Notes under the pieces: generated by a model
What the model was told of the DNA's origin: nothing
Seen by the model: the letters and a program-made list of their open reading frames with translations, nothing else
Databases searched by the model: none
Shown here: piece by piece, positions 1 through 64,000 of the stretch
Layout: each line of letters opens with the position of its first letter
Numbering within the stretch: the stretch's first letter is position 1
Source of the DNA: an uncultured Aquimarina sp.
Lineage (GTDB): Bacteria; Bacteroidota; Bacteroidia; Flavobacteriales; Flavobacteriaceae
Direction: 5' to 3'
NCBI GenBank assembly: GCA_947493495.1
Contig: CANLRN010000003.1
Coordinates: forward strand, 83,281-147,280
DNA length: 64,000 nt
Made by a program: the position numbers and the translations under genes

Positions 1-3000
1 TCAGAGTGCGAAAGGTAGGAGGAGCAGATGTGTCTGGATCTTTTGGATGGACATATACTGTTCTCTCTTTTGAACCATCACAACCTTTAGATCCCAATGC
101 TACTTATGAAGTAATTTTAGATGGAGATGAAATACAAGATTTAGTTGGAAATAAGCTTGGTAACAACTATACATTTCGATTTTCTACGGGTAATGCGGTG
201 ATTACTTCAGAGGATATCACTATAGAAAGCCCTCAAGCCGTAGATGTTGGTCAACCTGTGAATTGGAAAGTAGTGAATCCTAATTCAAATTATACATACC
301 AATGGAATACGGGTAATGGAAATGAGGTAACTGGTACATCTCCAGTGTTTAGATACAACCAATCTGGAAGATACAATGTGATCTTATCTGCGTTTGAACA
401 AACTTCTAATATTTCAATAGAAGCTGAATTGGGTACTAATCATGGAGGGGTTATAAACGGAAATTCTAATGGATCTTTTTCTGGTTCAGGATATGTAGAT
501 TTCCCTTCAGAAACTGGTGATGATGTATATGTAGAACTACAATTTGAGAATTCACAGGCAACCAGTAACGGGACACTATCTATTCGCTATGCTATGGGAG
601 CAGGCGGTAGCCGACCACTTAACCTTTCTATCAATGGGGGAGCACCCAAAAGGGTAGAATTTCCATCTACAGGAGGATGGGATGTGTATGAAAATGAAAC
701 ACTACGAAATATTAACCTGCCAAAAGGAACTATTACCTTGCGATTATCTGCAACTGCAGGAAGTCAGGGAGGAAACATAGATCGCTTTGATATTACCAAT
801 AATAATACACAACCTAGATTGGTCAATACGCTGGCATTTAATCAAGTGGTAAATGGTGTAAGTACTGCAATACCTTCTAAATCAAGTTCTCAATTTGCTA
901 AAATAGGCAACAAGGTTTGGGTAGTTAATGAAGATGCCAATACGGTTTCATCCATCACTGTAAATGGTCTTCAAAAATCTAATGAGATTACTGTAGGTGA
1001 AAAACCAATAGCTATAGCCAATGTAGGTAACAATAAGCTTTGGGTGTTAAATAAGAATAGCGCTACAATAAGTGTTGTCAATACCAATACCAATTCGATA
1101 GAAAGAACTATTAGGCTGCCAAGAGCTTCTAAGCCTTCAGCGCTGGTAGTAAATCAAGACTTAACCAAGGGATATGTGAGCTTACAATCTTTAGGAAAAA
1201 TTCTGGAGCTTACAGTTTCATCTAATTCAGTATCCAAAGAAATCCAATTGAATACCGATACTAATGGAATTTTACCTAAACCTGGTGCAATGGCCACTGA
1301 TGGAGAATTTTTATATGTAGTACGATTTGTTTCAGAAAATGCCAAATCAGAAATATTTAAGATAGCGACTAATACCTTCAATAATTACAGTACCATCACT
1401 TTAGGGGAGTCTACAGGTACTGATGGTTCTAGATTTGGAAGAGGAATTCCTAACTACCTGACCAAGATCACAATTGCTCCCGATGGTAATTCATTAAGAA
1501 TTGCCTCAAAGAAAGACAACATCAAAAGAGGAATTAAAAGAGATGGATTGCCTTTGCAACATGACAACACTGTCAGAGCAATGGTCGCTAAAGTCAACTT
1601 GAATACTGATACTGATGATCTTGATGGACGAATGGATCTGGATAATAGTGATCGTTGTCATTCAGTGGTGTTTAGTGATAATGGGAATGTAGCTTTCATA
1701 TCAAAACCAGGAAATAATGAGGTGTTTGTAGCCGATGCTAATACTAATGTAGAAATTGCGAGATTGGTTACTGAAGAGGTACCTACAGATTTATTCTATG
1801 ATGATGCACAAAAGCGACTTTATGTGAATAACTTCTTAGGCCGTTCTGTTTCTGTTTTTGATGTTAGCACTATTGTAAATGGAGGATCAACTTCGAGTAT
1901 ATTAGCGACGGTAGGAACTGTAAGCAACGAATTGCTCACTGCAGAGGTGCTTAAAGGGAAGAAATTGTTCTATGATTCGTCTTCACCTCGACTTATACAA
2001 GAGGGATATATGGCTTGTGCTAGTTGTCATCTTGATGGAGGCGGTGATGGTCAAGTATATGACTTCACCAATTTAGGAGAAGGATTCAGAAATACGATAA
2101 GTCTAATAGGTAAAGCAGGTATGGAGCACGGTAGATTGCATTGGACTGCAAATTTTGATGAAATTCACGATTTTGAAAATCAAATTCGAGCCTTGAATGG
2201 AGGAACTGGCTTAATGACAAATCAAGATTTTAATGCTGCTAAGGATCCTTTGGGTGAAAATAAGAAAGCTGGTAAGAGTCAAGATCTAGACGCTCTGGCA
2301 GCATATATCACATCATTAAATACATTTGAAGAAAGTCCGTATACCCAATCCAATGGTAATTTGACCCAACAGGCTCAAAATGGAAGACAGCTTTTTAATA
2401 ATTTAAAATGTTATGAATGTCATAGTGGTGCTACTTATACTAAAAGTAGCTCTGCAAATAACCTATTTGATATCGGAACTATAGCGAATAACAGTGGAAA
2501 ACGTATTGATAAAAAGTTATTAGGAATTGATGTTCCTACCTTGTTAGGACTGTGGGATACAGCTCCGTATTTACATGATGGTTCTGCAGCAACTTTAATG
2601 GACGTGCTTACCACCAGAAATACAGAAGGAAAACATGCCGATGTTTCAGGATTAAATCAAAACCAATTAAATGATCTTATCGCCTATTTAAAACAGTTAG
2701 ATGGTTCTGCTCCTGCAGCTTCTGATTCTACTTTAAGTTTAGCCGTTTCATCACCAGCTTATGGGCAAAAGTTTGATGAAGGTGCCAATGTAACTATTGA
2801 TATTTCTTCAAGTATTGGTACCATAAGTAATGTTGAATATTATATTAATAATGATCTTGCTGCCAATATTACAAGCGCACCATTTAGTTATGAAATGACA
2901 AATGCTACTTCTGGAATTAAAGAAGTAATCGTAAAAGCATTTTATAATAATGGTACCGCGATTGTAAGTGAATGCCATGAATTTGAAATTACTCAACCTT

Positions 3001-4043
3001 CTATTATTGCTGATGGGATTTATTTTATGAAAAAAGCGAGCGCTAATTCATACTTAAAAGCAGTTTCTGCCCAAGATAATATTACAAATGTGGCTGATAA
3101 TACTAGTGAAGATACTAAATGGAAAATTACAGGGCTTGGTAATAATGAATATGAAATTCGTTCTGTAGCGTATCCCGAAAGTAGATTAGAAGTCCCTTTT
3201 GGAGAGAAAGGTAAAGGGGTAGAAATCGCTACTACATCTTGGACAGGTCAAGCTAATCACATTGTATGGACTGCAGAAAGAGTAGGTGATAATTTTATAT
3301 TTATACCCAAGCATGATGCTACAGTCGCATTAGATATGTATGAATCAAATACTGTGGTACATACCTGGGATAAAAATAGTAATAATGCGAATCAAATTAT
3401 TAGCTTAGTTCCTACCGATGATAATCATCAAATTGTGGTTAATGCCAGAGGAGTAACTGGAACAGAATCAATTACATTATCAGTAGCTGGTCAAGCTGTC
3501 CAAACCTGGACACTGTCTACAACAGCTCAAAATTACACAGCTACAACATCTTTAACAGGTAATGTTAGAGTAGAATTTACTAATGATAACAATGGTAATC
3601 GTGATGTGTTTTTAGATTATATTTCGGTTAATGATCAGCGGATTCAATCTGAAGATAGATCTGTCAATACTGCGGTATACCAAAATGGTAGCTGTGGGGG
3701 TAGTAATAGTGAAACGATGCATTGTAATGGGTATATAGACTTTGGAGATATCTCTCCTGGCAGACGAGCTGATATTGAACAGCTTATTGATCAAGAGATT
3801 ACTGTATATCCTAATCCAGCTAGTAATATTTTGTATATAAAAGGAATACCGAATACTGCTAACACACAAGTGCGATTATCGGTAATTGATATTCTAGGAA
3901 AGCAAGTGTTTTTTGATATTTTGGATTTTACATCAAGAAAAGACACTCGTCAATTAGATGTTTCTTCTTTCGATAAAGGGATGTACTATATGATTGTTAC
4001 TATTGATAATCAAAAAAGAGTGATCAATTTTATAAAAGAATAA
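1..4043 (+). CDS. Secreted multidomain di-haem cytochrome c peroxidase-like protein with beta-propeller, lectin modules and T9SS domain (5' partial)
   Basis: The reading frame is open to the window edge, so the N-terminus and signal peptide lie upstream; the GTG at base 6 is not a credible start. Domains in visible-residue order: an SbsA/Big-type Ig end (1-60), a PKD-like segment (80-130), a CBM6-like module beginning 'IEAELG' (137-265), a YVTN-type beta-propeller (270-640), a di-haem peroxidase region with CxxCH motifs at about 671-675 (CASCH) and 802-806 (CYECH), a Big_17-like Ig domain (908-1000), a ricin-type beta-trefoil (1002-1136), a CBM60/36-like module (1138-1250), and a T9SS type A sorting domain ('VYPNPASN', 1258-1345). 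It is probably surface-anchored or released. An oxidative role on a polysaccharide or glycoprotein is inference from the haem plus carbohydrate-binding modules. Confidence 0.85.
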   Translation, partial: RVRKVGGADVSGSFGWTYTVLSFEPSQPLDPNATYEVILDGDEIQDLVGNKLGNNYTFRFSTGNAVITSEDITIESPQAVDVGQPVNWKVVNPNSNYTYQWNTGNGNEVTGTSPVFRYNQSGRYNVILSAFEQTSNISIEAELGTNHGGVINGNSNGSFSGSGYVDFPSETGDDVYVELQFENSQATSNGTLSIRYAMGAGGSRPLNLSINGGAPKRVEFPSTGGWDVYENETLRNINLPKGTITLRLSATAGSQGGNIDRFDITNNNTQPRLVNTLAFNQVVNGVSTAIPSKSSSQFAKIGNKVWVVNEDANTVSSITVNGLQKSNEITVGEKPIAIANVGNNKLWVLNKNSATISVVNTNTNSIERTIRLPRASKPSALVVNQDLTKGYVSLQSLGKILELTVSSNSVSKEIQLNTDTNGILPKPGAMATDGEFLYVVRFVSENAKSEIFKIATNTFNNYSTITLGESTGTDGSRFGRGIPNYLTKITIAPDGNSLRIASKKDNIKRGIKRDGLPLQHDNTVRAMVAKVNLNTDTDDLDGRMDLDNSDRCHSVVFSDNGNVAFISKPGNNEVFVADANTNVEIARLVTEEVPTDLFYDDAQKRLYVNNFLGRSVSVFDVSTIVNGGSTSSILATVGTVSNELLTAEVLKGKKLFYDSSSPRLIQEGYMACASCHLDGGGDGQVYDFTNLGEGFRNTISLIGKAGMEHGRLHWTANFDEIHDFENQIRALNGGTGLMTNQDFNAAKDPLGENKKAGKSQDLDALAAYITSLNTFEESPYTQSNGNLTQQAQNGRQLFNNLKCYECHSGATYTKSSSANNLFDIGTIANNSGKRIDKKLLGIDVPTLLGLWDTAPYLHDGSAATLMDVLTTRNTEGKHADVSGLNQNQLNDLIAYLKQLDGSAPAASDSTLSLAVSSPAYGQKFDEGANVTIDISSSIGTISNVEYYINNDLAANITSAPFSYEMTNATSGIKEVIVKAFYNNGTAIVSECHEFEITQPSIIADGIYFMKKASANSYLKAVSAQDNITNVADNTSEDTKWKITGLGNNEYEIRSVAYPESRLEVPFGEKGKGVEIATTSWTGQANHIVWTAERVGDNFIFIPKHDATVALDMYESNTVVHTWDKNSNNANQIISLVPTDDNHQIVVNARGVTGTESITLSVAGQAVQTWTLSTTAQNYTATTSLTGNVRVEFTNDNNGNRDVFLDYISVNDQRIQSEDRSVNTAVYQNGSCGGSNSETMHCNGYIDFGDISPGRRADIEQLIDQEITVYPNPASNILYIKGIPNTANTQVRLSVIDILGKQVFFDILDFTSRKDTRQLDVSSFDKGMYYMIVTIDNQKRVINFIKE

Positions 4044-4075
4044 ACTAGTTCATCTATTATTGAATGCTAGCTTAT

Positions 4076-4130
4076 TAATACTTAAAATGCACTAATCTAA
4101 ATAAACAGATTTAGTGCATTTTAAGTATTA
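4076..4130. terminator. Bidirectional hairpin terminator between convergent genes
   Basis: The arms TAATACTTAAAATGCACTAATCT and AGATTTAGTGCATTTTAAGTATTA are complementary apart from one bulged base. They give a stem of more than 20 bp with a loop of about 7 nt. The hairpin lies between the stop codons of two converging genes, so it probably ends transcription in both directions. There is no long T-run. Confidence 0.7.
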
Positions 4131-4153
4131 GTATACTAATATAAGTTGTTTTT

Positions 4154-4660
4154 TTATTGAGCAGGAATACCTAATTTAGTCATAACTGTTTTAGTAAGAT
4201 CAAATTTAGGATCCAGATAAGCAAGTCCAGCACTAGTAATTGTAAATACCTGAGAGTACCCTTCTGCTTTTGCTACTTCTTCTAGGGCATTTCCTATTTT
4301 TTTGTATAATGGCTGTAATAATCTATTTTGCTCTATTTGGACTAATTTAGAACCATTCTGACGAAATTTCGCAATATCGTTTTCAAAAGTGACAATCTCT
4401 TCTTGTTTAGTTTTTTTCATAGGTTCGGTCATTGTTGCAACGCCTTCTTGATATGCTTTTACTTTAGCCTGATACTCATCTACTTTTACTTTTAATTCAG
4501 CTTCTAGTTTTGTATTGTATGCTTTTAAATCTTCTTGTACTTTAGTAAGTTCAGGTAATTTTGATAAAATGAATTCACTATCAATAGTTCCAATCTTAGA
4601 TTGAGCAATAGTAATAAGACTGATAAATAAAAATGATAGGGTAACTACTATATTTTTCAT
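4154..4660 (-). CDS. OmpH/Skp family periplasmic chaperone
   Basis: Skp-like proteins hold unfolded outer-membrane proteins in the periplasm and pass them to the BAM machinery. The start 'MKNIVVTLSFLFISL' (base 4660) is preferred over the ORF-track start because it opens directly into a signal peptide ending 'TIAQ'. The mature part begins 'KIGTIDSEFILSKLPE', the usual OmpH opening, followed by a long Lys/Glu-rich helical hairpin (about residues 45-115) and a C-terminal beta segment. The length of 168 aa is normal for the family. The divergent PPIase operon a few hundred bases away is also an outer-membrane biogenesis cluster. Confidence 0.88.
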   Translation of the reverse strand: MKNIVVTLSFLFISLITIAQSKIGTIDSEFILSKLPELTKVQEDLKAYNTKLEAELKVKVDEYQAKVKAYQEGVATMTEPMKKTKQEEIVTFENDIAKFRQNGSKLVQIEQNRLLQPLYKKIGNALEEVAKAEGYSQVFTITSAGLAYLDPKFDLTKTVMTKLGIPAQ

Positions 4661-4786
4661 GGTATTTATTTTAAATTCTATTTTTTTAATTTTTTGCAAA
4701 TATATAAGGTCTAAGACAATATACGTGCCAAGACAATTGTTTTTTAGATTTATGATATAATTTATATGATGATGTGATTGGTAGTA

Positions 4787-5029
4787 TCATTCTATAAGTT
4801 GGCCACGATGAGGTTTTAAAGCATCTCTAACAGCTTTCATTTGAGTTTCCATTAAGATCACATAGGCAATACTATGCATTTTGTGGATATGTTTAACACC
4901 AGTAATAATGTCAGAGAGTTTTTCTATACGAATGTATTCTTTTAAATGTATTTCGTGATGGAGTGCCACTTGACTTGCTGTGGGACCTCTAAAATCCCAA
5001 ATTAATTTTAATTTTCGATCTGATGACAT
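4787..5029 (-). CDS. Small conserved-looking hypothetical protein (80 aa)
   Basis: The ATG-initiated 80-aa ORF encodes a soluble protein rich in His and charged residues ('GPTASQVALHHEIHLKEY', 'HKMHSIAYVILMETQMKAVRDALKPHRG'). There is no signal peptide, membrane segment or recognisable domain. It lies on the same strand as the OmpH-like gene, 127 bp upstream of it, and divergent from the PPIase operon. Its composition and codon use look like a real flavobacterial gene, not a shadow ORF. Function unknown. Confidence 0.6.
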   Translation of the reverse strand: MSSDRKLKLIWDFRGPTASQVALHHEIHLKEYIRIEKLSDIITGVKHIHKMHSIAYVILMETQMKAVRDALKPHRGQLIE

Positions 5030-5338
5030 TTCATAAATAGGATATAGACAGTATACTTGCGTAATATAATGATCGCAAGATAAGAGGTTTTATATAAATT
5101 AAAAAAAGATAACATACAATACTATATATACATTGAATTTACCATAATTCATCTATTTTTTTGTGGATGTTTTCAGGATGAAAATTGAAATTAACTATGG
5201 AGATGTTTATTTTTTTCCTTTGTCTGTCAGCAGGTAGATTCACTGAAATTTAAAAACCTAATTTTCCTTTTCTGTTAAATTCAAAATAAAAATGTTACAA
5301 CATACTATTATAAGTATAAGTTTCGTTATTAGTACAGC

Positions 5339-5382
5339 TTGTAAAGTAACTTAATATTATTATTTTTGTTCAAAATTTGAAC
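5339..5382 (+). promoter_or_regulatory. Bacteroidota-type promoter (TTG-N19-TATTTTTG) overlapping a 15-nt palindrome, upstream of the PPIase operon
   Basis: TTG at 5339-5341 is followed after exactly 19 nt by TATTTTTG (5361-5368), matching the Bacteroidota consensus TTG-N19-TAnnTTTG. The last base of the -7 element begins the perfect palindrome GTTCAAAATTTGAAC (5368-5382), which would sit over the start site. The ATG is at 5399, giving a leader of about 25 nt. The rest of the 369-bp gap (5030-5398) shows nothing else I can name. Confidence 0.6.
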
Positions 5383-5398
5383 TTTATTTACACAAACC

Positions 5399-7357
5399 AT
5401 GTACAAAAAAACTATTATACTTTTCTTAGGAATTATTTTTTGCTCAATACTACATGCTCAGCAAAAAGATTTAGTGTTACTAACTATTGATAACTCGCCA
5501 GTATATACATCGGAATTTAAGAGGGTATATCTTAAAAACATTGATTTAGTAAAAGACGAGAAACAAAAAAATGTAGATGAATATCTAGAGTTATTCATAA
5601 AATATAAATTAAAATTAGCTGAAGCTCAGAAATTGGGGCTTGATAAAAAGGAATCCTATTTAAACGAGTTCGAAGGATATAAGAAACAATTGTCTTCTGG
5701 ATATCTCACAGATACAAAAGTTTCTGAATCGTTGATAAAAGAAGGGTATGATCGTTTACAAGAACGAATACACGGGAGCCATATATTAGTAATGCTAAAG
5801 CCTAACGCTTCTGCAAAAGACACATTACTAGCATACAACAAAATTGTCGAAGCTAGGAATAAAATTATTGAAGGGGCTGATTTTACTGAAATTGCAAAAG
5901 AATATAGTGAAGATCCGTCTGTGAAAAATAATGGTGGCGATTTAGGTTGGTTTTCAGCATTTAGGATGGTATATCCATTTGAAGATGCTGCTTACACTAC
6001 CAATGTCGGCGATGTTTCTAAACCGTTTAAAACTCGTTTCGGATATCATATAGTTAAAGTAAATAAAAGAGAGAAAACCCTAGGCGAAATTACAGTAGCC
6101 CATATTATGGTAGCCTTTACTCCTGAAAGGACAGAGGAACAAGCAGAAGAGAGAATCACAGAAATTAATAAACAACTACAACAAAACGTTTCTTTCGAAT
6201 CATTGGCTAAGCAATTTAGTGATGATACCAACACAGCTGTTAATGGAGGAAAAATTAATCGCTTTGCGCAAGGGCATATAAACTCAGAAGATTTTGAGAA
6301 AGTAGCTTTTGGACTTAAAACACCAGGCGAAATATCTTCCCCTGTAAAATCTAAGTATGGATGGCATATTGTCAAATTAATAGAAAAATTCCCTTCAAAA
6401 ACTTTTGAAGAATCCAAAGCAGAATTAACCGAAAAAATCAAAAGAGATGATAGATCGCAATTGATCACTAAATCATTTATCAACTCTTTAAAGGAAAAAT
6501 ACGGTTTAAAAAGAAATAAAGAAGCGATTAGTTATTTCAAAAAAAATGTACCAGAAACAATCTTTAAAGAAAATTGGGAGATACCTTCTAATGATAAAAC
6601 TCTAGAAAAAGAAATAATGGCTATCGGTCAAGACAGTTTTAGTTTTATGGATTTTGCAACATATATCAACAATAGTAATCAAAAATCAAATTATACAGAT
6701 GTATCCATTTTTTTAGAAAAAATGTACACGGATTTTGAATCTAAAAACTTATTAGAGTATTACGAAGAACATCTCGAAGAAGATAATCAAGATTTTGCCA
6801 ATATAGTTGCAGAATATAGAGATGGTTTACTACTATTTGATCTTATGGAAACCAAAGTATGGAATGCTTCTAAGACAGATTCTATAGGTCTTAAAAAATT
6901 CTATGACTCTAGAAAAGAAAACTATGTGAAGCAAGAGAGCTATAAAGTACTAAAAGCTTCATCATCACAGCAATCATTGATAGATAAAGTAAAAACATTA
7001 GTCATATCTGGGAAATCAGTTGACGAAATAAAGAAAGAAGTAAATGTTTCTGATGAACAAGTAGTACTGTTTTCTGAACAAGAATTGGTAAAAGGAGAAG
7101 ATCCAATAACAGATTCTTTTTCTAAAGAAATTGATCAGATACACGTGTTTAACTACGATGATTATATTACATTAATCAAAGTGAATGAGGTGCTACCCTC
7201 TAGGCTAAAAACATTTGAGGAGATAAAAGGAAAGGTAATTAATGATTATCAAGAAGATCTTGAAAAAAAATGGCTAGAATCACTCAGGAAAAAGTATTCG
7301 ATAGAAGTGAATAAAAAAACACTTAAAAAGATTAAAAAACAATTGACGATATTATAG
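5399..7357 (+). CDS. Periplasmic peptidylprolyl isomerase with two PpiC (parvulin) domains, SurA-like
   Basis: Parvulin-type cis-trans prolyl isomerases help fold secreted and outer-membrane proteins. The 652-aa protein has an N-terminal signal peptide ('KTIILFLGIIFCSILHAQ'). Two consecutive parvulin domains follow, at about residues 120-220 ('GSHILVML', 'GGDLGWFSAFRMVYPFE', 'GYHIVKV') and 230-330 ('VAHIMVAF', 'GGKINRFAQGH', 'GWHIVKL'). The C-terminal half is a Lys/Glu-rich region without a recognised domain. It is the first gene of a three-gene operon: its stop abuts the start of the next gene, and the third gene is another SurA-like protein. Confidence 0.88.
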   Translation: MYKKTIILFLGIIFCSILHAQQKDLVLLTIDNSPVYTSEFKRVYLKNIDLVKDEKQKNVDEYLELFIKYKLKLAEAQKLGLDKKESYLNEFEGYKKQLSSGYLTDTKVSESLIKEGYDRLQERIHGSHILVMLKPNASAKDTLLAYNKIVEARNKIIEGADFTEIAKEYSEDPSVKNNGGDLGWFSAFRMVYPFEDAAYTTNVGDVSKPFKTRFGYHIVKVNKREKTLGEITVAHIMVAFTPERTEEQAEERITEINKQLQQNVSFESLAKQFSDDTNTAVNGGKINRFAQGHINSEDFEKVAFGLKTPGEISSPVKSKYGWHIVKLIEKFPSKTFEESKAELTEKIKRDDRSQLITKSFINSLKEKYGLKRNKEAISYFKKNVPETIFKENWEIPSNDKTLEKEIMAIGQDSFSFMDFATYINNSNQKSNYTDVSIFLEKMYTDFESKNLLEYYEEHLEEDNQDFANIVAEYRDGLLLFDLMETKVWNASKTDSIGLKKFYDSRKENYVKQESYKVLKASSSQQSLIDKVKTLVISGKSVDEIKKEVNVSDEQVVLFSEQELVKGEDPITDSFSKEIDQIHVFNYDDYITLIKVNEVLPSRLKTFEEIKGKVINDYQEDLEKKWLESLRKKYSIEVNKKTLKKIKKQLTIL

Positions 7358-8206
7358 ATGTTTCGTATCCTGATTATAGTACTGATAATTTTCTTGAGTT
7401 CTTGTAATAGAGGAAATGAAACAGAAAAAAAAGAGGCTATAGCAAGAGTAAATAAGAGTTTCTTATACAAACGAGATATAAAAAATATAGTTCCAGATGG
7501 AATCTCCAAAGAAGATAGCCTAAACATTGTAAAAAACTTTATCAATGTTTGGGCTACCAAACAATTGTTCATAGATCAATCTAAACGTAACCTCACAGAA
7601 GATGAATTACACAATTTTGATAAGCTTGTAGAGGATTATAAAAGCACATTGTACATCAATGCATACAAAGACGCTGTGATTAATAAATCCATTAATATGG
7701 AAGTTACTGCTCAGGATATAAAAGCGTATTATACAGAAAATTTAGAAATTTTTAATCTTAATGAAGAGCTAATAAAGTTACGTTACTTACATTTGCCACC
7801 TGATTATAATGATATTGTTGCAACGCGAACACGTTTTAATCGTTTTAATGAAGACGATGAAGAAGAGTTATTGAATAAAAAATTAGAGTTTGTAGCATTT
7901 TCTTTTGAAGATACTACTTGGGTTAAATTTGATCAAGTGTTAAACATTATACCCATACTTAAGAGGAAAGTAAGAAGTAAACTTCTTAAAAAAGGAAACT
8001 TCATTCAATTGCGTGATTCACTAGGAAGATATTTGATAAAAATAGAAGAGGTACTTACTAAAAATGAAACAGCACCGTTAACCTATAGTAAACCCACAAT
8101 ACGGCAAATAATATTAAGTAAGAGGAAGAGGGAATTGATAAAAAAATTAGAAAAGAATATTACTAAAGATGCGATTAAAAATAGACAATTCGAAATTTAT
8201 AATTAG
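7358..8206 (+). CDS. Lipoprotein of the PPIase operon without a visible parvulin domain
   Basis: The start codon follows the upstream stop directly, so translation is probably coupled. The N-terminus 'FRILIIVLIIFLSSCNRGN' is a lipoprotein signal with the lipobox Cys near residue 16. The rest (282 aa) is highly charged and helical and resembles the N- and C-terminal chaperone helices of SurA-type proteins. No PpiC signature (GxHI, GGxLGWF) is present. A chaperone partner of the two flanking PPIases is inference from operon position. Confidence 0.7.
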   Translation: MFRILIIVLIIFLSSCNRGNETEKKEAIARVNKSFLYKRDIKNIVPDGISKEDSLNIVKNFINVWATKQLFIDQSKRNLTEDELHNFDKLVEDYKSTLYINAYKDAVINKSINMEVTAQDIKAYYTENLEIFNLNEELIKLRYLHLPPDYNDIVATRTRFNRFNEDDEEELLNKKLEFVAFSFEDTTWVKFDQVLNIIPILKRKVRSKLLKKGNFIQLRDSLGRYLIKIEEVLTKNETAPLTYSKPTIRQIILSKRKRELIKKLEKNITKDAIKNRQFEIYN

Positions 8207-9608
8207 TACAATAATTTGTTTTTTATGTATTCTAGATACGTCTGTACAGGCGCAAGAAATTATAGAAGATATAGAAGAAGAACCTCAAACTACGGTAGAT
8301 TCCGTTCAACCTTTTCAGAAAACTAAAATTGATGGTGTTACAGCTGTAATAGGAGAGTATGTAATCCTAGATAGTGATGTAGCTATTGCCTATCAGCAAT
8401 TGATTAATGAAGGAGTATCCAAAAATGATGTGAGCCAATGCGAATTAGCAGGAAGTTTATTCGAAAACAAGTTGTATACCCATCACGCTGTACAAGACAG
8501 TATACTAGTTACTGATGCCGAGGTCAACTCTATGGTTGATCAGCAATTAAGTTATATGGTCAGAGAACTGGGAACAGAAGAAAAAGTATTAGAATTATAC
8601 AGAAAAGATAATTTGGAAGATTTTAAAAAAGAACTTTTTGAAATCAATAAATCCAATAGATTAGCAGAACAAATGCGTTCTAAGATTGTAGAAGCAGTAG
8701 AAATAACACCAGAAGAGGTTAGAGAGTTTTTTGATGGGATACCAGAAAAAGAAAGACCTCTCTTCGGAACAGAGTTAGAATTAGCTCAGATAGTTATCGA
8801 ACCAGAGATTCCCAAAGAAGAAGAACAGAAGGTAATCGATAGATTAAAACAGTTTAGAACTGATATCGTAGAAAACGGAAGTAGTTTTGCTACAAAAGCA
8901 GTATTATACTCACAAGACCCAGGCTCTAAATCCTCGGGTGGTAAATATACATTGAATAGACAGACTCCATTTGCCAAAGAATTTAAAGATGTGGCCTTTA
9001 GTCTACAAGAAGGAGAGGTTAGCGAACCTTTTAAAACAGATTTCGGGTGGCATATTATTCAATTAGATAAGGTAAGAGGAGAAGAAATCGATGTACGACA
9101 TATCTTGTTAACACCAGAAGTTACTAGAACAACTGTAGAACAAGCAGGAAAACTAGTAGATTCTATCAGAACAATTATTATATCTGGATCAATAGATTTT
9201 AAGAAAGCTGCTCGTAAATTTAGTGATGAGAAAGAAACAAGAGAAGATGGAGGGCAATTATTAAACCCAACTACAGGTGATACTCGTTTTGAACTTACCA
9301 AAATTGACCCTATCTTGTACGATCAAGTATCAAAGCTAAAAACAAATGAGGTTTCTGCTATAATTCCTGACCAAGATCGGCAAGGAAGAAAAAAATTCAA
9401 GCTAATTACAGTATTAAATAGATATGATGAGCATATAGCTGATTATGCAAAGGATTACCAGAAAATTCAAGAATTAGCACTCAGAAAAAAGCAGATCGAA
9501 GCAATCAGAAAATGGCAGCAAGAAAAGATCAATGATACTTATATAAAAATTAATGGAGAGTATAGAGACTGTGAATATAGCAGTAACTGGTTAAAAAAAG
9601 ATAAATAA
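8169..9608 (+). CDS. SurA-like peptidylprolyl isomerase
   Basis: The 479-aa periplasmic chaperone/isomerase has a signal peptide ending 'TSVQAQ', a SurA N-terminal helical domain beginning 'KIDGVTAVIGEYVILDSDV' (about 55-190), and two parvulin domains: about 199-300 ('LAQIVIEP', 'SSGGKYTLNRQTPFAKEF', 'GWHIIQLDKV') and 305-400 ('VRHILLTPEV', 'EDGGQLLNPTTG'). The ATG at 8169 overlaps the preceding gene by 38 nt, which suggests translational coupling. This is the best SurA equivalent of the operon and would deliver outer-membrane proteins to BAM. Confidence 0.88.
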   Translation: MRLKIDNSKFIISTIICFLCILDTSVQAQEIIEDIEEEPQTTVDSVQPFQKTKIDGVTAVIGEYVILDSDVAIAYQQLINEGVSKNDVSQCELAGSLFENKLYTHHAVQDSILVTDAEVNSMVDQQLSYMVRELGTEEKVLELYRKDNLEDFKKELFEINKSNRLAEQMRSKIVEAVEITPEEVREFFDGIPEKERPLFGTELELAQIVIEPEIPKEEEQKVIDRLKQFRTDIVENGSSFATKAVLYSQDPGSKSSGGKYTLNRQTPFAKEFKDVAFSLQEGEVSEPFKTDFGWHIIQLDKVRGEEIDVRHILLTPEVTRTTVEQAGKLVDSIRTIIISGSIDFKKAARKFSDEKETREDGGQLLNPTTGDTRFELTKIDPILYDQVSKLKTNEVSAIIPDQDRQGRKKFKLITVLNRYDEHIADYAKDYQKIQELALRKKQIEAIRKWQQEKINDTYIKINGEYRDCEYSSNWLKKDK

Positions 9609-9609
9609 T

Positions 9610-10566
9610 ATGTCAGATGACGTTGCAGCAGTAAAAAATCTGGTAAGTAAGTACGCCGATTTAAAAAATGAAATTTCAAAAATAATCATTGGTCAAGAAG
9701 AAGTAATTAATCAGATACTAATTTCTGTCTTTTCAGGAGGTCATGCTTTATTAATAGGTGTGCCAGGATTAGCCAAAACATTAATGGTTAATACCATATC
9801 ACAAGCCTTAGGTTTGGACTTTAAAAGAATTCAGTTCACACCAGATTTAATGCCAAGTGATATATTAGGAAGTGAAATCCTAGATGAATCCAGACATTTT
9901 AAGTTTATTAAAGGTCCAGTGTTTTCTAATATTATTTTGGCCGACGAGATCAACCGTACTCCTCCCAAAACGCAAGCTGCTTTATTAGAAGCCATGCAAG
10001 AAAGATCAGTTACAGTAGCTGGACATAATTATAAATTAGATTTACCATATTTTGTATTAGCCACACAAAATCCCATTGAACAAGAAGGGACTTATCCCTT
10101 GCCAGAAGCGCAATTGGATAGATTCATGTTTGCTATAGAATTAAAGTATCCAAGTTTTAACGAAGAAGTAGAAGTAGTAAAAAGTACTACAGGTGATCAT
10201 AAAGCAACTATTAATCCACTCTTTACAGCACAAGAAATTATTGATTTTCAGCAATTAATACGTCGCATTCCGATAGCGGATAATGTAATTGAATATGCGG
10301 TTGGGATGGTTTCTAAAACACGCCCCAATGAAGATACAGCTACAGAGCTTGTAAAAAACTATATAGATTGGGGAGCTGGGCCAAGAGCATCACAAAACTT
10401 AGTTCTAGGAGCCAAAACTAATGCAGCTATCAAAGGTAAATTTTCTCCAGATATAGAAGATGTACAAGCTGTAGCTATGGGTATCCTACGCCATCGTATG
10501 ATCAAAAACTACAAAGCAGAAGCAGAAGGAATCAGCATAGAGGATATTATTAAGAGCTTGTTTTAA
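9610..10566 (+). CDS. MoxR family AAA+ ATPase
   Basis: MoxR ATPases act as chaperones for metal-cofactor or complex assembly, usually with VWA-domain partners. The 318-aa protein shows Walker A 'GVPGLAKT', Walker B 'ILADEINRTPPKTQAALLEAMQE' and sensor 1 'FVLATQNPIEQEGTYPLPEAQLDRF'. Length and motifs are complete. The ATG begins one base after the stop of the surA-like gene, so it is the fourth gene of that operon. No DUF58/VWA partner follows here, which is unusual for MoxR. Confidence 0.92.
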   Translation: MSDDVAAVKNLVSKYADLKNEISKIIIGQEEVINQILISVFSGGHALLIGVPGLAKTLMVNTISQALGLDFKRIQFTPDLMPSDILGSEILDESRHFKFIKGPVFSNIILADEINRTPPKTQAALLEAMQERSVTVAGHNYKLDLPYFVLATQNPIEQEGTYPLPEAQLDRFMFAIELKYPSFNEEVEVVKSTTGDHKATINPLFTAQEIIDFQQLIRRIPIADNVIEYAVGMVSKTRPNEDTATELVKNYIDWGAGPRASQNLVLGAKTNAAIKGKFSPDIEDVQAVAMGILRHRMIKNYKAEAEGISIEDIIKSLF

Positions 10567-10804
10567 TGACATTGCTAAATGAGCTTAACGATATACTATT
10601 TAATGCAAATTTAAAGAAAAGTGATTCATAGGCAGATGTATTCAATGAATGAGAGGAGAGAAAGGCAAAAATTTGTCGCTCACTCTATAGAAACCCTAAA
10701 GTTTTTCTTATTTTTTATATATAATTAAACCTTTCCCATTTCTAGAGGTCTAAACTATTGAACGTTCGATAAGAACTTAGTTTTAATAAGTAAAAAATAG
10801 ATAG

Positions 10805-11230
10805 ATGAAAAATAGTTTAGCCTACATGATGATTTTATTTTTGGGAATCCTAACAGTATCTGCCCAATCAGAAAATCACAAGCAAAAAAGAGAATTACGA
10901 AAAGAATTTAAAGAAAGTCTTTCTGAAGATCAAAAAGCACAATTGGAATATCACAAAAAGTTGCATAAAGATCATAGAGAAGCCTTCAAAGCGACCTATA
11001 CAGAAGAACAGTTGACAATTGTTCAGAATGAAAAACTTTCTAGAAAAGAAAAACGAAAAGCATTAAAGCCTACATTAAGTGCTGATCAGAAGGCTATGAA
11101 AAAATCGCATAAAGAAATCCTAAAATCAGAGAGGAATAAATTTGAAGCATTACTTAGTGAAGAACAACTAATAAAATATGGAGAAATAAAGAAGAAGAAA
11201 AAAAATAGAGAACATAAACCCATAAGATAA
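10805..11230 (+). CDS. Spy/CpxP-like secreted helical protein
   Basis: The 141-aa protein has a signal peptide ('MMILFLGILTVSAQ') followed by a Lys/Glu-rich, entirely helical mature region. Three LTxxQ-like repeats occur: 'LSEDQKAQLEYHKKLHKDHREAF', 'LSADQKAMKKSHKEI' and 'LSEEQLIKYGEIKKKKK'. The pattern resembles periplasmic Spy/CpxP proteins or EF-hand-less calmodulin-like repeats. It stands alone, 238 bp downstream of the MoxR gene (that gap shows nothing recognisable), and ends with its own terminator. Chaperone function is inference. Confidence 0.65.
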   Translation: MKNSLAYMMILFLGILTVSAQSENHKQKRELRKEFKESLSEDQKAQLEYHKKLHKDHREAFKATYTEEQLTIVQNEKLSRKEKRKALKPTLSADQKAMKKSHKEILKSERNKFEALLSEEQLIKYGEIKKKKKNREHKPIR

Positions 11231-11275
11231 ATGAAGAAATCAGTAAGTGTGATTTACGTTACATTATATTGGAAG

Positions 11276-11303
11276 AGTGAAGTTATTTAACTTCACTTTT
11301 TTT
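11276..11303 (+). terminator. Intrinsic terminator after the Spy-like gene
   Basis: The perfect 10-bp stem AGTGAAGTTA/TAACTTCACT with a 2-nt loop is followed by a run of seven T. Confidence 0.85.
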
Positions 11304-11568
11304 ATGTATTACTATGAAAAACGAGCATTTTACATCAAATAATTTAGCAATTGACTATAACGTTTTCGTGATTTTTAAAAATGACTATCAAAATATTAGA
11401 TATTTTTATATGATTACCATTTTGGGCATTCTATATTTATTGATTTCTACGAATGTGCACAATATTTTTTTTAAAAATGCAAAAAAGGATTATTAACGGG
11501 ATTCATTTAATAAAATCCTATAAAATTTGTATTTTCGTCGGACTTTTCAATACATAAAATACAACTAT

Positions 11569-13836
11569 ATGGCATTTGATATCGATATGATAAAAAAGGT
11601 ATATAGTCAGATTGCAGAAAGAGTGGACGCCGCTCGCGAGTTGACTGGAAAACCTTTGACATTAGCAGAAAAAATATTATACGCTCATCTTTGGGGCGGA
11701 AAAGCTAAAAAAGCGTATACAAGAGGAAAGGATTATGTAGATTTTGCACCAGACCGTATCGCTTGTCAGGATGCCACTGCTCAGATGGCATTATTGCAGT
11801 TTATGCAAGCTGGAAAAAATAAGGTAGCAGTACCCACAACGGTACACTGTGATCATTTGATACAGGCTAAAGTAGGAGCTGCAACTGATTTAAAACATGC
11901 AAATGATATAAGTAGTGAAGTATTTAGTTTTCTAGAATCAGTATCTGATAAATATGGGATTGGATTTTGGAAACCTGGTGCAGGTATTATTCATCAAGTA
12001 GTTTTAGAAAATTATGCGTTCCCTGGAGGAATGATGATAGGTACAGACTCGCATACCGTAAATGCCGGAGGATTAGGAATGGTAGCTATCGGAGTAGGAG
12101 GAGCAGATGCCGTAGATGTGATGGCAGGTATGGCATGGGAACTAAAATTTCCTAAATTAATTGGTGTAAAATTAACAGGTTCATTATCTGGATGGACAGC
12201 TCCAAAAGATGTGATTCTTAAGGTAGCTGGAATTATTTCGGCAAAAGGAGGAACAGGAGCTATTGTAGAGTATTTTGGGCCAGGAGCAATATCGATGTCT
12301 TGTACAGGTAAAGGAACTATCTGTAATATGGGAGCAGAGATTGGAGCCACAACTTCTACCTTTGGGTACGATGAATCGATGGAACGATATCTTCGTGCTA
12401 CCGAGAGAGAAGAGGTTGCTGATGCAGCAAATCAAGTAAAAGAATATCTTACAGGAGATGCTGAGGTATATGCAAACCCAGAACAGTATTTTGATCAGGT
12501 GATAGAAATCAACCTTTCAGAACTTGGACCTTTATTAAATGGACCATTTACTCCAGATTTATCAACTCCCGCAGGTACAACGATGACAACAAAAGCAAAA
12601 TCTAATGATTGGCCACTAGCAGTAGAATGGGGATTGATAGGTTCTTGTACCAATTCATCCTATGAAGATCTCTCTAGGGCATCGTCGATTGCACAACAAG
12701 CATTAGATAAAGGATTGAAAATGAAAGCAGAATTAGGAATTAACCCTGGTTCGGAAAAAGTAAGATATACAGCAGAAAGAGATGGGATTTTAGGAATATT
12801 CGAAAAATTAGATGCTAAAATATTTACCAATGCTTGTGGCCCTTGTATAGGACAATGGGCAAGATATAATGATCCTAAAAACGCACCAAAAAATAGTATT
12901 GTACATTCTTTTAATAGAAACTTTGCAAAACGTGCGGATGGAAACCCTAATACACATGCATTCGTAGCATCTCCAGAGTTAACTGCGGCAATTGCTGTTG
13001 CAGGACGTTTAGATTTTAATCCGTTAACGGATAAGTTGATCAATGAAAATGGAGAAGAAGTAATGTTTGATGAACCGACAGGGTGGGAATTACCACCAAA
13101 AGGTTTTGAAGTAAAAGATAACGGATATTTAGCTCCAGTAGAGGATGGAAGTGGTGTAGAGGTTAAAGTAAGCCCTACGTCAGAACGATTACAGTTACTA
13201 ACACCGTTTGAACCTATTGGGAATGAAATAAAAGGAGGTAAATTATTAATTAAGGCCTTCGGGAAATGTACAACAGACCATATTTCTATGGCAGGACCAT
13301 GGTTGCGTTATAGAGGACACTTGGATAATATCTCTAATAACTGCTTGATAGGAGCAGTGAATGCTTTTGGTAAAAAAACAAACTTTGTCAAAAACCAATT
13401 AACAGGAGAGTATGGAGGTGTACCAGATACTGCAAGAGCTTATAAAGCCGCAGGTGTTCCTACCATAGTAGTAGGAGATCATAATTATGGAGAAGGGTCT
13501 TCTCGAGAACATGCGGCAATGGAACCAAGACATCTGGGAGTTGTTGCTGTGATTGTTAAATCATTTGCGAGGATACACGAAACGAATCTTAAAAAACAAG
13601 GGATGTTAGGATTAACCTTTGTAAATGAAGCAGATTATGACAAGATTCAAGAAGATGATACAATTAATTTCTTAGATCTAGATGCTTTTGCACCAGGAAA
13701 ACCTTTGCATATTGAATTTGTGCATTCTGATGGTTCTAAAGATGAAATAGCTGTAAACCATACATATAATGATTCTCAAATCGAATGGTTTCATGAAGGA
13801 TCTGCACTGAATTTGATTAAAAAACAAAACGCTTAA
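11569..13836 (+). CDS. acn: Aconitate hydratase (mitochondrial-type)
   Basis: It interconverts citrate and isocitrate in the TCA cycle. The start [10 protein letters not shown] (base 11569) is chosen over the TTG at 11527 because it gives the usual family N-terminus and 755 aa. The [4Fe-4S] ligands are visible in '[10 protein letters not shown]' and 'ACGPCIGQW'. The swivel domain includes '[19 protein letters not shown]'. The single-gene unit is flanked by a 338-bp upstream region whose only ORF (60 aa) is not convincing, and by a strong terminator. Confidence 0.96.
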
Positions 13837-13863
13837 GAAAGCAAAATCAAGAATCATATTAAT

Positions 13864-13900
13864 AAACTCCTTGGAGAAATAATCTTCAAGGAGTTTTTTT
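13864..13900 (+). terminator. Intrinsic terminator after aconitase
   Basis: The AAACTCCTTG/CAAGGAGTTT stem with a 13-nt loop is followed by a T-run. Confidence 0.85.
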
Positions 13901-14125
13901 AATATAGAACTCATCATGAGTATCTATTTATAATTATGAAATAAGCCATAACAATTATGTAGACACCCATCGATATGATTATATGTCGATTCCACTTATC
14001 AAGAGATAGACGTCTGACCATTAAAAAACGATAAATATAAACAGATGAAAATAGAGGGTAAATGGATTAATAGAATATAGCTTCAAATATCTCTTATGTT
14101 TTGTGTACTTAGTATACACCAAGAT

Positions 14126-14998
14126 CTAATTTTTAATAAATTCCTCGCTAACTGCCCATTCATAAAATCGATCTAACCAGTGATCAGATGGAAATCCTCG
14201 TTTCCAAAAACTAAATCCGTGGCCTCCTTTAGTATATAAATGGATTCCTGTTTTTACTCCAGCAGTATGGAACCGATTAAATAATTCTGTAAAAATAGTA
14301 GCATCAATTAGTGCATCATTTGCAGCAGCAATAAATAGGGTAGGAGCAGTATCCTTATTTGGTTTAGGGTCAATCAGATCAGTTCCTGGATATACAGGCA
14401 CTATAAAATTAGGTGTATTCTCTTTAGTACATTCATTGACTACTCCAAAAGCAACAACACCCCCAGCAGAGAAGCCCATAAACCCAATTTTAGTTGGATC
14501 AATATTTAATTTTTTTGAATTTTTGCGCACATACTCAATTGCGTTTAATCCATCATTTACAGCATATGGAACTACTTTCTGGGTAATACGGATGCGCTCT
14601 TCATTACTTTTTTCTAAGATGTCTACTAAGTCCTGTATACCATCTTCTCCCGTAGGAACTAATCTATATTTTAAAATAAAAGCAGTAACTCCTTTGTTGG
14701 CTAACCAAGTAGCAACCTTTCTGCCTTCACTTTCTATACTTAATGCATACATCCCACCTCCTGGTGCAATAATAACAGAAGTCCCATTCTGTTTTTCTGG
14801 ATCAGGTTGATACATAGTCAGCGTAGGGGATGAGACATTCGTAACTGCTTTTGTATTCCAAATTTTAGAGAAATACTCTTTTTCTGGATTCTTCCATTGG
14901 ATATCTTTTGGTTTTTTATGAGTAAGTTCGATAATTACTTGCGCACATAATGTAGGTATACAAAAAAACAAACTTAAGAATAGAACAATAGTTTTCAT
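14126..14998 (-). CDS. Secreted alpha/beta-hydrolase (BD-FAE/acetyl-esterase-like)
   Basis: The 290-aa protein has a signal peptide ('TIVLFLSLFFCIPTLCAQ'). The hydrolase fold shows an oxyanion motif 'IIAPGGGMYALS', nucleophile elbow 'GFSAGG', acid region 'AAANDALID' and catalytic His in 'GGHGF'. Related proteins de-esterify plant or algal polysaccharides (acetyl or feruloyl esters), which would fit the GH9 and GH16 enzymes in this window. The substrate cannot be read from sequence. A degraded second copy of the 3' end lies about 1.2 kb upstream of this minus-strand gene. Confidence 0.85.
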   Translation of the reverse strand: MKTIVLFLSLFFCIPTLCAQVIIELTHKKPKDIQWKNPEKEYFSKIWNTKAVTNVSSPTLTMYQPDPEKQNGTSVIIAPGGGMYALSIESEGRKVATWLANKGVTAFILKYRLVPTGEDGIQDLVDILEKSNEERIRITQKVVPYAVNDGLNAIEYVRKNSKKLNIDPTKIGFMGFSAGGVVAFGVVNECTKENTPNFIVPVYPGTDLIDPKPNKDTAPTLFIAAANDALIDATIFTELFNRFHTAGVKTGIHLYTKGGHGFSFWKRGFPSDHWLDRFYEWAVSEEFIKN

Positions 14999-15141
14999 AG
15001 GTGTGAGTTTTATTAATTTAATGAATTTTGCTAATAAACCCTTAATGAGTAATCTTTTAAAAGATGTTGACGATACTACTAATTTCAGAGATATTTACAT
15101 CAATATGTAAGCTTATCAAATCTTGTTAATATACGTTTTTA

Positions 15142-15183
15142 TTAGTGAAACTCTGATTAGGAAAGTTGCGCAGCAATGTTTTC
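15142..15183. repeat. Dispersed 42-bp repeat, copy 1
   Basis: TTAGTGAAACTCTGATTAGG and the following 22 bases match 56457-56498 at 36 of 42 positions in the same orientation. Function unknown. Confidence 0.6.
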
Positions 15184-15232
15184 TGATTGAATAAATTATC
15201 TGTATTTGGAGATTCTTTCTTTATGATGATTA

Positions 15233-15455
15233 TGAAAATAGAGAACAAATAGGTTGATATGTATAGCTTCAAGTACCTCATATGCTTTGTAATCTTAAGA
15301 CATATTTTAATAAATTCTTCGCTAATTTCCTATTCAAAAAATCGATCTAACCAATGATCAGATGAATATCTTCGTTTCCAAAAACTGATCTTAATACCCC
15401 TTTGAGTCTAATCTGTAATTAAACCCGTTTTATGCAGTAGTTTCAACACAGAATA
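15233..15455 (-). pseudogene. Decayed duplicate of the 3' end of the adjacent esterase gene
   Basis: Read on the minus strand, about 15303-15385 encodes 'SFWKRRYSSDHWLDRFFE*EISEEFIK', against 'SFWKRGFPSDHWLDRFYEWAVSEEFIK' in the intact esterase. A Trp codon has become TAG. Similarity continues into the 3' flank ('gaaaatagag', 'tagcttcaa') and weakly upstream through the 'GVKTG' region, where indels break the frame. Only the last 70 or so codons can be traced; the far boundary is approximate. It lies in the 690-bp gap before the Crp/Fnr gene. Confidence 0.85.
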
Positions 15456-15688
15456 GCTATCTGGGGATTTTTTAATTTATAAATAAGTTGGTAGATCAGG
15501 TCCTTTTTAGACACATAAATACTTGTGATCGTATCCATTGCATGGATGTTTTGATCTATGTCTATTAAAGCATATAACATAATTAATATCAATTTATAAT
15601 GTAAGGTTGTATTAAGTGATACGACATTTTAATATATATACACAAATTTTTTATTTTAGAATTAACAATATAATTTAACACAAACATC

Positions 15689-16357
15689 ATGGGTATTATT
15701 TGGTTTATAGACGATACGAATCCCTTCAAAATATTATGTCCTCATAAGTTAAAAAAGTTTATTAAAGATCATAGTTTTGATACATATAAAAAAAGTGATT
15801 ATATCTATTTCGAAGAAGATTTTGCTAATAAAGTGTATTTAATTAAAAATGGGAAAGTTAAAATTGGATACTATTCAGAAGATGGCAAAGAAGTAGTAAA
15901 AGCGATACTTACTCGTGGAGAACTTTTTGGAGAAAAAGCAATTTTAGGCGAGGATAAACGAACAGAATTTGCGCAATCCCTAGATAATACTACTTCGATA
16001 TGTCCTATAGGTGTGCAAACAATGCATGAGTTGATGAGAGATAATGAAACTTTTAGTCTTAAGGTATATAAATTTATTGGAATGCGTTTTAAGCGCTTAG
16101 AAAGAAGATTACAATTATTACTTTTTAAAGATACTAAAACAAGACTTTTAGAATTTTTTGAGGAACTGAAAGAAGATTATGGATATTCCTGCCCTAATAC
16201 AGGAGATATGGTGATAGAGCATCCTTATACACAGAAAGATATAGCAAACCTTATAGGTTCATCTAGGCCTACTTTAAATATCTTGATGAATGAATTGAAA
16301 ATGTCAAAACGAATCGATTTTAATAGAAAACAAATCCGTTTAAAAATAGTTGCTTAA
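15689..16357 (+). CDS. Crp/Fnr family transcriptional regulator
   Basis: The 222-aa protein has an N-terminal cyclic-nucleotide-binding-like beta-roll (about 30-125; 'YFEEDFANKVYLIKNGKVKIGYYSEDGKEVVKAIL', 'GELFGEKAIL') and a C-terminal winged helix HTH_Crp ('YTQKDIANLIGSSRPTLNILMNELK', about 180-205). There is no Fnr-type cysteine cluster. The ligand is unknown. The next gene starts 73 bp downstream behind a perfect Crp-like dyad, so it is the most obvious regulatory target. Confidence 0.9.
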   Translation: MGIIWFIDDTNPFKILCPHKLKKFIKDHSFDTYKKSDYIYFEEDFANKVYLIKNGKVKIGYYSEDGKEVVKAILTRGELFGEKAILGEDKRTEFAQSLDNTTSICPIGVQTMHELMRDNETFSLKVYKFIGMRFKRLERRLQLLLFKDTKTRLLEFFEELKEDYGYSCPNTGDMVIEHPYTQKDIANLIGSSRPTLNILMNELKMSKRIDFNRKQIRLKIVA

Positions 16358-16373
16358 TGTTAGCTAGCTAACA
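16358..16373. promoter_or_regulatory. Candidate Crp/Fnr operator TGTTAGCTAGCTAACA
   Basis: The perfect 16-bp palindrome of form TGTTA-N6-TAACA has the geometry of a CRP box (TGTGA-N6-TCACA). It begins immediately after the stop codon of the Crp/Fnr gene. Its centre is about 41 bp upstream of the start site predicted from the following -7 element, the class II activator position. Confidence 0.6.
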
Positions 16374-16388
16374 TTTTATATTTTCACC

Positions 16389-16417
16389 TTTAATTAATTT
16401 TGTCAAAATTAATTAAA
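16389..16417 (+). promoter_or_regulatory. 29-nt palindrome containing a TAATTTTG -7 element
   Basis: TTTAATTAATTTTG-T-CAAAATTAATTAAA is a perfect palindrome around a single central base. It contains TAATTTTG (16395-16402), a match to the Bacteroidota TAnnTTTG -7 element. No TTG is seen at the usual -33 distance, consistent with an activator-dependent promoter. The downstream ATG is at 16431. Confidence 0.5.
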
Positions 16418-16430
16418 AATTAAAATAGCA

Positions 16431-17348
16431 ATGTTAAAAAAATTTATTAGCGGAATACTCGTGGTTAGTTTAGTCATGGTTTCCTGTAGTGATGATGATG
16501 ATTCGGGAACCGTAGTGAACGAATCTAATTTGACTTTAAATCTTGATGGTTTAGAAGCGTTAGGACCTGATTTTCTTTATGAAGGTTGGGTAATTGTTGC
16601 TGGATCTCCTGTATCAACAGGAACATTTTCAGTAAATGAAACTGGAGACTTATCTAATACTACTTTTAGTGTTAATACACAGATATTAGAGTCAGCAACA
16701 GCATTTGTATTATCAATTGAGCCTAATCCAGATCCAGATCCAGCACCTGCAGATACTAAATTATTGCGTGGTGAGTTTGGTACAGGTGATGCTTCGAATA
16801 CAGCTGTAGTTGGTTTAGCGCCAGTAGGTGATTTTGCAGCAGCAGCAGGCACATTTTTTCTTAGAGCGCCTACAGATGAGGATGTTCCTAATGGAGCTCC
16901 TAATAATATGAATGATCAGTATGGTGTATGGTATGGTACTCCTGGGATGCCACCAAGTCCTAATCTAACATTACCAGTTCTTGGACCTGGATGGAAATAT
17001 GAAGGATGGGTAATAGGAGATACTGGGCCATTGTCTACGGGTACATTTAGTGCATTTGATATGAGAGATGATAATGCCACGGATCCTAATGGATTTAGCG
17101 AAACTGTATTTCCTGGACCCCCATTACCAGGAGAAGACTTCTTTAGAAATGCTCCTGCAGGAGAAACATTTCCTTTAGATATACGAAATAGAATGGTTAT
17201 AATTTCTGTAGAGCCAGATCCAGATGATTCTCCAGCACCATTTGTACTTAAACCATTAGTAGGTACAGCTGGGATGGAAACAGCACCAGTAAATTATGAT
17301 TTTGGATTAAATGAAGCTTCATTTCCTACGGGAAGTGTTGTACGATAA
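16431..17348 (+). CDS. Lipoprotein with two repeated 'YEGWVI...STGTFS' units
   Basis: The 305-aa protein has the lipoprotein signal 'FISGILVVSLVMVSCSDDDDSG' (Cys followed by acidic residues, often surface-exported in this phylum). The mature part is acidic and Pro-rich. Two related units are seen: 'LEALGPDFLYEGWVIVAGSPVSTGTFSV' (about 43-70) and 'LPVLGPGWKYEGWVIGDTGPLSTGTFSA' (about 180-207), each followed by a 'V(L/I)SIEPDPD' strand. This layout recalls anti-sigma-type extracellular domains, but I do not recognise a specific family. It probably depends on the Crp/Fnr gene just upstream. Confidence 0.75.
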   Translation: MLKKFISGILVVSLVMVSCSDDDDSGTVVNESNLTLNLDGLEALGPDFLYEGWVIVAGSPVSTGTFSVNETGDLSNTTFSVNTQILESATAFVLSIEPNPDPDPAPADTKLLRGEFGTGDASNTAVVGLAPVGDFAAAAGTFFLRAPTDEDVPNGAPNNMNDQYGVWYGTPGMPPSPNLTLPVLGPGWKYEGWVIGDTGPLSTGTFSAFDMRDDNATDPNGFSETVFPGPPLPGEDFFRNAPAGETFPLDIRNRMVIISVEPDPDDSPAPFVLKPLVGTAGMETAPVNYDFGLNEASFPTGSVVR

Positions 17349-17370
17349 ATTACCTATTTCTTGTTAACGT

Positions 17371-17397
17371 TAAAGCGCAACCTATGGTTGCGCTTTA
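17371..17397. terminator. Hairpin terminator after the repeat lipoprotein
   Basis: TAAAGCGCAACC and GGTTGCGCTTTA form a perfect 12-bp stem around a 3-nt loop; only a weak T-run follows. Confidence 0.75.
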
Positions 17398-17460
17398 TTA
17401 ATTTATATATTTTTGTAAGGAAATTAATTCTCACAGACAAATGATAATACTGTACCACTT

Positions 17461-18021
17461 ATGAAATTAAATAAAAAGAATATATCGAATCTTGTTTTTG
17501 TAGTTTTTCTGCTGTTATTTTTTATTCCAAATACTAGGGGTTTGATGCAGATTTTCTTAACCAGAATTTTTTCTTTTAGCCCTACTACAATAGCTGTAGA
17601 AAAACGCCCAGCTATTCAGAGTTATAATTGGAAATTACATGGAGTAAACACCGAATCTATTAATTTTGAGAGTACAAAAGGAAAAGTAATACTATTAAAT
17701 TTTTGGGCAACCTGGTGTCCGCCTTGTATTGCAGAAATGCCTTCTTTACAAGATTTGTATGATGACTATAAAGATAAGGTTGCTTTTATTTTCTTATCCA
17801 ATGAAGTAGATGAAGATTTATATAAATTCATGAATCAAAAAAGTTATGAATATCCAATATATAGATCTCTTTCTGAGTATCCTAAGCCATTAGTTAGTAA
17901 ATCAATTCCTGGTACATATTTGATTGATAAAAAAGGAAATATTGTTATCGATAAAGTCGGTGCTGCTAATTGGAATTCTGATAAAGTAAGAGAAACAATA
18001 GATAAGTTATTGGTTGATTGA
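17461..18021 (+). CDS. TlpA-like membrane-anchored thioredoxin
   Basis: The 186-aa protein has one N-terminal membrane anchor ('LVFVVFLLLFFIPNTRG') and a periplasmic thioredoxin fold with the active site 'NFWATWCPPCIAEMPSL' (CPPC near residue 86) and the cis-Pro loop 'SIPGTYLIDKKGN'. These proteins reduce disulphides, for instance in cytochrome c maturation or stress repair. The stop lies 2 bp from the convergent crtZ stop, so the two transcripts must overlap. Confidence 0.88.
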   Translation: MKLNKKNISNLVFVVFLLLFFIPNTRGLMQIFLTRIFSFSPTTIAVEKRPAIQSYNWKLHGVNTESINFESTKGKVILLNFWATWCPPCIAEMPSLQDLYDDYKDKVAFIFLSNEVDEDLYKFMNQKSYEYPIYRSLSEYPKPLVSKSIPGTYLIDKKGNIVIDKVGAANWNSDKVRETIDKLLVD

Positions 18022-18023
18022 TC

Positions 18024-18473
18024 TTATTTTTTAAAATATTTAAAAGGAACCCATAGCATACCATAACACTCTCCATTACGTTTGCCCATATGCTTATGAT
18101 GTATTTTATGTCCTCTACGAATACCTTTCGCATACCAATGATTAATAGTACGAAATAACTTGAAACGTTGATGTATAAAAATATCATGAACAATAAAATA
18201 GGCAATGCCGTAAGCAAGTATGCCAATGCCCATAGGTTCTCCGACCCAAAATGTTATAGGATCATGGTGCACGATGCATAACATACTAACTACTGCATAG
18301 AAAATAAAAAAGAGATCATTACGTTCCCACCAACTATTATGATTCTTATGATGGTGGTCTTTATGCAATGACCATAAAAAACCGTGCATTATATATTTAT
18401 GTGTACACCAAGCCATACACTCCATAAAGCAAAAGGTGATCAAAAAAATAGTTATCCAGATAACAATATTCAT
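18024..18473 (-). CDS. crtZ: Beta-carotene hydroxylase CrtZ
   Basis: It hydroxylates beta-ionone rings to give zeaxanthin-type xanthophylls. The 149-aa membrane protein of the fatty-acid-hydroxylase family has all four di-iron His motifs of CrtZ: HX4H ('HKYIMH'), HX2HH ('HKDHH'), HX4H ('HDIFIH') and HX2HH ('HKIHH'). It is the last gene of the carotenoid cluster on this strand, 34 bp after crtB. The lycopene cyclase needed between lycopene and carotene is not in this window. Confidence 0.93.
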   Translation of the reverse strand: MNIVIWITIFLITFCFMECMAWCTHKYIMHGFLWSLHKDHHHKNHNSWWERNDLFFIFYAVVSMLCIVHHDPITFWVGEPMGIGILAYGIAYFIVHDIFIHQRFKLFRTINHWYAKGIRRGHKIHHKHMGKRNGECYGMLWVPFKYFKK

Positions 18474-18507
18474 TAAACTACTTGTTTAGTATATAATTAA
18501 ACTTAAA

Positions 18508-19347
18508 TTAGATTAAGTGTAGGCGATAATCTAAATATGATTTTGCTAATAATCCAATCTTTTGATAATTAGGAACTCTGATACGTGTATTTTTTATTTC
18601 TATTGATGGAGTAGATTTTAACTTATTCAATAACTTTTTATAATATATGTATGCTGTATACACTCCAAATTTAGCTTCAATAGGCAATTTCATGATACCT
18701 TCGAACCCTATATTAAAATCTTCTTCAATTTCTCTAATAATTTTAATTTTCGAAACCTCATCCAATTGGGTGAGATCTGTATTAGGAAAGTAAGTACGGT
18801 TAAGATCTTCGAAATCTGCTTTGAGATCTCTAAGAAAATTGACTTTCTGAAAAGCAGAGCCTAGATGCATAGCACTCTTTTTTAATTCGTCATATTTTTT
18901 TTGATCTCCATTCACGAAAACTTTTAAGCACATTAAACCTACAACATCTGCAGAGCCGTATATATATTCTTTATATTCTTTATCTGTTTGATAATTAGTT
19001 TTGTAGAGATCTAATTTCATGCTTTTCATGAAAGCTTTATACAATTCTGCTTCTATGCCATATGCGTGTACAGTATGCTGAAAAGAATTGAGAATAGGAT
19101 TAAGGCTAATCTTGTTTTCTATAGCCTTGTACATTTCTGTTTCAAAATCTTTGAACAGTGTTTCTTTGTCATACTCATGAAAACTATCAACAATTTCGTC
19201 AGCAAACCGAACAAAACCATAGATGTTATAAATATCTTGTCTGATTGTATCGGATAACATTTTAGATGCTAAGGAGAAGGAAGAACTATAAGAATTAGTA
19301 ACTAACTTACTACATTGTTGGGATACGGTGTCAAAAATGGCTTTCAT
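18508..19347 (-). CDS. crtB: Phytoene synthase CrtB
   Basis: It condenses two geranylgeranyl diphosphates to phytoene. The 279-aa squalene/phytoene synthase fold has both Mg-binding motifs: 'FADEIVDSF' (DxxxD near residue 50) and 'NFLRDLKADFEDL' (DxxxD near 165). The start MKAIFDTVSQQ lies 25 bp after the crtI stop, in one transcription unit with crtI and crtZ. Confidence 0.94.
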   Translation of the reverse strand: MKAIFDTVSQQCSKLVTNSYSSSFSLASKMLSDTIRQDIYNIYGFVRFADEIVDSFHEYDKETLFKDFETEMYKAIENKISLNPILNSFQHTVHAYGIEAELYKAFMKSMKLDLYKTNYQTDKEYKEYIYGSADVVGLMCLKVFVNGDQKKYDELKKSAMHLGSAFQKVNFLRDLKADFEDLNRTYFPNTDLTQLDEVSKIKIIREIEEDFNIGFEGIMKLPIEAKFGVYTAYIYYKKLLNKLKSTPSIEIKNTRIRVPNYQKIGLLAKSYLDYRLHLI

Positions 19348-19372
19348 AATTAAGCTTTATAATGCAGTTATA

Positions 19373-20866
19373 TTAAACAACTTGCAGTTTAGGTTTATTA
19401 TATAATTTATTTTCAGATTCAATAATTCCAGCAACTAATTTACCCGAAATTAATGATGGAGGAACTCCAGGGCCCGGTACTGTGAGTTGACCTGTAAAAT
19501 ATAGATTAGATACTTTTTTGCTTTTCAATTTAGGCCTTAGAAAAGCAGTTTGTAATAATGTATTAGCCATTCCGTAGGCATTTCCTTTGTACGAATTATA
19601 TTCATCGATAAAATCATTAACACAGAACGACTCTTTAAAGATAATATTTTTTATCACATTTTGTCCAGTAAGCTTTTCGAAACGTGTTATGATTTTTTTA
19701 AAATATGCTTCTCTTAATTCTGGGGTATCTTCTAGATTTGGAGCTAGTGGGATAAGAAAAAACCCATTTTCTTTTCCATCAGGTGCAGTTCCTGAATCAG
19801 TAACAGAAGTAAAATTTGCATAAAATAGAGGAGCGGTAGGCCATTTTGGATCATCATAGATTTCTTTGGCGTGTTTGTCAAAACCTGTGTCAAAAAATAG
19901 ATTATGATGATGAATGTTTTTTAGTTTCTTATCAAATCCTACATAAAATAATAATGAAGATGGCGCAAATGTCTTTCGTTCCCAATAAGCTGCCGAATAC
20001 TGACGATATTTTTTACTTAGCAATGATTCGCCGTGATGATAATCAGCACCGCAGAGGATGATATCAGAGTTTATTTTTTTGGATCCAGTAAGTACACCTT
20101 TGGCAATTCCATTTTCTACAATAATTTTTTTTACGGGAGAATTGGTATAAATTTTTACGCCTAGAGATCGGGCTAATTTCTCAATCCCTGATATAACTTG
20201 ATACATCCCTCCTTTAGGGTGCCAGGTTCCTAGTCCAAAATCCGCATAATTCATAAAACTATAAAAAGCAGGAGTATTGCTTGGCTTCGCACCGAGAAAT
20301 AATACTGGAAATTCTAGAATCTGCACCAATTTTTTGTTGGTAAACTCTTTTCTAACTTCTTTAGAGATAGTACTAAAAAATTGGCCTATTTTCTTAATTG
20401 TAGAAGGAGTAACTAATTCTAAAGGTGATATTCCAGGCTTATATACTATATCTTTGATGGCAATATCATAATTTTTTTTTGCAGCTTCAATAAACTTTTT
20501 TAATTTTTCAGAACTTCCTTTTTCTTCATTTTCAAAGGCCTTATAAATTTTTTCTAGTGTATCTTCAATAATAATAGTTTCATTGTTTTTAAAAAATACT
20601 TTATAAGCTGGATTTAATTTTTCTAGATTGTAAAAATTAGAAGCAGTTGTATTAAAATCCTTAAAAAATCGTTCAAAAACATCAGGCATCCAATACCAAG
20701 AAGGCCCTATGTCGAAGGTAAATCCTTGCTTTTTTAATTGTCGAGCTCTTCCTCCTACAGTAGTGTTTTTTTCAAATATAGTTACATCATATCCTAATTT
20801 AGCTAGATAACAAGAAGCTGATAAGGAAGAAAAACCTGAACCAATAATTGTTACTGATTTATCCAT
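19373..20866 (-). CDS. crtI: Phytoene desaturase CrtI
   Basis: This FAD-dependent enzyme introduces double bonds into phytoene to make lycopene. The 497-aa protein opens with the dinucleotide-binding motif 'IIGSGFSSLSASCYLAKLGYDVTIFEKN...GGRA' and ends with the CrtI signature 'YFTGQLTVPGPGVPPSLISGKLVAGII'. Length is typical. It lies 20 bp downstream of the carH-like regulator. Confidence 0.95.
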   Translation of the reverse strand: MDKSVTIIGSGFSSLSASCYLAKLGYDVTIFEKNTTVGGRARQLKKQGFTFDIGPSWYWMPDVFERFFKDFNTTASNFYNLEKLNPAYKVFFKNNETIIIEDTLEKIYKAFENEEKGSSEKLKKFIEAAKKNYDIAIKDIVYKPGISPLELVTPSTIKKIGQFFSTISKEVRKEFTNKKLVQILEFPVLFLGAKPSNTPAFYSFMNYADFGLGTWHPKGGMYQVISGIEKLARSLGVKIYTNSPVKKIIVENGIAKGVLTGSKKINSDIILCGADYHHGESLLSKKYRQYSAAYWERKTFAPSSLLFYVGFDKKLKNIHHHNLFFDTGFDKHAKEIYDDPKWPTAPLFYANFTSVTDSGTAPDGKENGFFLIPLAPNLEDTPELREAYFKKIITRFEKLTGQNVIKNIIFKESFCVNDFIDEYNSYKGNAYGMANTLLQTAFLRPKLKSKKVSNLYFTGQLTVPGPGVPPSLISGKLVAGIIESENKLYNKPKLQVV

Positions 20867-20886
20867 TCTTTGATAATATTATTTTG

Positions 20887-21786
20887 TTATAGTTCATTAA
20901 GTAAATCCGAAATGGATCTAAAAAACTTTTGATTGGGAGCTTCTGGGTTTTTTGAGACTTGTATGATTTGTTTGCCAAGAACCCATAATTCACTATCTCT
21001 TTTTGAACAGATAATTTCATTAAATTGATTTAAGTACTCAGTAATCTTGTCTTTTTCTGGTTTTATCGTAAAATAAGAAACAAAGATCGTGTTTTCATGG
21101 AAAACAAGTATATCTGATAAGTTATGTAATGGAATACTTGGCCCCAAATAAATAGTTTTATATCCGTGAAGTAATATCTCATAGTTTACATATAACAGTC
21201 CTAACTCATGGATTTCATTTTCTGGTAGAAATAATATGAATGCTTTATCCGGTTTCGAAGGCTTGAGGTACTGCAGGCGTTCAATATTAACCAATAATTT
21301 CTGTTTTATCAGATTAGTAACAAAGTGTTCGTGCGAAGGACTTATTGTATTAGTTTGCCATAAAAGACCTATTTCAGTTAGTAACGGTATAAATATTTCT
21401 GTAAAGACCTCTCTAAATGTTCTTGTTTCTATGAGTTGATCATATGTATTTAAGAAAAGATTTAGATCATAATTAAGCATAGCGATCTTCAAGGAATTGA
21501 TCGCGTGGTTTTTAACTTCATTATCAGAAACTATTCTCCTTACATATTCATTAATTTCATCATCGTTTAGTTTAGAAACTCTAGAAATTTTATAACCACT
21601 ATTAACTAAATAAGTGACATTTAATAATTTTTGTAAGTTCTGTAGATTATATGTCCTTATATTTGTCTGTGTACGATCAGGCGAGAGTAAATTGTATCTC
21701 TTTTCCCAGATTCTTATGGTATGCGCTTTTACACCACATAAGTTTTCAAGATCTTTAATACTGAAGTTTTGTTTAATATTGTTCAC
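20887..21786 (-). CDS. MerR-type regulator with B12-binding domains (CarH/LitR-like photoreceptor)
   Basis: The 299-aa protein has an N-terminal MerR helix-turn-helix ('FSIKDLENLCGVKAHTIRIWEKRYNLL', 5-70), a helical B12-cap domain (about 95-180), and a Rossmann B12-binding domain (185-299). The adenosylcobalamin signature W-x9-EH is present ('WQTNTISPSHEH'), as is the lower-ligand motif E-x-H-x-x-G ('EIHELG'). In characterised CarH proteins these bind AdoB12, whose photolysis releases repression of carotenoid genes. It is the first gene of the crtI-crtB-crtZ unit, so it probably also controls its own synthesis. Light sensing is inference from the motifs. Confidence 0.88.
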   Translation of the reverse strand: MNNIKQNFSIKDLENLCGVKAHTIRIWEKRYNLLSPDRTQTNIRTYNLQNLQKLLNVTYLVNSGYKISRVSKLNDDEINEYVRRIVSDNEVKNHAINSLKIAMLNYDLNLFLNTYDQLIETRTFREVFTEIFIPLLTEIGLLWQTNTISPSHEHFVTNLIKQKLLVNIERLQYLKPSKPDKAFILFLPENEIHELGLLYVNYEILLHGYKTIYLGPSIPLHNLSDILVFHENTIFVSYFTIKPEKDKITEYLNQFNEIICSKRDSELWVLGKQIIQVSKNPEAPNQKFFRSISDLLNEL

Positions 21787-21807
21787 TTTTTACCAAAATA
21801 AGTTAAA

Positions 21808-21834
21808 CAAATTTAAATAAAAAGGAATAAACAA
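21808..21834 (-). promoter_or_regulatory. Candidate promoter of the carotenoid operon
   Basis: On the minus strand TAAATTTG (21815-21808) matches TAnnTTTG, with a TTG 16 nt upstream, slightly closer than the usual 19. The predicted leader is about 15 nt. A CarH-like repressor would be expected to bind over this region. Confidence 0.4.
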
Positions 21835-21850
21835 TAATAGTATACGTGTT

Positions 21851-21972
21851 AAAAAAAAGATTTTTTTTGTTAAAATCTTAATGGTAAGGATATTATTTTT
21901 GCTAAAAAAACACAGATTCTGCGTAAGAATAGTATTTCTGTTGTTAACTATCTAACAAAAAAATCTTTTTTT
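21851..21972. repeat. A/T-rich inverted repeat in the carH-GH16 intergenic region
   Basis: AAAAAAAAGATTTTTTTTGTT and, 80 bp later, AACAAAAAAATCTTTTTTT are inverted copies differing only in A/T run length. The 592-bp gap from 21787 to 22378 is otherwise very AT-rich with no gene I can support. Confidence 0.5.
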
Positions 21973-22378
21973 CTTGATGTTTATATGATAAAAAATAACG
22001 TGTTCATTTTTAATAAATTAAGTTATATTATAAGAGAGAAGAGAGCAGAGTAGAAGTAAAGAAAGAGGTTTTTTTAAACTATTTTTTTAATACTATTGAC
22101 TTGTAATGTAAACTATTGTGATATATTATTTCGCAATTAAAAAATATTTAATTTTATTAAAAATTATTTGCTAATCAATACTCTACAAGATCATAATAAT
22201 TTTGAATAGTATTAATTGAAACAACTTACATTTTATTTTTTTGAAAACATGGATTTTTTGTAGTTTAGTCCCAATAGTTCACAGTTTTATAATATATAAG
22301 AAAAAAAATATAATTGATTTCAAGATTACGATAAGACTTACCTTTTTTAAATTAACAAACAAAAACACCTTACAAATT

Positions 22379-23350
22379 ATGAAAACGTACAAATTTTTAG
22401 TAGTCATTTTGTGCATTATTTTATTATCATGTAGTTCTGATGATACTAATGATACTAATGCTATGAACCCTGAGCCTCCTGAACCTCCGATATCTCAAGA
22501 ACCAATTGATCTTACAGCTCTTGATCCTAATTTCCCTTCTTTTGTTTCGATAGATGACACTACACCAGCTACTATGAAATGGGTAAAAGTAGAAGAAATG
22601 TCAGATGAATTTGATGTTTGGGATAGTGATAAATGGGAAAATTCATTTTGGAATTATGAAAACACACCCGTTTGGATGACAAATGAAAACTCTGGAGTCG
22701 AGGATGGTAAAATGTTTATAAAAGCTACTTTACGAGATGATCCTGAGAGTTGGTTTCAGACAGCAAGAATTCATTCTAAAGCTCAAATAAGTTTTCCGAT
22801 GTATACTGAATGCAGTATGAAAACTGCTCATATTTCTGCATTTAATACATTTTGGATGAATAATGGAGATATCAATAATCGTGATGAAATTGATATTGTC
22901 GAAAATAATTCGAATCCTACTGCAGAGTGTAGAGATCAATCAAACAAACCTGCAGGCTTTCCTTGGACGCCTTGGTTGTTTCCAACCCAAATGAATTCAC
23001 AATATTTTATTGCAGAAAACGGTACTACAGAAAGGCATGAAGATAATTTTGATACTCGATTTTTGTCTGATAGGAATCCCAATAAAGGTAAAACCTGGAA
23101 TGAAGCCTATCATATTGTAGGGGCTTGGTGGATCGATGAACGAAATGTTCAGTTCTATTTAGACGGAGAACCGGCAGGTAAAATAACTACCCAACAAGAT
23201 TTCACCAGAGAATTAGAACTCATCTGGGATTTATGGACTTTTGAAGAGTGTAATATTGGAGGACTTCCGCAAAAAGAAGAATTAAATGATGATACAATCA
23301 ATACAATGCGTGTAGATTGGGTTCGTACGTGGAAACTAGAGCCAAAATAG
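22379..23350 (+). CDS. GH16 family glycoside hydrolase lipoprotein (agarase/porphyranase-like)
   Basis: GH16 enzymes cleave beta-1,3 or beta-1,4 bonds in laminarin, agar, porphyran or carrageenan. The start MKTYKFLVVILC (22379) is chosen because it begins the lipoprotein signal ending 'LLSCSSDD'; the 46 extra residues of the ORF track lack any sense. The catalytic motif ExDxxE is seen in 'NRDEIDIVENN' (about residues 166-176). 'SDEFDVWDSDKWENSFWNY' and the end 'MRVDWVRTWKLEP' resemble the red-algal galactan-active subgroups. There is no carbohydrate-binding module. No SusC/SusD pair lies nearby, so it is not part of an obvious utilisation locus. Confidence 0.85.
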   Translation: MKTYKFLVVILCIILLSCSSDDTNDTNAMNPEPPEPPISQEPIDLTALDPNFPSFVSIDDTTPATMKWVKVEEMSDEFDVWDSDKWENSFWNYENTPVWMTNENSGVEDGKMFIKATLRDDPESWFQTARIHSKAQISFPMYTECSMKTAHISAFNTFWMNNGDINNRDEIDIVENNSNPTAECRDQSNKPAGFPWTPWLFPTQMNSQYFIAENGTTERHEDNFDTRFLSDRNPNKGKTWNEAYHIVGAWWIDERNVQFYLDGEPAGKITTQQDFTRELELIWDLWTFEECNIGGLPQKEELNDDTINTMRVDWVRTWKLEPK

Positions 23351-23377
23351 GCGAGCTATTTCCTTACTAAATCTTTA

Positions 23378-23412
23378 CAAAAACTACCTATATTAATTTT
23401 AGGTAGTTTTTG
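23378..23412 (+). terminator. Intrinsic terminator after the GH16 gene
   Basis: CAAAAACTACCTA and TAGGTAGTTTTTG form a perfect 13-bp stem with a 9-nt loop. Confidence 0.85.
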
Positions 23413-23477
23413 CATTTAAAGACCTCAAAAATAGATGCCATTAATATTTTGATCATTAGCTAATGGCTTAAGTCTAT

Positions 23478-23798
23478 TGTGCTTTTAGTCCTAAATTAGG
23501 AAATGTAACCATAAAACCATATTCAGATTTTTTACTGCATGATATGGGAGAAGAATTAGCAGATGATCGTCCAGATTTTGTGGCTAATGGTAGAGAATGG
23601 CGTACTCAACCGCTTTGGGGTATTGGATTGATCGCTACTGTAAATGATCATACATTCTTTTTGCACGATGGTAGAGCAAGAAATATAGAAGAAGCGATAT
23701 TGTGGCACGGAGGCGAAGCAGAGTCAAGTAAACAAGGTTTTGTAAATCTCGAAAAAGAACAAAGAGGACAATTGATTGATTTTATAAATTCTCTATAA
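23478..23798 (+). pseudogene. C-terminal remnant of a di-haem oxidoreductase (DUF1111 type)
   Basis: The frame reads 'SPKLGNVTIKPYSDFLLHDMGEELADDRPDFVANGREWRTQPLWGIGLIATVNDHTFFLHDGRARNIEEAILWHGGEA', the conserved C-terminus of di-haem oxidoreductases of about 450 aa. An in-frame TAA lies just upstream (about 23474), and no CxxCH haem motif or signal peptide is present. At least three quarters of the gene is missing. The ATG-started 84-aa ORF at 23544 is therefore not a functional gene. In this phylum such oxidoreductases commonly neighbour imelysins, as here. Confidence 0.85.
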
Positions 23799-23818
23799 TT
23801 GAAGTAAATTATACAATT

Positions 23819-24906
23819 ATGAAAACAAAAAAAATAAAAATCATATTTTGGCTATTTATTGGTTGCATCATTTCTTGTAATGAAGATGACCCAGAAACAA
23901 ATACAAGTAATTTTGATGTAAAAGAACTTTTAGAAGATGTCTCTACAAATAATATAGTAGTTGCAGTCAATGAATTTAGAATAGAATCAGAAATACTAAA
24001 TGCTAGTATCGAGGCATACTTAGGAGATAGTACTGAACAGAATTTGATAGCAGCTAGAGATCAATGGAAAACCATAGCATTAACTTATGCTTCAATTTAT
24101 GCATTTAATATCGGAGAAGTAAGAGCTCGTTTTTTTCATCAGGCTTTGTATAATTGGCCTACTTTACCTAATGCAATAGAAAGTTTTATTTCAGATAATT
24201 CGACGATTGACAAAATCTAATAAATTCAATCAGTCCACAAGCCAAAACATTATCAGGATTAGAATATTTACTATTTGGCGATGATGTAAATAGTATCAAT
24301 CAAAAATTCCTAGCGTCAGAAAAAAGAAAAAAATATACAAGACTAATATCTTTAGAGTTAAAAAATAACGCAGCTAGATTACTAAATGTGTGGGATGAGT
24401 CTGGAGAAAGATATATAAATGTTTTTATCAATAGTCAAGCAATAGGTATTGAAGGTTCTTTTAATAGATTATATAATGGTTTATTTAATCTAATAGACAC
24501 GGCTAAGGTTACTAAAATAGGAAAACCAGCAGGTTTAGAGAATTCAGAAAATACGAATCCAGAACTTACCCAAGCTTATTTCAGTACTTCTTCATTAGAT
24601 ATAATAAGAGTTAACATACAAAGTGTTGAATAAGTCTATTTTAATGCCGATGGATTAGGGATTTCAGATTATGTTTTTTCAGTGATTAGAAACCAAGAGC
24701 TTAATGATGCTATTAAAAATAAGATAAACGAGATATATACAGCTATAGATACAATACCAGTATCGTTATTTGAAGCAATTACTACGAATTCAGAACAAGT
24801 AGCTACTTTACACATGAAACTTAACGAATTAGGAATTTTATTTAGTGTAGATGTAAGAAGTATTTTGTCTATTATCATAACTTCTACAGATAATGATGGA
24901 GATTAA
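23819..24906 (+). pseudogene. Imelysin-family lipoprotein gene broken by a frameshift and a stop
   Basis: The first part (23819-24220) has a lipoprotein signal ('FWLFIGCIISCNEDD') and the imelysin start ('ALTYASIYAFNIGEVRARFFHQALYNWP'). At about 24211-24220 the frame shifts by one, after which the text continues 'INSISPQAKTLSGLEYLLFGDD', an imelysin hallmark. A TAA at 24631 then interrupts the second part, but the same frame resumes with 'VYFNADGLGISDYV' to the end at 24906. The three short ORFs in the track are pieces of this one gene of about 360 codons. Imelysins are periplasmic or surface iron-uptake-linked proteins. Confidence 0.88.
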
Positions 24907-25119
24907 TTTACACGGTGTATGTAATAAAAAATTATATTAGCTGTGAAGACTCATACCTGTTGTTTGAATTTACTGTAAAATAGAGTTGTATTTTTGTTCT
25001 GAAATGAAGGTCAAAAAGGATATCTTAGTTCATAAACTTGAAACAATAAGAGTTTCTTCATAAAGCTTCATTAGCAAAGACGGTACTATAATGGTATTGT
25101 TGTAATCAACTCAAGAATA

Positions 25120-26160
25120 ATGAAAAATAGTATTGTAAAGTTTGTAGTGCTCATACAGCTATGTGTATGCAGTATAGCTTTTTCACAAGAGCAAAAAGAA
25201 ACATTAAAAGCACTTATTTTGGATGGTTCTAATAATCATTATGTATGGCCTAAGACCTCATTTATGATGAAAGATTATTTAGAAAAAACTGATCTTTTTG
25301 AAGTAACAATTTCTAGATTAGATACAATATGGAAAGGATTTAAATACGCCCCAGATAGGCCAGAGGCTCATGATTATTTTGTTACAGAATTTGCTCTAGA
25401 TTCAGTACAGAGACCTAGTACCGAAGAGGCTTTAAAAACAACTGATTTCGAAGTTGATCTAAAAGAATATGACCTAATTATATCAAATTTAGGCGCTTTT
25501 ACCCCTATTTGGTCCGAAGAGATGAAAAATAGATTCGTACAATTTATAAAACAAGGAGGAGGATTAGTAGTAGTACACGCTGCAAATAACGCTTGGGGCG
25601 ATTGGGATGCCTATAATGAAATGATTGGGCTTGGAGCTTGGGGAGGTAGGGATGAGTCTTCTGGACCATTTGTATACATAGATGAAGCAGGAAGAGTTCA
25701 AAAAGAGTATGCTCCTGGGATATGCGGCTCTCATGGGCAAGAACACGAGTTTGTGATCACTCACCAACAGCCTAATCATCCTATTCTAAAAGGACTTCCG
25801 AAACAATGGCTCCATGCTAATGATGAACTATATGATCGTATGAGAGGACCATTTATTAATACAACGATACTTGCTACCGCCTATTCTGATCCAGAAATTA
25901 ACAAGAAATCGTATGAACCCGTATTGCCTGGAACAGGAAAAAATGTTCCAATACTAATGGCAATACATTATGGAAAAGGCAGGATTTTTCATAGTACCCT
26001 CGGCCATTTTGATTACTCTATGGAGAGCATTGGGTTTATGACTACATTTCAGCGTGGTGCAGAATGGGCAGCAACTGGTAAAGTCACTCAAAATCCCCCT
26101 AAAGATTTCCCTACGGTAAATGCTTCAAAATCGACAAAGTGGATTCGTCACAAGAAGTAG
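25120..26160 (+). CDS. Secreted ThuA-like domain protein
   Basis: The 346-aa protein has a signal peptide ('FVVLIQLCVCSIAFSQ') and a ThuA (class I glutamine-amidotransferase-like) fold: 'ALILDGSNNHYVWPKTS', 'YDLIISNLGAF', 'GGGLVVVHAANNAWGDW', 'PILMAIHYGKGRIFHSTLGHF'. ThuA-like proteins are linked to sugar metabolism, often 3-keto sugars, and are abundant in saccharolytic Bacteroidota. Substrate unknown. It is a single gene separated by about 215 bp from the imelysin pseudogene and 227 bp from pfkA; neither gap holds anything I recognise. Confidence 0.85.
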   Translation: MKNSIVKFVVLIQLCVCSIAFSQEQKETLKALILDGSNNHYVWPKTSFMMKDYLEKTDLFEVTISRLDTIWKGFKYAPDRPEAHDYFVTEFALDSVQRPSTEEALKTTDFEVDLKEYDLIISNLGAFTPIWSEEMKNRFVQFIKQGGGLVVVHAANNAWGDWDAYNEMIGLGAWGGRDESSGPFVYIDEAGRVQKEYAPGICGSHGQEHEFVITHQQPNHPILKGLPKQWLHANDELYDRMRGPFINTTILATAYSDPEINKKSYEPVLPGTGKNVPILMAIHYGKGRIFHSTLGHFDYSMESIGFMTTFQRGAEWAATGKVTQNPPKDFPTVNASKSTKWIRHKK

Positions 26161-26387
26161 TTGCCTGATCTTAGTTGTAGAAATTACGAACAAAAACTGG
26201 TATTAAATAAGATCGTATGGAAACAATCGACTTTTGATAGGAGTTTACTTATTTAATAACAGAATGCATGAAAATATATTAAAATCACACCTTTTTTGGT
26301 GGTAATTGTTGAATTTATTAACCGAAAACGTTATAGATTTTAATCAAATTAGGTTATTATATGCAATAGCGATAGATTTGACTCGGA

Positions 26388-27374
26388 ATGATAAAAAAAG
26401 TAGACAATATTGCTGTGCTTACCTCAGGAGGAGATGCCCCAGGAATGAATGCTGCCATACGGGCAGTAGTTCGTGCGTGTAGCTATTTTGGTATTAATTG
26501 TTTTGGTGTCTATAAAGGATATGAAGGCCTTATAGATAATCAAATTGAAGAACTCAATGCCCGTTCAGTACGAAATATTATTAATAAAGGCGGTACGTTT
26601 CTGAAATCTGCTCGTTCTAAGGATTTTAGAACTAAAGAAGGAAGACAAAAAGCATATGATAATTTAATAAAAAATAATATAGATGCTCTTATCGTAATTG
26701 GTGGTGATGGTAGTTTTACAGGAGCATTAAAATTATCAGAAGAATTCAATTTTCGTGTAGTTGGTATCCCAGGAACGATTGATAATGATATTAATGGTAC
26801 AGATTATACCATAGGATATGATACAGCATTGAATACGGTAGTAGAAGCTATTGATAAAATTAGAGATACTGCTAGTTCGCACAATCGCTTATTTCTGATA
26901 GAAGTGATGGGTAGAGATGCTGGTGATATTGCATTAAATGCGGGTATTGGAGCAGGAGCAGAAGAAATACTCATCCCAGAAGAAGACATGGGTGTAGATA
27001 GACTTATAGAATCTCTAAAGAAAAGTAAGAAATCAGGTAAAACCTCTAGCATAATAGTAGTAGCAGAAGGAGATAAATCAGGAAAGAATATTTTCGAACT
27101 TGGAGAATATGTTGAAGAAAACTTAGAAGAATATGAAGTTAGAGTTTCTGTATTAGGTCATATACAAAGAGGCGGGTCACCCAGTTGTTATGACAGAGTA
27201 TTAGCTAGTAAATTAGGTGTTGGTGCAGTAGAAGCCTTATTGGAAGGAAAAAGTGAAGTAATGATTGGTATTGTACACAAACAAGTTACTATTGTTCCCT
27301 TAAAAACTGCTTTGGCTAAACGAGCACATAAATACGATAGATTAATTAAAGTTGCTGATATTACATCAGTATAA
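26388..27374 (+). CDS. pfkA: 6-phosphofructokinase
   Basis: It phosphorylates fructose 6-phosphate with ATP at the committed step of glycolysis. The 328-aa protein shows the ATP site 'TSGGDAPGMNAAIRAV', 'GGDGSFTGA', the catalytic 'GIPGTIDNDINGTDYTIGYDTA' and 'GHIQRGGSPSCYDR'. A TAGATTTG element (26373-26380) lies directly upstream as a possible -7 box, although no -33 TTG is seen. It is co-oriented with gap 45 bp downstream. Confidence 0.96.
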   Translation: MIKKVDNIAVLTSGGDAPGMNAAIRAVVRACSYFGINCFGVYKGYEGLIDNQIEELNARSVRNIINKGGTFLKSARSKDFRTKEGRQKAYDNLIKNNIDALIVIGGDGSFTGALKLSEEFNFRVVGIPGTIDNDINGTDYTIGYDTALNTVVEAIDKIRDTASSHNRLFLIEVMGRDAGDIALNAGIGAGAEEILIPEEDMGVDRLIESLKKSKKSGKTSSIIVVAEGDKSGKNIFELGEYVEENLEEYEVRVSVLGHIQRGGSPSCYDRVLASKLGVGAVEALLEGKSEVMIGIVHKQVTIVPLKTALAKRAHKYDRLIKVADITSV

Positions 27375-28421
<1,047 letters not shown>

Positions 28422-28440
28422 AATAGTTAACCGAACATAT

Positions 28441-28471
28441 AAAGCCCTGATATGTAGTATTAGGGCTTTTT
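28441..28471 (+). terminator. Intrinsic terminator after gap
   Basis: AAAGCCCTGATA and TATTAGGGCTTT pair with a short loop and are followed by TT. The rest of the 256-bp gap to the next gene shows nothing notable. Confidence 0.8.
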
Positions 28472-28677
28472 AGTAGTCTCAAAAAAATAGGTAAAACTAT
28501 ACACTTTAGTATATTTGGTTTTAGTCTTTTAACTTTATTGTCAATAAAGTTTAAGCTGATTATTGGCAAAAGGCAAAGAGCTAGAGTAATAAAACATGTG
28601 ATGTTTTTTATCAGAGTAGTTTTTCCAATGCATAAACCAGATTTAATTACTGATTTAACCTGTAATACATTATAAAA

Positions 28678-29538
28678 ATGATTTTAATAGCTGATGGTGG
28701 TTCTACTAAATGCGATTGGATTCTCCTTAATGATGAAGGGGAAGTGATATCTAAAACCCGTACAGAAGGATTAAACCCTGCTGTATTTGATAAGTCATTA
28801 TTAGAAAAAAGACTTCAGGATAATGAAGAATTAGCTTCTTATAAAACAAAGGTAGAAGCAGTACATTTTTATGGAGCTGGTTGCGGAACTGATAAACCAG
28901 CAGAAATGCTAGCTAAGATTTTCGAAAATTATTTTTCTAATGCAGATGTAGTCGTAAAAGAAGATATGGTAGCAGCTGTATATGCGGCGACAACTGAACC
29001 TGGTATTGTTTGTATTCTGGGGACAGGGTCTAATAGTTGTTATTATGATGGAGATGATATTCATATGCCAGTAGACTCATTAGGGTATATATTAATGGAT
29101 GAGGCGAGTGGGAATTATTTTGGTAAAAGACTCATAAGAGATTTCTATTATAAAAGAATGCCTCAGGAAGTGGCTTTAGAATTTGAAAAGAGATTTGATT
29201 TATCTTCGGATACGATTAAAGAAAATTTATATAAAAAGCCAAACCCTAACACATACCTTGCATCGTTTGCTGAGTTTATATTTACTAGTGAGCGTAATGG
29301 ATATTTTTATAAAATTATAACAGAAGGGATACAAGAATTCGTAGAAACAAGAGTGCTGTGTTTCCCTGAAGCGCAGAACGTGCCCATACATTTTATAGGA
29401 TCAATAGCTCATTTTAGTGAAGATATTATTAGAGCAGCCGTTTGGCCATATCACCTTACCGTAGGGAATATTGTTCGCAGACCAATTGATGGGATTATTG
29501 ATTATTATAGAAATGATGTTCTTACTAAGAAAACATAG
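28678..29538 (+). CDS. BadF/BadG-type ATPase, probable N-acetylglucosamine kinase
   Basis: The 286-aa protein of the ASKHA fold has phosphate-1 'LIADGGSTKCDWILL', 'EGLNPAVF' and phosphate-2 'CILGTGSNSCYYDG', followed by 'ILMDEASGNYFGKRLIRDFYYK'. Relatives phosphorylate N-acetylglucosamine or other sugars. Placement after pfkA and gap fits feeding of amino-sugar or cell-wall sugar into central metabolism. Exact substrate is inference. Confidence 0.8.
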   Translation: MILIADGGSTKCDWILLNDEGEVISKTRTEGLNPAVFDKSLLEKRLQDNEELASYKTKVEAVHFYGAGCGTDKPAEMLAKIFENYFSNADVVVKEDMVAAVYAATTEPGIVCILGTGSNSCYYDGDDIHMPVDSLGYILMDEASGNYFGKRLIRDFYYKRMPQEVALEFEKRFDLSSDTIKENLYKKPNPNTYLASFAEFIFTSERNGYFYKIITEGIQEFVETRVLCFPEAQNVPIHFIGSIAHFSEDIIRAAVWPYHLTVGNIVRRPIDGIIDYYRNDVLTKKT

Positions 29539-29753
29539 CTTTAGGTAAAATCCATTTATTTACAGTAAGGTTTCTTTGAGAGACTCTAAAATAAAAACTA
29601 TATTTTCTTAATTTCAACAGTACCATTAAGGTTAGATTAAAAAAAGTGAAACGGTAATGTTTGCAGCAGTTGAAAGATGGAATATCTATCTACTACATTA
29701 GACAAGGGTTTTCTAAAAGCATCAGACTAGTTCATTACTTGTTCATATACATA

Positions 29754-30509
29754 TCATACAGTTATCCATAATTTAATTGCCATAATAATTACCATAAGTA
29801 CTAAAAATTTCTTTACTAAAACATCCCCTTTTTTTACAGACCATCTGCTAGCTATCCATCCTCCAGATGCATTACCAGCGGCTAAAATAAATCCGTATAA
29901 GTAATTAACTTGATCACTATATATAAAAATGGCTAATGCACCAATAGTATAAATAAATACAACCATTGCTTTTATCGCATTGGATTTTACTAAACCGATC
30001 CTATTAATAGAAGTAAGAGCCACTAGAATAAATATACCAACACCTGCTTGGATGAAGCCCCCATAAACTCCTATCAAAAAGAAAACTAAAATTGATAGAA
30101 ACTTATATTTATCTTGTGTCCGCTCTATTAGATTTTTAGTACTTATTTTTGGCTTAAAAACCATAAAAAATACTACGACTAGCATTACTATGGCTAATAT
30201 CTTATTAAAGACTTCACCTTTGATATCAATAGCAATTTTAGCGCCAATCAGAGAACCTAGCAAAGCAGAGATTCCAAGATAGAGGCTAAAAAGTGAGGGC
30301 TGTATTCCTTTGCTTTTAAAACCAGCTATCGAAGTAATACTTTGTATAAAAATTCCAATTCTATTTGTGCCATTAGCAATAGAAGGTGGTAATCCTATGA
30401 AAATCAGCATAGGTAATGTTAGAAGAGATCCTCCACCTGCAAGCGTATTAATCACCCCAGCTATAAAACCTGTAAAGGCAAGAAGAATAAAAAGCAGTAA
30501 TTCATTCAT
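29754..30509 (-). CDS. TauE/SafE family membrane transporter
   Basis: The 251-aa integral membrane protein has about seven to eight hydrophobic segments and family motifs 'FTGFIAGVINTLAGGGSLLTLPML' and 'GVYGGFIQAGVGIFILVAL', the duplicated half-signature of TauE/SafE (DUF81) transporters of sulfite or organosulfonates. It is divergent from a SulP family transporter 120 bp away, so the pair may handle sulfur oxyanions. The substrate is not shown by sequence. A CAAAAATA (TATTTTTG on minus) box at 30527-30534 may be its -7 element. Confidence 0.85.
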   Translation of the reverse strand: MNELLLFILLAFTGFIAGVINTLAGGGSLLTLPMLIFIGLPPSIANGTNRIGIFIQSITSIAGFKSKGIQPSLFSLYLGISALLGSLIGAKIAIDIKGEVFNKILAIVMLVVVFFMVFKPKISTKNLIERTQDKYKFLSILVFFLIGVYGGFIQAGVGIFILVALTSINRIGLVKSNAIKAMVVFIYTIGALAIFIYSDQVNYLYGFILAAGNASGGWIASRWSVKKGDVLVKKFLVLMVIIMAIKLWITV

Positions 30510-30630
30510 TAAATTGTGTTACATTTCAAAAATAGCTAAAACTAAAAATATAAAGGCTTTTTTTAGAATTCATATGGTATAAAATCTTAAACTATTGTAG
30601 ATTTACTGTGTCAATTAAAATCTAATTACT

Positions 30631-32373
30631 ATTAAGAAATCTCATAAAATATTTCCTTTTTTAGCAAATAGTAAAGGATATACTACCACTCTTTTCAGAT
30701 CAGATGTAATTGCTGGAATTACTGTAGGAGTCGTATTGATTCCACAGGCTATTGCGTATGCATTACTTATGGGAGTTCCGCCTATATATGGGCTGTATAC
30801 TTGTTTGGTTCCTCTAATAATATATGCTTTTTTGGGTTCATCAAAACTACTAAGTATTGGTCCAGTAGCTGTTACTGCCATATTAGTGATGAGTGGAGTA
30901 AGCCAGATAGCCACGCCTTTTACCCAAGAGTTTATAAATTTGGTTGTTTTTTTAGGTTTATTAATTGGTATACTACAGATTATAATGAGTATATTTAAAA
31001 TGGGTTTTTTGGTTAATCTCATCTCACAACCTGTAATCTCTGGATTTATTTCTGCTGCAGCTATTATTATAATTATTTCTCAGTTGAGTGAATCATTAGG
31101 AATTAAAATACCTGATTATCAGTATACATACGAACGCCTATGGTATGTGGTTACACATGTTACTTCTGTTCATTTGCTTACGTTTACAATATGTTCTTGT
31201 TCTGTAGTAATAATGTTAGTGCTAAAAAAGTGGAAAAGATCATTTCCCAATGCTTTATTTGTTATTGTACTTACTACTATCGCAACTGTTGTTTTTGATC
31301 TTAAATCATATGGGGTTTCGATTATCGGGTCAGTACCTAGTGGATTACCGCATTTTTCTGTTCCAGACATGAGTTATACCAGTATGATGTTATTGATGCC
31401 TTCTGTATTGACAATAATCTTTATTGGATATATTGGGAGTATTGGTATCGCAAAATCATTAGAGATGAAAAATCGAGATCATACCATACGACCTAATCAA
31501 GAATTATTAGCCTTGGGATTTGCGAAGGTGATTGGATCTTTTTTTCTTGCAGTACCTTCATCAGGTAGTTATAGTCGAACAGCTATTAATGATACAGCAG
31601 GAGGGAAGACCGTCATTGCATCTATTGTTAGCGTAGTAATCGCAATTATTTCGTTATTATTTTTAACCTCTTTTTTTTATTATATCCCTAAAGCTGTATT
31701 AGCTGCAATTATATTAGTATCGGTATTCGGTCTCATTAATTTTAGCGAAGCTAAATACTTATTAAAACTTAGAAGAAGAGAATTTATAGTAATGCTTATC
31801 ACTTTTTTAGGGACTTTGATTTTTGGAGTAGAAAAAGGGATTTTTATAGGAGTTATTTTGTCCTATATCTTCTTACAATACTATAGCTCTAAACCACACG
31901 TAGCAGAATTAGTGAATATTCCTAATACAGAGTATTATAGAAACATCAATAGATTTCCTGAAGCAGAACAGTCATCAGAATATCTTATCATTCGTTTTGA
32001 TGATCAATTATATTTTGCAAATACGAGTTATTTTAAAGATAGTATCTTATCACATATCAATACCAGAGAGTCTATCCCAAAATTTCTGATTTTGGTAACA
32101 ACTAATATTCATGATATTGATAGTACAGGTTTACACGTTTTAGAAGATATTCATCAATATTTAGACGAAACTAATATTCAATTACTAATTACGGGTACAA
32201 TTGGTCCTGTGAGGGATTTTCTTAAGCGATCAGGTTTTACAGATCGGTTAGGGGCAGAACATTATTTTATGAATATTATGGATGCTGTAAATTTTGTAAA
32301 AAATAAAAAAAATCATAGCACGACTTCTTATCCAGCTACACAATACAATAAAAAGAGATCGTTTTTAGACTAA
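30631..32373 (+). CDS. SulP family anion transporter with STAS domain, non-ATG start
   Basis: The track ORF begins at a TTG (30736) inside the first conserved SulP block. The frame extends upstream without stop to 30619 and encodes the expected N-terminus 'KKSHKIFPFLANSKGYTTTLFRSDVIAGITVGVVLIPQ'. No ATG, GTG or TTG lies in that extension; ATT codons at 30625 and 30631 are the best initiators, giving about 580 aa. Ten or more membrane segments and a C-terminal STAS domain (about 450-555; 'LILVTTNIHDIDSTGLHVLEDI') follow. It moves sulfate, bicarbonate or a similar anion. The stop overlaps the convergent neighbour by 4 bp. Confidence 0.8.
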   Translation: MKKSHKIFPFLANSKGYTTTLFRSDVIAGITVGVVLIPQAIAYALLMGVPPIYGLYTCLVPLIIYAFLGSSKLLSIGPVAVTAILVMSGVSQIATPFTQEFINLVVFLGLLIGILQIIMSIFKMGFLVNLISQPVISGFISAAAIIIIISQLSESLGIKIPDYQYTYERLWYVVTHVTSVHLLTFTICSCSVVIMLVLKKWKRSFPNALFVIVLTTIATVVFDLKSYGVSIIGSVPSGLPHFSVPDMSYTSMMLLMPSVLTIIFIGYIGSIGIAKSLEMKNRDHTIRPNQELLALGFAKVIGSFFLAVPSSGSYSRTAINDTAGGKTVIASIVSVVIAIISLLFLTSFFYYIPKAVLAAIILVSVFGLINFSEAKYLLKLRRREFIVMLITFLGTLIFGVEKGIFIGVILSYIFLQYYSSKPHVAELVNIPNTEYYRNINRFPEAEQSSEYLIIRFDDQLYFANTSYFKDSILSHINTRESIPKFLILVTTNIHDIDSTGLHVLEDIHQYLDETNIQLLITGTIGPVRDFLKRSGFTDRLGAEHYFMNIMDAVNFVKNKKNHSTTSYPATQYNKKRSFLD

Positions 32374-33341
32374 TTTGACTTTTCATATTCTCTGGTTTTT
32401 ATTCCTATACCATAGTTCATATGATTAGTTTTAATAAGATTATTAGCCGTACTGTATTTTTTGTCAAAACGTTGCCAAGTTCTATTTTTAAAGAAAACTC
32501 TTCTGGTGAATGTAATATTTTCTTCAATTTTATCTGTAAAAGGCAGTAGAGGCCTGAATGTAGTAGAAATCTTTACAATCCCTTTTCGTGTTTCTATCTC
32601 GTGATATTTTTTTGTATGTTGTAGTTTTCCTTCTTTGTCGGTATATCCTAATACTTGAATAGAAATAAAGACACCTTCTTTTGGGATAAATACTTTATAT
32701 TCTGATATATCCAATTCAAAATTAGGTTTATCCTTATTGGTAATTCTAAATATAATATCTTCTCCAGATATTCTCTTACCAGGATATCCATCATCATTTT
32801 TATAAAATTGCATTTTGAACAAAGTAGAAAAGGATTGTTTTTTTCCTGAGTTATTAGATGTCTCCATTTTTACAGGTAAGTATACTGATGTAATTTTTGT
32901 AGGCTTTGAAGGACTTCTGGGAACAAAGACTGCTATTTCTGACTCTACAGTAGGTAGCCAACATCTAAAATAATCGTTATGAATCTTTGAGTTTTGTTTC
33001 TTTACTTTATACTTACCCAAATTTTCTGCTTGTATAACTACTTCTTGTAATTGATCTACATCCTGAGATAGAAGTATATTTTTGGGTAATTTATCGGTAC
33101 TTACTGTCAGATTTTTATACCCTAGGGAAGAGATATATAGAGAATCTATATCTTTATAGCGTTCTTTAGAAAATTTAAAAACACCATCTATATCTGCAAA
33201 AAGACCATTACCATTACCAAAAGATATAGTAGCATATGAAATTGGTTCTTTTTTTAAGGAATCAATGACAGTATAAGATTGACTATATATCTGATGATGA
33301 TATATAACCAAAAGTAAAAGCACGGGGAATACTCTTTTCAT
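32370..33341 (-). CDS. Secreted CarboxypepD_reg-like domain protein
   Basis: The 323-aa protein has a signal peptide ('VFPVLLLLVIYHHQIYSQ') followed by a carboxypeptidase-regulatory-like beta-sandwich (about 20-100: 'VIDSLKKEPISYATISFGNGNGLFADIDGVFKFS...LYISSLGYKNL...LPKNILLSQDVDQLQEVVIQA'). This is the plug-preceding domain of TonB-dependent receptors, here without a barrel. The remaining beta-rich 220 residues have no assignment. Similar proteins are common in Flavobacteria; function unknown. Confidence 0.75.
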   Translation of the reverse strand: MKRVFPVLLLLVIYHHQIYSQSYTVIDSLKKEPISYATISFGNGNGLFADIDGVFKFSKERYKDIDSLYISSLGYKNLTVSTDKLPKNILLSQDVDQLQEVVIQAENLGKYKVKKQNSKIHNDYFRCWLPTVESEIAVFVPRSPSKPTKITSVYLPVKMETSNNSGKKQSFSTLFKMQFYKNDDGYPGKRISGEDIIFRITNKDKPNFELDISEYKVFIPKEGVFISIQVLGYTDKEGKLQHTKKYHEIETRKGIVKISTTFRPLLPFTDKIEENITFTRRVFFKNRTWQRFDKKYSTANNLIKTNHMNYGIGIKTREYEKSN

Positions 33342-33510
33342 GACATTTTAAGGTGTTAGTATTTAGGGAATTTACTGAATTATTTTTTGATATTCATAAT
33401 ATTTTGTTATCAAAAAAGAAGCCAAAATAGTAGACGGTAAAATTCATACTTATTTCTATGTAGCGTTTAACCACCTTTGTTATCTATAAACGAGAAGTTT
33501 TTTTGAATCA

Positions 33511-34047
33511 TTAAGTATGAAAAAAACTAAAAACAGATCCGCCATATTTACGAGAATTACTGTAGTGTGGAGCATCACTAATAATTGTATGTTTAGAATG
33601 TTCTATAATAAGAACACCATCATTACTAAGTAGTTCATTTTCGAAAACTAATGATACAATTTTTTTAAACTGTTCTGTAGCAAAATCATATGGGGGGTCA
33701 GCGAAAATGATATCTGATTTTTTTTTATTTTTTTCTAAATAACTAAATACATCATATTTTACGGTATCGATATTAAAATTAAGTTCTTCAGCTATACTTT
33801 TTATATACTTAACACAGCCGTAGTACGAATCTACAGCTATTATTTGCTGCGATCCGCGAGAAGCAAATTCATAACTAATATTTCCTGTACCCGCAAATAA
33901 ATCGAGTACAGCTATCTGAGAAAAATTATATTGGTTGTTAAGGATATTAAATAGCCCTTCTTTTGCCATATCAGTAGTTGGGCGGACAGGTAATTTTTTT
34001 GGTGCCTTTAATCTTTTACTTTTATATATTCCAGAGATGATGCGCAT
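33511..34047 (-). CDS. rsmD: 16S rRNA (guanine966-N2)-methyltransferase RsmD
   Basis: It methylates G966 of 16S rRNA in the 30S subunit. The 178-aa protein starts with the family sequence 'MRIISGIYKSKRLKAPKKLPVRPTTDMAKEGLFNIL', has SAM motif I 'VLDLFAGTGNISYE' and the catalytic 'FADPPYD' (DPPY). It lies 9 bp downstream of the DUF3822 gene, a gene order typical of Flavobacteriia. Confidence 0.93.
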   Translation of the reverse strand: MRIISGIYKSKRLKAPKKLPVRPTTDMAKEGLFNILNNQYNFSQIAVLDLFAGTGNISYEFASRGSQQIIAVDSYYGCVKYIKSIAEELNFNIDTVKYDVFSYLEKNKKKSDIIFADPPYDFATEQFKKIVSLVFENELLSNDGVLIIEHSKHTIISDAPHYSNSRKYGGSVFSFFHT

Positions 34048-34056
34048 ATTTTTATT

Positions 34057-34884
34057 CTAAAAATGACTTAATATTACAAAATGCTCATGAGTTGCTATAT
34101 CAGAGAATCGATCAGATAATCGAACGGTATCGGATCTACTCCCAATATCTACGTGTCTTACGTATGTATATGCCAGAGTATAACAATCACTATCTTTATC
34201 AATATGTCCTAAAAATAATAATTTAAACTCTTCTGGATTGAGCCCTAATTGCTCAGCAGTAAACATTAGATAATATATAAAATCTTCACTAGTTTCATAT
34301 CTGTATGAATTGCATAAAATAAGTTTTCCTTTTTTTATAACTATAAGATCGAATGATTTTTTACCCATATGTGCATATACTGTGGTGCGGTCATTATTTT
34401 TTTCTTTAGTAAGTAAGGAATCAATTAAGACAGTAGTCGAATGTTTATATGTAAAAGAGCCAAATGTTTCGAAAAAGAAATTATTAATATTAGTATATGG
34501 GATATATACACTTACAAGCTCGTGTTGATCCATTTCATCATATGCGATAAAGTCTGTTGCTAATATTTTTATATTAAATTGTAGATATTCTTTAAGTAAA
34601 TTAGGGTCAAATAATGTTTTAGGAACTATAGCATATAAGTTATTCTGATAAATAATTTCGATAGTATTGATCGTTATTTGTAGCTCTGGATGATGATCTA
34701 GTGCGTATTTAATCTTATCTAATACTTGTTCTGGGGTTAGCTGTATGCCAAAATTATCTTGATTTAAAAAAATTATTTGCCCTTCTGTATCTGAGACACA
34801 AAAAGAAAGTCCATTCAGACTTACCTGAATGGACAATGTGTATATTATTTTATCTGTACTGCTATTGTTCAGCGTTTGTGTCAT
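34057..34884 (-). CDS. DUF3822 family protein
   Basis: The 275-aa soluble protein ('LSIQVSLNGLSFCVSD' at the start, 'YAHMGKKSFDLIVIKKGKLILCNSYRYETSEDFIYYLMFTAEQLGL' in the middle) resembles the actin/ASKHA-like DUF3822 proteins that neighbour rsmD across Bacteroidota. The start ATG overlaps the end of the upstream gene by 23 bp. Biochemical role unknown; the conserved neighbourhood is known, a link to ribosome assembly is inference. Confidence 0.8.
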   Translation of the reverse strand: MTQTLNNSSTDKIIYTLSIQVSLNGLSFCVSDTEGQIIFLNQDNFGIQLTPEQVLDKIKYALDHHPELQITINTIEIIYQNNLYAIVPKTLFDPNLLKEYLQFNIKILATDFIAYDEMDQHELVSVYIPYTNINNFFFETFGSFTYKHSTTVLIDSLLTKEKNNDRTTVYAHMGKKSFDLIVIKKGKLILCNSYRYETSEDFIYYLMFTAEQLGLNPEEFKLLFLGHIDKDSDCYTLAYTYVRHVDIGSRSDTVRLSDRFSDIATHEHFVILSHF

Positions 34885-35512
34885 ATGATTTTGGCCAGTT
34901 ACCAGTAGTATTTACCTCTGTCATAGAACCTACAGATAGATGAGTACCATTAACACCATCTACAGATTGTACTTCTTTCTCTTGGAAGACATAATCTTTA
35001 TTTTGATCGTGTAATAAAATATCTTTAGAGACTTTAGCTTCAAAAACTGCAATTCTAATACCGTTTTTATCTATAAAGCCTGCATCTAACTCAAATTTGG
35101 CATCTTTTCCTTCTAGAGGTACATTCATCATTGTTTTATAATTGTCATTATTCTTGAATAAAGAATCTTTTACAGATGCATATCCTAATGTATCCACTAC
35201 TACTGTATCTCTAGGCTCATCGATCTGTAATACTTTATTGAATCGTATGAAACTAGAATCTCTACGTTGAGTAAGTGTAAACTTGGCTGTATCAATAAAG
35301 GCAATTAGTTTTTCTGGATTTTTTTCAAATTTTCCAAGTACAGTTCTATATGCTAATTCTGCATTTCTAATATCTTTAAGTTTTTCAGTTGCTAGTCGAT
35401 AACGACCTTCTTTAAGTTTATCGAATTTTACATTGCCGTATACAGAGTTAAACACCATATAACCCAAGGCTATAATGATTACCCATAGAACTAATTGAAT
35501 AACGATTTTCAT
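34862..35512 (-). CDS. Membrane-anchored hypothetical protein of the rsmD cluster
   Basis: The 216-aa protein has one N-terminal membrane helix ('IVIQLVLWVIIIALGYMVFNSVY') and a charged extracytoplasmic domain ('RLATEKLKDIRNAELAYRTVLGKFEKNPEKLIAFID'). It is first gene of the three-gene unit with DUF3822 and rsmD, and divergent from the helicase gene 136 bp away. No known domain. Confidence 0.75.
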   Translation of the reverse strand: MKIVIQLVLWVIIIALGYMVFNSVYGNVKFDKLKEGRYRLATEKLKDIRNAELAYRTVLGKFEKNPEKLIAFIDTAKFTLTQRRDSSFIRFNKVLQIDEPRDTVVVDTLGYASVKDSLFKNNDNYKTMMNVPLEGKDAKFELDAGFIDKNGIRIAVFEAKVSKDILLHDQNKDYVFQEKEVQSVDGVNGTHLSVGSMTEVNTTGNWPKSYDTNAEQ

Positions 35513-35647
35513 TTTATAATTTGACTTTTAAAAACATTAGTGTATACGCAAATCTACAATTTTTTTTTAATCGTAAAAGTTTATAGCCAAAAAATCATTA
35601 CTATCTTTGAATTATTAACAGATATCATCAATGAATATAGTTGTCTA

Positions 35648-37075
35648 ATGAAGGAATCAGAATTTTATCAATTACTCAAAGATGATTTCCCTTTTGATCC
35701 AACAGTAAAACAAGATATTGTACTCCAAAAATTATCATTTTTTATACTATCAAGTTCTAAAGATGCTATTTTTTTATTAAAAGGATATGCAGGTACAGGA
35801 AAAACTACACTAATCGGGACATTGGTAAAAAATTTATGGAAAATAAAATTAAATGCTGTACTACTTGCACCTACTGGTCGTGCTGCTAAGGTGATTAGTA
35901 ATTATTCTGGTAGACAGGCGCAAACAATTCACCGTCACATCTATTATCCTAAAAAAAATAGCAAAGGCGGGATGGCTTTTCAGTTAAAACAAAATAGAAG
36001 TAGAAATACCATTTTTATTGTAGATGAAGCCTCTATGATTCCTGATACCCCAAGTGATAATAAATTATTCGAAAACGGATCATTATTAGATGATTTGATG
36101 TTATATGTGTATTCTGGATTTAACTGCAAAATATTGTTTATTGGTGATACTGCTCAATTACCTCCTGTAAAATTAGAAGTAAGTCCTGCTTTAGATTCCA
36201 ATACCTTATCAATAGGCTTTCATAAAGAAGTAACCCAAATTGAATTAGATGAAGTCGTAAGACAGGCAGAAGATAGCGGTATATTGATGAATGCTACTGC
36301 ATTGAGAGAAATACTTACTCAAGGGTTTTATGATACTTTTAGATTTACTACAAGCGCATTCCCAGATATTGTCCGATTAGTTGATAGTCATGAGATTATG
36401 GATGCATTGAATGATTCATACGCTAATACTGGTCAAGAAGAATCTGTAATCATTTTAAGATCCAATAAGCGAGCAAATACCTATAATCAACAGATTAGAG
36501 CCAGAATTCTTTTTCAAGAAGAAGAACTTTCTACTGGAGATTATTTAATGGTAGTAAAGAATAATTATTTTTGGTTAGATACTAAAAGTGAAGCAGGTTT
36601 TATTGCTAATGGCGATATTATCAAAGTATTAGAAATCTATGCAATCAAAGAATTATATGGTTTTCGATTTGCAGAAGTAAAAATCAAAATGGTTGATTAT
36701 CCAGATCAAAAAGCTTTTGAAACTGTATTAATATTAGATACACTTACCTCTGAGACTCCATCATTATCATATGAAGAATCTAATAAGCTATATCAAGAAG
36801 TATTAAAAGATTATGAAGGTGAACGCTCTAAGTATAAAAAATTTATGGGAGTAAAAAACAACTCTTATTACAATGGATTACAGGTAAAATTCTCTTATGC
36901 TGTTACCTGCCATAAATCTCAAGGGGGGCAGTGGAATACCGTATATATAGAACAACCATATTTGCCCGATGGAATGAATAAAGAATACCTGCGATGGTTA
37001 TATACCGCAGTTACTAGAGCTAGAGAGAAATTGTATTTAATAGGGTTTAAAGATAGTTTTTTTGAAGAAAACTAA
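35648..37075 (+). CDS. RecD-like superfamily 1 DNA helicase
   Basis: It unwinds DNA with ATP, probably in repair. The start MKESEFYQLLKDDFPFDPTVKQ (35648) is favoured over the ORF-track start because upstream residues show no conservation-like pattern and the ATG gives a usual 475 aa. Walker A is 'LLKGYAGTGKTTLIGTL', motif II 'IFIVDEASMI', motif III 'ILFIGDTAQLPPV' and the UvrD-like C-terminus 'FSYAVTCHKSQGGQWNTVYIE...WLYTAVTRAREKLYLIG'. It has no RecB/RecC partners nearby. Confidence 0.92.
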   Translation: MKESEFYQLLKDDFPFDPTVKQDIVLQKLSFFILSSSKDAIFLLKGYAGTGKTTLIGTLVKNLWKIKLNAVLLAPTGRAAKVISNYSGRQAQTIHRHIYYPKKNSKGGMAFQLKQNRSRNTIFIVDEASMIPDTPSDNKLFENGSLLDDLMLYVYSGFNCKILFIGDTAQLPPVKLEVSPALDSNTLSIGFHKEVTQIELDEVVRQAEDSGILMNATALREILTQGFYDTFRFTTSAFPDIVRLVDSHEIMDALNDSYANTGQEESVIILRSNKRANTYNQQIRARILFQEEELSTGDYLMVVKNNYFWLDTKSEAGFIANGDIIKVLEIYAIKELYGFRFAEVKIKMVDYPDQKAFETVLILDTLTSETPSLSYEESNKLYQEVLKDYEGERSKYKKFMGVKNNSYYNGLQVKFSYAVTCHKSQGGQWNTVYIEQPYLPDGMNKEYLRWLYTAVTRAREKLYLIGFKDSFFEEN

Positions 37076-37087
37076 TATCTTTAGAAA

Positions 37088-37651
37088 ATGCAAGAAACGA
37101 TCATAAGTGTATGTCTAGGGGTAGGACTAGCCGCATCTGTTGGTTTTAGGGTGTTTTTGCCATTACTAGCCATGAGCTTAGCGGCCCACTATCAGATAAT
37201 TCCCCTTAATGATCAATGGGCTTGGATAGGAGGAGCCACATCATTGATAGTGTTATCCGTAGCTACAATCATCGAAATTCTAGCCTACTATATCCCTTGG
37301 TTTGATAATTTATTAGATACTATTGCTATTCCATTAGCTGCAGTAGCAGGAACAGCAGTTATGGTATCTACAGTTGCTAATTTAAGCCCTATGATTACAT
37401 GGGCTTTGGCTATTATCGCTGGTGGAGGAACTGCGGCTACTGTAAAAAGTACCATTGGTGCCTCTAGACTTGCATCTACAACTACCACAGCTGGGATTGC
37501 TAATCCCATTATAAGCACAGCAGAAACAGGAACAGCAACTTTTATGGCCGTACTATCCGTGTTTTTACCACTGCTAGCTATTATTTTTGTGATCTTGTTG
37601 TTTTTTGGATTAAGAAAAATTTATAAAAAACTATTTACTAAGACTACTTGA
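37088..37651 (+). CDS. DUF4126 family membrane protein
   Basis: The 187-aa protein has four to five membrane helices and small-residue-rich segments ('GVGLAASVGFRVFLPLLAMSLAAHYQIIPLNDQWAWIGG', 'YYIPWFDNLLDTIAIPLAAVAGTAVM', 'GGGTAATVKSTIGASRLASTTTTAGIANPIIS'), the DUF4126 pattern. It starts 12 bp after the helicase stop, so it is likely cotranscribed. Function unknown. Confidence 0.85.
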   Translation: MQETIISVCLGVGLAASVGFRVFLPLLAMSLAAHYQIIPLNDQWAWIGGATSLIVLSVATIIEILAYYIPWFDNLLDTIAIPLAAVAGTAVMVSTVANLSPMITWALAIIAGGGTAATVKSTIGASRLASTTTTAGIANPIISTAETGTATFMAVLSVFLPLLAIIFVILLFFGLRKIYKKLFTKTT

Positions 37652-37677
37652 TAACTTCATAGAAAAAACTATTTTTG

Positions 37678-39573
37678 ATGTTGGAAAAGCAATCAATTTT
37701 GAACAAAACGAAACTGAAGACCATCGCAATGATACCTGCGAGATATAATGCATCCCGATTTCCAGGGAAATTAATGCAAAATCTAGGTGGGAAAAGTGTT
37801 ATTCTAAGAACTTATGAAGCTACCATAAACACATCATTATTTAGTGATGTATATGTAGTTACTGATAGTAAAATTATATATGATGAAATAGAATCACACG
37901 GAGGCAAAGCTATTATGAGTCTTAAGGATCATGATTGTGGTAGCGATAGAATAGCAGAAGCAGTAGCCAACATGGACATTGATATTGTAGTGAATGTACA
38001 AGGAGATGAACCATTTACTGAGAGAGAAAGTTTAGAGAAAGTACTTAGTGCATTTTATGGAGATGATGCAGATCGTATAGATCTAGCTAGTTTAATGACA
38101 CCGATGAAAGACTGGGATGATATTGTGAATCCTAATAGTGTAAAAGTAATAGTAGACAAAGATGACTATGCTCTTTATTTTTCGAGAGCTCCTATCCCAT
38201 ACCCACGAGATAAAATAGTAGATCACACGTATTACAAACATAAAGGAGTCTATGCTTTTAGAAAACAAGCGCTTTTAGATTTTTTTCATTTACCAATGAG
38301 AACTATAGAGGCTTCAGAAAAGATAGAATGTATTCGGTATCTAGAATATGGTAAAAATATTAAGATGATTGCGACAAACCATGAAGGCGTAGAGATTGAT
38401 ACTCCAGAAGATTTAGAAAAAGCAAATAAAATAATTAATAACGAATCTTTCTTGAATACAGAGCATATAGAAGATTTGCATATAAAAACAACTACCCACA
38501 AAAACTTTCCGATGGTACCGCGTGTAGTTTATGGTAAAGGTAGTTTTGATCAATTAAATGATATTATAGCTCCACAACGTACACAAGGAGCTCCTTTTAT
38601 TTATCTGATAGATGATGTTTTTAAAACAAATACAACATTAATAGTTGATAGGATCAAATTATCTAGTAATGATAAAATAATTTATGTTTCTACAAAAGAA
38701 GAACCAAAAACCTATCAAGTTGATCTTTTAGTATCAGATATAAAACAAGAATTCTCTTTATTGCCAAGTGGAATTATTGGTATTGGAGGAGGTACGGTAT
38801 TAGATCTAGCCAAAGCAGTCTCAATTATGCTTACCAACCCAGGAAGTGCCACTGATTATCAAGGATGGGATTTGGTAAAAAATAAAGCTATTTATCATGC
38901 CGGAATCCCTACTATTTCTGGGACAGGTGCAGAGGTATCCAGAACAACTGTACTCACGGGTCCTGAACGAAAATTAGGAATCAATTCGGATTTTACTCCT
39001 TTTGATCAAGTACTTCTTGATCCAGAATTAATTAAGAGTGTTCCAAAAGATCAATGGTTTTATACCGGTATGGATTGTTACATTCATTGTATAGAGTCAT
39101 TGAATGGGACATACCTAAATGCGTTTAGCCAAAGTTATGGCGAAAAAGCTTTTGAACTCTGTAAAGAAGTTTTCCTAGATACTAAATTAGATAGAGAGTC
39201 TGCAGATGCTAAATTAATGATGGCTTCTTGGCACGGTGGAATGAGTATTGCTTATTCGCAAGTTGGAATTGCTCATGCTATGAGTTATGGATTGGCATAT
39301 GTTTTAGGTACAAAACATGGAATCGGGAATTGTATCGTATTTGATAAACTAGAAGCATATTATCCAGATGGAGTAGCTTTGTTTAAGAAAATGAAATCTA
39401 CGCACGCAATTAATATCCCTACAGGTATTTGTGCAGATGTAACAGAAGAACAATTAGACACTATGACATCTGTAGCTTTAGGATTAACACCCCTATGGGA
39501 AAATGCATTAGGTAAAGATTGGAAAAATATCATTACTGCAGATGTACTAAAAGAAATTTACAAGACATTGTAA
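37678..39573 (+). CDS. Fusion of CMP-Kdo synthetase (KdsB) and KdnB-like Kdo 8-oxidase/iron-containing alcohol dehydrogenase
   Basis: One 631-aa frame joins two enzymes. Residues 1-255 are KdsB: '[17 protein letters not shown]', '[10 protein letters not shown]', '[12 protein letters not shown]'. These enzymes activate 3-deoxy-D-manno-octulosonate with CTP for LPS core. Residues about 270-631 are a group III iron-type alcohol dehydrogenase: '[13 protein letters not shown]', NAD site '[15 protein letters not shown]', and metal ligands in '[12 protein letters not shown]' and '[19 protein letters not shown]'. KdnB in Shewanella oxidises Kdo at C8 on the way to 8-amino-Kdo. The ATG at 37678 is preferred to the TTG before it. 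No kdnA aminotransferase lies adjacent. Confidence 0.85.
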
Positions 39574-39599
39574 ATTGAGTTCATTACTTTTGAATACTT

Positions 39600-40157
39600 A
39601 TGAAAAAAATAGCCTCTTTTATTTATTACACTATAATGAAATGGAAAATGATAGGAGATTTTGGAGGAGATACAATAAAGAAATGCGTTATAATAGCTGT
39701 TCCACATACCAGCTGGCATGATTTTTATATTGGATTATTGATTAGAAAAATATCTGGTGTAAAAATCAGTTTTATGGGGAAACAAGAATTATTCAAGTGG
39801 CCTTTTGGATGGTATTTCAGAAGAGTAGGAGGGATACCATTAGATAGAACTTCTGGGCAAAATAAAGTTGAGGCTATCGCTAAAGAATTTGAGAAACGTG
39901 AAGAATTACGACTCACCCTTGCTCCCGAAGGAACACGAAAAAAAGTTTCTACTTGGAAAACAGGATTTTATTATATCGCTATAGCTGCTAAAGTACCTAT
40001 TATAATGGTGTCTTTTGATTTTGGGAAGAAGCAAAATGTAATCTCTTCACCTTTTTATCCAACCGATGATATTGATAATGATTTACAATTTATGTATGAT
40101 TTCTTTAAAGACGTAAAAGGAAAAAAACCTGAATATAGTTTTCAACCAAAAAATTAA
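39600..40157 (+). CDS. Lysophospholipid acyltransferase family protein (PlsC-like)
   Basis: The 185-aa protein has the acyltransferase H(X)4D block in 'VPHTSWHDFYIGLL' and the acceptor motif 'TLAPEGTRKKV' (EGTR). The third block 'FKWPFGWYFRRVGGIPLDR' is also present. Such small PlsC-like enzymes acylate lysophospholipids or lipid A-like acceptors. Location 26 bp after the KdsB-KdnB gene suggests cotranscription and possible work on envelope lipids (inference). Confidence 0.88.
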   Translation: MKKIASFIYYTIMKWKMIGDFGGDTIKKCVIIAVPHTSWHDFYIGLLIRKISGVKISFMGKQELFKWPFGWYFRRVGGIPLDRTSGQNKVEAIAKEFEKREELRLTLAPEGTRKKVSTWKTGFYYIAIAAKVPIIMVSFDFGKKQNVISSPFYPTDDIDNDLQFMYDFFKDVKGKKPEYSFQPKN

Positions 40158-40666
40158 AATTTCTGAGTTTTTTCTTTCTTAATCACCTCTTTCTTAGGTT
40201 CTTTCTTTTTTTCTTCTAATGCTCCAGCACCAAAAAGTAATTGAGTGCTAGAAAAAGTAGTCCCAAAGGTTTTTGCAGCATAATAAACTTGCGAGATTGC
40301 ACTCTCTAATTGCTCTGTAGTAAGCTCCTTTAGTGGATGTACGTATGCCGACCATAATACACCATTAGAAATCGCATATTTTACATCTAGTGCAGAATGA
40401 AAATTCGCTGTCATTGAATCCAACAATAAATCCTTATCGAGATTGTTTGACTCTGTTATCGGTGATATAATTCTCATCCGATTATTTTTAGCATCTGTAA
40501 CACACATCATAGGGACTTCTTTATATACGAATTGCCAGTTCCCTTGTACTCCTACAATAGTATCCGAATTCTTAGTGATGATCTCTCCGAGTTTTTCATT
40601 GTCCATATATTGGCCTTGAACATATGCAGTAAGAAAAAAGAATAGAATAGGAGTCAGATATTTCAT
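40154..40666 (-). CDS. Secreted hypothetical protein with YbjN-like character
   Basis: The start MKYLTPILFFFLTAYVQGQ gives a signal peptide; the track start two codons earlier is a GTG. The 170-aa protein has a mixed alpha/beta domain ('TIVGVQGNWQFVYKEVPMMCVTDAKNNRMRIISPI...LLLDSMTANFHSALDVKYAISNGVLWSAYVHPLKELT') that resembles YbjN/CesT-type folds, and a Lys/Glu-rich tail. The stop overlaps the convergent acyltransferase by 4 bp. CAAAAATA at 40701-40708 (TATTTTTG on minus) may be its -7 element. Function unknown. Confidence 0.7.
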   Translation of the reverse strand: MKYLTPILFFFLTAYVQGQYMDNEKLGEIITKNSDTIVGVQGNWQFVYKEVPMMCVTDAKNNRMRIISPITESNNLDKDLLLDSMTANFHSALDVKYAISNGVLWSAYVHPLKELTTEQLESAISQVYYAAKTFGTTFSSTQLLFGAGALEEKKKEPKKEVIKKEKTQKF

Positions 40667-40750
40667 ATACACTATTTTTAATTATGTCGAAAAGATACTA
40701 CAAAAATAACAAATAGACTTTCAGTTATTAATAGTTAACAAAGAGCGTAT

Positions 40751-40809
40751 CTTGAGTAATGCTTTGAACTACAAATGCTAAATTTTTCGATTGAAAAGCA
40801 TTACTCAAG
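40751..40809. other. Strong 15-bp hairpin in an intergenic region (possible structured RNA)
   Basis: CTTGAGTAATGCTTT and AAAGCATTACTCAAG are perfect inverted copies with 29 nt between. It lies in the 736-bp gap from 40667 to 41402 and is followed 150 bp later by a plus-strand terminator without any gene before it. Confidence 0.6.
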
Positions 40810-40957
40810 AGTTTAAACAAAAAGTGCATTCGGTTATTATTTCGAATCAGATACATCTTCTATATATGTTTTGGTATCAAAGACTAATTTAAAGTACTTA
40901 AAAAATAGTAAGTCGAAAACACTTAATTTTTGAAAAAGAAAGAAGTACATTTTTTTC

Positions 40958-40990
40958 AAAGCCTTTTGTTTATTCAAAAGGCTTTTTTTT
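40958..40990 (+). terminator. Intrinsic terminator without an upstream gene
   Basis: AAAGCCTTTTG and CAAAAGGCTTT form an 11-bp stem around a 6-nt loop, followed by eight T in total. The nearest plus-strand gene ends at 40157, beyond an oppositely oriented gene, so it may end a small non-coding transcript. Confidence 0.75.
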
Positions 40991-41004
40991 AGCTGTATTA
41001 TTCA

Positions 41005-41181
41005 TTGAACCCGCTTTATGCAATAGAAAATTTATTACATCTTGTAGCTACCGCAAATACTAACGCTGCACTGCGTTTTTTAATTTCACCATAGCCGTGC
41101 TATGCAAAAATTAAGAAAACACTAGTATTTCTTGCATCTACAAGCTTCTTGACAACCTTCTATTGCATAAAGCGGGTTGAA
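41005..41181 (+). mobile_element. MITE-like palindromic element A, copy 1 (177 bp)
   Basis: The termini TTGAACCCGCTTTATGCAATAGAA and TTCTATTGCATAAAGCGGGTTGAA are inverted repeats of 24 bp with one mismatch. The interior is also an imperfect palindrome (CTTGTAGCTACCGCAAATACT against AGTATTTCTTGCATCTACAAG), so the whole unit can fold as one hairpin. The reverse complement recurs at 56510-56686 with 4 differences in 177 bases. No coding capacity; no transposase in this window. Confidence 0.85.
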
Positions 41182-41402
41182 GTGGTTTAAACCACTTCAT
41201 TAAGAAATCCATGTCTAACTATTCAAATTGCTGCATACACTACCGTTTCAATATGTTTTTTGATGTATATTTTTATAATCGGTGGGTAAAAAGAGCTATT
41301 TTAAGTAGGTGTTTTTACCTCAGAAGTGGTATTATTTACATTCTTTACTCTGTTCTCACAATTGACAATTTATACTATAAAAAATATAGATTTTAAAATG
41401 AT

Positions 41403-42128
41403 TTAATTCTCAGAAGATGATTCTTCCATTGTATGGTAGACGTTCTGTACATCATCGTCTTCTTCAATTTTTTCTAATAACTTTTCTACATCTGCAGCTT
41501 GTGCTGCTGTCAATTTTTTGGTTACCTGTGGTATACGCTCAAAACCAGAAGATAAGATTTCTATTTCTCTGCTCTCTAATTCTTTTTGGATAGTACCAAA
41601 ACTACCGAATGGCGCATAAATTAATATACCATCTTCATCCTGAAACACTTCTTCGGCTCCAAAATCAATAAACTCTAATTCTAGTTCTTCTGGGTCTAAT
41701 CCTTCGCTATTAATTCTAAAATTACAAGTGTGATCGAACATAAATTCTACAGAACCGGATGTTCCTAAATTGCCATCGCACTTATTAAAATAAGATCGAA
41801 TATTGGCTACCGTTCTGTTATTATTATCTGTTGCCGTTTCTACAAGAATAGCAATGCCATGAGGTGCATATCCTTCGAAAAGGACTTCTTTATAGTCACT
41901 TTGATCCTTGTCTGAAGCTTTTTTAATGGCTCGTGCAACATTATCTTTTGGCATATTTACAGACTTTGCATTCTGTATAACTGCTCTAAGACGAGAGTTA
42001 GAAGCAGGGTCAGGACCCCCTTCTTTAACAGCCATTACAATATCTTTGCCTATTCTAGTAAAAGCTTTGGACATTGCTGACCAACGTTTCATTTTACGTG
42101 CTTTTCTAAACTCAAAAGCTCTTCCCAT
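41403..42128 (-). CDS. YebC/PmpR family regulator (TACO1-like)
   Basis: The 241-aa protein has the family N-terminus 'GRAFEFRKARKMKRWSAMSKAFTRIGKDIVMAVKEGGPDPASNSRLR' and 'ESIxxEGYxPHGxA'-type block 'VLFEGYAPHGIAILVETATDNNNRTVANIRSYFNKCDGNLGTSGSV'. YebC proteins are reported as DNA-binding regulators and as translation factors that relieve ribosome stalling. Single gene; the acidic C-terminus is typical. Confidence 0.94.
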   Translation of the reverse strand: MGRAFEFRKARKMKRWSAMSKAFTRIGKDIVMAVKEGGPDPASNSRLRAVIQNAKSVNMPKDNVARAIKKASDKDQSDYKEVLFEGYAPHGIAILVETATDNNNRTVANIRSYFNKCDGNLGTSGSVEFMFDHTCNFRINSEGLDPEELELEFIDFGAEEVFQDEDGILIYAPFGSFGTIQKELESREIEILSSGFERIPQVTKKLTAAQAADVEKLLEKIEEDDDVQNVYHTMEESSSEN

Positions 42129-42210
42129 AATCTAATTTTAAAAAAATACGAATACAAACATAAGTAGAAACCCAATGTTTAGCAAGTGAAGAATGTATTT
42201 ACATATATTT

Positions 42211-42495
42211 TTATTCCTCTTCTACAATATCATCAATAGCTTTGGCTAACAGAAAGTCTTTTTCGGTAACTCCACCAGCGTCATGAGTAGATAAGCTTAT
42301 ATTCACTACATTGTATACATTAGACCAATCAGGGTGATGATTGAGTGCTTCTGCCTCAAAAGCGATACGAGACATTGCAGAAAAGGCATCTTTAAAATTT
42401 TCGAATTCAAAAGAAGTATGGATGCTATTGTCTTTATATTCCCAGCCTTCGGTAGATGTAAGTCGGTCTGTAATTTCAGTTTCCGTTAGTTTCAT
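42211..42495 (-). CDS. 4a-hydroxytetrahydrobiopterin dehydratase (PCD/DCoH)
   Basis: It dehydrates the pterin carbinolamine formed by aromatic amino acid hydroxylases. The 94-aa protein shows 'W-x-H-x-P' type catalytic segments as 'EAEALNHHPDWSNVYNVVNISLSTHDAGGVTEKDFLLAKAID'. It lies 12 bp downstream of the GH9 gene on the same strand, although no metabolic link is apparent. No phenylalanine hydroxylase gene is in the window. Confidence 0.93.
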   Translation of the reverse strand: MKLTETEITDRLTSTEGWEYKDNSIHTSFEFENFKDAFSAMSRIAFEAEALNHHPDWSNVYNVVNISLSTHDAGGVTEKDFLLAKAIDDIVEEE

Positions 42496-42507
42496 AGAGT
42501 GAGTATT

Positions 42508-44667
42508 TTATTGTAAGATGAATTTTTGACTAAAACTTTTGTTAGCATTTGCTACTTTGATAATATACATACCAGGGTTTAATCTCGAAACATCTATACG
42601 ATCTTGCATATCAATTTCTATCAATTTTTTTCCGATGATAGACGTTACTGTAAGTTTATAATCTGTTGTACTTATATTTCCAGGCAGTTTAACCCTGATG
42701 ATATTTCTAGCTGGGTTAGGATACAATACTAACTTATTGCTAATTCTAGGGCTGTTTACAGATAAGGTAGCATTAGATGTTGATACAAATTTAGATAACA
42801 ATCTGATATAGGCTATTTGATACCCACAACTATTCTCTGAAATTGACCAAGAATTTAAGGGCCAGTTGTTATTAAAGTCTAAATAAGATTTTTGATCTGG
42901 CTGTCCTTTTGGTGGCGTGATAGAAATTGCATCACATAGCGCATCATTAGCAGCACTACCACAACTACTATTACAGCATTGATCTCTATCATAACTAGGG
43001 TTAGCTCCACCAGGCACAAACCCTGGAGCAGGACCATATAAAGAAACACCTGTCTCATCCCAATCGGTTCCGTCATCGAACCAAGCATGATATATTTGAT
43101 TAGCACAACGATCACCACCATGAGCGTACATGTTTGTTAAATACAGTAGGTTCATGGGATTAACTCCGTGTATGTAATGGATATAATTTTCCGCAGCTTT
43201 TTCGGCATCTTCTGTTCGGGAGGGATTGAGTGTATATTCTTTTATGTTATAAAAGGTAAGACCTTTTTTTGCTTTAATATTATTACTGCCCCACGTATAC
43301 GTATCTAAATGTGCCATATACGGATCAATTTTATTGTCAAAAGATGAAAAGTTGATCTCATTAGAATTCATGGAACTGCTGTAGCGTGTAATGATGTCAT
43401 CAATTACGCTATCAGAAGCTCCAGAAATTGTGGTATAATATAATAAGGTTTCTTGTTCTCGAGACTCAAAAGGGAACACAAAGTTCCAAGTAATCATGTG
43501 CGTTTCTGCATAGTTATTTTCAAAAAAAGTTTTAAATGCTTCCTGAGTTGTGATTTCATATAAATGTGCTGCGGCTCTTAATCGGTACATCGCTCTTCCG
43601 TAATCATCTACTTCTTGTTGTCCGGCTCCAATACCTCTCGATCCATTAGCAGCATCGTTATTTCTCCATACCACATCTGGGTTTGCGGTTGCCCAATTCC
43701 AAGCATTTAGAGCAGCTTGCTCTAACGTATTTGCATATGCATTCATTCCCATAGCTCTAAATATTTTAGCACCATATGCAAATGTACTGGCAGAATTCCA
43801 AGTAGAACTACTATTTACTCCACCGTAGAGGCTTTGTCCTGTGGCAGATGAAGGAGGACTCGCATGACTTTCTGATACCACTGCAATCATACTTCCGTTG
43901 TCATTCTGTAACTTTAATAAATGATCCATACCCCATTTCGCTTCATCTAATAGGTCTGGGATATTATTCCCTGATTCTGGGATGTTATAATCATCTCCCC
44001 ATACGTCTGGATTTTCTTCATAGGCAAGTAACATTTCATAGATATAATTCGAAGTCCAATTGGTATATTTATTGTAATCACCAGCATCATACCAACCTCC
44101 ACTGACATCTTTTTCTGTAGATGGATCATTAGGCGCATCATAACTTCTACATTCTGTATCTTGTAATGATCCCATATGACTAGCTCCGTCTACCCAGTTT
44201 GGTTCTGCATAAGGAGTTTCTTTAGCAAATCCCACTCTTTGATAATAAAAAGTTCTTACAGCTTGTTTTAATACTTCGTTATATACATCTTCTTTTATCT
44301 CAAATTCGAAAGAGCGTAGATTATTGGTAATATCCAGTATATAATATGTTCCTGTTGTGGTATAGCTACTAAAATCAAACCACCAAGCTTTATCCCCCGA
44401 AGAGATGTCTTCTGCACCAGAGTTCCAAGCTGTAGGAGGAGCCGTAAATACTTGTTCATTAGTGGATGCATTTACCAATGCATATGTGTTTCCGGGAGTA
44501 AAAGATTCATTAGAGTCAAAACCAGTTTGAGGATCTCTTATCACTGCTATTTTATTAGCATCTGGTCTATATCCGAATTGATCTGTGACGATATGATTGG
44601 TTGTGGATTGACTGTAAGTGTATCCTAAACTTAATATAAATAGGAGTGTTAAAACTTTAGTATTCAT
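42508..44667 (-). CDS. Secreted GH9 family endoglucanase with T9SS sorting domain
   Basis: It probably cleaves cellulose or mixed-linkage beta-glucans outside the cell. The 719-aa protein has a signal peptide ('VLTLLFILSLGYTYSQ'), a CelD_N-type Ig domain (about 22-125), the GH9 (alpha/alpha)6 barrel (130-635) with the nucleophile block 'VSGGWYDAGDYNKYTNW', 'YIHGVNPMNLLYLTNMYAHGGDRCANQIYHAWF', a Cys-rich insertion 'RDQCCNSSCGSAANDALC', and the acid in 'WSISENSCGYQIAYIRLL'. A T9SS type A domain ('LVLYPNPARNIIRV') closes it. Confidence 0.93.
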   Translation of the reverse strand: MNTKVLTLLFILSLGYTYSQSTTNHIVTDQFGYRPDANKIAVIRDPQTGFDSNESFTPGNTYALVNASTNEQVFTAPPTAWNSGAEDISSGDKAWWFDFSSYTTTGTYYILDITNNLRSFEFEIKEDVYNEVLKQAVRTFYYQRVGFAKETPYAEPNWVDGASHMGSLQDTECRSYDAPNDPSTEKDVSGGWYDAGDYNKYTNWTSNYIYEMLLAYEENPDVWGDDYNIPESGNNIPDLLDEAKWGMDHLLKLQNDNGSMIAVVSESHASPPSSATGQSLYGGVNSSSTWNSASTFAYGAKIFRAMGMNAYANTLEQAALNAWNWATANPDVVWRNNDAANGSRGIGAGQQEVDDYGRAMYRLRAAAHLYEITTQEAFKTFFENNYAETHMITWNFVFPFESREQETLLYYTTISGASDSVIDDIITRYSSSMNSNEINFSSFDNKIDPYMAHLDTYTWGSNNIKAKKGLTFYNIKEYTLNPSRTEDAEKAAENYIHYIHGVNPMNLLYLTNMYAHGGDRCANQIYHAWFDDGTDWDETGVSLYGPAPGFVPGGANPSYDRDQCCNSSCGSAANDALCDAISITPPKGQPDQKSYLDFNNNWPLNSWSISENSCGYQIAYIRLLSKFVSTSNATLSVNSPRISNKLVLYPNPARNIIRVKLPGNISTTDYKLTVTSIIGKKLIEIDMQDRIDVSRLNPGMYIIKVANANKSFSQKFILQ

Positions 44668-44851
44668 GGTGTGAGTTTGATTAGTTCAGTTATATTTCTA
44701 ACGTAGTTTGTGTTTGAAAATTCTACATATTATATTAAAATCATAATTTAAGACTACTGGTATACATATCTTAATATGATTTTGTTAATGGCTATTTCGA
44801 ATTTGTAATTAGCTGGTTTTAGTTTTTAATTTAGAAATATGTACATATATA

Positions 44852-45775
44852 CTATAGTCCTAACTGATCTCTTAACACCTCGTCTTTATTCTTATTTTTT
44901 GACCAATAATCAGATGTAATACGCTTAATTTTAGTGGCTTTGGTAGTTAATTCTTTTGCATTAGCTCCAAATCCGCTTTTAAACGTTTCAGTCCAACGTT
45001 CTATTTCATACGGAAAGGTATTTTTGTATGTAATTGAAATTTTTCTAGCAAGTTCAGGATACTCCACATGATAAATATCTGTACTTGTTCCTTTTTGCAA
45101 TGAGGTGTTGGCAGTATATGCTTTAATTTCTTTATGCCTTAACCTGCAATATTCAAATGAGGGGATCATTTGTACTGTTCCTTGTGGCAAATTAGTAGGA
45201 TCAATTCTGATTTTTGTCCACAGCTCATTTTCTAAAATATTCTTTTGTAATGTTATTTCTTGATCTGCTTCGCTCTGAAAGTAAGAATGAGAAATGACTT
45301 CGAATTGTTCTCGATTGTTTAATTGTGCATATACATGCCCACACCATTCTTGTATAGAATTCGATACTTTAAGAGCATGTTGATCATCCGTAACAGGATA
45401 AAATACACTCTGCATAATAGAATATGGATAAATTCCCGTGACAAACTTCTTGGAGGTATTAAGTTTTAGGACAGGGATATTAGTGTTACTATTTCTATCT
45501 GCTTTGACTTGTTCTTTTGCCAAAAAATCTTCTGTTACATATATAAGAGCTGCTTTTCCTTTTCGGATCTCACCATACCTTGCTTGTTCTAATTCGTATG
45601 AAGTAATCTCTGCAGTACCAGCATACCAATACTTTTTAAACTCCTCAGAGACTTGTTTTGTTTCTTTTTTTTTGATAGTATTAGCAGTAATTGCAAGTGT
45701 ATCGGTTTTAATATTGCTACACGCAATAATAGCTAATAATACCAATAGCGATATTATCCCTACTAGTCTTTTCAT
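44852..45775 (-). CDS. Conserved lipoprotein often labelled 'septum formation inhibitor Maf' by neighbourhood
   Basis: The 307-aa protein has the lipoprotein signal 'LVGIISLLVLLAIIACSNIK'. The mature part ('YWYAGTAEITSYELEQARYGEIRKGKAALIYVTEDFLAKEQVKAD...NTSKKFVTGIYPYSIMQSVFYPV...EWCGHVYAQLNN') shows no resemblance to the true Maf fold. I recall similar Bacteroidota proteins carrying the Maf name, presumably copied from the adjacent maf gene. A structural role as a secreted lipoprotein is all that sequence supports. A pseudogene separates it from maf here. Confidence 0.75.
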   Translation of the reverse strand: MKRLVGIISLLVLLAIIACSNIKTDTLAITANTIKKKETKQVSEEFKKYWYAGTAEITSYELEQARYGEIRKGKAALIYVTEDFLAKEQVKADRNSNTNIPVLKLNTSKKFVTGIYPYSIMQSVFYPVTDDQHALKVSNSIQEWCGHVYAQLNNREQFEVISHSYFQSEADQEITLQKNILENELWTKIRIDPTNLPQGTVQMIPSFEYCRLRHKEIKAYTANTSLQKGTSTDIYHVEYPELARKISITYKNTFPYEIERWTETFKSGFGANAKELTTKATKIKRITSDYWSKNKNKDEVLRDQLGL

Positions 45776-45922
45776 GATAATTTATTTTAAGATGCAATTA
45801 TACTAAATTAAGACAATGCAAGTATTCTGCAATTTATATTAACGTTTTAGTAACTATAGAAAGTTGTTTTCACAACGAAAAACAATGAGTTCTAAGAGTT
45901 AAAATAAAAAAGTACAGAAGTT

Positions 45923-45942
45923 TAGCATAAAGCGGGTTTAAC
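45923..45942 (-). repeat. Solo end of MITE-like element A
   Basis: TAGCATAAAGCGGGTTTAAC matches the terminal inverted repeat of element A (copy 2 end TATAGCATAAAGCGGGTTCAAC in reverse) over about 18 bases. No second end is seen within 200 bp. Could be a decayed remnant. Confidence 0.45.
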
Positions 45943-46010
45943 GATAACAAAATTTTCTTAGAAGATTTACAGATTGTAAATTCATTAATAACTTTTTAAA
46001 CCTATTTTTT

Positions 46011-46738
46011 ATGAAATCTTTTTTTAAATTTTTATTTGGATTATTTCTTGTGAAACTGAAGAACAAGACTTATTGAATGAAAAAGAAGTTGAATTAAATG
46101 CTATTACTAGTATTAATAAGTTAATTAATGACCCTAAATGTACTAGGATAAGTGGAGACCTATCTAACGTATGTTTTACTGGAGAAAAAACCTATTCTGT
46201 ACTACATCCATTTGGAGTAAATGCTAGAATTCAATGGTCGATACGAAGTGGAAATGGTGTTTCTATAATAGGCTCAACTACAAGTGATACTGTTCAAGTA
46301 AATTTTACTACTGAGTTTAATTATGGTGAATTACAAGTTGTAGTTGAGAACTGTATTTCTATATTACAGTTAACAGCTTGTGGAGAAATTTTATGTCCTG
46401 TAAATATTGCTCCATCTAGGCCAGGTCCCATTACTTTTGATATATTTTTAGGGTCTCGACCAACTGTAGGGAATTTTTGCACTAATACTGTAGCTAATGT
46501 GTTATGGGTTGAAAATGTAGATTGTGCTGTTGACTATATTTGAACAGTTAGTCCATCAATATTTGCTACTAAATTGACAAAAACCCCTGTACATCCAGCA
46601 ACAGCTCTATTTCAGGTTGTTCAGCCTGGTTCATATGTTGTTTCGGTTAGAGCTATAGGAGAGTCAGGATTAGTTAGTGCTGCCAGATCAATACGTTTGG
46701 TTGCAGAAAAATGTAATGACGGTTTTGGAGGTTTCTAA
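46011..46738 (+). pseudogene. Secreted PKD/Ig-like lipoprotein, broken by a frameshift and a nonsense codon
   Basis: ATG at 46011 opens 'MKSFFKFLFGLFL', but one indel in the signal peptide moves the frame; the other frame continues 'ISCETEEQDLLNEKEVELNA', a normal lipobox. The frame then runs through Ig-like beta strands ('CFTGEKTYSVLHPFGVNARIQWSIRSGNGVSIIGSTTSDTVQVNF') to a TGA at 46541 where Trp is expected ('DYI*TVSPSIF'), and continues to TAA at 46736. The intact protein would be about 240 aa. Both lesions are single-base, so decay is recent. Confidence 0.82.
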
Positions 46739-46824
46739 GCCAGAATTTCTATATTGATTTTAGTATATGAGTGCATAATATTTCTTTTTCTGTACTCATT
46801 TTAATGAAAAATATCAATTTAAAC

Positions 46825-47412
46825 TTATAAGTTTGATAATTCTATTAACGTTTCATAAACAAGTTGTGTGGGTAACCCCATTACATTATAGTAACTGCCT
46901 TCTATCCTTGTTATACCAATATGTCCTATCCATTCTTGTATGCCATAAGAACCCGCTTTATCCATAGGAGAGAATGTATCTACATAATACTCAATTTCTG
47001 CTGTAGTGAGTGGTTTAAAGGTTACTTGAGTAATTTGATTGATGACCTTGGTAGTTGTTGCTGTTTTAAAACAAACAGAGGTAATCACCTGATGCGTGTC
47101 ATCAGATAATGAAGCGATCATATTTTTGGCATCCTGTTCATTTTTTGGTTTTCCTAATGCTTTTTGATGATGCCAAACAATCGTATCGCTAGTGATTAAT
47201 ATATCTTCTGGATGTAGCTGCGCAAAAGCATTTGCTTTTAATACAGCTAGATAATCTGTAATCTCTTCAGCTTGTAGATGATCAGGATATATTTCTTTTA
47301 CTTCTTTTAGCTGAACTGTAAAATTCAAGCCCAAATCTTTAAAAAACTGTTGCCTTCTTGGTGATCCCGAAGCTAAAATTATAGTACGATGATTCAATAG
47401 TTTCTGAAGCAT
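46825..47412 (-). CDS. maf: Maf family nucleoside-triphosphate pyrophosphatase
   Basis: It hydrolyses non-canonical nucleoside triphosphates (dTTP/UTP or modified bases). The 195-aa protein begins with the Maf loop 'IILASGSPRRQQFFKDLGL' and has 'ITSDTIVWHHQKALGKP', 'SMLSD'-type 'MIASLSDDTHQVITSVC', and 'DKAGSYGIQEWIG'. It follows the ubiA gene by 4 bp, so the two are cotranscribed. Confidence 0.95.
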   Translation of the reverse strand: MLQKLLNHRTIILASGSPRRQQFFKDLGLNFTVQLKEVKEIYPDHLQAEEITDYLAVLKANAFAQLHPEDILITSDTIVWHHQKALGKPKNEQDAKNMIASLSDDTHQVITSVCFKTATTTKVINQITQVTFKPLTTAEIEYYVDTFSPMDKAGSYGIQEWIGHIGITRIEGSYYNVMGLPTQLVYETLIELSNL

Positions 47413-47416
47413 AGTT

Positions 47417-48322
47417 TTATTTTAGGATAAATTGATATAGTACTAATGATGAGGAAGCTAAAAAAAGAATGCTTTTTAGTAAAACACTCAATATTTTAAA
47501 ATCTTTAAGAATCTCAGCATTCCAACTTTTAAACATAAATAATAATAATGGCGCAACAAATAGTATAAGCGTTATGATTACAATAGTTGTATTATTAAAA
47601 AAATAAGTGTACATATAATAAACTACCATAGTGATTGGAATGATTGTTACTCCACTAATAAGTCTACTGGTACGTATTTTTCCTAATGCAATTGGAATAG
47701 TTTTACTACCGCTATTATGATCTGCATCTATATGTATACAATCTTTTATAATCTCTCTCATGCAAACAATAACAAATCCAAAAATGGCATAATCTAGTAT
47801 GATAAGAAAGTATACCTTCTGGGAAGCTTGATTATTAGTGGTGATTGCAGGTAGTAAATCAAAAATACCAACAGCAACAATACTTAAAGAAGCCATTAAA
47901 GCAATAAGTACATTTTTTAAGATCAAAATTTCTTTAAGATAGGTAGCGTACATATAAAAAAGCGCAGAGACAACAATAAATAATGCGGCAAGCTTTGGTT
48001 TTCCTATAAGATAAGATAGGTAAAATCCAATAAGCACTCCAATACTATTGAAGATAATGAATAAATTATAGGCGATTTTTTCAGGGATTACATTGTTGAT
48101 AAGCAGTTTTTTTGATGTCTGATCTGATTGTGCTTGTATTTCTAGGATAACATTGGCTGCAGCAACTAAACTTGTAGTAGCAATAATCAATAATACCATT
48201 CCAAATCCACTTAACATGATATCTACATCAAAGGGCATAAAAAGCCCATATTTTACACATAATTGTGCAAAAGCAATTAGTAATAAATTATCTAATTTTA
48301 TAAGTTTTGCATAGGAAAGCAT
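47417..48322 (-). CDS. UbiA-type prenyltransferase (geranylgeranylglycerol-phosphate transferase-like) with an altered first Asp motif
   Basis: The start MLSYAKLIKLDNLLLIAF (48322) is preferred; the track start is a TTG inside a probable promoter (CAAATGTA, i.e. TACATTTG on minus, 48347-48354). The 301-aa protein has about nine membrane helices. The second Asp-rich loop is intact ('REIIKDCIHIDADHNSGSKTIPIALG'). The first, normally NDxxDxxxD, reads 'VILEIQAQSDQTSKK', lacking the usual metal ligands. Flavobacterial relatives of maf operons are labelled geranylgeranylglycerol-phosphate geranylgeranyltransferases. Confidence 0.85.
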   Translation of the reverse strand: MLSYAKLIKLDNLLLIAFAQLCVKYGLFMPFDVDIMLSGFGMVLLIIATTSLVAAANVILEIQAQSDQTSKKLLINNVIPEKIAYNLFIIFNSIGVLIGFYLSYLIGKPKLAALFIVVSALFYMYATYLKEILILKNVLIALMASLSIVAVGIFDLLPAITTNNQASQKVYFLIILDYAIFGFVIVCMREIIKDCIHIDADHNSGSKTIPIALGKIRTSRLISGVTIIPITMVVYYMYTYFFNNTTIVIITLILFVAPLLLFMFKSWNAEILKDFKILSVLLKSILFLASSSLVLYQFILK

Positions 48323-48532
48323 ATGAGGGTTCCATTGATTAGTCCGCAAATGTAATAATTAATCTTTTTGTATAGTATAAGTACTAAGTATTCATTAACT
48401 CTCTAATTAGTGTGATCCATTTTTATATTTGATTCTATTCTATAACTTTAGAAAAAATAAAAGAAGATTTTACACTAAAACATCATATATTTAGATACCA
48501 AAAATTATCCAATATATTTTTCGACATAGCAT

Positions 48533-49453
48533 ATGAAAAAAAAAGCAAACACTATTATCTCTGCCACTATATTATTCTTATTGATATTGCTAATCATCCA
48601 AGCGTATTTTATATATAATGTGTATCAATTAGATATAGCTGCTACTACTAAGATAAGTAAAGAAGTATCTGTACATATGTTACTTGTGGTTTCTATCATT
48701 TTATCCCTTTTTATAGTTGGATTACTTGCATATGTTATGGGGATTGTTGCCCGACAAAAAAAGTTAGAAGAAGTTAAAAAATATTTTTCTAACAATATTT
48801 CAGCTGAATTAAAAACTCCTATGAATGCCATAAAAGGAGCTGTAATGGTATTGAGAAAGAAGGAAACAATACACTCCCCAGAAATGATATCTAGTACATT
48901 AGACACTTTTGATCGACAAAATATTCGATTACAAAAAATGGTAGATTATATTGCCTCGAGTAGTATAGAACCAGAAGAAATAAAAATCCATAAGAAAGAG
49001 ATCGATGACAAAATATATTTTAATACTCTAATTACTGATTTTAGACTCTCAGTACGCGATAAGGATATTACAGTTTCTTCTAAGATTGAGTTTAAAGAAG
49101 TGGTGCTTTATATTGACCCATTTATGCTTACTACGGCATTACTTCATATATTAGAAAACAGTGTTAAATATGGAAAAAGGGATAGCGAAATTATTTTAAG
49201 AACCTATCTACGAGATGATCATTATGAGATTTCTATACACGATAATGGTATCGGAATTCCTGAAAAAGAACAACGCAAAATTTTTGAAAAATTTTATCGA
49301 GTAACAGATGAGAATACGACAGCAATAAAAGGATACGGACTGGGACTATTTTATACTAAGCAAATCATTCTTGCACATCTTGGTACCATTTCTTTAGAGA
49401 GTAAACAGAGTTTGGGAACAACATTTACCATTACATTACCCATTGATCTATGA
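48533..49453 (+). CDS. Membrane sensor histidine kinase-like protein lacking the phospho-acceptor His
   Basis: The 306-aa protein has two N-terminal membrane helices (about 8-28 and 45-66), a dimerisation helix, and a full HATPase_c domain: N box 'LLHILENSVKYG', G1 'HDNGIGIPEKEQRKIFEKFYRV', G2 'KGYGLGLFYTKQII'. The H-box, normally SHELRTP, reads 'SAELKTPMNAI' (Ala near residue 91; codon GCT). It should bind ATP but cannot autophosphorylate at the usual site. No response regulator is adjacent. The 388-bp gap downstream holds nothing recognisable. Confidence 0.88.
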   Translation: MKKKANTIISATILFLLILLIIQAYFIYNVYQLDIAATTKISKEVSVHMLLVVSIILSLFIVGLLAYVMGIVARQKKLEEVKKYFSNNISAELKTPMNAIKGAVMVLRKKETIHSPEMISSTLDTFDRQNIRLQKMVDYIASSSIEPEEIKIHKKEIDDKIYFNTLITDFRLSVRDKDITVSSKIEFKEVVLYIDPFMLTTALLHILENSVKYGKRDSEIILRTYLRDDHYEISIHDNGIGIPEKEQRKIFEKFYRVTDENTTAIKGYGLGLFYTKQIILAHLGTISLESKQSLGTTFTITLPIDL

Positions 49454-49841
49454 TATATGTTTATGAACTATCATAATAAAAAAGAAGGTGTCTGAAAAGT
49501 AATCAAAATGAGCATTCTAAATGATAAAAAAAGACAAAATGAAGTTTGTTGTTCATAGTAACCTTTGTGGTACAACTCAATAAAACCTTTTTATGATGTT
49601 ACATATAATTCTATGTTATCAAATAATAAGAAAGCTAGATACATAAAGATTTAAACTCTAATAAATTTGTATCAAATTAAGATTCAGGAAATTAAAACTT
49701 TATTACGAGATACTAATTGAGCTTAGAACGCAAAGGAATTTTTTTCGGTATTTATTTTAACTTTTTTTTAACGTTTAAAAAAGTAGGGTTATTTGGGCTC
49801 TAAACGTTTTTTATCATTACAACTATTAATTAAAATTTAAA

Positions 49842-50747
49842 ATGATGAATTTCAAACCAAACAAACAAAGTCTAAACTATTTACTAATTTTTTTAAAAAA
49901 ACCATTGACCTTTTGTCTTTTTATCGCTGCTGCTCTTATATCGTGTGAGAAAGAGAATTTTGATGCTGATCCCATAACTGATACAGACCTCACCAATACT
50001 GATATTTTACGAGAGCTAGGATACAATCCTGATTTAGCAGAACCTTATTCTTATGATTTTCAAGGTAAAACAATAGAAGGGTTTAAAATTCTTGATCAAT
50101 TTGTTGATAACAGAACGCTTCAGGATATTAAATCTAATATTGGCAAAGAAGAAACTGAGAAGATTTATGTAAGAAACTCTAGAGTGAATCCATATATAGG
50201 TAGATCTAATAACGGAGTAAGAACAATTGTATTAAGTATTGCTGGAAGTAATGATTTACAAGGGCGTCCAATAAATCAAAATAGAGAAATCAGAATCGCT
50301 AGAGAAGTAGCTAATTATTTTAATGGTTTCAATTTCAAAATACGATTTGAGGTGGTTACAAGAAATAATAACTTTGATACTCGTGTTTTTATTCTTAATG
50401 GGAGAGATGGACTTGGTGCTAGTCCAAGAGGAGGAAATCCTGGAAATCGAATCGAAGTAGGTAGAAATGTATCTAATCAACAATTTAGAGGACAACTTTT
50501 GCACGAAATGATGCATACTATAGGATTTAGACATTCTGATTTTAGAACTAGAAGAAGTTGTGCTGGGGTAAATCCTAGTCAAGTTTTTGATGAAAATGGT
50601 GGATGTTGTCCTATCGATCAAGTGTATATTCCAGGAACTGATGTTAATGGAAATACTCTTAATTCTGTTGTTACAGCTTGTTATGTAGGCAACTTTAACC
50701 TTACTGTAGAAGACTGGGTAGCATTAAATCACATTTACAGAAGATAG
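49842..50747 (+). CDS. Secreted zinc metalloprotease of the HEIGH (M57-like) type
   Basis: The 301-aa lipoprotein (signal ending 'FIAAALISCEKENFD') carries the zinc motif 'HEMMHTIGFRHSD' (HExxHxxGFxHxD, about residues 221-233), characteristic of dual-action HEIGH metallopeptidases. A Cys-rich loop follows ('RRSCAGVNPSQVFDENGGCCP'), then the end 'NLTVEDWVALNHIYR'. It is probably surface-exposed and may act in nutrition or defence; substrate unknown. Single-gene unit. Confidence 0.86.
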   Translation: MMNFKPNKQSLNYLLIFLKKPLTFCLFIAAALISCEKENFDADPITDTDLTNTDILRELGYNPDLAEPYSYDFQGKTIEGFKILDQFVDNRTLQDIKSNIGKEETEKIYVRNSRVNPYIGRSNNGVRTIVLSIAGSNDLQGRPINQNREIRIAREVANYFNGFNFKIRFEVVTRNNNFDTRVFILNGRDGLGASPRGGNPGNRIEVGRNVSNQQFRGQLLHEMMHTIGFRHSDFRTRRSCAGVNPSQVFDENGGCCPIDQVYIPGTDVNGNTLNSVVTACYVGNFNLTVEDWVALNHIYRR

Positions 50748-50816
50748 TTTATGTAGTTTTAAACTATAGAAGAAGAGGTTGTCTGAAAAGTTTAAGAATC
50801 TTATAATTATCAATTT

Positions 50817-50869
50817 TAGCTTGTCGAAGATATTTTGAAAACCAGAATATTAAAAACTTCGACAAGCTA
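50817..50869. repeat. Perfect 13-bp hairpin with the CTTCGACAAGCT motif
   Basis: TAGCTTGTCGAAG and CTTCGACAAGCTA flank a 27-nt loop. The CTTCGACAAGCT sequence is, to my knowledge, a recurrent intergenic repeat in Flavobacteria. It sits about 70 bp after the protease gene and could also act as terminator. The remaining gap to 51241 contains one dispersed repeat and otherwise nothing I can name. Confidence 0.65.
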
Positions 50870-51133
50870 TTTGTATTAAAAATTAGAATCGTCTGTAAAA
50901 AAGAGATTTTTTTTGAGTTAATTAAACCCAGATTCATAGACATTTTTTGACTGTAACATAAAGTTTCTAACTGGTAAGCAGCTTCTACGTTTCAAATTGT
51001 CCTATTGAAATTTTATCGTTAAAAATGAAATACACGGAGCGTAAAAATTAAATTTCTTAAGAGTAGTAGTTACTCTTATTCGCAGCCATCTGACTCATAA
51101 CGAAGTTCTAACACATAATCTGGGTTAAAATCA

Positions 51134-51170
51134 AAAAGCTAATGACTAAAAACTAAATGCTTATAAATGT
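51134..51170 (-). repeat. Dispersed 37-bp repeat D, copy 1
   Basis: On the minus strand ACATTTATAAGCATTTAGTT and the next 17 bases match 55527-55563 (plus) at 34 of 37 positions. Unknown role. Confidence 0.6.
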
Positions 51171-51241
51171 TCAATACTTTATAGAAGCTAAAGCGAAATG
51201 CACTAAAGTACATAGTTTTAATTATTCCCGAGACCAATAAA

Positions 51242-51715
51242 TTAACGGTGATGATAGGGTTCGTTTCTTAGAATTGTAAACCCTCTGTATAATTGTTCTA
51301 TAAAAAACAAACGAATCATCTGATGAGAGAATGTCATTTTTGATAATGAAAGCTTAGCATTTGCTCTATCATATATTTCGGGACTAAACCCATAAGGACC
51401 TCCGATTACGAATATTAATTGCTTAATTCCACTATTCATATACTTTTGTAAAAAAACAGAAAAATCAACAGAATCATATTGTTTTCCTTTTTCATCCAAT
51501 AATATCAATATATCAGAAGGTCTAGTTTTGCTTAAAATTAAGGCTCCTTCTTTATCTTTTTGCTGTACTTCACTGAGGTTTTTAGAATTCTTAATATCTG
51601 GGATGATTTCAAAAGTAAACTTCGTATAAAACCCTAATCTCTTGATATATTCTGCAATGAGGTCTTGTAGTTGTTTATGATCTGTTTTACCTATTGCTAC
51701 TAATTTAATTGTCAT
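51242..51715 (-). CDS. rlmH: 23S rRNA (pseudouridine1915-N3)-methyltransferase RlmH
   Basis: This SPOUT-class enzyme methylates pseudouridine 1915 in helix 69 of 23S rRNA. The 157-aa protein has 'DILILLDEKGKQYDSVDFSVFLQKY', the SAM knot 'LIFVIGGPYGFSPEIYDRA' and the C-terminal family motif 'LSKMTFSHQMIRLFFIEQLYRGFTILRNEPYHH'. It is divergent from nadC. Confidence 0.96.
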   Translation of the reverse strand: MTIKLVAIGKTDHKQLQDLIAEYIKRLGFYTKFTFEIIPDIKNSKNLSEVQQKDKEGALILSKTRPSDILILLDEKGKQYDSVDFSVFLQKYMNSGIKQLIFVIGGPYGFSPEIYDRANAKLSLSKMTFSHQMIRLFFIEQLYRGFTILRNEPYHHR

Positions 51716-51799
51716 TGATATCGTTTCTTAATGGACTTTGAGCTTCTGACTTCATACTTCCAACATCTTTTCCTACTTTAGCAAAAATAACCATTCGAT

Positions 51800-52657
51800 A
51801 TGATTACAAAAACTCAATTTGATAAAGAAATTGAATTAATAATTGCCAATGCTATACGAGAAGATGTAGGGGATGGAGATCATAGTTCATTAGCATGTAT
51901 TCCAGATTCTGTTAATGGAAAAGCTAAATTATTAATAAAAGATGAAGGCATATTAGCAGGAGTAGCGTTTGCTAAAGCAGTTTTTCATTATGTAGATCCT
52001 TCTGTAGTGATTGATATACTTATTAATGATGGTAACAAGGTTAAATATGGGGATATCGCTTTTTATGTCTCTGGGAGCTCACAATCTATTCTTAAAGCTG
52101 AGCGATTGGTTCTCAATGCAATGCAGCGAATGAGTGCTATTGCTACAAAAACAAATCATTTTGTACAATTACTAGAAGGTACTGGAACTAAAATTTTAGA
52201 CACCAGAAAAACGACACCAGGCATTAGAGCATTAGAAAAATGGGCCGTAAAAATAGGGGGAGGAGAGAACCATAGATTTGCACTATATGATATGATTATG
52301 CTTAAAGATAATCATATTGATTTTGCTGGGGGCATTACACCAGCTATAGAAAAAACAAAAAAATATCTTAAGGATACTCACAAAGATTTAAAAATAATTG
52401 TCGAGGCTAGAAATCTTAAAGAGATCGAAGAAATTCTTAAAACTCCCGGTGTTTATCGTATCTTGATAGATAATTTTAATTACGAAGATACCAGAAAAGC
52501 TGTACAGCTAATAGGAGATAGTTGTCTCACAGAATCTAGTGGAGGGATTAATGAAAAAACACTAAGAAAATATGCCGAATGCGGAGTTAATTACATTAGT
52601 AGTGGTGCATTGACTCATTCTGTATATAATTTAGATTTAAGCCTGAAAGCTGTATAG
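51800..52657 (+). CDS. nadC: Nicotinate-nucleotide pyrophosphorylase (carboxylating)
   Basis: It converts quinolinate and PRPP to nicotinate mononucleotide in NAD synthesis. The 285-aa protein shows 'AIREDVGDGDHSSLACIP', 'ERLVLNAMQRMSAIATKT', 'ILDTRKTTPGIRALEKWAVKIGGGENHRFALYDMIMLKDNHI' and 'VEARNLKEIEEIL'. The next gene begins 3 bp after its stop. nadA and nadB are not in the window. Confidence 0.96.
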   Translation: MITKTQFDKEIELIIANAIREDVGDGDHSSLACIPDSVNGKAKLLIKDEGILAGVAFAKAVFHYVDPSVVIDILINDGNKVKYGDIAFYVSGSSQSILKAERLVLNAMQRMSAIATKTNHFVQLLEGTGTKILDTRKTTPGIRALEKWAVKIGGGENHRFALYDMIMLKDNHIDFAGGITPAIEKTKKYLKDTHKDLKIIVEARNLKEIEEILKTPGVYRILIDNFNYEDTRKAVQLIGDSCLTESSGGINEKTLRKYAECGVNYISSGALTHSVYNLDLSLKAV

Positions 52658-52660
52658 TAT

Positions 52661-53578
52661 ATGTCTAAACCTATAGAAGATAAGCTTGAAAAAATACCAA
52701 TTATTAATATAGTACTGAAAATTGGAAAAAAAATAATTCTTCCTGGTTTCGAAGGACTTTCTCTTTATGATCTAATAGAAATTTATACAATAGGCATTCT
52801 CAAAGGCACATTTTCTGCTAGAGCAAGTGCTATATCGTGGAGTTTTTTTTTATCCTTATTCCCATTTTTACTATTTCTACTTAATTTGATTCCATATGTT
52901 CCGATAGAAAAATTCGATATCCGATTTTATGAGTTTATCGATTCTGCTCTACCAGATCAATCAAAACTGTTTTTTAAAGAAATATTTGATGACATATCTT
53001 CTAATCCTAGAGGTGGATTACTATCCACTGTGTTTATTTTATCCATATTCTTAATGACTAATGGAATTAATGCTGTTTTTTCTGGTTTTGAGTATTCTTA
53101 TCACGTTACATTAAATAGAAATTTTATTAAGCAATATATAATAGCACTAGGGGTTTCATTAATTGTGGCATCTTTATTGTTAATTACGGTAATAGTGACA
53201 TTATATTTTAGTTATTTATTAGAAAACTTACAAGAAATGGGAGTTGTAGATAATACCATATTTTGGCTACAATTAGGTAGATATGGATTATTTGTTTTAA
53301 TGATTTTTTTGGTTGTAGCTACTCTTTTCTATTTTGGTACAACTGAAGGGAAAATGAATAGGTTTTTTTCTCCAGGAGCCTTTATGACTACATTACTTAT
53401 AATTATTACGACATATTTATTTGGTATTTATATCGATAACTTTTCTAATTATAATAAACTATACGGATCTATAGGAGCGATGCTTATTCTTATGTTATAC
53501 ATATGGTTAAATGCTAATCTCTTGTTACTCGGTTTCGAATTAAATGCATCACTTATAAAATTGAGAAAGAATTTTTAA
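52661..53578 (+). CDS. YihY/BrkB family inner-membrane protein
   Basis: The 305-aa protein has about six membrane helices and the family signature 'ARASAISWSFFLSLFPFLLFLLNLIPYVP' and 'YGSIGAMLILMLYIWLNANLLLLGFELNASL'. BrkB/YihY proteins have no settled function. It is coupled to nadC (3-bp gap). Confidence 0.92.
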   Translation: MSKPIEDKLEKIPIINIVLKIGKKIILPGFEGLSLYDLIEIYTIGILKGTFSARASAISWSFFLSLFPFLLFLLNLIPYVPIEKFDIRFYEFIDSALPDQSKLFFKEIFDDISSNPRGGLLSTVFILSIFLMTNGINAVFSGFEYSYHVTLNRNFIKQYIIALGVSLIVASLLLITVIVTLYFSYLLENLQEMGVVDNTIFWLQLGRYGLFVLMIFLVVATLFYFGTTEGKMNRFFSPGAFMTTLLIIITTYLFGIYIDNFSNYNKLYGSIGAMLILMLYIWLNANLLLLGFELNASLIKLRKNF

Positions 53579-53613
53579 TATATTTATAGAAAGTACAATT
53601 TAATTGAATACAA

Positions 53614-54180
53614 ATGAGAAAAATAAATTTACTAATTAGCATCATTATACTTGCAGTAACAATGACAGAAGCACAAGTCAAAGTTGGGGATGCCACACTA
53701 CCTAGTACAGTGACATTTAATGATGAAAATCTAATAATTAATGGAGCTGGCTTAAGAGAAAAGTTCTTTTTTGATATCTATGCAGGTGGATTATACCTGA
53801 AGAAAAAGAATAACAAAGCTAATGCGATTGCTGCTTCAGATGAAACCATGGCAATAAAACTACATATATTATCTGGTATGATGTCTAGAAGTAAAATGGA
53901 ATCTGCCTTAAGAGATGGTTTTAAAAAAGCAACGAATAATAATACCAAAGCTTTAGATAAAAGAATAAATCGTTTTGTAGGATACATCAAAGAAGAGATC
54001 GAAGAAGGACAAATATATGATATTGTATATGAAAAAGGAAAAGGAAGTGTCATATATAAAAATGGTGTCGAAAAAGGATTTGTAGAAGGCTTGGATTTTA
54101 AACAAGCTTTATTTAATATATGGATAGGTGATAAACCTGCTGATAAAGGTCTTAAAAATGAAATGTTAGGTGATTATTAG
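53614..54180 (+). CDS. Secreted chalcone-isomerase-like protein, paralogue 1
   Basis: The 188-aa protein has a signal peptide ('LISIIILAVTMTEAQ') and a chalcone-isomerase-like domain (PF16036 type): 'VKVGDATLPSTVTFNDENLIINGAGLREKFFFDIYAGGLYLKKK', 'DETMAIKLHILSGMMSRSKMESALRDGFKKATNNN'. Bacterial members are not known to isomerise flavonoids. It is the first of three tandem paralogues. It lies 35 bp after the YihY gene. Confidence 0.85.
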   Translation: MRKINLLISIIILAVTMTEAQVKVGDATLPSTVTFNDENLIINGAGLREKFFFDIYAGGLYLKKKNNKANAIAASDETMAIKLHILSGMMSRSKMESALRDGFKKATNNNTKALDKRINRFVGYIKEEIEEGQIYDIVYEKGKGSVIYKNGVEKGFVEGLDFKQALFNIWIGDKPADKGLKNEMLGDY

Positions 54181-54315
54181 GATGAAAGGATTGTTTTTAA
54201 CGATTAAATGTAAGTTTTTACCTTTTTTGCTATGCTTGCATAGTGAAAAATAGTATATTCGCACAAAAATAATCTTAATTACTAATTTACCCCCAATAAT
54301 ATCCTTAATTGAAAA

Positions 54316-54879
54316 ATGAAAAAAACTATTTTAGTATTAATTGCATTAGTTTCTTTAACTGTTACTAAAGCGCAAATTAGAGTTGGAAAAGCTATATTAC
54401 CATATGAAGAAACTTATGGAGGAGTAGAACTTAAATTAAATGGAGCTGGAATAAGAGAAATGTTATGGATTGATCTTTATGCAGGTGGACTTTACCTAAA
54501 GAAAAAAAGTAAAAATCCACTAGAAATATTAGATGCAGATGAAACTATGTTCATAAAACTCAATATAGTCTCAGATCTAGTGACTCAAAAAAAAATGATT
54601 AAAGCTGTAAAAGATGGTTTTAGAAAAGCAACTTTTGGCAATACAAAATCTCTAGATGAACGAATTAACAAGTTCATAAAATTCTTTAATGAACCTATCA
54701 TAAAAAATGATATTTTTGATATCGTGTACATAAAAGATGTAGGAGTTAAAGCTTTTAAAAATGAAAAAGAACTCGGAGTGATAGAAGGAAGAGATTTTAA
54801 ATATGCTCTCTTTAAAATATGGCTGGGAGATGAACCTGCTAGTGAAGCTATTAAAAAGGGGATGCTAGGGTTGCAGTAA
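54316..54879 (+). CDS. Secreted chalcone-isomerase-like protein, paralogue 2
   Basis: This 187-aa signal-peptide protein ('TILVLIALVSLTVTKAQ') aligns with its neighbours throughout: 'IRVGKAILPYEETYGGVELKLNGAGIREMLWIDLYAGGLYLKKKS', 'EGRDFKYALFKIWLGDEPASEAIKKGMLG'. The C-terminal block is almost identical to paralogue 3, so these two share a later duplication than paralogue 1. Confidence 0.85.
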   Translation: MKKTILVLIALVSLTVTKAQIRVGKAILPYEETYGGVELKLNGAGIREMLWIDLYAGGLYLKKKSKNPLEILDADETMFIKLNIVSDLVTQKKMIKAVKDGFRKATFGNTKSLDERINKFIKFFNEPIIKNDIFDIVYIKDVGVKAFKNEKELGVIEGRDFKYALFKIWLGDEPASEAIKKGMLGLQ

Positions 54880-54954
54880 TTTAATTAAAGTGTTTTATCC
54901 AATAAAAAAATATTAATTAATAGCTATTTAAGCTATACAATATGGGCTATAACT

Positions 54955-54990
54955 AAAACTATCTGTATGTCTATTATAGATAGTTTTTTT
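54955..54990 (+). terminator. Intrinsic terminator after chalcone-isomerase-like paralogue 2
   Basis: AAAACTATCT and AGATAGTTTT pair around a 13-nt loop and are followed by a T-run. Confidence 0.8.
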
Positions 54991-55053
54991 CTGCCAAATA
55001 TCTAATTTGGTATAAGGCGTGATTGAAAAATAACTATTATAACTATTCTATAT

Positions 55054-55485
55054 ATGTCATTTATAAAAAAAATAGTATGTCTTGTATGCATATTCCTAGC
55101 AATAAATATACAAGCACAACAAGAAATAATCGGTAAATGGAAAACCATAGATGATACTACGGGAGAAGCTAGATCTATTGTAGATATATATACTAAATCA
55201 GGTAAAATTTATGGCAAGATCATCAAAATATTAAAAGAGTCTGATAGAAAACAACTATGTACAGAATGTAAAGGTTCCAACTATAATAAACCTGTAGAGG
55301 GTATGGTCATTATCAATGGATTAGAAAAAAATGGCACTGAATATAAAAATGGAACAATTCTAGATCCAGAGAATGGAAAAGTATATACGTGTAAAATATG
55401 GGTGGATAAAGATAAACCCACATTATTGAATGTGAGAGGGTATATAGCTTTTTTATATCGAACTCAAGAATGGGTTAGAGATTAA
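55054..55485 (+). CDS. DUF2147 family secreted protein
   Basis: The 143-aa protein has a signal peptide ('IVCLVCIFLAINIQAQQ') and a DUF2147 lipocalin-like beta-barrel: 'IIGKWKTIDDTTGEARSIVDIYTKSGKIYGKI', 'CTECKGSNYNKPVEGMVIINGLEKNG', 'GTILDPENGKVYTCKIWV', 'LNVRGYIAFLYRTQEWVR'. Function of DUF2147 is unknown. It is inserted between chalcone-isomerase-like paralogues 2 and 3. Confidence 0.88.
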   Translation: MSFIKKIVCLVCIFLAINIQAQQEIIGKWKTIDDTTGEARSIVDIYTKSGKIYGKIIKILKESDRKQLCTECKGSNYNKPVEGMVIINGLEKNGTEYKNGTILDPENGKVYTCKIWVDKDKPTLLNVRGYIAFLYRTQEWVRD

Positions 55486-55526
55486 TTTTTATCAAGTGTA
55501 TTGATATAACTTCTAAAAATTGTTAA

Positions 55527-55563
55527 ACATTTATAAGCATTCAGTTTTCAGTCATAAGCTTTT
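55527..55563 (+). repeat. Dispersed 37-bp repeat D, copy 2
   Basis: ACATTTATAAGCATTCAGTT and the next 17 bases match the reverse complement of 51134-51170 at 34 of 37 positions. A further partial unit 'ataagctttcagtccttag' lies about 90 bp downstream. The 339-bp gap 55486-55824 holds no gene. Confidence 0.6.
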
Positions 55564-55824
55564 AATTTTTTAATAATAGCTAATGGCAAACTACTATAAG
55601 CTGATATCGATGTAGCTTACTTTAGTCAGATTTAAAAAACCTATAAGCTTTCAGTCCTTAGTGGTTTGGCTAAACTTTTTTATTCTAACATAAAAACAGA
55701 GAATGTTGTATTATATCGAACTGAACAAGCATAGGCTTTCGTGTTTGTAAAATTTTAACAATTTAGCTGTTAGGTTGTTAATTTTTTCGCAACTAAGCTC
55801 TTGTAATGTAAAAAACTAATTGAA

Positions 55825-56388
55825 ATGAAAAATATATTTACTTTGATAATTGTATTGGCTATCAGTTCTTTTTCGTTAGCTCAAATACGAGTAGGAAATG
55901 CTGTAGTACCATATAAAGTTAATTTTGAAGGGGAAGAATTAACCCTTAATGGGGCAGGAGTCCGTAAAGTATTAGGAATAGAAACATATTCTGGAGGCTT
56001 GTATACTAAGAACAAGTATTCTGATGATCGAGCTGTTCTAGATGCTGATGAGAGTATGTCTATCCGTTTAGTAATCAACTCAAAAAAGGTAACAAATAAG
56101 AGAATGGAAAAAATCTTTAGAAAAGGTTTTGATGATGCAATGTTTGGAAACACAGAAAGCCTTGATACTAGAATTAATAATTTTGTTGAGTTATTTGGCA
56201 GTAGTGTTAAAATCAATGATTTTTTTGATTTAGTATACATAAAAGGAAAAGGGATAAGAACTTTTAAGAACGGAGAAGAAGTAGGTTATATAGAAGGAAG
56301 AGATTTTAAATATGCACTCTTCAAAATATGGTTAGGTGATGAACCAGCTTGTAAGTATATAAAAGGAGGGATGTTAGGACAAAGTTAG
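55825..56388 (+). CDS. Secreted chalcone-isomerase-like protein, paralogue 3
   Basis: This 187-aa protein has a signal peptide ('IFTLIIVLAISSFSLAQ') and the same domain as its two neighbours: 'IRVGNAVVPYKVNFEGEELTLNGAGVRKVLGIETYSGGLYTKNK', 'EGRDFKYALFKIWLGDEPACKYIKGGMLG'. The aromatic or acidic residues shared by all three copies are candidates for a ligand pocket. Confidence 0.85.
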   Translation: MKNIFTLIIVLAISSFSLAQIRVGNAVVPYKVNFEGEELTLNGAGVRKVLGIETYSGGLYTKNKYSDDRAVLDADESMSIRLVINSKKVTNKRMEKIFRKGFDDAMFGNTESLDTRINNFVELFGSSVKINDFFDLVYIKGKGIRTFKNGEEVGYIEGRDFKYALFKIWLGDEPACKYIKGGMLGQS

Positions 56389-56411
56389 TACTATCATAAC
56401 AAAAACATCAT

Positions 56412-56455
56412 AAAAGTACATAAAGAAGTTTTACTTATTCTTTATGTACTTTTTT
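56412..56455 (+). terminator. Intrinsic terminator after chalcone-isomerase-like paralogue 3
   Basis: AAAAGTACATAAAGAA and TTCTTTATGTACTTTT pair perfectly over 16 bp and are followed by TT. Confidence 0.85.
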
Positions 56456-56456
56456 G

Positions 56457-56498
56457 TTAGTGATACTCTGATTTGAAAAGTTTCGCAGCAATGCCTTC
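56457..56498. repeat. Dispersed 42-bp repeat, copy 2
   Basis: Matches 15142-15183 at 36 of 42 positions in the same orientation. It lies between the terminator and MITE-like element A copy 2. Confidence 0.6.
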
Positions 56499-56509
56499 AA
56501 ATTAGATAG

Positions 56510-56686
56510 TTGAACCCGCTTTATGCTATAGAAGGTTGTCAAGAAGCTTGTAGATGCAAGAAATACTAGTGTTTTCTTAATTTTTGCATAGCACCGCTAT
56601 GGTGAAATTAAAAAACGCAGTGCAGCGTTAGTATTTGCGGTAGCTACAAGATGTAATAAATTTTCTATTGCATAAAGCGGGTTGAA
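56510..56686 (-). mobile_element. MITE-like palindromic element A, copy 2 (177 bp)
   Basis: Reverse complement of 41005-41181 with 4 differences and no indel. Terminal inverted repeats begin TTGAACCCGCTTTATGC. The outermost GTTGAAC appears at both edges and may be part of the element or a target duplication. It lies in the 839-bp gene-free stretch 56389-57227. Confidence 0.85.
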
Positions 56687-56740
56687 CTAATACCGCTGTT
56701 TACTGAGCTCGTTTCAGTATCTAGCGGGATCTTAGGTCTA

Positions 56741-56903
56741 ATACGATTTACGAATAAAAATTTCGCATCTAATGACATTCTTTTTCTACTATATTTTCTT
56801 CATAAAATGAAACAATAGCTATGGCTATTCTTTAATTTGATTCATCAATCTAGCGAAAAATCCTTGCCATTATTTTTACGAAATTCTCATCCGTAAATCG
56901 TAT
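56741..56903 (+). mobile_element. MITE-like palindromic element B, copy 1 (163 bp)
   Basis: The ends ATACGATTTACGAATAAAAATTTCG and CGAAATTCTCATCCGTAAATCGTAT are imperfect inverted repeats of about 25 bp. The centre AATAGCTATGGCTATT and its flanks are also self-complementary. The reverse complement recurs at 60426-60588 with 5 differences. No ORF. Confidence 0.85.
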
Positions 56904-57227
56904 AATAGCTCGAAGCTTGCTTCAGAATCTTACTTTTTTTTTCAGTTAAAATGCCTCATGGACTTGCCTCAACGACATTGCCCAATTTATGCATTGAAAA
57001 ATCTATTCTGTGCTGAAAGTACTTAAAAATATAGCGTTTCACTACATTTTAAAGTTTCACCATAGCGGGGCCTTTATATCAATTTCTTAAACAAAACAAC
57101 ATGTTACTAAGTGCTATATAAACCGAGAGGATTTATTGACTTTTATCTATGATTCTTATATCGAATTCAGGTTATAAAAAAATACATTTTTATAATGAAC
57201 TTAATTTTTGAGAACTACATATAACTC

Positions 57228-57704
57228 TTAATTTAACCGCACACCAGTAACTGGGCAATAGATTGCAGCATATTCACTAGCATCTTTATAAGCATTATTT
57301 TTCACTCCATTAGTATTCGTATAACGATTGTTACTATAACCGCCGCTACCAGTAATGGTAATAGTTGCAGTTCTTTGTTGTGTATGGTCTGGTAACTCAA
57401 CATTATACTTGGATTGGATAAACTTATTCTCTGGCAATTGGAGTATTGGAGTTTCATCTCTAAGATGTTTTTTACGGATATCGACAGTAAGATCAACTAT
57501 CATTAAGGTATATTGATCAGGTACAATTATAGGTTTTATAAATGATAAAGAAGGAAGAATCTCTCGATACTCGATCGTATATCTGGTGTCTATAGTATGT
57601 ATATTTTCATTTAACTCTTCCCAATTAATCTTTTGGATAGAATTTTCTTGCGCGAAAGAAATAAAACAGACAAATACTAAAAGAATACTTATTATAAACT
57701 TCAT
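57228..57704 (-). CDS. Secreted hypothetical protein
   Basis: The 158-aa protein has a signal peptide ('FIISILLVFVCFISFAQ') and a beta-rich mature part ('IDTRYTIEYREILPSLSFIKPIIVPDQYTLMIVDLTVDIRKK', 'QQRTATITITGSGGYSNNRYTNTNGVKN', 'YAAIYCPVTGVRLN'). No recognised domain. It is isolated behind the MITE-rich stretch and divergent from menB. Confidence 0.65.
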   Translation of the reverse strand: MKFIISILLVFVCFISFAQENSIQKINWEELNENIHTIDTRYTIEYREILPSLSFIKPIIVPDQYTLMIVDLTVDIRKKHLRDETPILQLPENKFIQSKYNVELPDHTQQRTATITITGSGGYSNNRYTNTNGVKNNAYKDASEYAAIYCPVTGVRLN

Positions 57705-57869
57705 AAGGCTTGAATTATATATTTTTATAAAGTTATCAAAAATCGTGCAAAACTAATGTTAATATGATCAAAACATATACATATAATTCAAATTAGGAGT
57801 GTTATCTAGTCATATGATCAAGTAGATATAATATATTGTATTATTTTTGACATTAAAAATAAATGAATA

Positions 57870-58712
57870 ATGAGTTCAACTAACTGGAAAACAGTAAAAG
57901 AGTATCAAGATATCACCTATAAAAAATCTAATGGAATAGCTAGAATTGCATTTAATAGACCTAATGTACGTAATGCTTTCAGACCGAATACCACTAGTGA
58001 GCTATATGATGCTTTTTATGATGCACAAGAAGATACTTCTATTGGAGTAGTACTACTTTCTGCAGAAGGACCTTCTACCAAAGATGGTGTATATAGTTTT
58101 TGTAGTGGAGGTGATCAAAAAGCTAGAGGGCATCAAGGATACGTAGGAGAAGACGGAATGCATCGGCTAAATATCTTAGAAGTGCAACGATTAATTCGTT
58201 TTATGCCAAAGGTTGTTATTGCTGTAGTACCTGGCTGGGCAGTAGGAGGAGGGCATAGTTTACATGTAGTATGCGATCTTACATTAGCAAGTAAAGAACA
58301 TGCCATTTTTAAACAAACTGATGCAGATGTAACCAGTTTTGATGGAGGGTACGGATCTGCTTATTTAGCTAAAATGGTAGGACAGAAGAAAGCACGCGAA
58401 ATTTTCTTTTTAGGAAGAAATTATTCTGCTCAGGAAGCCTATGAAATGGGGATGGTAAATGCTGTAATACCGCATCACGAATTAGAAGATACAGCATATC
58501 AATGGGGACAAGAAATATTAGAAAAATCACCTACTTCTATCAAGATGCTTAAATTCGCTATGAATTTAACCGATGACGGAATGGTAGGACAACAAGTTTT
58601 TGCAGGAGAAGCTACTCGACTAGCATATATGACAGAAGAAGCAAAAGAAGGAAGGAATGCTTTTTTAGAAAAAAGAAAACCAAATTTTAGGGATATCAAA
58701 TGGATACCCTAA
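57870..58712 (+). CDS. menB: 1,4-dihydroxy-2-naphthoyl-CoA synthase
   Basis: It closes the second ring in menaquinone synthesis (o-succinylbenzoyl-CoA to DHNA-CoA). The 280-aa crotonase-fold protein has 'GIARIAFNRPNVRNAFRPNTTSELYDAF', 'SFCSGGDQKARGHQGYVGEDGMHRLNILEVQRLIR', 'VVPGWAVGGGHSLHVVCDLTLAS' and 'DADVTSFDGGYGSAYLAKMVGQKKAREIFFLGR'. A TATTTTTG box (57842-57849) precedes it. Other men genes are elsewhere. Confidence 0.96.
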   Translation: MSSTNWKTVKEYQDITYKKSNGIARIAFNRPNVRNAFRPNTTSELYDAFYDAQEDTSIGVVLLSAEGPSTKDGVYSFCSGGDQKARGHQGYVGEDGMHRLNILEVQRLIRFMPKVVIAVVPGWAVGGGHSLHVVCDLTLASKEHAIFKQTDADVTSFDGGYGSAYLAKMVGQKKAREIFFLGRNYSAQEAYEMGMVNAVIPHHELEDTAYQWGQEILEKSPTSIKMLKFAMNLTDDGMVGQQVFAGEATRLAYMTEEAKEGRNAFLEKRKPNFRDIKWIP

Positions 58713-58777
58713 TTACAGATGTATGACTATAAATGGGGAATTATAGTTATATATAAAATAAAGGGAAATAATATATA

Positions 58778-59599
58778 ATGATGAAAAAAACAGAAGAAGA
58801 ATTATTATCCGTACAATATAGGATTGAAAAATCTGGAATCAAACAGCAGAAGTTAGAAAATCGTTTAGTATCAATATCTAGTGAACTAAGAAAAAGTAAG
58901 CGAAATAGTATGTTGTTTATGATATTTTTACTCACAGTAATTATGGCCATGGGCGGCGTTATGTATTATCTAAATACAGGAAAATCTAAAACAGATGCTA
59001 CAACTACAAATTCTACCTATGTAACACAAATCCAAAAATCAAAAGATTCTTTATATGAAGAATTAGCAAAATTAAAAATGCAAATAGCAACATATCAGGA
59101 AAAATTACAAGTAGCTAATGACTCAATAACCAATATAGTTTCACTAAATGGGAGTACTGATCAGATAAATGAGAATCAAAATGTTGTCAATGATTCTGTT
59201 AATGATTCATCAAAAATACCTTTCTATAAAAACCAACATGCTATTGTAAATAAGGTGTTTAGAAAAGATGGTACAGTTTTTATAGAAACTGATTATATAG
59301 AATATTTTGAAGGAAAAGAAGCTGTAAAAAGAGCTAAAGAAAATGACGAAGCAGAATATGATATTGATAAAAATGGAGACACATTATATTTTTTATATAA
59401 CAATTATTATGTACATAATAAAAATCCATTAATACGGATACTAGAATTAGATGATAAAGTAAGGATTGAAGATATAAATCAGATAGCGAATGGCTTTCCA
59501 ATTAAAGCATTTCAAAAAATCATAGCGGATAAGCCTATACTCATTTTGGGAGTTGATAATGGTATTGTTTATAAAATAAAGAAACAAAGATTGCCTTAA
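58778..59599 (+). CDS. Coiled-coil membrane-anchored hypothetical protein, paralogue 1
   Basis: The 273-aa protein has an N-terminal cytoplasmic coiled coil ('EEELLSVQYRIEKSGIKQQKLENRLVSISSELRKSKR', 4-45), one membrane helix ('SMLFMIFLLTVIMAMGGVMYYL'), a second periplasmic coiled coil (70-110), and a C-terminal domain of about 110 residues ('YKNQHAIVNKVFRKDGTVFIETDYIEYFEGKEAVKRAKEND'). No known domain. The next gene has the same N-terminal layout. Confidence 0.75.
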   Translation: MMKKTEEELLSVQYRIEKSGIKQQKLENRLVSISSELRKSKRNSMLFMIFLLTVIMAMGGVMYYLNTGKSKTDATTTNSTYVTQIQKSKDSLYEELAKLKMQIATYQEKLQVANDSITNIVSLNGSTDQINENQNVVNDSVNDSSKIPFYKNQHAIVNKVFRKDGTVFIETDYIEYFEGKEAVKRAKENDEAEYDIDKNGDTLYFLYNNYYVHNKNPLIRILELDDKVRIEDINQIANGFPIKAFQKIIADKPILILGVDNGIVYKIKKQRLP

Positions 59600-59808
59600 T
59601 TGTATACATAGCAATCGTTTACATTTTTTGAATTGAAGCGAAAATCTGAATTTTTCAGACTAGTTGTAAGTTTTTTTGAGTTGGATAGCTGAGGCTACAG
59701 AAGAATAAAAATATAAAGACATGAATGACGAAAAAAAGTGATTTTTTAGTCAATTGAAAAAGTATAAATGAATCATCTATTAGTTGTTAGTAAACCCCTT
59801 TTTATAGA

Positions 59809-60426
59809 ATGTCGAGTAGTAGAAATAAAGAACTTTTATCATTACATTCTCAGATAGAAAATGCAGAAATCGAGCAAAGAAAACTTGAAGATCTTCTGTA
59901 TGAAAAATCCATACAGCTTAAGAGAAATAAAACGGCAACATTTTTATTAAAAGTAATATGTGTTATACTTCTGCTAACTACCATAACATGTATACTATAT
60001 ACGATATATTGGACGAATGATGATAAGAATCAACCTGTAGTAGTTGATACTATAGAATTTAGTGCTTTAAAATCAGAAATAAATTCTTTGAAAAATCAGT
60101 TAGATCTAATGCAAAAAGAACAAACCAATCTTAAAGAGCTGAATGATATATATTTATATAGGAAACTGATAAAAAAAGATACTATATATTCTGTACAGAT
60201 TCAATCGCTAACAAAAGCTAAGGTAGGAGCAATTTCAAAAAAATATGTAAATGCTAAGTTTTATAATGACACTTCCTACTTTAAATTTAGCATTGGCATT
60301 TTTGAGACATTGCAAGAAGCGCAAGAGTTTAAAAAAACTCTAACTAATTCTGGTGTGATAAAAAAAAGTATTTTTGTGATATCCTATAAAGATGGTAAAA
60401 GAATTCGAATCGAAAATGCTAATTAA
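59809..60426 (+). CDS. Coiled-coil membrane-anchored protein with SPOR-like C-terminus, paralogue 2
   Basis: The 205-aa protein shares with its upstream neighbour the coiled coil ('NKELLSLHSQIENAEIEQRKLEDLLYEKSIQLKRNK') and one membrane helix ('FLLKVICVILLLTTITCILYTIYW'). The last 75 residues ('DTIYSVQIQSLTKAKVGAISKKYVNAKFYNDTSYFKFSIGIFETLQEAQEFKKTLTNSG') look like a SPOR domain, which binds denuded peptidoglycan at division sites. The stop codon's last base is the first base of MITE-like element B copy 2. Confidence 0.75.
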   Translation: MSSSRNKELLSLHSQIENAEIEQRKLEDLLYEKSIQLKRNKTATFLLKVICVILLLTTITCILYTIYWTNDDKNQPVVVDTIEFSALKSEINSLKNQLDLMQKEQTNLKELNDIYLYRKLIKKDTIYSVQIQSLTKAKVGAISKKYVNAKFYNDTSYFKFSIGIFETLQEAQEFKKTLTNSGVIKKSIFVISYKDGKRIRIENAN

Positions 60427-60588
60427 TACGATTTACGGATGAGAATTTCGTAAAAATAATGGCAAGTATTTTTCTCTAGATTGATGAATCAAATTAAAGA
60501 ATAGCCATAGCTATTGTTTCATTTTATGAAGAAAATATAGTAGAAAAAGAATATCATTAGATGCGAAATTTTTATTCATAAATTGTAT
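60426..60588 (-). mobile_element. MITE-like palindromic element B, copy 2 (163 bp)
   Basis: Reverse complement of 56741-56903 with 5 differences. It abuts the stop codon of the SPOR-like gene, so it may have replaced that gene's 3' flank or last codons. Confidence 0.85.
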
Positions 60589-60644
60589 AAGAGCTGCTGT
60601 ATCTAAATTAATAGGAGTAAGAATATAGATTTAGTTCTATTATA

Positions 60645-60677
60645 AAAAAAAGGTTTGGCTTTAAAAAAACCAAACCC
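60645..60677 (-). terminator. Intrinsic terminator for lpdA
   Basis: On the minus strand the stem GGTTTGG/CCAAACC is followed by a run of eight T. It lies about 45 bp after the lpdA stop. Confidence 0.8.
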
Positions 60678-60723
60678 TCTATATTTTAATTTTAGTTTAC
60701 ACACTTAATAAAAGAGTATCTCT

Positions 60724-62115
60724 CTACAAGTGGATTACTTCATCATAAGCGTCTGCAACAGCTTCCATAACAGCCTCACTCATTGTGGGGTGTGGATGTA
60801 CAGTTTTTAATACTTCATGGCCTGTGGTTTCTAATTTTCTCCCCAATACTGCTTCCGCAATCATATCTGTAACACCGGCTCCAATCATATGACATCCTAG
60901 CCATTCTCCATATTTGGCATCAAAAATAACTTTTACAAAACCATCTTTGGTTCCAGCTGCACTTGCTTTACCAGATGCTGAGAAAGGAAATTTACCTATC
61001 TTAAGCTCATAACCAGCTTCTTTAGCTTGTTTTTCGGTCATTCCTACACTTGCGATTTCTGGAGTGGCATAGGTACATCCTGGGATATTGCCATAGTCCA
61101 TGGCTTCTACATGCAATCCGGCTATTTTTTCTACACAAGTGATACCTTCTGCGGTTGCCACATGAGCTAGGGCTGGACCAGCTACTACATCACCTATAGC
61201 ATAAATCCCTGGTATATTAGTCTGATACCAATCATTGACTATAATTTTATCTCGATCTGTAGCGATGCCTAGCTCTTCTAATCCTATGTTTTCGATATTT
61301 GTCTTAATACCTACTGCAGAAAGTACAATATCGGCCTCGAGAATTTCTTCTCCTTTTTTAGTTTTTACAGTAGCTTTTACTCCTTTACCACTGGTATCTA
61401 CAGTTTCTACAGAAGCATTTGTCATTACTTTTATCCCAGATTTTTTAAAACTTCTTTCGAATTGCTTAGAAACTTCTTCGTCCTCAAGAGGCACAAGGTT
61501 AGGGAGGTATTCTACAATCGTTACTTCTGTTCCCATGGCATTATAAAAATGGGCAAACTCTACACCAATAGCTCCAGATCCTACAACAATCATCTTTTTG
61601 GGTTGTTTGGATAAGGACATAGCATCTCTGTATCCTATTACTTTTTTACCATCCTGCGGTAGGTTAGGTAATTCTCTAGACCTAGCACCAGTTGCTACAA
61701 TGATATGTTTAGCTTCATAATCTGTAGCTTTATCTTTAGTATCAGTAACTGTTATTTTGTTATTCGCTTTTAGTTTTCCAAAACCTTCTATGACATCAAT
61801 CTTATTTTTTTTCATTAAAAATTGAACCCCTTTACTCATACCGTCTGCTACCCCACGACTACGTGTAATTACAGCGTCAAAATTTTTATCAAATTTTTCT
61901 ACCGTTAATCCATAATCAGATGCGTGTTTTAGGTACTCAAATACCTGTGCACTTTTTAGTAAGGCTTTGGTTGGGATACACCCCCAATTTAAACAGACAC
62001 CCCCAAGGTTTTCTTTTTCGATAATAGCCGTTTTAAAACCTAGTTGAGAAGCTCTAATAGCTGTAGCATAACCGCCTGGTCCGCTTCCTAATACGATGAT
62101 ATCATATGCGCTCAT
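60724..62115 (-). CDS. lpdA: Dihydrolipoyl dehydrogenase
   Basis: This is the E3 flavoprotein of pyruvate, 2-oxoglutarate and branched-chain dehydrogenase complexes. The 463-aa protein has FAD motif 'IIVLGSGPGGYATAIRASQLG', redox disulphide 'GGVCLNWGCIPTK', NAD motif 'VVGSGAIGVEFAHFYNAMGTEVTIVE', 'GIYAIGDVVAGPALAHVATAEG' and the C-terminal His-Glu of 'TVHPHPTMSEAVMEAV'. It is a stand-alone gene; no E1/E2 genes lie nearby. Confidence 0.97.
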   Translation of the reverse strand: MSAYDIIVLGSGPGGYATAIRASQLGFKTAIIEKENLGGVCLNWGCIPTKALLKSAQVFEYLKHASDYGLTVEKFDKNFDAVITRSRGVADGMSKGVQFLMKKNKIDVIEGFGKLKANNKITVTDTKDKATDYEAKHIIVATGARSRELPNLPQDGKKVIGYRDAMSLSKQPKKMIVVGSGAIGVEFAHFYNAMGTEVTIVEYLPNLVPLEDEEVSKQFERSFKKSGIKVMTNASVETVDTSGKGVKATVKTKKGEEILEADIVLSAVGIKTNIENIGLEELGIATDRDKIIVNDWYQTNIPGIYAIGDVVAGPALAHVATAEGITCVEKIAGLHVEAMDYGNIPGCTYATPEIASVGMTEKQAKEAGYELKIGKFPFSASGKASAAGTKDGFVKVIFDAKYGEWLGCHMIGAGVTDMIAEAVLGRKLETTGHEVLKTVHPHPTMSEAVMEAVADAYDEVIHL

Positions 62116-62307
62116 AAATGTGATTTTTTTGAAGACACGAATTTAAGGATAATTAAGCGAACCTAAAAAGGATTTTAGAGAATCCCTTTAGATCATTTAT
62201 GATCAAAAAAGGTATAAAAAAACACTATCTACATGATAATGTTAATTTTTTGAACTATATTTTGAAAATCTATAATTATATCTATTATTTCATAAATATA
62301 AAAGAGA

Positions 62308-62811
62308 TTAAAATTCTAGATTTAATGCAGATTTAACTTCATAAAAATCTAATAAGTTGATATTGGTATTCTGCGCAAAATCAGCAGGTATAATCACAAA
62401 TCTAAAAACTTGATCAGATGCCAAATCAGCAGGAACTTGGTCAGGGTCATTACTCTCTAAAAGTATATCAATGTCTCCTACAGTAAAATTATATCTATAT
62501 AATACATCAACCCCGCTATCAAGAAAAATAGTTGCTGTAGGTAGCGGTTCCCAGTCATTACGTCCATTATCAATTCCTTCTAAACGAAATACTAATACAA
62601 CATCTCCATCTTCTATATTTGGATTCAATGAAATTCTAACAGCATAATCATTGACTTGATTAAAGCTAATAGTTTCCTCAAAAGTTTCACCTATTAAACC
62701 ATCTGCTCCATCTATTCCGTCTAATCCATCAAATCCAGGAGGACCTTGAGGTCCTTCACATGAAGTAAGTACTGCTGTTGCTATAAATAATATTGAGAAA
62801 ATTTTTTTCAT
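62308..62811 (-). CDS. Lipoprotein with a short collagen-like stretch
   Basis: The 167-aa protein has a lipoprotein signal ('FSILFIATAVLTSCEG') followed directly by Gly-X-Y triplets ('GPQGPPGFDGLDGIDGADGLIGE', residues 19-42). A beta-rich domain of about 120 residues follows ('ISFNQVNDYAVRISLNPNIEDGDVVLVFRLEGID'). The collagen-like spacer after the lipid anchor is a recurring layout in Flavobacteria; function unknown. Single gene. Confidence 0.8.
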   Translation of the reverse strand: MKKIFSILFIATAVLTSCEGPQGPPGFDGLDGIDGADGLIGETFEETISFNQVNDYAVRISLNPNIEDGDVVLVFRLEGIDNGRNDWEPLPTATIFLDSGVDVLYRYNFTVGDIDILLESNDPDQVPADLASDQVFRFVIIPADFAQNTNINLLDFYEVKSALNLEF

Positions 62812-62899
62812 AATTGAGTATATTTATTCGTTATTTTTTTTGATATCTTATGTAGATATCAATAAGTGTTCCAAAAAAGAAACAAAAGTAGGATGGTAT

Positions 62900-63292
62900 T
62901 TAATTATTAAAATCAATACTTACAGAATTTACACAATATCGCTGTCTTGTTTCTGTAGGGCCATCATCAAATACATGGCCAATATGGCTCCCACAATTAG
63001 CACATAGAATCTCTGTTCTAATCATTCCATGTGAGGTATCTTTTATATATTCGATACTTCCATCTATTGCGGTATCGAAACTCGGCCAACCACAGCCAGA
63101 GTCAAACTTAGCATCACTTATAAATAGGGGAGTACGACACCCCATACAAGTATATGTGCCTTCTTCTGAATGTACATTATAGCTCCCTGTAAATGGTCGT
63201 TCTGTTCCTTTTTGCCTCAACACACGATACTGTTCTTCTGTGAGTGAAGCTTTCCATTCTTTTTCGGTTTTATGATACGGATATTTACTCAT
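62900..63292 (-). CDS. msrB: Cytoplasmic peptide-methionine (R)-S-oxide reductase MsrB
   Basis: It reduces methionine-R-sulfoxide in proteins. The start [17 protein letters not shown] (63292) is used because the five residues before it in the track add nothing to the fold. The 130-aa protein has the zinc CxxC pairs ('CMGC', 'CANC'), '[12 protein letters not shown]' and the catalytic Cys in '[13 protein letters not shown]'. It has no signal peptide and overlaps the upstream secreted MsrB gene by 8 bp. Confidence 0.94.
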
Positions 63293-63773
63293 TACTATTG
63301 TTATCACTAGGTTTAAAAACTAAAGCATCTCCATTAATACAATGTCTTTTTCCTGTTGTTTCGCGTGGGCCATCATTAAACACATGCCCCAGATGACCTC
63401 CACAGTTAGCACATAATAATTCAGATCTAGCATATCCTAATTTATGATCTACATCCAGCGATATACTATTATTTACTGCTCTGTCAAAACTTGGCCAACC
63501 AGTGCCACTATCAAATTTGTATTTGCTCTCATATAATGGAGCGCTACATCCAGCACAGTAAAAAGTTCCTGAATCATATGTTTTATTTAATGGGCTAGAA
63601 AAAGGTCTTTCTGTACCTGCTTGCCTTAGAATATAATATTGATCAGATGTTAAAATCTCTTTCCATTCTTTATCCGTTTTAGTAACCTTATATGTTTTAG
63701 ACTCTTTTTTCTGGGCATTACTAGTACAACTAATTAATACCACAGAAATAAGTAATAATAAAAACTGTTTCAT
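63285..63773 (-). CDS. msrB: Secreted/lipoprotein MsrB
   Basis: The 162-aa paralogue of the downstream gene carries an N-terminal lipoprotein-type signal ('[18 protein letters not shown]'). Its MsrB domain shows '[44 protein letters not shown]', '[11 protein letters not shown]', '[31 protein letters not shown]'. It repairs oxidised methionines in envelope proteins while the downstream copy covers the cytoplasm. The remaining 227 bp to the window end contain nothing recognisable. Confidence 0.93.
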
Positions 63774-64000
63774 TTGTTCTTTTTTTGTTTAACTAAAAGA
63801 TTTGTCGTATAAATAATGAGTAAATAACTACCCAAAAATGGATATTGCTATTTTTTTAAAAATAAGTGAAGCAAATATAGATTTAAAGAATATTAAGAAT
63901 AATTAACGTTTTAAAAAAAATAATAGAGGTCAATAGCTAACTGCATATAATTTGTTTTTGATATACTTTTTCTTTGCTGACCATTTTAGTTATAAGATTA

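Follow-up and report, generated by a model that had tools for sequence, protein, structure and literature searches.

The window, a 64,000-nt stretch from a genome of the genus Aquimarina (5.02 Mb in 333 contigs), carries two copies of a short palindromic element in opposite orientation (Table 1). The original prediction had described them as a MITE of 177 bp whose two copies differ at 4 of 177 positions, and this count was confirmed. Of the four differences, two fall on the central N of the TTNAA target duplication and come from the inversion of one copy (TTGAA becomes TTCAA); the copies proper differ at 2 of 167 positions. As the 5-bp flanks are target duplication, the mobile unit is 167 bp and not 177. 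The predicted 24-bp terminal inverted repeats likewise proved real but shorter, with 19 bp of repeat and the remaining 5 bp belonging to the duplication; the repeat is exact in copy 1 (19/19) and matches at 18/19 positions in copy 2. No open reading frame of 80 aa or more is listed within the 167 bp. The element folds end to end, as had been claimed, at -36.8 kcal/mol as DNA, where dinucleotide-shuffled sequences give -14.9 +/- 2.8 (z = -7.8; none of the 200 was as stable), but as a whole-element palindrome it is imperfect, the arms being about 67% alike.

Table 1. Coordinates, in the window, of the MITE copies and associated features
Feature	Coordinates	Strand	Remarks
MITE copy 1	41010..41176	+	167 bp, arm A first; covariance model R1 full length, 187.7 bits, E 1.6e-35
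MITE copy 2	56515..56681	-	167 bp; R1 full length, 185.1 bits, E 5.4e-35; inverted with respect to copy 1
Copy 1 left target duplication TTGAA	41005..41009	.	flanks identical in 26 of 30 copies
Copy 1 right target duplication TTGAA	41177..41181	.	flanks identical in 26 of 30 copies
Copy 1 left-end terminal inverted repeat CCCGCTTTATGCAATAGAA	41010..41028	+	complementary to 41158-41176, 19/19
Copy 1 right-end terminal inverted repeat	41158..41176	-	pairs with 41010-41028
Copy 2 left target duplication TTGAA	56510..56514	.	single TTGAA in empty host-repeat copies
Copy 2 right target duplication TTGAA	56682..56686	.	single TTGAA in empty host-repeat copies
Repeat R hosting copy 2	56457..56743	+	about 115 bp without the insert
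Decayed relative of the same MITE	29552..29707	-	R1 match, 48.1 bits, E 1.8e-7

A genome-wide search revealed about 50 copies in all: BLAST with copy 1 matched 41 places and the covariance model found at least 52 full-length copies, with contig ends falling inside copies in several cases. The median pairwise difference between copies is 4/167, and some copies are identical to the consensus. Among 30 copies examined in this genome, the 5-bp flanks were identical left and right in 26, reading TTAAA in 13, TTTAA in 8, TTGAA in 3, TTCAA in 1 and CTTAC in 1. The 5-bp flanks are a target duplication with a preference for TTNAA; by an arithmetic estimate, the chance of 25 of 26 matches at N from base composition (about 0.39 per copy) is about 1 in 1e9.

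Empty sites were of two kinds. Copy 2 splits the unrelated repeat R into parts matching positions 1-59 and 53-115 of the query, while uninterrupted R copies elsewhere match 1-115; eight empty R copies in the same orientation are continuous and carry TTGAA, or a variant differing at one base, once at the insertion point. The second kind is a LytTR-domain gene split by a further copy (G000:C61:3192-3368); the flanks of this copy, joined with one TTCAA, give a LytTR domain that is continuous over the junction. Both kinds of site show that insertion was precise and made a 5-bp duplication. Paralogous sites were used because the orthologous flanks in sister species are too diverged, mostly only yebC being alignable. 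The short length, lack of a transposase gene, inverted-repeat ends, target duplications, empty sites and copy number of about 50 all make the element a MITE, and the duplications, both kinds of empty site and the copy number bear out the predicted recent movement. The contrary pattern, both copies at the same sites in distant relatives and no other copies, was not what we found. The inverted pair might also flip the 15-kb segment between 41176 and 56515, as the original prediction had suggested; the one draft assembly at hand shows a single arrangement. A search for carriage of the MITE on plasmids and phages gave no DNA match. Repeat R itself is about 115 bp long, contains internal hairpins and matches about 38 places in the genome (window 56457-56743; L147, L150-L154, L159 and L160).

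By covariance model, the MITE is present in 38 of 55 Aquimarina genomes, mostly at 165-168 bp. Outside Aquimarina, whole-model homologues were detected in 14 of 295 genomes of the class, in 11 genera, with a first-look filter limiting sensitivity; they are mostly 160-182 bp long and many have matched 5-bp flanks. Sampled genomes from other genera of the same family gave no homologue with the covariance model after the first-look filter. This patchy distribution suggests horizontal spread or repeated loss, within the sensitivity that the filter allows. Rather than a species-specific remnant, the MITE is a long-lived folded sequence found across the genus and patchily in the class.

The original prediction had reasoned that the MITE, with no transposase of its own, is mobilised in trans or by a REP-like process, and had proposed a search for an insertion sequence (IS) with similar ends. 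The search returned an IS1380-family element whose right end, in a sister species, is identical to the MITE end at 18 of 19 positions (1 of 19 bases differs between CCCGCATTATGCAATAGAA and CCCGCTTTATGCAATAGAA) and whose target matches, with a transposase that is frameshifted in the genome of the window and intact in that relative, which supports mobilisation in trans. The genome's own element, on contig C130, is flanked by TTAAA on both sides, has the left end CCTGCATTATGCAATAGGA, contains a nested palindromic insertion and carries a transposase frame broken by a frameshift; no intact transposase of this IS1380 subgroup was found in this genome. In a sister species (G015) the transposase is intact, with an open frame of 438 aa (434 aa from the first ATG), a score of 253.7 bits with the NCBIfam IS1380 model (cut-off 180) and the motif YNTRADCENRIKELK, a Y-R-E-K signature of the kind that marks IS4-like DDE transposases. 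The G015 element ends in CCTGAATTATGCGATAGGA on the left and CCCGCATTATGCAATAGAA on the right, and its flanks, TTAAA and TTTAA, disagree at N; matched TTNAA flanks surround the IS in L117, L118, L119, L121 and C130. Elements of this subgroup, about 1.39 kb long and with matched TTNAA flanks, occur in Algoriphagus, a Chitinophagaceae MAG, Aquimarina and a Verrucomicrobiaceae MAG. The right end of the Algoriphagus element is identical to the MITE ends of a member from the class (L238), and an Aliarcobacter plasmid relative of the IS has ATAAT on both sides.

Both MITE ends resemble the right end of the IS. In L070, a hybrid MITE of the window's genome, one terminus resembles the left end of the IS and the opposite one that of the present MITE. 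An IS copy of A. muelleri lies directly beside, or breaks, a MITE of the same family (L129). The four Aquimarina genomes with the IS, intact or not, hold at least 52, 47, 30 and 17 MITE copies, against a median of 4 in the rest (p about 0.001, phylogeny ignored); most MITE-bearing Aquimarina genomes are without this IS. By inspection, the MITE interior showed no resemblance to the IS end regions beyond the termini, and it appears not to be a deletion remnant of the IS. Other candidate partners were rejected: PF13701 matches in five genomes (G006, G008, G037, G050 and G010) have no end pair of TTNAA followed by CC..TTATGC nearby, and the ORF at 14126-14998, close to an end-like sequence at 15419, looks by eye like a secreted hydrolase-like protein and not a transposase. 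Two further observations concern related elements. A palindromic insertion is nested in the IS1380 copy (L065, about 1503-1638), with ends CAATGTCGTTAAGTTAAGC and a flanking 10-bp direct repeat ATAATTCAGG. A sister subfamily in the same genome (L038-L045, in G000) is also 167 bp long with TTNAA flanks, and its ends, CCCGGTTTATGCGTTAGGA, resemble the right end of the A. muelleri IS, CCCAGTTTATGCGTTAGAA.

We propose, with a probability of roughly 0.87, that the window copies are a recently moved 167-bp MITE using an IS1380-family transposase in trans, with an interior that is a long-lived folded sequence. The transposase would recognise 19-bp ends of the CCCG.TTATGCAWTAGAA type, insertion at TTNAA would duplicate those five bases, and the complementarity of the arms would serve, or arise from, a DNA hairpin or cruciform. 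On sequence grounds, the putative dependence on IS1380 is well supported, and we infer that an IS1380 transposase was the probable mover of these particular copies. As the transposase in this genome is found only in frameshifted form, they would have moved before it broke, through a copy that the assembly lacks, or through a passing IS.

The whole-element fold and the many intergenic copies could also suit the REP-like process that the original prediction had offered as a second route, or an IS200/IS605-type (HUH) transposition of the hairpin as a single strand. HUH elements make no target duplication. The copies here have defined inverted-repeat ends that match a DDE-type IS1380 element, a 5-bp duplication in nearly all cases and empty sites that contradict single-strand transposition, making such a process extremely improbable. 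REP and BIME palindromes are alike in forming many intergenic copies, but neither target duplications nor TIR-type ends belong to REPs, and this MITE has both.

Structure-blind alignments were made of 14 Aquimarina elements and, separately, of 14 non-Aquimarina elements, and the two independent alignments gave the same fold. Two-sided changes were present in 24 of 57 pairs in the former and in 31 of 46 pairs in the latter. The covariation values were reached by 0 of 500 shuffles in either alignment, a control weakened by the relatedness of the sequences; sliding the partner by one column, a control without that weakness, abolished the signal. The interior helices covary, and not the terminal repeats alone. 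Misoriented copies were dismissed as a source of false covariation, since a perfectly paired site is identical after reverse complementation. A conserved, long-lived DNA hairpin is supported, with a putative function.

The same stable, covarying fold might belong to an RNA, if copies near gene ends were transcribed and acted as a terminator, stabiliser or small RNA; the covariation would then come from selection on that RNA, with mobility incidental. In line with this, of the two possible RNAs the one from the complementary (B-to-A) strand has the more stable fold in 35 of 35 elements, and in a larger set the mismatches on it comprise 74 G-U and 29 A-C (29 G-U and 74 A-C on the other strand). 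RNA helices normally tolerate G-U pairs, whereas here G-U pairs fell below the shuffled expectation in both alignments (13 vs 31 and 11 vs 40), as did A-C (20 vs 40 and 18 vs 49). As G-U is depleted about as much as A-C, the counts suggest that complementarity is kept at the DNA level and not as RNA structure, either by a hairpin or cruciform that may aid transposition or by arms that may correct each other. The copies show no preferred orientation towards the nearest incoming gene (13 vs 11), and no Rfam family matched at the gathering score (best 24.2 bits vs 80 needed). We consider the RNA hairpin improbable; a mild RNA-like bias on the B-to-A strand is possible. Mutual correction of the arms, by template switching or gene conversion in the palindrome, would generate covariation with no selection. 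Watson-Crick double changes without G-U intermediates fit such a process, as does an end position at which window copy 2 has a change in a single arm and L014 and L026 have one in each arm. Yet the arms are just about 67% alike, and unpaired bulges and loops keep their positions, so any correction must be partial, and we regard it as a somewhat unlikely source of the covariation.

The reading of an IS1380-mobilised MITE can be carried further, to a non-autonomous element older than Aquimarina whose entire DNA hairpin is under selection, as extrusion, in the form of a cruciform or of a single-stranded hairpin, would be needed before the IS1380 transposase could excise or insert it. This extension is tentative and, in our judgement, rather unlikely; if true, it would explain both the Watson-Crick covariation without G-U tolerance and the survival of the MITE where the IS is mostly missing.

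Among known systems, the IS1380 family (ISEcp1, ISPme1 and, here, the elements of about 1.39 kb from Bacteroidota and Verrucomicrobiota) is alike in its 5-bp target duplication, described for ISEcp1 (PMC2887853). The Bacteroidota subgroup also has the TTNAA target and a nearly identical right end in common with the MITE, which differs in having no transposase gene, two ends like the IS right end and an unrelated interior. We place the MITE with IS1380 because ends and target match. IS1380 is regarded as a relative of the piggyBac transposons of eukaryotes, which have a TTAA-like target and CCC ends in common with this MITE, although the piggyBac target is the 4-bp TTAA and that of the MITE has five bases, TTNAA, the central one being variable. 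MITEPye1 of Paracoccus depends on IS1182 and is present in 1-3 copies (PMC11578231). It resembles this MITE in being short, non-coding and intergenic, with terminal inverted repeats, target duplications and a whole-element stem-loop; the present MITE differs in its putative dependence on IS1380, its roughly 50 copies, its span of a genus and scattered genera of the class, its nearly constant length and its covarying interior. Unlike a plain deletion derivative, it has a non-IS interior, conserved with covariation across genera. Our literature search, with most subscription journals and ISfinder outside it, found no IS1380 MITE in Bacteroidota and no Aquimarina MITE, and IS1380 goes unmentioned in a 2024 review of prokaryotic MITEs (PMC10969869).

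The usual view of MITEs is one of short-lived debris that shares matching ends. The present MITE retains a nearly constant length and a covarying interior fold across many genera, and the transposase on which it would depend is mostly missing where it persists. Whether the fold matters for movement, and how a gene-less transposon outlives its helper, become testable questions. Counting G-U against A-C mismatches may, more generally, distinguish DNA-level from RNA-level palindromes.

The window has other features as well. Lone ends resembling TTNAA followed by CCCG(C/T)TTTATGC lie at 15419-15442 and 45918-45941, with no partner end nearby and no covariance-model match at either place. About 1.2 kb from the 3' end of the gene at 14126-14998 lies a second copy of it, an 82-bp fragment with 89% similarity (14131-14212 and 15305-15386). 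A second palindromic family of 170 bp, unlike the MITE in sequence, has inverted copies that are 96% alike (56734-56903 and 60426-60595), and three chalcone-isomerase-like genes (Pfam Chalcone_3) stand in tandem at 53614-56388.
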